Below the pieces are notes generated by a model. That model saw only the letters and a list, made by a program, of their open reading frames with translations. It ran no database searches and was not told the DNA's origin. Of a DNA stretch of 36,762 nucleotides, positions 1 through 36,762 are shown piece after piece. The first letter of the stretch is position 1; each line of letters opens with the position of its first letter. The position numbers and the translations under genes were made by a program. The stretch is taken from contig JAKPKU010000217.1 in assembly GCA_029553545.1 (NCBI GenBank), positions 1-36,762 of the forward strand. Direction: 5' to 3'. Source of the DNA: Candidatus Cloacimonadota bacterium (GTDB lineage Bacteria; Cloacimonadota; Cloacimonadia; Cloacimonadales; WRIO01).

Positions 1-157
1 GGCAGATGTGGAGTGGTTTGTCGAAGAAGTGGTTATCAACGGTAATGATACTATGAAGGAAAGCCGTGAAAAGTTTTATCATGATGTGTTGAAATATAAA
101 CGAGACAAGTCAGCTGCTGAAAATGTGTATGAATATGTGTGCAAAGAGCTGTTTTGA
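1..157 (+). CDS. 3' end of a CDP-glycerol glycerophosphotransferase-like gene (truncated by window start)
   Basis: Nearly identical (about 8 differences in 157 nt by eye) to 3292-3448, the 3' end of the complete downstream homologue; ends in TGA at 155-157. Confidence 0.85.
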   Translation, partial: ADVEWFVEEVVINGNDTMKESREKFYHDVLKYKRDKSAAENVYEYVCKELF

Positions 158-286
158 ATGATAACATATTGAACAACACACAACAACACACTTCATTTTT
201 TTAAACAACACACTACAACACACGATAACACACTATTAAGATTCAAGGTTTTAAAAAATACACCTTTTGGTTCTCGCGATCCTAAC

Positions 287-502
287 GTAGGGGCGAGCTG
301 TGCTCGTCATGTATTTGAAATAATGTAGGGGCGAGCTGTGCTCGTCAGTTGTTTAAAATAATGTAGGGGCGAGCTTTGCTCGTCAGTATTTGAAATAATG
401 TAGGGGCGAGCTTCGCTCGTCAGTCTCCGAAGAAATAATGTAGGGGCGAGCTGTGCTCGTCAGTCTCCGAAGAAATAATGTAGGGGAGAGCTGTGCTCGT
501 CA
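287..502. repeat. Tandem array of six GTAGGGGCGAGCTnTGCTCGTCA hairpin units, period 37-40 bp
   Basis: Units start at 287, 325, 363, 400, 440, 480; each contains GGCGAGC-nnn-GCTCGTC. A seventh isolated copy lies at 3945-3967. Confidence 0.9.
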
Positions 503-541
503 GTCCCACAGCGCAGCGAATGGACTAAAAGGAGAAGATAT

Positions 542-1633
542 ATGAAAATAAACTTTAATCAACTGGATAGAGGCTATCAGAAGTATAAAGATGAATATGA
601 CAAGGCGGCAATATCGGCTCTGGAGTCTGGTTGGTATATATTGGGGAATAAGTTAGCTAAATTTGAAGAAAAATTTGCCCATTTTATAGGATCCAAGTAT
701 TGTGTTGGGCTAAATTCTGGTCTGGATGCATTGATCTTGGCGTTTAGAGCGCTTGAGATCGGCATAGGGGATGAAGTGATTGTGCCTGCAAATACCTATA
801 TTGCCTCTGTCTTAGGAATTTCAGAGAATGGCGCAACTCCTATTTTTGTCGAACCTGATGAATATTATAATCTCGATGCTGAAAAGATAGAAGAAAAGAT
901 CACTGAGAAAACAAAGGCGATATTGGCTGTACACCTCTATGGGCAAGCAGCAAATATGACAAAAATAAAAGAAATTGCTGACAAATATCAGCTCTATTTG
1001 ATAGAAGATTGCGCACAGAGCCATGGTGCAAAACATGGTGATACCGTTACTGGTGCGTGGGGCGATATAGGCTGTTTTAGTTTTTATCCAACCAAGAATA
1101 TCGGTGCTTTTGGTGATAGTGGTGCCATTGTGACGAATAATGATGAGATTTATGAGAAAATGAAGATGCTCCGCAACTATGGTAGTAAAATGAAATATCA
1201 GAATGAAATACTTGGGGTCAACTCAAGATTAGATGAGATTCAGGCTGCCTTGCTCTCTGTCAAATTAAGCCATTATAGCGAATTAAGAAATGAAAGGACA
1301 TATATTGCCAGCAAATACTTGCAGGGGCTAAAAAACAGCAAAATTGAGCTTCCTGAGATAAGAAATTTATCAGAGCACGTATGGCATTTATTTATAGTGA
1401 GCGTAGCAGAAAGAGATGTTTTTCAGAAATATTTATTAGAAAACGGTATCGCTACCCAGTGCCACTATCCAATACCACCTCATCTATCTGAAGCATATGG
1501 CTATTTGGGGTATAAATTAGGAGATTATCCTATAACAGAGAGTTACGCAAATAGCGTCGTTAGCTTGCCATTGTATGATGGTATGACCGATCAAGAAATA
1601 GAATATGTGATAGAAAAAGTAAATGGGTTTTGA
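542..1633 (+). CDS. DegT/DnrJ/EryC1/StrS family PLP-dependent sugar aminotransferase
   Basis: 363 aa; typical family pattern (GSKYCVGLNSGLDALILAFRAL, VHLYGQAANM, IEDCAQSHGA, FSFYPTKNIGAFGDSGAIVTN). Confidence 0.92.
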   Translation: MKINFNQLDRGYQKYKDEYDKAAISALESGWYILGNKLAKFEEKFAHFIGSKYCVGLNSGLDALILAFRALEIGIGDEVIVPANTYIASVLGISENGATPIFVEPDEYYNLDAEKIEEKITEKTKAILAVHLYGQAANMTKIKEIADKYQLYLIEDCAQSHGAKHGDTVTGAWGDIGCFSFYPTKNIGAFGDSGAIVTNNDEIYEKMKMLRNYGSKMKYQNEILGVNSRLDEIQAALLSVKLSHYSELRNERTYIASKYLQGLKNSKIELPEIRNLSEHVWHLFIVSVAERDVFQKYLLENGIATQCHYPIPPHLSEAYGYLGYKLGDYPITESYANSVVSLPLYDGMTDQEIEYVIEKVNGF

Positions 1634-1900
1634 TGGCGTAGCGGGAAGGCGCTTCGACAACACACAGCAACTCACCTTTTGGTCCTCGCTACGCTGCGGG
1701 TGAGGAACATTGCTTCGCAACGGTTAGGTACTTCGACTTCGTCGAAGGTTAGGGTCCTCGCTTCGCTGCGGGTTAGGTACTTTCACTTCGAGAAAGGTTT
1801 TTTTAAAGGAAGTTGCAACTTCTTTTTAACAACACACTACAACACACGGGAACGCACTTTTTCCGAACATTTTAAACAACGCACTACAACTCACGATAAC

Positions 1901-1998
1901 ACACGAAGATTTAAAGTTTTAGACAATGGCTGCAATACACGAACAGTTCCATATACTACAAATGCAAACTATACATTTCTTTTTTTAACAACACACTT
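1901..1998. repeat. ~97-bp interspersed repeat (ACACGAAGATTTAAAGTTTTAGACAATGGCTGCAATACACGAACAGTTCCATAT...CTATACATTTC)
   Basis: Near-identical copies at 3479-3575 and 7986-8083; divergent relative around 8154-8240. Confidence 0.85.
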
Positions 1999-2143
1999 TT
2001 TGGCCCTCACTACGTTGCGGGTTAGGTACTTTCATTTTCATGAAAGCTTTTTTTAAAGGTAGATGTAATTTTTTTGAACATAGCACCTTTTGGTGCTCAT
2101 CCGCAGCGAAGCAATGACTAATGTAATGAAAGGGTTGAACTGA

Positions 2144-3448
2144 ATGAAGGATTTAGCGAAAAGGGTAATAGGAGGGTCGGTAGAGTACTTCTTTATGCTT
2201 AGGAAGTATATGATAGAGTCCGCTTATATGAAGCTACAGCCGAGATTGCATGAAAAAGCTCTTATAAAACTTAGAGAAAAAGCTAAAAGAGGGGAGAAGG
2301 TCAAGGTTGCCTTTTTTGCTATTTTCTCATCAATGTGGAAGCTTGATGGCATATATAGCTTTTTGCTAAAAGATGAGAGATTTGAGCCTATAATAATTGT
2401 CTGCCCTAACCAACACTACGGTAGAGAGATCATGCTCAATGAGATGGACAAAGCATATAATATGTTTAAAGCTAAAGGCTTTAAGGTTATAAAGGCGTAT
2501 GACGAAGAGAGTGACACATATCTTGATATAAGAAAAGAGATTAATCCAGATCTTATTTTCTATACCAGTCCGTATAAGGGTATAATTTATAAGAATTACC
2601 ATATCACTAAATTTCGAGATAAATTGACCTGCTATGTACCATATGGTTTCAATGCAGCAGCACTGAATGAATCAAATTACAATAATCTGTTCTCGCAGAT
2701 AGTGTGGAAGTTTTTTCTTGAAACTGAGATGCATCTGGAAATGTCGAAGGAGTATGCCAGGAATAAGAGCGTCAATACAGTTGTTACAGGATATCCTGGA
2801 GTCGATGGGTTTGAGTATGGGAGCAGGAGTGATGCGTATGGATGGAAGATAAAAGACCCTCGTTTAAAGAGAATAATCTGGGCACCACATCATACGATAA
2901 ACAATGATATAAAACTCACATATTCAAATTTCTTAAGCTATTATGGGTTTATGTTGGAGCTTGCTGAAAAGTATAAAGATAAAATCCAGATCTGCTTTAA
3001 GCCACATCCTGCTTTGATAATAAAATTATATCAGCACGGTGATTGGGGTAAAGAAAAAACAGATGAATATTATGATAAATGGAAAAATGGGGGAAATACT
3101 CAGATAAATACAGATGATTATATTGACCTATTTAATTCGTCTGATGCGATAATACATGATAGCGGATCTTTCACCACTGAATACCTACACTGTGGCAAAC
3201 CTTGCCAATATATCATGAAAGAAACAACAAAGGCTGAGTTTAATAGATTTGGTCTGATGGCTTTAGATCAGTATTATCAAGCTTGGGAAAAGGCAGATGT
3301 GGAGTGGTTTGTCGAAGAAGTGGTTATCAATGGTAATGATACTATGAAGGAAAGCCGTGATACGTTTTATCATGAGGTGTTGAAATATAAACGAGATAAG
3401 TCAGCTGCTGAAAATGTGTATGAATATGTGTGTAAAGAGCTATTTTAA
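2144..3448 (+). CDS. CDP-glycerol glycerophosphotransferase-like family protein
   Basis: 434 aa; C-terminal motifs (IIWAPHHTI, ICFKPHPALI, DYIDLFNSSDAIIHDSGSFTTEYLHCGKPC) typical of TagB/TagF-like polyol-phosphate transferases. Confidence 0.85.
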   Translation: MKDLAKRVIGGSVEYFFMLRKYMIESAYMKLQPRLHEKALIKLREKAKRGEKVKVAFFAIFSSMWKLDGIYSFLLKDERFEPIIIVCPNQHYGREIMLNEMDKAYNMFKAKGFKVIKAYDEESDTYLDIRKEINPDLIFYTSPYKGIIYKNYHITKFRDKLTCYVPYGFNAAALNESNYNNLFSQIVWKFFLETEMHLEMSKEYARNKSVNTVVTGYPGVDGFEYGSRSDAYGWKIKDPRLKRIIWAPHHTINNDIKLTYSNFLSYYGFMLELAEKYKDKIQICFKPHPALIIKLYQHGDWGKEKTDEYYDKWKNGGNTQINTDDYIDLFNSSDAIIHDSGSFTTEYLHCGKPCQYIMKETTKAEFNRFGLMALDQYYQAWEKADVEWFVEEVVINGNDTMKESRDTFYHEVLKYKRDKSAAENVYEYVCKELF

Positions 3449-3478
3449 ATGGTAACATATTGAACAACACACGATAAC

Positions 3479-3575
3479 ACACGAAGATTTAAAGTTTTAG
3501 ACAATGGCTGCAATACACGAACAGTTCCATATCCACCAAACGCAAACTATACATTTCTTTTTTAAACAACACACT
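3479..3575. repeat. ~97-bp interspersed repeat, copy 2
   Basis: Matches 1901-1998. Confidence 0.85.
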
Positions 3576-3763
3576 ACAACACACGATAACACACTATTAA
3601 GATTCAAGGTTTTAAAAAATACACCTTTTGGTTCTCGCTACGCTGCGGGTTAGGAGCTTTCACATTTGTGAAAGGTTTTTTTAAAAGGATGATAATATCA
3701 TTCACTGCGTGAAATTATCTGTCAAATGATAAATCCGCCAGATTAATATTGTAAATATCAATG

Positions 3764-3844
3764 GCTTCGCTGCACAACTAAGGATAGTTGTGGTTACGTT
3801 TAAAAAAATCTGCCGTTTTTTTTAACCATAACCAGCAACGAAGC
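3764..3844 (+). repeat. Three-stem structured repeat, copy 1
   Basis: Outer arms GCTTCGCTGC/GCAACGAAGC; hairpin CACAACTA-AGGA-TAGTTGTG; A/T-rich hairpin GGTTA..AAAAAAA..TTTTTTTT..TAACC. Inverted copy at 20622-20700. Confidence 0.85.
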
Positions 3845-4027
3845 AAGGCATGCATACAATTACTTGAACGTGATTTTACTTAAAATAGGGATACATCCTT
3901 ATAACAAACAAAAATCAATTGATTTTTTACCTAACCAAAATAATGTAGGGGCGAGCTTTGCTCGTCAGTCCCGCAACGAAGCGAGGACCAAAAATACGAG
4001 GACAAAAAGAGAAAAGAGAGAAGAACA

Positions 4028-5329
4028 ATGTCTAAAAATATTGGAGTTATATTAGCAGGTGGTATAGGTGCGAGATTTCATGGTAATATCCCAAAGCAGT
4101 ATATGAAATTAAATGGGAAAGAAATCATTACCTATAGCATCGAGGCATTTAGAGAAGCTAAGAAGATTGATGAGTTTTTGTGTGTCGTCAATGAAGATGA
4201 GTTTATAAATAAGAATATAAAAGAAAAATATAATGTGAAATGCATCAAGGGTGGCAGTTCGAGAAATGAGTCTTTGGCAAACGCACTGTCGTATATTAAT
4301 GAAATGATCCCAGATTGCAATAAGGTGTTTATTCATGAGGCGGCGAGGCCCTTCATCAAAGGTAGTCTGATAGATAAATATCTTGATTTATTGGATGAAA
4401 ATGATGCGGTGATTACTGCTGCAAAAGTAACTGATAGTCTTGGCTATGTGGATGGAAATATTGCAGATCGTAGCAATTTCTTGTTGATACAGGCACCTGA
4501 GGCTTTCGATTTTCAGCTGTTGAGAAAGCATTTTGATGCAAAGTCAAGTATCACAGCTACCGTGCATCAATTGCCAAGTAGTGTTCGCATATACAATTAC
4601 TATGATTTTAAGTTTAATTTAAAAGTGACTTATCCAGAAGATTTGTTCATAGCCGAACAACTTATTAAACTGAAGTATTACGATAGAAACCATAACTTTT
4701 TGCAACATAAGCTGAGAATATCAAGGAAAAAGGCGTTGATTCTTGGGGCTTCAGGTGGTGTGGGCTCTGTGATAAAGGAGAAGTTTAAAGAGTTGAATGT
4801 GAATATCTTATCTCCTACACGAGAAGAAATAGACTTGGAGACAGTGACTGTTGAGGCTTTGAAAGAATATTGTAAAGATTTTAAACCTGATATCATCATC
4901 AATGCCGCAGCGTTTTCGGCTAAAGACGATGCAGGATTGGTTGCTATGTTTGACAAACTATTCAGTGTTAATTTGAAGTCAAACTTGGTATTGATGGAGT
5001 TTGCTGTGCAATTGAATAAAAAAGTGAACTTGGTGCTGTTTTCATCATCTTCATCGACCAGAGGCAGGAAGGATATTGCCCTTTATTCTGCGGCAAAGGT
5101 AGGAATAAATAGTCTGGTAGAGAGTTTGGCAAATAAGATGCAGGAGCAGGGCGTGTATATAAATGCGATTATCCCTGAGAAGATCAATACGCCGATGATT
5201 CAGAAATTGCATGATGGCAAGGTCAATGAAAGAGAGCTCTTGGATGTGGAATACATTATGGATGCAGTTGTTTTTTACGCTACAACTGACACTTTTGGCG
5301 ATTTGATTCATATTCGCAAAGGTCTGTGA
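4028..5329 (+). CDS. Bifunctional IspD-like cytidylyltransferase / short-chain dehydrogenase (Bcs1/Acs1-like; probable CDP-ribitol synthesis)
   Basis: 433 aa; N-terminal nucleotidyltransferase motif ILAGGIGARFHGNIPKQYMKLNGK; C-terminal Rossmann ILGASGGVGS and YSAAK (YxxxK). Confidence 0.85.
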   Translation: MSKNIGVILAGGIGARFHGNIPKQYMKLNGKEIITYSIEAFREAKKIDEFLCVVNEDEFINKNIKEKYNVKCIKGGSSRNESLANALSYINEMIPDCNKVFIHEAARPFIKGSLIDKYLDLLDENDAVITAAKVTDSLGYVDGNIADRSNFLLIQAPEAFDFQLLRKHFDAKSSITATVHQLPSSVRIYNYYDFKFNLKVTYPEDLFIAEQLIKLKYYDRNHNFLQHKLRISRKKALILGASGGVGSVIKEKFKELNVNILSPTREEIDLETVTVEALKEYCKDFKPDIIINAAAFSAKDDAGLVAMFDKLFSVNLKSNLVLMEFAVQLNKKVNLVLFSSSSSTRGRKDIALYSAAKVGINSLVESLANKMQEQGVYINAIIPEKINTPMIQKLHDGKVNERELLDVEYIMDAVVFYATTDTFGDLIHIRKGL

Positions 5330-5338
5330 GGTGGCTAA

Positions 5339-6064
5339 TTGAATAAGATAAAATTGGTGGGGCTCGATTTAGACGGCACAATTACCCAACATAAAACAAA
5401 ATTGGAAGAAAAGAATAAAAGAGTTTTGCAAGAAATCTGTCGCAAATATAAAGCAGTAATAGTGGCTGCAGGCGCTTGCCAGAGAGTGTTTGAACAGCTA
5501 AATAGATTTAAAATCAATATTATTGGAAATTACGGGATGCAAGAAGCAGAAGTGATAGAAAGCGCTGGATCTAATCAAATAAAACTGGTGAAGGATATCA
5601 CAGTGCATAAAAATCGAGCAGAAATCACAGATAAAATTGAGCGATTGAGAAAGATGACAGGATATCTCGGATATCAGGGAGATACTGTGGAATTTCATCA
5701 GTCAGGTGCTATTACATTCCCACTGTTGGGCACTAAAGCGAAGCTTGAGGATAAGCTAAGCTTTGACCCCAATAGACTGAAAAGAAGAGAGATATATCAT
5801 TTAGTCAAAAATGAATTCAGTGATGATACTGTGTTTATCGGAGGCACATCTTCATTTGATATAGTGCCAAAAGAATTTAATAAGTACACTGCCCTGATGA
5901 ACTATGCTGAAAAGTATGGTGTGAAAGAAAATGAGATAGTGTATTTTGGCGATGATTATGGGCTTGGCGGGAATGATGAACATGTGTATCAGTCTAAAAT
6001 AAAGTTTGTGAAGGTTGATGATTATTTGATGCTCAAAGAGTGTGTTGAGGCTCTAATATGTTAA
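5339..6064 (+). CDS. HAD superfamily phosphatase (HAD-IIB-like)
   Basis: 241 aa; DLDGTIT motif I, late GDDYGLGGNDEHV motif; TTG start after a GAGGTGG Shine-Dalgarno. Confidence 0.85.
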   Translation: MNKIKLVGLDLDGTITQHKTKLEEKNKRVLQEICRKYKAVIVAAGACQRVFEQLNRFKINIIGNYGMQEAEVIESAGSNQIKLVKDITVHKNRAEITDKIERLRKMTGYLGYQGDTVEFHQSGAITFPLLGTKAKLEDKLSFDPNRLKRREIYHLVKNEFSDDTVFIGGTSSFDIVPKEFNKYTALMNYAEKYGVKENEIVYFGDDYGLGGNDEHVYQSKIKFVKVDDYLMLKECVEALIC

Positions 6065-6196
6065 AATAAATGAAAGATGAAATGTTAAGAGTTTTACTTG
6101 ATAATTTTTCGAAAGAAGAAGCAAAACCTGTGCTATTACCTGATGTAGCCTTAATCGAAAATTATACTATTATACTATTATACAATAAAGGGAAGA

Positions 6197-6613
6197 ATGA
6201 TTATGTCATTTTTTAATGGGTTAAAGAATGCAATTAGCAAAGTCGCTGAAGATGAAAGAAAAAGACAGACAAAACAAAGTACATCGCACGTTTCTGCTTT
6301 ACCACCTGGTAGAATGAAAGAAACAGATACCATTAAAGGGAAAGACTGTGAGATCCCTAACACACCAGGCGCATACCGACATATCAATAAGGAAACAGGT
6401 GAAGTTGATTATGTGGGGCAGACAGACAACTTAAGAAAAAGACAACAAGAACATGAAAGAAATGGTAAACTTGACACAAAAAGCCAAACGGTCGCTTGTA
6501 AAGAGGCAAAAGCTGATGCTTCAAAAGACGACTTATGCAATACTGAACGAGACCATATTAAACGTCACAACCCCTCTGGTAATAAGACCAAGGGCGGCAA
6601 TGGACGACGTTAA
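6197..6613 (+). CDS. Small GIY-YIG domain protein
   Basis: 138 aa; GAY...VDYVGQTDNLRKRQQEHERNG...TERDHIKRHNPSGNKTKGGNGRR resembles the GIY-YIG fold (GAY/YVG variants, R, E). Confidence 0.7.
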   Translation: MIMSFFNGLKNAISKVAEDERKRQTKQSTSHVSALPPGRMKETDTIKGKDCEIPNTPGAYRHINKETGEVDYVGQTDNLRKRQQEHERNGKLDTKSQTVACKEAKADASKDDLCNTERDHIKRHNPSGNKTKGGNGRR

Positions 6614-6707
6614 GTGTAATATTTTGCTTGACAAAGATGGTAGGGATTTGTTTTATCGTAAATTAGGGTTTGTTTTTACAATTTAATATCGAAAGAGAGT
6701 GTTTTAA

Positions 6708-7844
6708 ATGAAAAAAAAGATTTATTTATCTTCTCCGCATATGTCGGAGGAAGGGTATGAATTAGAATTTGTGCATGAGACATTTGCATCCAATTGGATC
6801 GCACCTCTTGGAGTGAATGTCGATGAATTTGAAAAAGAAATAGCTGCACGTATGCAGATGAAATATGCTGCTGCTTTGTCTTCTGGGACTGCGGCGATAC
6901 ATTTGGCATTGAAATATCTCGGGGTGGGTGAGGGCGATATAGTCTTCTGTCAGAGTTTGACGTTTTCAGCATCAGCGAACCCGATTATTTATCAAAATGC
7001 AAAACCTGTTTTTATTGATAGTGACTGGGCGACCTGGAATATGTGCCCTGAAGCATTGGCGCAAGCATTTGAGAAGTATGAGAAAATGGGCAAACTGCCT
7101 AAAGCGGTGATAGTCGTGCATTTATACGGGATAGCTGCTGATATAGATAAGATTATGGAGATCTGCAATCATTACCATGTGCCCGTCATTGAAGATGCTG
7201 CAGAGAGCTTGGGCACCACTTATAAAGGCAGACCGACAGGCTCTTTTGGTAAATTTGGCATATGTAGTTTTAATGGTAATAAAATCATCACAACATCTGG
7301 AGGCGGCATGTTAGTCTCGGACGATGAAGATGCGATCAAAAAGGTGCGTTTTTGGGCTACACAGAGTAGAGATCAGGCACGACACTATGAGCACTCTGAA
7401 GTTGGATTTAATTATCGTATGTCAAATGTGTTGGCAGGGATAGGCAGAGGGCAATTGAAAGTACTGGATAAAAGAATTGAAAAGAAGACTCAGATTTTTA
7501 ATTACTATAAAAAGCATTTGGCAGAGCTACCAGGTATTGCTTTTATGCCAGAAAATGAGTGGAATGTTCCAAATTACTGGCTCTCCTGCATTACTCTTGA
7601 TAATGGCGGCGTGCTGACCCAAATGGATATTATTCTCGCGCTGGAAAAAGAAAATATCGAAGCACGACCTATCTGGAAACCTATGCACATGCAACCCTTC
7701 TTTAAAAATTGTGACTATGTCGGCAAAAACGTAGCTGAAAAGATATTTGAAATAGGCGTCTGTTTGCCGTCAGATACGAAAATGACCCAAGAGGATATGC
7801 AAAGAGTAGTGGAGACGATCATCTACTCGCAGCATGTGAAGTAA
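6708..7844 (+). CDS. DegT/DnrJ/EryC1/StrS family aminotransferase (nucleotide-sugar 4-aminotransferase-like)
   Basis: 378 aa; KYAAALSSGTAAIHLALKYLGVG, VHLYGIAADIDKI, IEDAAESLGTTYKGRPTGSFG, FNGNKIITTSGGGML. Confidence 0.93.
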   Translation: MKKKIYLSSPHMSEEGYELEFVHETFASNWIAPLGVNVDEFEKEIAARMQMKYAAALSSGTAAIHLALKYLGVGEGDIVFCQSLTFSASANPIIYQNAKPVFIDSDWATWNMCPEALAQAFEKYEKMGKLPKAVIVVHLYGIAADIDKIMEICNHYHVPVIEDAAESLGTTYKGRPTGSFGKFGICSFNGNKIITTSGGGMLVSDDEDAIKKVRFWATQSRDQARHYEHSEVGFNYRMSNVLAGIGRGQLKVLDKRIEKKTQIFNYYKKHLAELPGIAFMPENEWNVPNYWLSCITLDNGGVLTQMDIILALEKENIEARPIWKPMHMQPFFKNCDYVGKNVAEKIFEIGVCLPSDTKMTQEDMQRVVETIIYSQHVK

Positions 7845-7883
7845 GCTCTAACGACTCTTGTAATTCACGAGATACAGTATATT

Positions 7884-7925
7884 AAAGCATTGTAAGCTAA
7901 TCTGCTTATGATGCTTTTTTTTTTG
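7884..7925 (+). terminator. Rho-independent terminator after the aminotransferase
   Basis: AAAGCATTGTAAGC-taatct-GCTTATGATGCTTTTTTTTTT: ~14-bp stem with two G-U pairs, then a T-run. Confidence 0.85.
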
Positions 7926-7985
7926 CAACACACAACAACACACTTTTTCCGAACATTTTGAACAACACACAGCAACACACTATAA

Positions 7986-8083
7986 CACACGAAGATTTAA
8001 AGCTTTAGACATACGAATGCAATACACACACTGTTCCATATCCTACAAATGCAAACTATACATTTCTTTTTTTAACAACACAC
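7986..8083. repeat. ~97-bp interspersed repeat, copy 3
   Basis: Matches 1901-1998 and 3479-3575 with small differences. Confidence 0.8.
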
Positions 8084-8408
8084 GACAATTCACTTCAACG
8101 CACTTTTTCCGAACATATTAAACAACACACTACAACACACTGGAACGCACTTGGGTTTTAAAGTTTTAGATACACGTAAATGATATACAATGGCTACAAA
8201 ACTCAGGCAACGCAATTATACACACTTTCTTTTTTTGAAACACACATTCTGGTCCTCGCTACGCTGCGGGTGAGGAACTTTCATTTTCACGAAAGGTTTT
8301 TTAAAGGTATGTGCTATGGATAACTACGACCAGGCAAACGTAGGTACAATCTATCTTAGTTGTACCAAATTAAGACTGCAAAAAATCCTTATAAAAAACA
8401 AAAATCAT

Positions 8409-8505
8409 CCCTAAACCCGCTCTTAGTAGGCATCTGCTGATTTAGATGAAAATAGTTTTCGGAAAACTCCATTTTGTAAGCCCTATATATATAGAAGGTG
8501 GTGCA
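8409..8505 (+). repeat. ATATATA-core repeat, left half
   Basis: CTAAACCCGCTCTTAGTAGGCATCTGCTGATTTAGATGAAAATAGTTTTC...TTTTGTAAGCCCTATATATATAGAAGGTG matches 20858-20950 and the reverse complement of 36525-36625. Confidence 0.85.
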
Positions 8506-8834
8506 TGGAAAGTTCAAACAACATGTAAAATTACAGCTTGAAATTGCCTCATTTTCCTATGAAAGAAGATACAATAAACACAAAAATGCCTATTATCAAA
8601 TCTGTTTTCCCTCTCTTTTCATTCATTATCTATTCAGTCTTGTATATGATTATTTATCAAAGATATATCTTAGCGACCCCCCTTACATTCCCCTTGCTAT
8701 CTTGGAGAATTAAAGGGATTATTATTGGAATCTAAAGGGAATGTAACGGAGATTAATTATGAATTTATACAATAAAGAAAAACATCTGTTTTCTTATAGT
8801 AAAGGTGATTGTTAAATTTGCAATTTGAAAATTA

Positions 8835-8926
8835 TGCAACACCCTCATATAGAAGATGATGTTTTTTAAATGCATAATTTTGCTCTATTCTTTTGTAAGA
8901 TATTTAAGTTAATTTGCAACAACCTC
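8835..8926 (+). repeat. ATATATA-core repeat, right half
   Basis: GCAACACCCTCATATAGAAGATGATGTTTTTT...TATTCTTTTGTAAGATATTT...TTGCAACAACCTC matches the right half of 20858-21014 and of the reverse complement of 36465-36633. Confidence 0.75.
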
Positions 8927-9073
8927 CAATATGGTGTTTCTCAATCTAATGCTGGGCGGGCTGTGCGCAATATAGCCGAAGCCTCTCACTCACAGCGAAG
9001 CGTGGACCAAAATGTGCATTGCAGTGAGCAAAATTGCTTACTACAAATTATTTCAAATTTATAATTTTTTAAC

Positions 9074-9102
9074 TTGACAAGATTAAACAGAAATGCTAAT
9101 TT
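9074..9102 (+). promoter_or_regulatory. Possible sigma70-type promoter upstream of the csm operon
   Basis: TTGACA-N17-TAATTT; however it lies ~650 nt upstream of cas10. Confidence 0.35.
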
Positions 9103-9342
9103 GGTAAATGAGATTTGAAGCTCGGGAGGAGTTTTGGAATTTTGTGATTTAAAGTGCTGCTTTGAGATCCAAGGGTTGACGAGTTTATATAAAGACTTAA
9201 GTATAACTATCAGAAGGGTTTGGATTATTAGCTTAAGACTTATATTTAGCTTGCAATGCCATGCTGAAGACAAAGACTGTAAAACTGAGCATTGTGCTTT
9301 CCCTGCTCTTTTACAAAGAAATATCACAATTATCGCTCTTCA

Positions 9343-9714
9343 ATGATATCCGACAATCAAATGATAATGAAATATCAAAACCAAATGATGAGAAACTATA
9401 ACTTCGAAACTATTGTTAAATCGATGAGCAAACGTTTAAATTTTATTCAGAATAGCTTTATAGATAGTAAGAACACTAATAGCATAAAACCTGAATATAC
9501 ATAAAGACGTAATAATCATGATTTTAATCGTAAACTAAACATTCAAAAGTCATTAAGACAAGGGCAAAAGATGAACATTGAGAGCATACTTGATAACTCA
9601 ATAGTAGAAAAAGCACATTCAAAATCGGTTGAGATCATGGAAATGAGAGAGTATCTTCAAGTCAGTAATCAAATATCTTTTGTAAATGAAAAATTGTATA
9701 GAAGGATTGGTTGA
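9343..9714 (+). pseudogene. Interrupted ORF, possibly an N-terminal remnant of an IS4-type transposase
   Basis: One frame is open from 9343 to the stop at 9712 except for an in-frame TAA at 9502-9504; the fragments (SFIDSKN...HDFNRKLNIQKSL...VSNQISFVNEKLYR) loosely resemble IS4 transposase N-termini. Confidence 0.25.
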
Positions 9715-9759
9715 TTTGGTAAAAATTAACTATGAAAAATGGAACAGAAAGGAGGTTCT

Positions 9760-12228
9760 GTGGATAAAGAGAAAATAAGCTTACATGAATTTGTTTTTGC
9801 AGCATTGATGCAAAATATTGGTAAGGTTTTAAAAAGAGCTGAATTGCCGCATGAATCAACGGCTGTAAGCCATGAAGATTATCCTCATGCACCCTGGACA
9901 AATGAATTTTTGGCAAAGAACAAGAACAGTGTGGTATCGGAAGGTATCTGGCAAAGGATTACAAACCTTGCCTCTTTACATTATTCTGATAGTGAAGTGA
10001 ATCCAGAGGATAAGAAATTCCTGATGATGCTAAAAGCAGCAGATCAGATTGCTGCTGACAAAGATGAAAAGTCAAAGCAAGGTAACAAGAACTTGTCTAT
10101 GTATTCAGTATTTCAAGAAATAAGTTTGAAAAGTGATAAAAAAATTAATCATAGTTATGTCTTGCCAATTAAACCGTTATCACCAGAAAACATCAAACCT
10201 GAAAAGATCACGCCTAATTCAAAAGTAAAAGATTACCAAACGCTTTATACAGGTTTTATAACCGAGTATGAGTTACTATCAGAGGAATGGTCGGATCTTA
10301 CTGATTTTCCACGCTTCTTGAGTAGCGTTGACCACTTATTAAAAAAGCACTTTTATTGCGTGCCAAGCAATGTGCAAGAACAATATCCAACAGGATCTTT
10401 ATATCATCACAGCAAAACAACAGCACTAATTGCAGCGACTCTTTATGAGAAATACCATGAACACGAAGGCGAGCTCAGCTTGGAAGATATTAAAAAATCT
10501 ACAGGATATTTACTCATTGGTGGAGACCTGAGCGGAATCCAAAACTATTTATACGATTTAAACCCAGAAAACTCAAAATATAGCGCAAAGCTTCTGAGAG
10601 CACGTTCATTCAAAATAAAAGCACTATCAGATATGCTAATTTTTAAAATCATCAATGAATGTGGGCTTTGTCAACAAAATATCCTCATTAATGCTGGTGG
10701 GAAATTTATCCTATTAGCACCATATTCAGATGATATTAATGAAAAACTAAAAAAGATTCAGCAAGAAGTAGATGAAGCTTTTTATCACGAGTTCCTTGGT
10801 GCAGTTAGTTTAAACATGGACTGGTCTGTTAATGCCAAATTTATGGATTTAAATCAAGAAAACTTTAAAACAACCCTCAGCGAGTTTTTTGATCAACTTG
10901 AGAAAAGAAAATATACACGTTTTAAGAGCAGGTTGACAAATTCAGAAACTGGCAAATGGAATACAACTTCTTTTATCGTCAACAATGAGAAAATTGTTAA
11001 TGACAGCATGTGTAAAATTTGCAATCGGAGACTAAAAAGCCATAATAAAGAGGCATGCCATATTTGCAATAAAGAGATCAACTTGGGAGAAAACTTACCT
11101 AAAAAACAATATATCACTATTGCTATGAATGCTGAAGAACAAGGAAATGTTCAGCTATCTGATATTTCTCTATATTTAGATAGTGAAGAGGGTCTTACAC
11201 CAAGAAAAAATAAGTTTATAAAAGAAGGCATTAACTTTGAAGTATATGCGTATAAGAAAGGCGAAGGAAAAAGATACTTGGCATACCCACTAAAAGCTAC
11301 AGCAGCATATACTCATACAGACAAAGACGGTAGAATTACAGACTTTGAAGTTTTATCTAAGAAAGCAAGCGTAAATTGGGGTGATAAAGGAATAACTGGA
11401 TTACAAGCCAATGCAATAATAAAAGGTGATGTCGATGATTTAGGAGCCATATTCCAAAAAGGACTTGCTAAAGATGACAAGTTGTCATTAGCAAGATATG
11501 TTGCAACTTCATCAATGATGGACTTTTTCTTCTCTGAATACATTCCTTGGCTATTAGAAAATGAATCTGCTCATTTTAACAATGTAAGTATCCCATTTGA
11601 CCCTATTTACACAGTATATACAGGTGGGGATGACTTTTGCCTTGTGGGCCCCTGGCTGAACGTCTTGCTGTTTGCAAAGAGGTTAAGAGATGATTTTGCA
11701 AGCTTTACCTGCAACAATCCGGAAATACATTTCTCTTGTGGTATTGAGCTGCTACACGGAAAATCTCCTGTGAAATATTCTATCGAACAGACAGAAAAAG
11801 CTCTTGGTTTAGCAAAGAAAACACATGACCTAAAATATAAAGAAACATACAAGAATAGCGTATATGTATTTGAAACACTTATTCCGTGGGATGAATACAA
11901 TGACTTTATAAAAGAAGCTGAGACATATTTAAGCTGGTTGCAAGAAAATAATAAAGAAGGTTTTACTACTCAGTTGGCTTATCGCTTATTCAAATACCAG
12001 GAATCTTACATGAAAATAAATTACCGAAAAGAGGGAGAAAAATTTAGCATACGAGATAATTTATATTCAGCTCACATTAATTATGATTTGAATCGTAATG
12101 TTAAAAACAATCCGCTCGTATATAACAGTATAAAAGGATTAACTCAATTTCGCAAAGAAAATAAGATAGATTTTTTTAGGATACTAAAAGCAATACTGCA
12201 CGTTGCTATTTATGCAGATAGAAAATAA
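9760..12228 (+). CDS. cas10: Type III-A CRISPR Cas10/Csm1
   Basis: GTG start at 9760 preceded by AAAGGAGG (9748-9755). GGDD at 11623-11634 (YTGGDDFCLVG); Zn-finger CKIC...CHIC. N-terminal HD position reads QN (ALMQNIGKVLKRA). Confidence 0.95.
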   Translation: MDKEKISLHEFVFAALMQNIGKVLKRAELPHESTAVSHEDYPHAPWTNEFLAKNKNSVVSEGIWQRITNLASLHYSDSEVNPEDKKFLMMLKAADQIAADKDEKSKQGNKNLSMYSVFQEISLKSDKKINHSYVLPIKPLSPENIKPEKITPNSKVKDYQTLYTGFITEYELLSEEWSDLTDFPRFLSSVDHLLKKHFYCVPSNVQEQYPTGSLYHHSKTTALIAATLYEKYHEHEGELSLEDIKKSTGYLLIGGDLSGIQNYLYDLNPENSKYSAKLLRARSFKIKALSDMLIFKIINECGLCQQNILINAGGKFILLAPYSDDINEKLKKIQQEVDEAFYHEFLGAVSLNMDWSVNAKFMDLNQENFKTTLSEFFDQLEKRKYTRFKSRLTNSETGKWNTTSFIVNNEKIVNDSMCKICNRRLKSHNKEACHICNKEINLGENLPKKQYITIAMNAEEQGNVQLSDISLYLDSEEGLTPRKNKFIKEGINFEVYAYKKGEGKRYLAYPLKATAAYTHTDKDGRITDFEVLSKKASVNWGDKGITGLQANAIIKGDVDDLGAIFQKGLAKDDKLSLARYVATSSMMDFFFSEYIPWLLENESAHFNNVSIPFDPIYTVYTGGDDFCLVGPWLNVLLFAKRLRDDFASFTCNNPEIHFSCGIELLHGKSPVKYSIEQTEKALGLAKKTHDLKYKETYKNSVYVFETLIPWDEYNDFIKEAETYLSWLQENNKEGFTTQLAYRLFKYQESYMKINYRKEGEKFSIRDNLYSAHINYDLNRNVKNNPLVYNSIKGLTQFRKENKIDFFRILKAILHVAIYADRK

Positions 12229-12238
12229 AGGAGGGAAA

Positions 12239-12667
12239 ATGAATCAAAATAGACAAAGCGGAGGACAATGCTCATCTCAAAGACAGGGAGATAGGAAACA
12301 ATGTCCCACTCTAAATGGATTCTTTACAAAAGATGGATTAGTTAACTCATCTTGGATTAGTGAAAAAATTCAAGAATTTGCTGAATTTCTGTCCGCTGAT
12401 CGTAAATTTACAACTACTCAGCTCAGAAATTTTTATCATGAATATTTAAGAATACAAAACATGCCAGCCAAAAAAGAAGAAAAAATAATAATGGTAAAAA
12501 TGATTAAAGCAAAAATAAACTATAAGTCCGATAATGTGCCATATGACTTTATTAAGTTTACTAACAATTTGATTGATGAAATACAAACAAATGAATTATT
12601 CGATAAATATTTCGACAATGCATGTTTGATCATGGAAGCGCTTGTCGCTTATTACCCAAAAAGATAG
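12239..12667 (+). CDS. csm2: Csm2 small subunit of type III-A effector
   Basis: 142 aa from ATG 12239 after GGAGGG; TTTQLRNFYHEYLRIQNM resembles Csm2; position between cas10 and csm3. Confidence 0.88.
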   Translation: MNQNRQSGGQCSSQRQGDRKQCPTLNGFFTKDGLVNSSWISEKIQEFAEFLSADRKFTTTQLRNFYHEYLRIQNMPAKKEEKIIMVKMIKAKINYKSDNVPYDFIKFTNNLIDEIQTNELFDKYFDNACLIMEALVAYYPKR

Positions 12668-12675
12668 GAGGAGCA

Positions 12676-13368
12676 ATGTTAGAAAATAGAGTTATAAAAG
12701 GTTATATCTTATTAAAATCTGGCTTACATATTGGTGGTACCGAGGCAGGAATACATATTGGTGGAATTGATAACCCCGTTATAAAAAACCCTTTAACAGG
12801 ATTGCCATATATTCCAGGCTCAAGTCTTAAAGGTAAAATGAGATTCTTATTAGAACATGCTGAAGGCTTAGTCAAATCTGGCAATATACCAAATTACTCA
12901 GAAAATAATGTCGTTGCTAAAGTTTTTGGACATTTAGAGCATGATAAGCATTTAACTAAACCTACAAGGGTTATTTTTAGAGATTCACATATAATAGGAG
13001 CAATGAAAGAATTTAATATAGAAAATATTCTGGTTGAAGATATTGATCGTGATGTTGATGGTATTAGAGAGAAAATGGGTTCTGATTTTGTTGAAGGTAA
13101 AACGGAAGTTGTTATTGATAGACTATCAGGTACTGCTAAGCGCGGTGGGCTAAGACAAATCGAGCGTGTTTCTGCAGGTACAGTTTTCTCTTTTGAGATA
13201 ACTTTACGATCTTTTGAAGACAATGAGAGTGATAAGCATTTTAAGCTATTAAAGAAAGGATTAAAACTTCTAGAAAACGATGCTTTAGGTGGTTCGGGTA
13301 GCCGCGGAAGTGGTAAAGTTAAATTCTTTGGGCTGACTGATAATGATAAAGAATTCTCCTTAGAATAA
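12676..13368 (+). CDS. csm3: Csm3 RAMP (Cas7-like) subunit, target RNA nuclease
   Basis: GLHIGGTEAGIHIGGIDNPVIKNPLTGLPYIPGSSLKGKMRFLLE; GSGSRGSGKV glycine loop. Predicted catalytic Asp (GIDNPV) retained. Start after AGGAGGAGC. Confidence 0.94.
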   Translation: MLENRVIKGYILLKSGLHIGGTEAGIHIGGIDNPVIKNPLTGLPYIPGSSLKGKMRFLLEHAEGLVKSGNIPNYSENNVVAKVFGHLEHDKHLTKPTRVIFRDSHIIGAMKEFNIENILVEDIDRDVDGIREKMGSDFVEGKTEVVIDRLSGTAKRGGLRQIERVSAGTVFSFEITLRSFEDNESDKHFKLLKKGLKLLENDALGGSGSRGSGKVKFFGLTDNDKEFSLE

Positions 13369-13378
13369 AGGAGTATAA

Positions 13379-14377
13379 ATGAAGAATTATGAAATCAAAT
13401 GGTTATTAAAATCGCCTCTTTCAACTGAGTTAGAGAGCGATACTATTTTTGGCCATTTTTGTTGGAGCTATAGGTATCTAAAAGGTGAAGAAAAGCTGGT
13501 AGAGTTTTTAGATAAACTGAAGATAAAAGATATTAGCTTTATTGCATCAAATGGTTTCCAGGATAGGATTCTACCAATGCCGAAGCTGCCTTTAGATGCG
13601 AATGCGAGGGCAAGAATAGAAGATGAACTCAAATTTAGTTACGAGGAAAAGAGAAAAGAAATAAAGGCGATGAATACTATAAAATTATCTGATCTGAAGG
13701 ATTATGTAAATGACTTTTCTCTTGAAAAGCTGATTAGCGCTCATTACAAAGGAAAACTAAACCTATTGCCTGATAACAACAAAATGGCAAGCATTATTAC
13801 TCATAATACAATTAATCGACTTACTGGCACTACCTCTGTGGACATGGAAAATTTATTTAAAGAAATTGTTAATTTTTACCCTGACAATACAACTTTTTAC
13901 TCGTGGGTTAAGACTGAATATTTTAACCTAAAGGAAATGCAAGAAGTATTCACAATTATGAGCCAATACGGCTATGGTAAAAACAAGAATATCGGTAAAG
14001 GAAATTTCGATATTGAAGTAAATGAAATAGAGGAGTTGATCGAAACAACTGATAACATCAATGCTTGGGTCTTATTGTCAAACTGTGTACCCGATGAAAA
14101 TGATACAATTAACGTTATGTACAACAGCAAAGTTAAATTTGGGAAACTCGGTGGTAATGCGGCTCTGAAAAATTCACCGTTCAAGCATCCTATATTTATG
14201 TTGACACCAGGAACAGTTTTCTTTTCAAAACAGCAACCACATGGAACAATCTTAGAAAAAGTACACCCATTTGATGACAAGGTTATACAAAATTTATGTG
14301 CTTATACCATTCCAATCACTATTTCTCAAGATCTTATTGAAAAGATAAATACAAGGGAGGACAAACATGAATGTTAA
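13379..14377 (+). CDS. csm4: Csm4 (Cas5-like) subunit
   Basis: 332 aa; KSPLSTELESDTIFGHFCWSYRYLKGEEKLVEFL start, G-rich GYGKNKNIGKGNF. Confidence 0.93.
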   Translation: MKNYEIKWLLKSPLSTELESDTIFGHFCWSYRYLKGEEKLVEFLDKLKIKDISFIASNGFQDRILPMPKLPLDANARARIEDELKFSYEEKRKEIKAMNTIKLSDLKDYVNDFSLEKLISAHYKGKLNLLPDNNKMASIITHNTINRLTGTTSVDMENLFKEIVNFYPDNTTFYSWVKTEYFNLKEMQEVFTIMSQYGYGKNKNIGKGNFDIEVNEIEELIETTDNINAWVLLSNCVPDENDTINVMYNSKVKFGKLGGNAALKNSPFKHPIFMLTPGTVFFSKQQPHGTILEKVHPFDDKVIQNLCAYTIPITISQDLIEKINTREDKHEC

Positions 14378-15452
14378 AAATTATGAAATAAAGCTAAAAG
14401 TACTATCTCCCTTGCATATTGGCTCTGGTGAAACACTTAATCCTTTAAGATATGTTGTAAAAAATAATATCCTTTATTATCTCAATGAAAGCCAATATAT
14501 CAGAGAACTGTTAAAAACACCGAACTCGCACTTAGAACAAGTTGTTAAAACAGATAATATATATAATATTGTTAATTACTTCGTAGATTGTTTTGACGAA
14601 ACAAACACAGATACTTGGCAACATTCTTATAAAGTCGATAACCAATTTCAACAGGCTTTCGATAAAAACTTGAAAAGTCCTGATAATCAAAATAACTTAT
14701 TTGAATTCTATAGAACTGATCTTTTCAAAACACCTGTAATTCCTGGAAGCTCAATCAAAGGATGCTTTAGAACTGTTATGCTATCTGCAATGCAACGAAA
14801 GCTAAAGATTGAAGATGTTATGGAAGTAGTTGGTGATGGTAAAGAAAAACCTAATTCACAAAAAACTGAAGCGAAAATACTGGGCAACCTAAGCGTAAAA
14901 ATTACTGAAAAGGCAGGGAAGAAGCTGACGCAGACAAGTATCGACGTCGCAAAAGACCCTTTTAAGTATATCAAAATATCTGATATTGCAGTAGGAACCA
15001 GTGCTATGACAGTAAAGAAAATCTTTAATAAAAAAAATAACACTGATGAAGGTATTCCGTACTATGCAGAAATGTTGAATAAAGGAGATTTGGTTTACTC
15101 AGGTACTATGTCTATCGACAGTAGATTTGATATAGAAATAGCAAGAATACTTGGCACAGAACCTGTAAATACCTTTGAGTATTTCCTTAAATCAGCAAAA
15201 GAATATTATTCAAGAGTAATAAGAAAAGATCACGATTGGCTCGAAACAATAAAAAAGGTAGATACAATCAGAGAAATAATTTTACGTTTTAGTGAACTTG
15301 GAGGTAAACCTAATGCTGCGATATTTAGGCTTGGTAAAGGGCAGGGTTGTCACTCTTTGGCATTGAAACCTCTAAATCAAAGCCCCCGTTCAAGAAATCT
15401 CGCAGGTTGGGAACCTATAGGTTGGGTTCAGATCGAATTTAATGAAATATAA
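14367..15452 (+). CDS. csm5: Csm5 RAMP subunit
   Basis: 361 aa; KVLSPLHIGSGETLNP, PVIPGSSIKGCFRTVML, RLGKGQGCHSLAL; overlaps csm4 by 11 nt. Confidence 0.93.
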   Translation: MNVKNYEIKLKVLSPLHIGSGETLNPLRYVVKNNILYYLNESQYIRELLKTPNSHLEQVVKTDNIYNIVNYFVDCFDETNTDTWQHSYKVDNQFQQAFDKNLKSPDNQNNLFEFYRTDLFKTPVIPGSSIKGCFRTVMLSAMQRKLKIEDVMEVVGDGKEKPNSQKTEAKILGNLSVKITEKAGKKLTQTSIDVAKDPFKYIKISDIAVGTSAMTVKKIFNKKNNTDEGIPYYAEMLNKGDLVYSGTMSIDSRFDIEIARILGTEPVNTFEYFLKSAKEYYSRVIRKDHDWLETIKKVDTIREIILRFSELGGKPNAAIFRLGKGQGCHSLALKPLNQSPRSRNLAGWEPIGWVQIEFNEI

Positions 15453-15471
15453 CAGTTGAAATAATATTATT

Positions 15472-15493
15472 GCACTGCCTAATAAGGCAGTGC
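15472..15493 (+). promoter_or_regulatory. Perfect 9-bp hairpin between csm5 and the CARF-RelE gene
   Basis: GCACTGCCT-AATA-AGGCAGTGC, followed only by a weak ATTATTA tract. Confidence 0.7.
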
Positions 15494-15519
15494 ATTATTA
15501 CCCAATACAAAGGAGAAAC

Positions 15520-16620
15520 ATGAAAAATCTATTAATAATAAGCACATGCGGAACAAGTATTCTTACCAACCTAAATAGAGGCGAAGCTCTGCTTTTTAAA
15601 TATTCAAATATCAAGAATATCAGCGAAATAGAGAATGAAGAAGAACGTGAAAGAATACAAAACATACTACAAAATAGTAAAGATAAGATTAATGGGGTTC
15701 AGATAGAAGAAGCTAAAAAACTATCTGCTGAGCTCAATGGCTTATTTACTTATTTCCAAGGCAAACCACCTGCAGGGACTGTTTTATATTTAGTCCCCAC
15801 AGACACACTTTTTGGTAAGTTTACTGCAGGATTAATACAAGATTACTTTGAAAACAGCTGCAATATTAAGCCAATCATGATAGAACAGACAGACCTGCAG
15901 ACTAAAGATCACTATCTCTTTCAAAATGCACTTGGTGAGTTAAGTGATCAGCTAAGTGATATTTATGAAACATCTAAAGAAAACTATGCGATTATCTATA
16001 ATCTCACAGGTGGGTTCAAAAGTGTAAATGCCTTTTTACAGACAGTAGCCCAATTCTATGCAGATGAGAGTTTTTATTTGTTTGAGAGTGCGAAAGAGCT
16101 GATGAGAATACCAAGATTGCCCGTCAAGCTGACTATAGATGATAATATCAAAGAGAATATCAACGCTATCAGAAAGATGGCGCAAGGGCTAACAATCAAA
16201 AAAGAAGAACTTCAAACGCTTACCCCCTTATTCTACTTTGAAATGGAAGGACAATTCTCTTTATCTCTATGGGGTAAATCTCTGTGGAATACGATTAAGA
16301 CAACAATATACTCGGAAAAGCTATGGGATAGTCCAACTGAACTTGTTGTATTTACCGACGAGTTTAAACGTTCAATAAATACGACAAAATTTACAGCGCA
16401 CAGAATCTACGAAATTAATAAGAAAGTCGATGACTTAATGAAGTTTGCTTATGATGGTATTAATCCTGAGTCTCTGGATTGCAAACCTCTACGCGGTAAC
16501 AAACTTGCCCCATCTACTCACGAATGTGATGCTTGGCATGATCAAGATGCAAAAAGGATATATTTTCATAAGGAGGGGAATAAACTCATTCTTGATAAAT
16601 TGGATAAAGCATTACATTAA
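15520..16620 (+). CDS. CARF-RelE fusion effector, Cami1-like
   Basis: Start ATG 15520 after AAAGGAG. N-terminal CARF (IISTCGTSILTNL; IYNLTGGFKSVNAF; resembles the APE2256/TIGR02619 group). C-terminal RelE-like pattern (VVFTDEFKRSIN...CKPLRGNKL...HECDAWHDQDAKRIYFHKEGNKLIL). Confidence 0.8.
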   Translation: MKNLLIISTCGTSILTNLNRGEALLFKYSNIKNISEIENEEERERIQNILQNSKDKINGVQIEEAKKLSAELNGLFTYFQGKPPAGTVLYLVPTDTLFGKFTAGLIQDYFENSCNIKPIMIEQTDLQTKDHYLFQNALGELSDQLSDIYETSKENYAIIYNLTGGFKSVNAFLQTVAQFYADESFYLFESAKELMRIPRLPVKLTIDDNIKENINAIRKMAQGLTIKKEELQTLTPLFYFEMEGQFSLSLWGKSLWNTIKTTIYSEKLWDSPTELVVFTDEFKRSINTTKFTAHRIYEINKKVDDLMKFAYDGINPESLDCKPLRGNKLAPSTHECDAWHDQDAKRIYFHKEGNKLILDKLDKALH

Positions 16621-16626
16621 AGCAAC

Positions 16627-17811
16627 TCAGTTCTCTCTTTTCTTGATTTTAAACAAATCTGCTAAGGTATCATCTATCTTTTCTGGGACAAGGTCAGCAG
16701 GATCAGGAGTTATTATTCTGAACTGTTCTAATCTTTTTTTGACATTATCTGTAGAATATGTCTCTTGATCCAGTGTAAGTAGATATTTTTTAACACCAAT
16801 ACCCATAAGGTTACTCAAGGCGTCGAGCTTGAAGATGGTATCATTTGCAATACTTTTATCATCACTGTCCTTCATTGATGTCTTGCACTCAATGAAATAC
16901 AGCCCATTATCTTTTGTAAATGCTATATCTATTTCATTTGGCAGATTCTCTTGCTTGATGTGAAAACCAGTTTTGATATCAGTTATTGCAAATTGGTTTA
17001 GATGGTGATAAATATACTCTTCAAACCAGCCACCACTAATGTAATCAATCCATTTTTTGGTAATATGTTGTTCTTTTCCCTCAAATTCATTTAGAACATT
17101 CACAATCCTATCTAAAAAAGCATATACATCATCTTTATCTTTTTCAAAAATATCTTTTAAGCTTAATGGTTTAACTGATCGTTGTTTGATCTCAGTGTAT
17201 GAAATCTTCAATTTCTTTTTATCATGAAACTTCTTACGTATTTCTAATAATAATGGGATGTGATCATGAAAGTATTTATCATTATAATAGCCATACATTC
17301 TTTCTGCACATTCCATATTATTAAGAACTGTGGTTTTTTTATTAGGCAAATTAATATTATACGCTTTCAAGTACCCGTTTACAGACAAGCGATAGCCAAT
17401 AGCATTCTCTGAGTGCTTTTCTTCTTTGCTGACTTTATAATAACTATTTTTTCCAATAGCTAAATAAAAAAAGCTTGCTTTTGAATACTCTCTAAAGTGC
17501 TCGTAAATAGCGAGGCTTGTTACTTTTGTACCTCCTGTTAAATTTATCAAATAAGTGCTTTCTTTATCAAAATCTTGATTTTTCAGCTGGTAATAGACAT
17601 CATGGAAACTATCTGCTATTACCTGTACACTATTAATCTTTACATTATTGCCATTGATAAAGTGTTTAATAGAATCAAGTGCCTTGAAATCCTTTTCTGC
17701 CTCTTGGGTGGTAATAATAATCAAATTATCAAAATCATCTTCAAATTGTTTGAGAAATAAGACATTTGGTATCGATTGCTTGCTTAGCGCTATTACAGCA
17801 TATTTTGCCAT
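16627..17811 (-). CDS. CARF-PD-(D/E)XK nuclease effector, Card1/Can2-like (DUF1887)
   Basis: Start likely at internal Met (17809-17811) with GAGGAGGG upstream. CARF (YAVIALS, YLINLTGGTKVTSLAIYEH); nuclease motif GGWFEEYIYHHL...NEIDIAF...FIECKTS. Confidence 0.88.
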   Translation of the reverse strand: MAKYAVIALSKQSIPNVLFLKQFEDDFDNLIIITTQEAEKDFKALDSIKHFINGNNVKINSVQVIADSFHDVYYQLKNQDFDKESTYLINLTGGTKVTSLAIYEHFREYSKASFFYLAIGKNSYYKVSKEEKHSENAIGYRLSVNGYLKAYNINLPNKKTTVLNNMECAERMYGYYNDKYFHDHIPLLLEIRKKFHDKKKLKISYTEIKQRSVKPLSLKDIFEKDKDDVYAFLDRIVNVLNEFEGKEQHITKKWIDYISGGWFEEYIYHHLNQFAITDIKTGFHIKQENLPNEIDIAFTKDNGLYFIECKTSMKDSDDKSIANDTIFKLDALSNLMGIGVKKYLLTLDQETYSTDNVKKRLEQFRIITPDPADLVPEKIDDTLADLFKIKKREN

Positions 17812-17947
17812 TTTTCCCTCCTCTACAGTACTTTTTTGCTCATGTCTATCAGTTGTGTTCATTTGGCTCTATAAGTAAAGATGAGCTGTTATAGTAATAA
17901 AGAAAGTATATAGCCCTGATTGGACAAATACACACTATCTTTATTAA

Positions 17948-17975
17948 TAGATAGCCATAAAAAACATTTTGTCAA
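17948..17975 (-). promoter_or_regulatory. Predicted promoter of the Card1/Can2-like gene
   Basis: On the minus strand TTGACA-N16-TATCTA, ~140 nt upstream of the chosen start codon. Confidence 0.5.
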
Positions 17976-18061
17976 GAAAAAATCAACTTTTATTAAGCAT
18001 ACGCAGAAAAAATTCTCTTTCTTTCTAATAGATCAATTTCTCTAAGGGATATTACCAGACC

Positions 18062-18148
18062 GAAAGTAGGCGCTCTCGTCTCTGCTGCACTATTAATAAA
18101 AACAATCTCTTCCTTTAGCGCAGCCGAAACTGGTGCACCTACTTCTTC
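18062..18148. repeat. Inverted pair of ~35-bp GTAGGYGC...CTATTAATA repeat
   Basis: GAAAGTAGGCGCTCTCGTCTCTGCTGCACTATTAATA (+, 18062-18098) facing the reverse complement of GAAGTAGGTGCACCAGTTTCGGCTGCGCTAAAG (18113-18148). Confidence 0.75.
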
Positions 18149-18499
18149 AATCTCAACTCTCAGAAAACAGTGTGTTGTCGTGTGTTGTTCAAAAAAAAAC
18201 AGCAATTACAAAAAATATGTTGACATATTATCGCTTTTTGTTCTTTACTCAGCAATAGTTAGAGCTTAACAACTTGAGACAATGTGACATAGTATTGTAT
18301 ATCAGTGATTTAGAAGTCACGGAGCGAAGCAGTGTTTCTCAACTTTATTGAGAGGATTGCAGGTATTTATGATATTAGCAAAACATTGACACCAAAATAA
18401 AGTTTTGGTAATATTGTTTTGAAAAAGTGCTAATGTGAAAAAGAATAAAATGATTGTGGCATGGCAAGGGGACGGAGTAATTGATACGCGGAGGGAAGA

Positions 18500-18766
18500 A
18501 TGAAACAAGACATCTTAAATCATTATAAAAGTACAGGGACTTATACTTATGCGGGTTTATATGCTGATTATTTTAAGAGTTTGCCTAATGATATACGTCA
18601 ATTAGGGAATCTTATTTGCTCACAGGTAATCCATCGTGTAACATTGCGTGAAGGAAATTCGGGCGCTAATTCTGATTTGACATATGGTGATATGACAAGG
18701 TTTCCTTGGTATCGTCTTCGTTGTGAAGATGATGTATTGTTAACTGCAATGGCTATGACAGCCGAA
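18500..18766 (+). pseudogene. Truncated transglutaminase-superfamily-like gene (5' part only)
   Basis: MKQDILNHYKSTGTYTYAGLYADYFKSLPNDIRQLGNLICSQVIHRVTL...YGDMTRFPWYRLRCEDDVLLTAMAMTAE resembles the N-terminus of a longer family; coding similarity stops where repeat sequence begins (~18764). Confidence 0.6.
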
Positions 18767-18850
18767 TGGAGGTGCATCTGTCTCGATCGCACTATTAATA
18801 AAAAACAATATCCGCAGCGAAGCGAGGACCAAAACAGTGTGTTGTTAAAA
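18764..18850. repeat. Repeat mosaic that truncates the preceding gene
   Basis: GGAGGTGCATCTGTCTCGATCGCACTATTAATAAAAA + CCGCAGCGAAGCGAGGACCAAAA + GTGTGTTGTT, three modules seen elsewhere in the window. Confidence 0.75.
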
Positions 18851-18878
18851 AAAAGAAAAGCGAAAGAGGAAAAACAAA

Positions 18879-19205
18879 ATGGCTTCAAAGATTGAATTTG
18901 TCGAGTTTGTCTGTGACCAGTTGAGCGAAGCGGGCAGTATTTCGTATAAGAAGATGTTTGGTGAATACGGGATTTATATGGATGGTAAGTTTATTGCTGC
19001 TGTGTGTGATAACCAGTTTTTTGTGAAAATTACTGAAGCAGGGCGAAAGGTTCTACCTGAACCAGTCGAAGCTGAAATGTATGAAGGTAGTAATTTGGCA
19101 TTTCTTATAGAAAATGTGGAAAATAGAGACTTGCTCAATAATTTACTAAAAGCAACATGGAGTGAACTTCCCTTTCCTAAACCAAAAAAGCCAAAAAAAC
19201 GATAA
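18879..19205 (+). CDS. TfoX N-terminal domain protein
   Basis: 108 aa; EFVCDQLSEAGSISYKKMFGEYGIYMDGKFIAAVCDNQFFVKIT. Confidence 0.88.
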   Translation: MASKIEFVEFVCDQLSEAGSISYKKMFGEYGIYMDGKFIAAVCDNQFFVKITEAGRKVLPEPVEAEMYEGSNLAFLIENVENRDLLNNLLKATWSELPFPKPKKPKKR

Positions 19206-19309
19206 TATGCAGCAATATTATCTCGAAGCATATAATAATTTCGTATCAATGATGGATGACTATGTGCAGATAATAGACACTAGCAAGAGATTCTGCACGG
19301 TGGAGGAAT

Positions 19310-20008
19310 ATGATCATACTGAGCAAGAATGGTTACACAATACATAAGACAATGACACCTAGGTGTGCTTGTTATATTATAGAAAAAGACAAATACTGTG
19401 TTCTCGTGGATACAAGCATGCGCTTCGAGAAAGATGCTGTTGCAAAAAGCATTCAAGCTATCGGAGGGCGAAAAATAGATGCAATATTTTTGACACACAG
19501 TCATACAGACCATGTCGCTAATGCACAGTATTTATCTGACCTTTTTCATTGTAAAGTTTATATTTCTGAAAAGGGGCTTGCAAACATTCAGCAAGGATGT
19601 TGTACCATGCCAAAGGGAACAAATTTGTTTAGCAAGCTAATCCAAAGGGCTGAACCCCAAATTCCATTTTATCATTTTACACGCTTTCAACCTTGCCCAC
19701 TGGCGGAACCTCTGAACAATGAGGTTTTAAAATATTATTTGGGTGAATCATCTGAATTGCTTGAGACCCCAGGTCATTCAAACGATAGCATATCTATCCT
19801 GCTCGACAACAACATTGCTTTGGTAGGCGACGCAATGGTCAACATTTTTGGCAATTTGTATCCTCCTTTTGCAGACGATGAAAAAGCCGTGATTACTTCA
19901 TGGAAAGCATTACTGGACACACAATGTGAATTACTATGCCCAGCTCACGGCAACCCGTTAAGACGAGAAAAACTGATATTTTCATATCAGAAGGTGGTAA
20001 GTTCCTAA
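19310..20008 (+). CDS. MBL-fold metallo-hydrolase
   Basis: HSHTDHVAN, ETPGHSNDS, LVGDAMVN, CPAHGNPL metal-binding motifs. Start uncertain (internal Met at 19352 possible). Confidence 0.88.
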   Translation: MIILSKNGYTIHKTMTPRCACYIIEKDKYCVLVDTSMRFEKDAVAKSIQAIGGRKIDAIFLTHSHTDHVANAQYLSDLFHCKVYISEKGLANIQQGCCTMPKGTNLFSKLIQRAEPQIPFYHFTRFQPCPLAEPLNNEVLKYYLGESSELLETPGHSNDSISILLDNNIALVGDAMVNIFGNLYPPFADDEKAVITSWKALLDTQCELLCPAHGNPLRREKLIFSYQKVVSS

Positions 20009-20165
20009 AACATACCACGTACAATAACATAAATTTGTATAAGAACCACTAAATGTCTACGAGTATATAATAGATTATCCAATTTCACGCAGCGAAGCGA
20101 GGATCACAACGTTCGTTGTTAAATGGTAAAATGAGATTATGTTTTATTATATTGGAGGTATTTCC

Positions 20166-20537
20166 ATGAACGATATCAAGGTAAAAAGAATTTATGAGGA
20201 TTCCAGTCAAGATGATGGTTTTAGAATTTTAGTGGATAGGCTGTGGTCAAGAGGTGTAAGTAAGGACAAGGCAAATATTCAAGAGTGGGCAAAAGATATT
20301 GCACCGAGCAGTGAAGTCAGGAAAAGATTTAACCATGATCCTGACCTGATGGATTGGTTTAGAACCCAGTATCTACAGGAGTTAAATGGCAATAAATCTG
20401 CTGATAATTTTATCGCTTTGGTGAGAGATAAACTGGAGCAAGGTAATGTAACGCTTTTGTACTCTGCAAAAGATGAAAAAATAAGCCAAGCAGTAGTTTT
20501 ATTGGAATGGCTTAAGGAGAGACTTGGAAAATTATGA
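20166..20537 (+). CDS. DUF488 (YeaO-like) family protein
   Basis: IKVKRIYEDSSQDDGFRILVDRLWSRGVSKDKANIQEWAKDIAPSSEVRKRFNHDP; start after TTGGAGG. Confidence 0.9.
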   Translation: MNDIKVKRIYEDSSQDDGFRILVDRLWSRGVSKDKANIQEWAKDIAPSSEVRKRFNHDPDLMDWFRTQYLQELNGNKSADNFIALVRDKLEQGNVTLLYSAKDEKISQAVVLLEWLKERLGKL

Positions 20538-20621
20538 CAAAGGGGTCAGGTGTATTGTGAAACAAGAACTGAGAACTAAGTTGACGGGTAATTTCACTTC
20601 GTGGAATTGGATGAGGGCTCT

Positions 20622-20700
20622 CGCTTCGCTGCGGGTATTTTAAAAAAATCGGTAGATTTTTTTAAACGTACCCACAACTATCCTTAGTTGTGCAGCGAAG
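20622..20700 (-). repeat. Three-stem structured repeat, copy 2 (inverted relative to 3764-3844)
   Basis: CTTCGCTGC(20624)/GCAGCGAAG(20700); AAAAAAATC-GGTA-GATTTTTTT (20642-20663); CACAACTA-TCCT-TAGTTGTG (20673-20692). Confidence 0.88.
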
Positions 20701-20857
20701 TTAAATCCAGTTCCCTTGTCACGAGGCAGTCAGTGGTATCGCCTGCGAAGGTGTAAAGAAGTAGGCGCGCCCGTCTCGGCTGCGCTATTAATACTCCCAT
20801 CCATATTTCAAAGCGTGTCAACACACCTGTTCCCTTGACACTCAGAAAAAAAAGTTG

Positions 20858-21014
20858 CCTCTAAATCCGCTTGTAGAAGGCATCTGCTGATTTAGGTGAA
20901 AATAGTTTTCAAAAAACCTCATTTTGTAAGCCCTATATATATAGAGGGTGATGTTTTTATTTTTGATTCTGCTTTATTCTTTTATAAGCTATTTTGTTTA
21001 CTATGCAACACTCC
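20858..21014 (+). repeat. ATATATA-core repeat, full-length copy
   Basis: ~157 bp aligns along its length with the reverse complement of 36465-36633. Confidence 0.88.
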
Positions 21015-21208
21015 TTACTTTATTTCTTTTTTAGGTAGAATTTTGAATAGTAAGTAGTTGGTAGAGCAGTCATCAAGACATTGATGGTATTTGGCAGAAA
21101 TCAGTTTGTATATGTGTTTATATTTTCAACATAATAAAGAGAGGTGTATGTTTTTTTATTACTAATATTTTTAATTAATATATTTTTTTAAAAAAGAGAA
21201 AAAAATAG

Positions 21209-21237
21209 TTGACATAAAAACTATGCTATAGAATATG
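21209..21237 (+). promoter_or_regulatory. Possible tuf/S10 operon promoter
   Basis: TTGACA at 21209 with an A/T-rich -10-like region (AATATG, N17). Confidence 0.4.
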
Positions 21238-21315
21238 GTCAAATTCAGGCAGAAATAAATATATATACTGCCGAAGTGATAAGCTGAATAAGCTTTAGAT
21301 CTATGGAGGAAAGAA

Positions 21316-22500
21316 ATGGCTAAGGAAAAATTTGTAAGAACCAAGCCACACGTCAATGTAGGGACCATTGGTCACGTCGATCATGGCAAGACTACATTAA
21401 CCGCAGCAATCACCAACTATTTAGCAAAAGTTGGCGGTGCAGCTGCCCGCTCTTTCGATAGTATTGACAATGCTCCGGAAGAAAAAGAAAGAGGTATTAC
21501 GATTGCGACATCGCACGTAGAATACCAAACAGAGACTCGTCACTATGCACACGTTGACTGTCCTGGTCACGCCGATTATGTCAAAAACATGATCACAGGC
21601 GCAGCACAGATGGACGGTGCAATTCTTGTTGTTTCAGCAGCAGATGGTCCGATGCCTCAAACACGTGAACACATCTTGCTTGCAAAGCAGGTGGGCGTGC
21701 CAGCTATGGTTGTATTTTTAAATAAATGCGACTTGGTTGACGACCCAGAATTGTTAGAATTAGTAGAACTTGAAGTTCGCGATCTTTTAAGCCAATATAG
21801 CTTCCCTGGTGACGATATTCCTATCGTTAAGGGCTCAGCTTTAAAAGGTTTGAATGGAGATCCAGAAGGTGAAGCAAGCTTAAAAGAATTGATGGAACAA
21901 GTTGACGCTTATATTCCATTACCAGAACGTAGTGTTGACAAACCTTTCTTAATGCCAGTGGAAGACGTATTCTCAATTCCTGGTCGTGGTACAGTTGCTA
22001 CAGGCCGTGTTGAGAGAGGCGTTTTGAAGCTCAATGATAAAGTTGAGAGACTTGGTATTAAAGAGACAATCGAGACAGTATGTACAGGTATCGAGATGTT
22101 CCGTAAAGTTATGGAGCAAGCAGAAGCTGGCGATAATATTGGTGTTTTACTTCGTGGTATCGGCAGAACAGATATCGAGCGCGGTATGGTTTTAGCTAAA
22201 CCTAAAACAATTAAACCTCATACCAAATTCAAAGGCGAAACTTATATCCTTACAGAAAAAGAAGGTGGTCGCCACAAACCATTCTTCAACGGTTATCGCC
22301 CACAATTCTATTTCCGTACAACCGACGTAACAGGAACATTGCATCTTCCAGAAGGCGTTGAAATGATTATGCCTGGTGACAATATCACAATCAGTGCAGA
22401 ACTTATCACCCCAATCGCGATGGAGCAAGGTCTTCGCTTTGCAATTCGTGAAGGTGGAAGAACTATCGGTGCTGGCGTAGTTGGCGAAGTTATTGATTAA
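21316..22500 (+). CDS. tuf: Elongation factor Tu
   Basis: [26 protein letters not shown], full-length EF-Tu. Confidence 0.99.
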
Positions 22501-22509
22501 GGAGAAAAA

Positions 22510-22830
22510 ATGAGTAAAGCTGAAAAAATCAATAGCATAAGAATCAGATTAAAAGCGTATGATTATCGTTTATTAGATAAATCAGTAGCAGAAATTGTAA
22601 AAAATACACGTGATACAGGTGCTAAAATTGTGGGTCCTATCCCTCTACCAACAGAGCGTACCCTTTATACAATATTGAGATCACCTCACGTTAATCGCAA
22701 GGCTCGTGACCAGTATGAAATGCTTGTTCACAAAAGAATGATCGACATTATCAATGCAACTCCGCAAACAACCACCGCTTTGAAGAAACTCAATCTTCCA
22801 GCTGGCGTTCATGTGGAAATCAAAGTATAG
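22510..22830 (+). CDS. rpsJ: Ribosomal protein S10
   Basis: [15 protein letters not shown]...[29 protein letters not shown]. Confidence 0.98.
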
Positions 22831-22841
22831 GGGGATCAGAG

Positions 22842-23459
22842 ATGCTCGGTTTAATTGGTAAAAAAATAGCTATGACTCAAATCTTTGATAAAGATGGCAA
22901 AGTTGTACCTGTGACTGTTCTTGAAGTTGGACCATGTGTAGTGGTGCAAAAGAAAACAACAGATAAAGATGGATACAATGCTATTCAATTAGGTTTTGAA
23001 GAAATAGTCGAAAGAAAAGTTAAAAAGCCTGTTTTAGGGCATTTTAAAAAGCACAATTCAAAAGCGTATCGTTATTTACGCGAATTTAGAATAGATCATA
23101 TTGAAGACTTTTCAGAAGGTCAAGCTTTGGATCTCAATATTTTCCAAGAAAATGAGATCGTAAAAGTTATCGGCACTTCTAAAGGTAGAGGATTTGCTGG
23201 CGTGATGAAACGTCATAATTTTAGTGGCTTTGAAATGGGTCATGGCGTCCATGAAAGCTTTCGTGGCGGTGGATCTATTGGTCAATGCGCAACCCCTGCA
23301 AGAGTATTAAAGGGGCGCAAAATGGCTGGTCACTTTGGCGTTGATCGCGTTACTGTAAAGAACTTAAAAATTGTTAAGCTCGATAAAGAACGCAACCTTG
23401 TGATGATTAAAGGCGCAGTTCCTGGTCATCGTAATAGCCTAATTTACTTGAGCAAATAG
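22842..23459 (+). CDS. rplC: Ribosomal protein L3
   Basis: MLGLIGKKIAMTQIFD; GTSKGRGFAGVMKRHNF. Confidence 0.98.
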   Translation: MLGLIGKKIAMTQIFDKDGKVVPVTVLEVGPCVVVQKKTTDKDGYNAIQLGFEEIVERKVKKPVLGHFKKHNSKAYRYLREFRIDHIEDFSEGQALDLNIFQENEIVKVIGTSKGRGFAGVMKRHNFSGFEMGHGVHESFRGGGSIGQCATPARVLKGRKMAGHFGVDRVTVKNLKIVKLDKERNLVMIKGAVPGHRNSLIYLSK

Positions 23460-23471
23460 TAAGAGGTAACA

Positions 23472-24104
23472 ATGATAGAAGCTATAAAATTTTCAGCAAA
23501 TGGTGAGCAAATCGGCACTGTTAAATTGCCAGAATCACTCTTCGCTGTTACATGTAATAACCCAAAATCACTCCTCTATGAAGTTGTAAAAACTTATTTG
23601 CAAAACCAAAGACAAGGTACAGTTGCAAAAAGAGGACGTGGTGAAGTACGCGGAAGCACAAGAAAGATTTTTAAACAAAAAGGTTCCGGTAATGCGCGTA
23701 TGGGTAATAATAGAACACCAATTAGACGTGGTGGTGGTATGGCTTTTGCCGTAAAACCAAAAGATTGGTATTCTGTAATTCCAAGTAAAAAGAAAAGACT
23801 TGCACTTAAATTAGCTTTGACTGAAAAAGCAAACGATAAGCAAGTTATTATTATTGAGTCACTTAGTTTTGATAAACCATCAACCAAAAGCGCTGTTGAA
23901 TTATTGGGTAAAATTGCACCAGAAACAGGAAAAAAGCTAATGGTCGTTAATGGTTCAGATATAAACATCATCAAATCATTTAGCAATATTCCTCAAATCA
24001 GAATGGATCGCGCAGATGGTTTATATGCTTACGAAGTATTGAATTGCAAATATCTCATCATGACTGAAGAAGCACTAAATAAAGCTGTGGAGGTATTTGA
24101 ATAA
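23472..24104 (+). CDS. rplD: Ribosomal protein L4
   Basis: RQGTVAKRGRGEVRGSTRKIFKQKGSGNARMG. Confidence 0.97.
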   Translation: MIEAIKFSANGEQIGTVKLPESLFAVTCNNPKSLLYEVVKTYLQNQRQGTVAKRGRGEVRGSTRKIFKQKGSGNARMGNNRTPIRRGGGMAFAVKPKDWYSVIPSKKKRLALKLALTEKANDKQVIIIESLSFDKPSTKSAVELLGKIAPETGKKLMVVNGSDINIIKSFSNIPQIRMDRADGLYAYEVLNCKYLIMTEEALNKAVEVFE

Positions 24105-24391
24105 TGAAAAATCCAAGAGAAATAATCATTAGCCCAATATTTACCGAAAAATCAACACAAGCACAGTCTCTTCAGAATGCTTATACATTCAAAGTAAGTA
24201 TCAATGCTAACAAAATTGAAATCAAAAAAGCAATAGAAAAAGTATTTTCAGTTGATGTTGTCGATGTAAACACCATTCGTATGTATGGCAAACCAAAAAG
24301 ATTAGGACGCTATGAAGGTAGAAGACCTAATTGGAAAAAGGCTGTCGTTACCATTAAGAGTGGTCAATCTATTGCAGATTTTGAGATATAA
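24104..24391 (+). CDS. rplW: Ribosomal protein L23
   Basis: EIIISPIFTEKST..NAYTFKVSINANKIEIKKAIEKVFSVDVVDVNT. Confidence 0.97.
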   Translation: MKNPREIIISPIFTEKSTQAQSLQNAYTFKVSINANKIEIKKAIEKVFSVDVVDVNTIRMYGKPKRLGRYEGRRPNWKKAVVTIKSGQSIADFEI

Positions 24392-24405
24392 AGCAGGAGT
24401 AAAAA

Positions 24406-25236
24406 ATGGGAATCAAAAAATATAAACCAGTTACACCTACTATGAGATACCGTACTGGTTACACATTTGAAGAAATTACAAAATCAACACCTGAAAAATC
24501 TTTGATCGTGCCTCTACCACAAAAAGCAGGTAGAAACAATATGGGTCGCATCACAATTCGCAGACGCGGTGGTGGACATAAAAGATTTTACAGAATCATT
24601 GATTTTAAAAGAAATAAAATTGGTGTTCCTGCAAAAGTTGCATCTATTGAATACGATCCAAATCGTACCGCAAGAATCGCATTATTGCACTATGCAGATG
24701 GAGAAAAAAGATATATCCTTGCTCCTGTTGGTTTGAAAGTTGGAGATAGCTTGATGTCAGGTCCAAAAGCTCCAATCGTTACAGGTAATGCATTGCCTTT
24801 AGAAAACATTCCTTTGGGCACTACCGTGCACAATGTTGAATTTACAATGAAAAAAGGCGGTCAGCTTTGCCGTGCAGCAGGAAGCTTTGCACAAGTATTA
24901 GCAAAAGAAGGCAATTATGTACACGTGAAAATGCCATCAGGCGACGTTCATTTAGTACGTAAAGAATGCTATGCAACAATTGGTCAAGTAAGTAATATCG
25001 AACATAATATAATCTGGCTTGGAAAAGCTGGTAGAACACGCTGGTTGGGTAGAAGACCTAAGGTTCGTGGTGTTGCAATGAACCCAGTAGATCACCCAAT
25101 GGGCGGTGGTGAAGGTAAAACCTCAGGTGGTGGACACCCAGTTTCACCTTGGGGCAAGCCTGCTAAGGGTGGTAAAACACGTAACCGTAAAAAATACTCT
25201 AACAAGTATATTATCAAAGCGAAAGTTAAAAAATAG
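24406..25236 (+). CDS. rplB: Ribosomal protein L2
   Basis: [49 protein letters not shown]. Confidence 0.99.
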
Positions 25237-25244
25237 GAGAATAT

Positions 25245-25523
25245 ATGGCTCGTTCAATTAAAAAAGGACCTTTCGTTGATGATCATTTGATGAAAAAAAT
25301 ATTTGTTCTAAACGAAGAAAATAAAAAGTCTGTCGTCAAGACATGGTCAAGAAGATCAACTATAACACCAGATTTTATTGGTCATACCCTTGCAGTACAT
25401 AATGGCAAGAAGTTTGTGCCCGTTTATGTAACTGAAAATATGGTAGGTCATAAATTAGGTGAATTTTCTCCTACTCGCACTTATCGTGGACATAAAGAGA
25501 AGAAGAAAAAGGTTGGAAGATAA
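25245..25523 (+). CDS. rpsS: Ribosomal protein S19
   Basis: [19 protein letters not shown]. Confidence 0.98.
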
Positions 25524-25534
25524 GGAGTTGATGA

Positions 25535-25891
25535 ATGGAAGACATTAAAAAAACAGAATCAATCGCTAAGTTAAACAATCATCGCTGTTCAGCTCGTAAG
25601 GCAAGATTAGTACTTGACATGATCCGCGGCAAAAGCGTTAATGAAGCTAAAAAAATCCTTCTCTTCTCAAGTAAGAGAGTATCAGAAAGTATTGGTAAAT
25701 TACTTAATTCTGCCGTTGCAAACGTAACCCAGAAAAATGGTAAGATTGAAATCGATAAAATGATTGTAAATAAAGCATTTGCAGATGAAGGCGCAACAAT
25801 GAAAAGATTTCGCCCCAGAGCTCAAGGCCGTGCAACTGTAATAAGAAAAAGATCATGCCACATTACTATCGGCATTGCAGAAAAAGAATAG
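25535..25891 (+). CDS. rplV: Ribosomal protein L22
   Basis: NHRCSARKARLVLDMIRGKSV; RFRPRAQGRATVIRKRSCHITI. Confidence 0.97.
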   Translation: MEDIKKTESIAKLNNHRCSARKARLVLDMIRGKSVNEAKKILLFSSKRVSESIGKLLNSAVANVTQKNGKIEIDKMIVNKAFADEGATMKRFRPRAQGRATVIRKRSCHITIGIAEKE

Positions 25892-25900
25892 GGGGAACCT

Positions 25901-26557
25901 TTGGGACAAAAAATTAATCCTAATTTATTTCGCCTTGGTATCAACAAAACACACCAATCTGTCTGGTATAGCGAAGGCAAAGAATATATTCAGAACTTAC
26001 ATGAAGATTTGAAAATAAAGAAATATATTAAGAACCGTTTAAAAGGTGCAATGACATCAAATGTTGTAATCGCTCGTAAAACCAACTCAATAAATATCGA
26101 TATCCATACAGCAAGACCTGGTCAAGTAATCGGTAGAAAAGGTGAAGCTATTGATGCATTGAGAGCGGAAATAACTCATATGATAAACAAAAACCGTGAA
26201 ACACCTATTACGGTGTTCATTAATATTAATGAAATTAAAAAAACATGGCTCGACGCAAGATTAGTGGGCGAAGAAGTCGCTCGCCAATTGCAAGAACGTG
26301 TGTCCTTCCGTAGAGCAATGAAACAAGCTATTAGAAACTCACTTAAAGATGGTGCTCTTGGCATCAAAATCCAATGCTCAGGCCGTCTTGGTGGAGCTGA
26401 AATGGCTCGAACAGAACGTTATCAACAAGGTAGAACCCCATTACAAACTTTGCGTGCAGATATTGATTACGCTATCGTAGAATCCCTTACTACTTACGGT
26501 ATAATCGGAATTAAAGTCTGGATATACAAGGGTGATATCTTGAGCAAGGAGATTTAA
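25901..26557 (+). CDS. rpsC: Ribosomal protein S3 (TTG start)
   Basis: [32 protein letters not shown] start at 25901. Confidence 0.97.
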
Positions 26558-26559
26558 GA

Positions 26560-26979
26560 ATGTTAGCACCAAAAAAAGTTAAATATAGAAAACAAATGAA
26601 GGGCCGTAGAGCCGGCTTAGCTTACACAGGATGCAATGTAAGCTTCGGAGACTTTGGTTTAATCGCTACAGAAGCTGGCTGGATTAATAGCCGTCAGATT
26701 GAAGCTGCCCGTGTTGCTATAACAAGACATATGAAGCGTGTAGGTCGTGTTTGGATCAGAATATTCCCAGATAAACCTGTTACTTCAAAACCTGCTGAGA
26801 CTCGTATGGGTAAAGGTAAAGGCGCTCCAGATCACTGGGTAGCAGTTGTAAAACCTGGTAGAGTTTTATTTGAACTTGAAGGCGTGAGCAATGAAGTTGC
26901 TCGTGAAGCAATGCGTCTTGCAAGCCATAAATTGCCTGTAACAACAAAAGTGATAGCACGCGAGGGAGTAGAACTATGA
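26560..26979 (+). CDS. rplP: Ribosomal protein L16
   Basis: [19 protein letters not shown]. Confidence 0.98.
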
Positions 26980-27179
26980 AAAGCGCAGAATTACGCGATT
27001 TAACATTAGAAGATTTGAACAAAAGAATTGAAGACTTAAAAGAAGAACTTTTTAACCTTCGCATTCAAAAAGTACGTAATCGTCTCGAAAATACATCTCG
27101 TATCCGCGATGTACGCCGCGATGTTGCTCGTGCTTTAACCGTATTAACCGAAAAAAATAATGCAAGTAAGAGGTCCTAA
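26976..27179 (+). CDS. rpmC: Ribosomal protein L29
   Basis: [28 protein letters not shown]. Confidence 0.95.
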
Positions 27180-27434
27180 ATGGCTATCGAAAGAAGAGTA
27201 AAAAAGATCGGTACCGTAGTTAGCGATAAAATGGATAAAAGCGTCGTTGTGAGAGTTGAAAAACACTTTATGCACCCGCTTTATAAAAAAGTCGTTAGAA
27301 AACATAAGAAATTTATGGCTCACGATGAAACAAACGATTGTCATGATGGTGATATCGTCGAAATTAGAGAATGTGCTCCTCATAGCAGAAATAAGCGCTG
27401 GGAAATCATTCGCGTTGTTGAAAGATCTAAGTAA
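27180..27434 (+). CDS. rpsQ: Ribosomal protein S17
   Basis: [40 protein letters not shown]. Confidence 0.97.
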
Positions 27435-27445
27435 GGAGTCTAACC

Positions 27446-27814
27446 ATGATTCAAGTGGAAAGTAGATTAAATATTGCTGATAATTCTGGCGGCAGAAAAG
27501 CAATGTGTATAAAAGTTCTTGGTGGTAGTAAAAGAAAATATGCAAGCGTCGGTGATATTATCGTCGTTGCTATTAAATCCGCTACACCAGGCGCTAAAGT
27601 TAAAAAAGGCACAGTCGAAAAAGCTGTAATTGTGAGAACTTCTAAAGAAGTTAGAAGAGCTGACGGATCTTATATTCGTTTTCAAGACAATGCAGCAGTT
27701 ATTATCGACGATCGTATGGAACCAAAAGGTAGCCGTATCTTTGGACCAGTAGCCCGCGAATTAAGAGAAAAACAATTTACCAAAATTGTCTCTCTTGCAC
27801 CTGAAGTATTGTAG
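27446..27814 (+). CDS. rplN: Ribosomal protein L14
   Basis: [27 protein letters not shown]. Confidence 0.98.
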
Positions 27815-27823
27815 GAGTCAGAA

Positions 27824-28141
27824 ATGAATAACAGATTAAGAATTCGCAAAGGTGATACAGTCGTTGTCACAACAGGTAAGTATAAAGGTGTTAAAGGAAA
27901 AGTTCTTAAAGTTTTTCCTGAAGCTAGAAAAATAATCGTTGAACGTGTTAATTTCATTAAGAAAAGCACTCGCCCAACTCAACAAAACCAACAAGGTGGA
28001 ATCATTGAAAAAGAATCACCTATCCATGTTTCAAATGTAATGCTTTGGAACTCCAAAATCAATGATGTCACAAAAGCTGTTTTTAAAGTTATTGGCGATA
28101 AAAGAGTGCGTGTTTGCCATAAAACAGGCGACGAAATTTAA
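27824..28141 (+). CDS. rplX: Ribosomal protein L24
   Basis: RIRKGDTVVVTTGKYKGVKGKVLKVFPEARKIIVERVN. Confidence 0.97.
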   Translation: MNNRLRIRKGDTVVVTTGKYKGVKGKVLKVFPEARKIIVERVNFIKKSTRPTQQNQQGGIIEKESPIHVSNVMLWNSKINDVTKAVFKVIGDKRVRVCHKTGDEI

Positions 28142-28154
28142 TAAGGAGTAATGT

Positions 28155-28709
28155 ATGAACCGCTTAAGAGAAAAATATAAAACAGAAGTAATCCCTACAT
28201 TACAAAAAACATATAATTATAAAAATGTCAATCAAGTCCCAAAGTTAGAAAAAATAGTTGTATCTATGGGTGTTGGTGAAGCTACACAAAATAAGGCACT
28301 TTTAGACAATGCTGTAAAAGATATGACACAAATCACAGGACGTAAACCTCTTATCACAAAAGCTAAAAAATCAATTTCAAACTTCAAATTGAGAGAAGGC
28401 GTAGCGATCGGCTGTAAAGTGACATTGAGAGGCGAAGTAATGTATGAATTTTTTGACCGACTTGTTTCAATCACTTTACCACGTGTTCGCGACTTTAAGG
28501 GTGTTCCTCTAAACTCATTTGACGGAAGAGGTAATTATTCTCTTGGTATCAAAGAACAAACTGTTTTTCCAGAGATTGAATTTGAGAAGATCGATCAAAT
28601 TAGAGGCTTAAATATTGCTTTAGTAACAACTGCTCATACCGATGAAGAAGCAAGAATGTTTCTGAAACTTATGGGTATGCCTTTTGTTAAAAAAGAAAAA
28701 AATGATTAG
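28155..28709 (+). CDS. rplE: Ribosomal protein L5
   Basis: [41 protein letters not shown]. Confidence 0.98.
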
Positions 28710-28731
28710 ATAAAGCGAAAAGGAGAGTACC

Positions 28732-28917
28732 TTGGCTAAAAAATCTTTAGTTGTAAAAGCTCAAAAGAAACCCAAATTTGCGGTCAGAGCTTATAATCGT
28801 TGCCAAATCTGTGGTAGAGCAAGAGCTTATATAAGAGACTTTGGCATTTGTCGTTTATGTTTTAGAAACCTCGTTGCAAACGGCGAAATTCCTGGCGTTA
28901 GAAGAGCCAGCTGGTAA
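28732..28917 (+). CDS. rpsZ: Ribosomal protein S14, zinc-binding type Z (TTG start)
   Basis: [38 protein letters not shown]. Confidence 0.96.
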
Positions 28918-28933
28918 TATTTGGAGGAAATAA

Positions 28934-29347
28934 ATGAGTATTAGTGATCCGATAGCTGATGCATTAACAAAAGTACGAAATGCATATCGTGCCGGACATA
29001 AACAGGTAACCGTACATCATTGTAAATTGGTTGAATCTGTTATGAAAATTCTGGCAAAAGAAAACTTTATCAATAATTTCGACATCATCGAAAGAGAACC
29101 TGAAAGAAAAATCTTCAGAAAACAGATCCTTGTCAATTTACGTTATACAAATGATGGGAAACCTATTTTAAGAGGGATTGAACGCATAAGTAAACCCGGA
29201 CGCCGCGTTTATGTTAAAGCTGCGAATGTCCCATCAGTTTATAATAATACAGGATGTGCTATCATATCCACCAGTCAAGGTGTATTTACCGATAGAGACG
29301 CTCGTGCTCAAAAAGCAGGCGGCGAATACATTTGTAAGGTTTGGTAG
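28934..29347 (+). CDS. rpsH: Ribosomal protein S8
   Basis: MSISDPIADALTKVRNAYRAGH. Confidence 0.97.
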   Translation: MSISDPIADALTKVRNAYRAGHKQVTVHHCKLVESVMKILAKENFINNFDIIEREPERKIFRKQILVNLRYTNDGKPILRGIERISKPGRRVYVKAANVPSVYNNTGCAIISTSQGVFTDRDARAQKAGGEYICKVW

Positions 29348-29355
29348 GGGGAAAA

Positions 29356-29928
29356 ATGTCAAGAATCGGTAAATTACCTATTAATATACCTTCTGGTGTA
29401 ACTGTTCAATTGGACGGTAGAAATGTTAACGTGAAAGGCAAATTAGGTTCATTGTCTTATAGTTTACAAGATGGCATTGATATAAATATTGAAAACAATG
29501 TTTTGACAGTAACAAGAGAAAACGATGAAAGAAATGTAAGAGCTTTGCATGGCTTAACAAGATCCTTGGTTTTCAATATGGTCAAGGGAGTCTCTGATGG
29601 ATATGAAAAAATTCTTCATATCATCGGTACTGGTTATTCTTCCGAAGTAGTCGGTCCATGGCTTAAAATTAACGTTGGATATTCACATGATGTTCTTTTA
29701 CAAATACCAAAAGGTATAACAGTAACAGCAGAAGCAGTTCCTCGCGGTAAAGGTGGAAAGCTTTCTATTCAATCTATTGTTACAATTAAAGGATTTCATA
29801 AAGAAGATGTCGGCAAATTTACAGCAGAAGTTCGTGCGGTAAGACCACCTGAGAACTATAAAGGTAAAGGCATCCGCTATAGTGATGAAAACGTTACTAT
29901 TAAAGCAGGAAAATCAGGCGCTAAGTAA
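29356..29928 (+). CDS. rplF: Ribosomal protein L6
   Basis: MSRIGKLPINIPSGVTVQLDGRNVNVKGKLG; start trimmed from ORF start 29341 to ATG 29356. Confidence 0.96.
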   Translation: MSRIGKLPINIPSGVTVQLDGRNVNVKGKLGSLSYSLQDGIDINIENNVLTVTRENDERNVRALHGLTRSLVFNMVKGVSDGYEKILHIIGTGYSSEVVGPWLKINVGYSHDVLLQIPKGITVTAEAVPRGKGGKLSIQSIVTIKGFHKEDVGKFTAEVRAVRPPENYKGKGIRYSDENVTIKAGKSGAK

Positions 29929-29958
29929 ACCTTAGTAGAAATCTTGAATGGAGAAAAA

Positions 29959-30327
29959 ATGGAAAAATCAGTAACTTTCTTTAGAGCAAAAGCACGTGAA
30001 CGTCGTAGAATGGCAATTCGTAAAAAGATTCACGGTACTGCAGAAAGACCAAGACTTGTAGTCTTTCGAAGCTTATCAAATATATATGCACAAATAATTG
30101 ATGATGTAGAAGGCAAAACATTAGTTGCTATGTCTACAAAGGCAAAAGAAGAAACTTTCACAGGCAAAACAAAGACAGATAAGAGCTTTGAAGTCGGTGA
30201 AAAATTAGCTAAAAGAGCATTAGATAAAGGAATTACACAAGTGTGCTTTGATCGCGCTGGATATAAATTCCATGGTCGTGTTAAAGCCCTTGCTGACGGT
30301 GCTCGTAAAGCCGGATTAAATTTCTAA
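29959..30327 (+). CDS. rplR: Ribosomal protein L18
   Basis: [35 protein letters not shown]. Confidence 0.96.
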
Positions 30328-30340
30328 GAGGAGGAGAGCT

Positions 30341-30856
30341 TTGAATCAAATGAATAATTCCGAATCTAATGAATTATTTGAAAAAATAATCGATACTAAT
30401 CGCGTCGCAAAGGTTGTTAAGGGTGGTAGAAATTTCAGCTTTAACGCTATTGTTGTCGTTGGTGATAAAAAAGGTTCAATAGGTATTGGCATTGGTAAAG
30501 CAAATGAAATCACTGATGCTATTCGTAAAGCTAAAGAAAAAGCTGAAAAAAGCATGTTTAGAGTACCTATTGTCCGTGATACAATACCACATGAAATCAT
30601 TGGTAGATTTGGCGCAAGCAAAATTATGCTAAAACCAGCTTCTGCAGGTACAGGCATTATTGCTGGTGGTACTGCCAGAGCAATTTTTGAAGCCGCAGGT
30701 ATTACAAATATACTCGCTAAATCTATGGGCTCAAACACTCCTTGTAATGTTGTGAAAGCTACTATCCTGGGTTTAAAAGAACTTAGAACTGTTAGTGAAG
30801 CTGCAAGATTACGTGGAAAAACCTTTGCTGAATTAACAGGCACGGAGGAAAAATGA
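30341..30856 (+). CDS. rpsE: Ribosomal protein S5 (TTG start, or ATG at 30350)
   Basis: [36 protein letters not shown]. Confidence 0.96.
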
Positions 30857-31035
30857 AGCTCAGAGTAACCAAAATCAAAAGTACTATTGGATATAATAAG
30901 AGACAAGATCTCGTGATGGAATCTTTAGGCTTAAGAAAAATGAACCAAGTAAAAATCCATGACGATAACCCTTGTATTCGTGGCATGATCAACAAAGTTT
31001 CTCACCTTGTAAAGGTTGAAGAGATCAATGAATAA
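30853..31035 (+). CDS. rpmD: Ribosomal protein L30
   Basis: [53 protein letters not shown]. Confidence 0.95.
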
Positions 31036-31042
31036 TATAAAG

Positions 31043-31064
31043 CCCGGCATTTTAAAATGCCGGG
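31043..31064 (+). promoter_or_regulatory. Perfect 22-bp palindrome between rpmD and rplO
   Basis: CCCGGCATTTTAAAATGCCGGG; no strong T-run follows. Confidence 0.8.
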
Positions 31065-31095
31065 GCATTTAAATAAATGTTTTGAAGGAGACATA

Positions 31096-31545
31096 ATGCT
31101 TCATCAGATGGAACGCCCAAATATAAAAAAGAAAACCAAACGCCTGGGTAAAGGCCAAGGTAGTGGTTATGGACACCAGGCAAGTAAAGGGCATAAAGGT
31201 ACAAAAGCTCGTAGTGGCGGAAAGGTACCAGTAAGCTTTGAAGGCGGTCAAATGCCTTTACAACGTCGTTTGCCAAAGCGTGGTTTTAAAAATATCTTCC
31301 GTATCGAATTTAGAATTGTTGATTTAGAACAAATTCAAAATTCAGAAAATAATGTATTCGATATTGAAGTATTTGAAGATACAAAAATGATTAGATCTGA
31401 AGGTAAATACAGATTAAGACCAGTTAAGATTTTATCTAACGGTATTGAGAGCTTTAACAAAAAAGTTACCATTAAAGCTAATGCTTTTTCTGAAAAAGCA
31501 AAAGAAGCAATAGAAAAACTTGGTGGTACAGCGGAGGTATTGTAG
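31096..31545 (+). CDS. rplO: Ribosomal protein L15
   Basis: KKKTKRLGKGQGSGYGHQASKGHKGTKARSGGKVP; start at ATG 31096 after GAAGGAG. Confidence 0.95.
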   Translation: MLHQMERPNIKKKTKRLGKGQGSGYGHQASKGHKGTKARSGGKVPVSFEGGQMPLQRRLPKRGFKNIFRIEFRIVDLEQIQNSENNVFDIEVFEDTKMIRSEGKYRLRPVKILSNGIESFNKKVTIKANAFSEKAKEAIEKLGGTAEVL

Positions 31546-32844
31546 TTGTTAGAAAGTATCAGAAATGTCTTCAAAATCCCGGAATTGAAGAAGAAAATAC
31601 TTTTCACCGCTTTTATATTAATTCTGTATAGGTTAGGAAGCTTTATTCCTACACCTGGAGTTGATGCCCAAGCCTTGAAAACTTTCTTTAGTGATAAAGG
31701 ACAAAATTCAATTTTCGGATTATTTGACCTATTTGTCGGGGGAAACTTTGAAAGAGCATCAGTGTTTGCATTAGGTATTATGCCTTATATTACATCATCG
31801 ATCGTCTTGCAATTATTAGGTAGCATTATACCATATTTTGAAAAACTCAGAAAAGAAGGCGCCGAAGGTCAAAAGAAATTAACACAAATCACACGTTACG
31901 GTACTATACTTATTGGTATTTTTAATGCCGTTGGTATAGCAGTCTTTTTACAGAGCATGAACGTAGTCTACAATCCGGGTGTCATGTTTACATTTACTAC
32001 TGTGATAACAATGGTTACAGGAACTATGGTTATCATGTGGCTTGGTGAACAAATTACAGAAAATGGTATCGGTAATGGAATATCTTTGATTATTTTTGCT
32101 GGTATTATCGCAAGATATCCACAAGGATTTATCCAAATGTTCCAAATGGTAAGAACAGGTACTATGCCTATTCTTACTGCCGTAATCGTTCTTGCTGTAA
32201 TGGTCGCAATTACAGGCGCTGTTATTCTTGTAACAGAAGCTATCAGAAAAATCAACGTTCAATATGCAAAACGCGTAATTGGTAGAAAGATTTATGGTGG
32301 ACAAAGCACACATATCCCATTGAGAGTGAACTCAGCAGGCGTTATTCCTATCATCTTTGCTCAATCAGTGATTATGTTTCCACGTACATTTGCTACTTTC
32401 TTCCCTAACTCAGCAGTGAGCGATTTTATTGGTCGCACACTCTCACCAGGGCATGCAGTTTACACTGTTCTTTATATGGGACTGATTATTTTCTTCGCAT
32501 ATTTTTACACAGCAATTGCAATGAATCCTGTTGAAATGGCAGAAAACATGAAGAAGCATGGCGGGTTTATTCCTGGCATTACCCCTGGAAAGAATACAGC
32601 AAACTATATCAATAATATTCTTGTACGTATAACTTTACCAGGAGCGATCTTCTTTGCAATAATCGCAGTGATACCAGAATTTATGATGAAATGGTCAAAT
32701 ATTCCCTTCTATTTTGGCGGCACAGGCTTGATCATTATCGTAGGTGTTGCTCTTGATACATTAAAGCAAATCGAATCTCACCTTGTGATGAGACACTATG
32801 ATGGCTTTATGAAAAAGGGCAAACTCAGAGGCCGTTCTTCATAG
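31546..32844 (+). CDS. secY: Protein translocase subunit SecY (TTG start)
   Basis: FILILYRLGSFIPTPGVD; NGIGNGISLIIFAGI; multi-TM; TTG at 31546. Confidence 0.98.
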   Translation: MLESIRNVFKIPELKKKILFTAFILILYRLGSFIPTPGVDAQALKTFFSDKGQNSIFGLFDLFVGGNFERASVFALGIMPYITSSIVLQLLGSIIPYFEKLRKEGAEGQKKLTQITRYGTILIGIFNAVGIAVFLQSMNVVYNPGVMFTFTTVITMVTGTMVIMWLGEQITENGIGNGISLIIFAGIIARYPQGFIQMFQMVRTGTMPILTAVIVLAVMVAITGAVILVTEAIRKINVQYAKRVIGRKIYGGQSTHIPLRVNSAGVIPIIFAQSVIMFPRTFATFFPNSAVSDFIGRTLSPGHAVYTVLYMGLIIFFAYFYTAIAMNPVEMAENMKKHGGFIPGITPGKNTANYINNILVRITLPGAIFFAIIAVIPEFMMKWSNIPFYFGGTGLIIIVGVALDTLKQIESHLVMRHYDGFMKKGKLRGRSS

Positions 32845-32858
32845 ATATACATTATTAC

Positions 32859-32890
32859 AAAAGGGAGCAGAATAGATCTGTTCCCTTTTT
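32859..32890 (+). terminator. Rho-independent terminator after secY
   Basis: AAAAGGGAGCAG-aatagat-CTGTTCCCTTTTT. Confidence 0.8.
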
Positions 32891-33074
32891 ATATAGCTCT
32901 TTAAACAGACAAATAAGCACAATTCTAAAGAACGCTTTTAAGTAATAAATCGAGTTTTTTAGCAAAAGAACAATTTAGTGCTTGACAAATATAGTTAAAA
33001 ATGAAACTTTGCATTAAAGATTATAAATATTTATATAATCAGTGTTTAATATAGGAAGGAAAACAAGGTTTAAT

Positions 33075-33293
33075 ATGTCTAAAGCAGGCGTCATAGAAGT
33101 GGAAGGAATTGTAAAAGAAGCATTACCAAACACATCTTATCGAGTTGTATTAGAAAATGGCCACGAAATATTGGCGCATAGCTCTGGCAAGATGAGAATG
33201 AATTATATTAGAATACTACCTGGCGATAAGGTTAAAGTTGAGTTGTCCCCGTACGACTTAAATCGCGGCAGAATAACCTATCGTTATAAATAA
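33075..33293 (+). CDS. infA: Translation initiation factor IF-1
   Basis: [67 protein letters not shown]; start trimmed to ATG 33075. Confidence 0.95.
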
Positions 33294-33349
33294 ATGGATT
33301 ATCCATTTCATATCTTATGATTTGAAGATTAGCGAGAAAGGAATTAGAA

Positions 33350-33466
33350 ATGAAAGTAAAATCTTCAGTAAAACCCATATGTAAAGATTGTCGCATAATC
33401 AAGCGCAATGGCATAATAAGAATAATATGCCCCTCAAACCCAAAGCATAAGCAAAGACAAGGCTAA
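33350..33466 (+). CDS. rpmJ: Ribosomal protein L36 (38 aa; missing from the ORF track)
   Basis: [38 protein letters not shown] between infA and rpsM. Confidence 0.95.
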
Positions 33467-33484
33467 AAAGAAGGAGGATGTCAA

Positions 33485-33862
33485 TTGGCACATATAGCAG
33501 GTATCGAATTGCCACGCGATAAAAGGGTTATCATTGGTCTTACCTATATTTTTGGAATAGGCAGATCAACATCAGCAAAAATCCTTGCAAAAGCAAATAT
33601 TAATGAAAATATAAAAGTTAAAGATTTAACTTTAGATCAAGAAAAAATATTACGTGATATTATTCAACATGACGAAGATATCATTGTTGAAGGTACATTG
33701 AGAACTCAAGTTACTTTGAATATCAAAAGACTTATGGAAATTGGCTCTTACCGTGGACTCAGACACAAAAAAGGCTTACCAGTTCGCGGACAACGTACCA
33801 AAACCAATGCACGCACCAGAAAAGGTCCTAAACCAGGTGCTTTAAAAAGAACAAAAAAATAG
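33485..33862 (+). CDS. rpsM: Ribosomal protein S13 (TTG start)
   Basis: [30 protein letters not shown]. Confidence 0.97.
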
Positions 33863-33871
33863 AGGTTTAAC

Positions 33872-34267
33872 ATGGCAAAAGCAAAAACAACAAAAGTAAA
33901 GAAAAAACGCGTTAGACTTTCTATCGACGAAGGAATGGCTACCGTTCATTCAAGTTTTAATAATACAATTGTCTCTTTAAGCGACTTGGCAGGCAATGTA
34001 ATCACCTGGTCAAGTGGTGGTAAAATAGGTTATAAAGGCTCAAGAAAATCAACACCTTTTGCAGCACAACTTGCAGCAGAAGAAGTTGCTAAGACAGCTA
34101 TTGAAATGGGAATCAAAAAGGTTCGCGTTGTTATTAAAGGACCAGGCGGCGGAAGAGAATCTGCTATTCGTGCTTTAAATGCAGCTGGATTAAGTGTTAC
34201 TATGATTAAAGACAACACCCCAATCCCTCACAATGGTTGTAGACCACCAAAAACAAGAAGAATCTAA
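33872..34267 (+). CDS. rpsK: Ribosomal protein S11
   Basis: [46 protein letters not shown]. Confidence 0.98.
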
Positions 34268-34282
34268 TGGAGGCAATTTAAA

Positions 34283-34915
34283 ATGGCTAGATATACAGGA
34301 TCAGTATGTAAACTTTGCCGACGCGAAGGTAGCAAACTCATGCTTAAGGGTGCTCGTTGCATGACATCAAAATGTGCTTTTGAAAGAAGAGCATATGTAC
34401 CTGGTCAGCATGGTGCACCAAATGCGCGTAAAAAAGTTACCGACTACGGTATTCACTTACGTGAAAAACAAAAAGCACGCAGAATTTATGGTGTGCTAGA
34501 AAGACAATTCAAAAAATACTTTGAAATTGCAGATAGAAAAAGCGGTGAAACTGGCGACAACTTGCTTGTTTTACTCGAAAGAAGATTGGATAATGTTGTT
34601 TATAGAATGGGTTTTGCACCAAGTAGAAATGCTGCAAGACAGATCATTAGACATGGTCATGTGCAAGTAAACGGACATAAAGTTAATATCCCTTCTTATT
34701 TGGTTAATCCAACCAATAATATTGAAATAAAAGAAACAAGCCGTTCAATGGGGCTTATCCAAGATGCAGTACAAAACTCGATGGATTCTTCTCATTATGA
34801 ATGGCTCAGTGTCGATAGAAATAATTTTAAAGGTGAATTTCTCTACACGCCTAAAAGAGAGCAGGTAGAAATCGATATCAATGCTAACCTTATTGTAGAA
34901 TTCTACTCTAAATAA
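34283..34915 (+). CDS. rpsD: Ribosomal protein S4 (Cys-containing form)
   Basis: MARYTGSVCKLCRREGSKLMLKGARCMTSKCAFERR. Confidence 0.98.
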   Translation: MARYTGSVCKLCRREGSKLMLKGARCMTSKCAFERRAYVPGQHGAPNARKKVTDYGIHLREKQKARRIYGVLERQFKKYFEIADRKSGETGDNLLVLLERRLDNVVYRMGFAPSRNAARQIIRHGHVQVNGHKVNIPSYLVNPTNNIEIKETSRSMGLIQDAVQNSMDSSHYEWLSVDRNNFKGEFLYTPKREQVEIDINANLIVEFYSK

Positions 34916-34930
34916 AACAGGAGATATAAT

Positions 34931-35950
34931 ATGATGCTACTTGAACCCTTGCAAATGCCAACCAAAATCGAATTTGATAAGGACACTTATTCAGATACTT
35001 ATGGTAAGTTTGAAATCGGACCATTTGAACCTGGCTATGCTACTACAATTGGCAATACACTTCGTCGTGTTTTATTGTCCTCTATTCAGGGTGCGGCAGC
35101 AAGATTCGTGAAAATCGAAGGCTTACATCATGAGTTTACTCCAATACCAGGTTGCGATGCTGATTATGTAGATTTTATCTTAAATCTTAAAAAATTAGTA
35201 TTAAAATCAGATACTCTCAACGAGGTTAAGCTCACATTAAATCATAAAGGTATTGGTCCTATAACCGCTGGCGAAATTGAAGAAACTGCCGATATTAAAG
35301 TAATCAACAAGGACCTTGTTTTATGCAATATGACTGAAGATACTGAATTGTTTGCTGAAATATGGGTCGGTCAAGGCAGAGGGTATACTCCTGCAGACAT
35401 GCATAATGTTGATGAAAAATCTGTTGGCGTTATACCTGTAGACTCAATTTATTCTCCAATTACAAAAGTTAATTTTGTTACTGCAAATCAACGTGTTGGC
35501 GAAAGAATTGACTTCGATAAATTGATTGTTGAAATTTTTACAAATGGAAGTATCGAACCAAAATACGCTCTATATCTCTCAGCTAAGCTTCTTAAAGATA
35601 TTTATGCAACTCTCGTGCTTTTTGAAGAGGAACCTGACTATATTGAAGAAGTTGAAATGGATCCAGAACTAGAAAGACTTGAAAAAGTCCTGGCTATAAA
35701 TGTTAAGGAACTTGAATTGACTGTTCGTGCTGGAAATTGTTTAGCTGCTGCAAAAATTGAAACAATTGGCGAATTGGTAGCCAAGACAGAGCCAGAAATG
35801 CTCAAGTATAGAAACTTTGGTAAGAAGTCCCTCGACGAAATCAAAAAGCTCATTACTAACTATGATTTAACACTCGGGATGGACGTTCCAGGCATTCTCA
35901 AACGTATTGAAGATGCCAAAAATCGTATGATTAATATAAAGAAAGGTTAG
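34931..35950 (+). CDS. rpoA: RNA polymerase alpha subunit
   Basis: GPFEPGYATTIGNTLRRVLLSSIQGAA; alpha-CTD. Confidence 0.98.
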   Translation: MMLLEPLQMPTKIEFDKDTYSDTYGKFEIGPFEPGYATTIGNTLRRVLLSSIQGAAARFVKIEGLHHEFTPIPGCDADYVDFILNLKKLVLKSDTLNEVKLTLNHKGIGPITAGEIEETADIKVINKDLVLCNMTEDTELFAEIWVGQGRGYTPADMHNVDEKSVGVIPVDSIYSPITKVNFVTANQRVGERIDFDKLIVEIFTNGSIEPKYALYLSAKLLKDIYATLVLFEEEPDYIEEVEMDPELERLEKVLAINVKELELTVRAGNCLAAAKIETIGELVAKTEPEMLKYRNFGKKSLDEIKKLITNYDLTLGMDVPGILKRIEDAKNRMINIKKG

Positions 35951-35954
35951 ACCT

Positions 35955-36368
35955 ATGCGACATAAATGTGTTGGTAGAAAATTTGGAAGAGAAGCAGACC
36001 ATAGAAAGGCAATGCTTAAAAATTTAGTCATCTCTCTTTTCCAACATGGACAGATTGAAACCACTCAAGCAAAAGCAAAAGAAATGCGTGGATTAGCAGA
36101 AAGAGTTATTACTTATGGTAAAAAAGGTAGCTTGCACCATAAAAGATTGGCTTTCTCAATCGTTCATGATCATGCTTTAGTAAAAAAGATTTTCGATGAA
36201 ATTGCACCTAAATATTCAAATAGAAACGGTGGCTATACAAGCGTGATTAAGACAAAAATTAGACGTGGCGACGCTGCTCCAATGGCACTCATTCGCCTTG
36301 TTGAAGGTGAAGTTGTTGCTGAAAAAGAAAAAGATAATATCAAAGCTGAAGATCTGAATAAAGAATAA
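35955..36368 (+). CDS. rplQ: Ribosomal protein L17
   Basis: MRHKCVGRKFGREADHRKAMLKNLVISLFQHGQIETTQAKAKEMR. Confidence 0.97.
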   Translation: MRHKCVGRKFGREADHRKAMLKNLVISLFQHGQIETTQAKAKEMRGLAERVITYGKKGSLHHKRLAFSIVHDHALVKKIFDEIAPKYSNRNGGYTSVIKTKIRRGDAAPMALIRLVEGEVVAEKEKDNIKAEDLNKE

Positions 36369-36388
36369 ATATAGCTTAAAATATTTAA

Positions 36389-36423
36389 GGGTAGTGATTT
36401 TGTAATCGCTACCCTTTTTTTTT
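36389..36423 (+). terminator. Rho-independent terminator after rplQ
   Basis: GGGTAGTGATT-TTGT-AATCGCTACCC followed by nine or more T. Confidence 0.92.
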
Positions 36424-36464
36424 ATTCAAAATCAGCGAAATAAATTATTGACTCTACATAAAGT

Positions 36465-36633
36465 GAGGGTGTTGCATAGTAATCAAAATATCTTATGAAA
36501 GAATACGCAGACTTATAAATTAAAAACATCACTCTCTATATATATAGGGCTTATAAAATGGGATTTTTCGAAAACTATTTTTACCTAAATCGGCAGATAC
36601 CTACTACGAGCAGGTTTAGAGAGAGGGTGTTGA
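36465..36633 (-). repeat. ATATATA-core repeat, full-length inverted copy
   Basis: Reverse complement aligns with 20858-21014; both ends carry GAGGGTGTTGmA in direct orientation. Confidence 0.88.
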
Positions 36634-36762
36634 ATAATGCATAACTCAGGTTTACAGACTTGAAGAATAATGGGTTGTTAGAACTGAGAGCAGAGTTGAT
36701 GGGTAATTTCGCTTCGTAAAATTGATTGATGGATCTGGAACAACTAATGGTAGTTGTTGATA

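Follow-up and report, generated by a model that had tools for sequence, protein, structure and literature searches.

The csm operon in this stretch of 36,762 nucleotides from a Candidatus Cloacimonadota bacterium (the window) raises the question of what a type III-A complex does when the catalytic pair of its Cas10 nuclease site has been replaced and its cyclase motif is intact. The source genome, the one copy available, is a fragmented assembly of 2.88 Mb in 268 contigs. The operon runs csm1, csm2, csm3, csm4, csm5 and a CARF-RelE gene, with a Can2/Card1-like nuclease gene on the opposite strand, and all seven of these frames are open over their full length. The csm1 (cas10) frame spans positions 9739..12228 of the + strand and encodes 829 aa from ATG 9739, with a TIGR02578 score of 554 bits against a cut-off of 170. 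It is followed on the same strand by csm2 (12203..12667, probable start ATG 12239; TIGR01870 and PF03750), csm3 for the target RNA nuclease subunit (12622..13368, probable start ATG 12676; TIGR02582, 197 bits), csm4 (13379..14377; TIGR01903) and csm5 (14367..15452; TIGR01899). Csm1 to Csm5 occur together and all five score above the NCBIfam cut-offs, which identifies the system as type III-A (Csm). Alignment to a solved Csm3 (4qts) showed that the catalytic-Asp context of Csm3, GGIDNPVIK, is retained.

The part of Csm1 with the changed dyad reads ALMQNIGKVLKRA. Gln25 and Asn26, numbered from ATG 9739 and encoded by CAA AAT (9811..9816, +), replace the catalytic HD dyad and align with H14/D15 of Staphylococcus epidermidis Csm1 (SeCsm1; 7uzw). 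A likelier start is GTG 9760, with AAAGGAGG ahead of it at 9748-9755, from which the pair would be numbered 18-19. The exchange of HD for QN had been proposed from the window alone, with the suggestion that Csm1 families, structures and close relatives be compared, and the comparison bore it out: our alignment comprised 82 proteins, and HD is present in all 75 besides the window's that could be read at this column, including every such Cloacimonadota relative. Relatives use CAT or CAC followed by GAT or GAC, so that the Gln and Asn codons of the window each lie one base from a His or Asp codon.

Two further conserved residues of the HD region are changed. Tyr82 (9982..9984, +) replaces the second His of a conserved HH, where 94% of the other Csm1 proteins have His, and Glu110 (10066..10068, +) replaces an Arg conserved in 97% of them. 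The original prediction that the downstream His persists thus held for one half of the pair only (HH has become HY), and R110 is lost as well. When columns conserved in at least 90% of the sequences were compared, the window departed from 4 of 11 in the HD region (H25Q, D26N, H82Y and R110E) and from 1 of 48 elsewhere (Fisher 0.003), figures that are descriptive because the sequences share ancestry. The contrast relies on Q25 and N26, which were the starting point of the analysis: when both are set aside, the counts become 2 of 9 and 1 of 48, with a hand-calculated Fisher value of about 0.06, and we regard it as suggestive, not decisive.

In a tree calculated with the HD region left out, the window belongs to a Cloacimonadota clade of nine members that has full SH-aLRT support, and it sits on a long branch of 0.84 changes per column; its closest Csm1 relative is 38% identical at best. 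The window alone has QN and the other sampled members of the clade all have HD, so the loss is most simply placed on the window's own branch. The plasmid collection yielded only distant Csm1 proteins, 21-26% identical among the matches listed, and a single-sequence scan of the genome contig collection found nothing. Some observations on other Csm1 genes were made along the way. In a bin labelled Desulfonema, Csm1 (L071, 7812-10190) departs from 5 of 10 conserved HD-region columns, which may be a frame or assembly fault, and keeps HD. A contig labelled Erysipelotrichaceae (L087) carries a Csm1 near the Cloacimonadota type and may be mis-binned. An apparent Csm1-Csm3 fusion of 1219 aa (L033/L113, 1138-4794) was rejected, as it reads through an assembly gap, a run of N.

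The cyclase motif and the Zn finger show no such change. The GGDD motif (residues 629-632; 11623..11634, +) is invariant in both the relatives' and the 32-sequence alignment, and the four Cys of the Zn finger (C425, C428, C440 and C443; 11011..11067, +) are invariant among relatives and near-invariant in the 32-sequence alignment; both had been described as intact, correctly. By its GGDD, then, the protein is a putative cyclase-active Cas10; with QN in place of the dyad, it would fall outside the HD-active class, the remaining residues of the site, probably D102 and H224, being present.

Two genes downstream encode candidate effectors of the cyclase product. The first (15490..16620, +) encodes a CARF7-RelE fusion, a Cami1-like mRNA interferase that matches the PADLOC model CARF7--CARF_RelE over its full length (335 bits, E 1e-100), as well as PF09651 and 8phb. 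The second (16627..17862, -) encodes a Can2/Card1-like CARF-PD-(D/E)XK nuclease with a Card1 CARF domain and a Card1 endonuclease domain (PF23400 and PF09002), both above cut-off, a match to Card1 (6wxw, E 3.6e-21) and a retained active-site context NEID...IECK. The HD change had been said to fit these two effectors. We dropped that argument because the pair does not discriminate: HD-intact relatives carry the same or an equivalent pair, CARF-RelE with Can2 in one operon in L035 and CARF-RelE with a CARF-adenosine deaminase in L036, and it is therefore no marker of HD loss. More generally, a single locus with two cA4-activated effectors is common (PMC11229360). As a separate observation, the Cad1-like CARF-adenosine deaminase gene of L036 (14841-16904, -) adjoins CARF-RelE in the place of the window's Can2, so the second effector has been swapped within the clade.

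Taken together, these features make it probable that the III-A complex acts as a cyclase-only alarm, with its HD ssDNase site lost and its guide RNA provided in trans. For Csm1 itself, the best reading is that ssDNase activity would be lost and cyclase activity retained. This is what the original prediction suggested: conservation among relatives and a full-length model that keeps the Csm1 fold give good support to loss of the HD active site beside an intact cyclase motif, and the loss of activity itself is what we infer. The complex would bind a foreign transcript, the RNA being cleaved through Csm3, and the Cas10 cyclase would make cyclic oligoadenylate, probably cA4, which may in turn switch on the neighboring CARF-RelE mRNA interferase and the Can2 nuclease. 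Since the Cas10 HD site is lost and Can2 would be switched on, any DNA damage would be Can2's, without cutting by Cas10.

A second lesion, overlooked in the original prediction, lies beside csm1. A Cas6 profile built from nine Cloacimonadota relatives matches two pieces of a cas6 relic on the + strand, an N-terminal piece (9134..9328; profile 6-69, E 3e-6; 28% identity by tblastn) and a C-terminal piece in another frame with one internal TAA (9343..9696; profile 177-287, E 4.6e-15). The gap between them spans about 107 profile positions, and the glycine-rich loop is absent. An independent search of the whole genome also had these two pieces as its top hits. All nine Cloacimonadota relatives in the profile have an intact Cas6-like gene directly 5' of csm1; in the window, the locus Cas6 that is usual though non-obligatory in type III-A is represented by the relic at 9134-9696.

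The relic raises the main rival reading, namely, that the entire III-A module is slowly decaying after the loss of cas6, with no guide loaded, the complex idle and the HD changes the first visible damage to csm1. No CRISPR array was found in the window, as such decay would have it, and retention is lower where damage would be showing: of the residues invariant in the clade, Csm1 keeps 15 of 23 in the HD region and 90 of 102 outside it. However, genes that had become neutral together should decay together, and that is not the pattern observed. Csm3 keeps 59 of 61 clade-invariant residues and the non-HD part of Csm1 the 90 noted above, whereas the cas6 relic keeps 13 of the 39 Cas6 residues that could be aligned. 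That cas6 has decayed while csm1 and csm3 held indicates that selection still acts on the complex. The open state of all seven frames likewise speaks against decay of the module. Csm4 keeps 60 of 73; for csm2 (25 of 35) and csm5 (11 of 18), the selection signal suggested by retention is less clear than for csm1 and csm3.

With its own cas6 a relic, the complex would have to receive guide RNA in trans, and decay of the module is further disfavored by the presence of a second Cas6, seen as its tail, and an array end elsewhere in the genome. Cas6 profile searches of the genome gave no match, but the conclusion that the genome has no Cas6 was overturned by the start of contig C88, where 41 codons correspond to the C-terminal end of Cas6b (PF17262, E 4e-9, just below the curated cut-off). 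Only these last 41 codons of the I-B Cas6b are visible, since the gene runs off the contig end; past them lie cas8b, cas7 and a partial cas5 of type I-B. A further contig, C247, carries cas3, cas1, cas2, cas4 and the end of a CRISPR array, whose repeat terminates, in reverse complement, in ATTGAAAC, an ending that we take to suit type III guide-RNA handles. The most likely suppliers of guide RNA would be the array and Cas6b of the resident type I-B system. In the HD-intact locus L035, a CRISPR array lies 5' of cas6 from about position 118, with a repeat containing ATTAGAATGCAGTTGACCCGACTTAGGGGATTGAGACA; this array is absent from the window.

On this evidence we consider decay of the whole module unlikely. 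The fuller account of the alarm reading, in which the III-A complex is in mid-reduction, having shed Cas6 and the Cas10 nuclease while being selected as an RNA-triggered alarm that runs on I-B guide RNA, is a serious possibility, to which we would give slightly less than an even chance.

Far less probable is that the site still functions, with Asp102, His224 and the new Gln and Asn binding metal for some nuclease activity, or with another pair having taken over. The catalytic set of Lactococcus lactis Csm1, His13, Asp14, Asp80 and His206, forms a permuted HD motif (PMC8964682). The window has lost the first two residues of this permuted site and probably keeps equivalents of the other two: D102 (10042..10044, +) probably corresponds to LlCsm1 Asp80, judging by position, and H224 of the SLYHH segment (10408..10410, +) probably to His206, both being invariant in the 32-sequence alignment. 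Their survival makes residual metal binding possible on sequence grounds, and the fold around them is predicted to persist as well. The full-length AlphaFold model of the window Csm1 has a pLDDT of 86 and a pTM of 0.89, and its best PDB matches in Foldseek, which extend over its length, are all Csm1 (query TM about 0.6-0.8, E down to 3e-35), with a TM of 0.78 (query) or 0.85 (target) against L. lactis Csm1; together with PF18211 and PF22335, these matches identify a Csm1 fold with B domain and second palm. A model of the N-terminal domain alone (136 residues) gave no meaningful match in a structural search, which is what one would expect were the permuted HD domain to depend on His224, later in the chain. 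Against a working site, the H14A/D15A mutant of S. epidermidis Csm1 has been described as having an inactive HD domain (PMC10808066), H82 and R110 of the window protein are lost as well, and its only HD dipeptide belongs to the second palm (KKTHDLK), a distant part of the sequence. A sequencing or assembly error, conceivable in a fragmented metagenome bin of which one copy is available, is hardly credible, as three separate sites of one functional region are changed (25-26, 82 and 110), the frame is open, and the HD-region residues affected are not those that random error would pick.

The cyclase-only state is already known and common; what is new here is the decayed cas6 directly 5' of csm1. 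In the survey of Hoikkala et al. 2024 (PMC11229360), a recognizable HD is present in 65% of III-A Cas10s and 39% of all type III Cas10s, thus missing in 35% and 61% of loci, and a cyclase in 92% of type III, although the HD call rests on an HD-seeded profile, so that degenerate sites like that of the window might land in either class. The cyclase-only Cas10s of that survey resemble the window's in combining a cyclase motif, no HD motif and CARF effectors in the locus; the window differs in that the HD fold is retained with the residues alone changed and in that the clade's other sampled members have HD. The III-A Csm complexes of L. lactis, S. epidermidis and E. italicus share with it Csm1 to Csm5, the Csm1 fold, the Zn finger, GGDD and the Csm3 catalytic-Asp context, but the window departs from them in the changes of HD to QN, HH to HY and R110 to Glu and in having no intact cas6 in the locus. 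Closer to home, the Cloacimonadota III-A loci L035, L036 and L037 likewise have csm1 to csm5 followed by CARF-RelE, with a second CARF effector, as in the window, in L035 (Can2) and L036 (CARF-adenosine deaminase), whereas in all three HD is retained and csm1 is directly preceded by an intact cas6.

The closest parallel to the proposed guide supply is in Marinomonas, where a type III-B complex uses the guide RNAs of a type I-F system, whose Cas6 matures them (PMC5576922), and, as the window's complex would be, is fed by the array and Cas6 of another system. That sharing was shown by experiment, whereas the sharing between III-A and I-B here is one that we infer. The case bears on whether loss of a system's own Cas6 accompanies reliance on a type I system, and the combination of a still readable lost cas6, a persisting fold and an HD loss on one branch makes it a usable natural case for studying how type III complexes shift from DNA cutting to signaling.

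Two other features of the window lie upstream of the operon. A palindromic unit, TAATGTAGGGGCGAGCTGTGCTCGTCAG, recurs six to seven times at 283-520 at a spacing of 37-40 bases, with a related single copy near 3941; as there are no spacers, this is not a CRISPR array. An ORF at 4028-5329 appears by eye to join an N-terminus resembling a nucleotidyltransferase to a C-terminus resembling an SDR.
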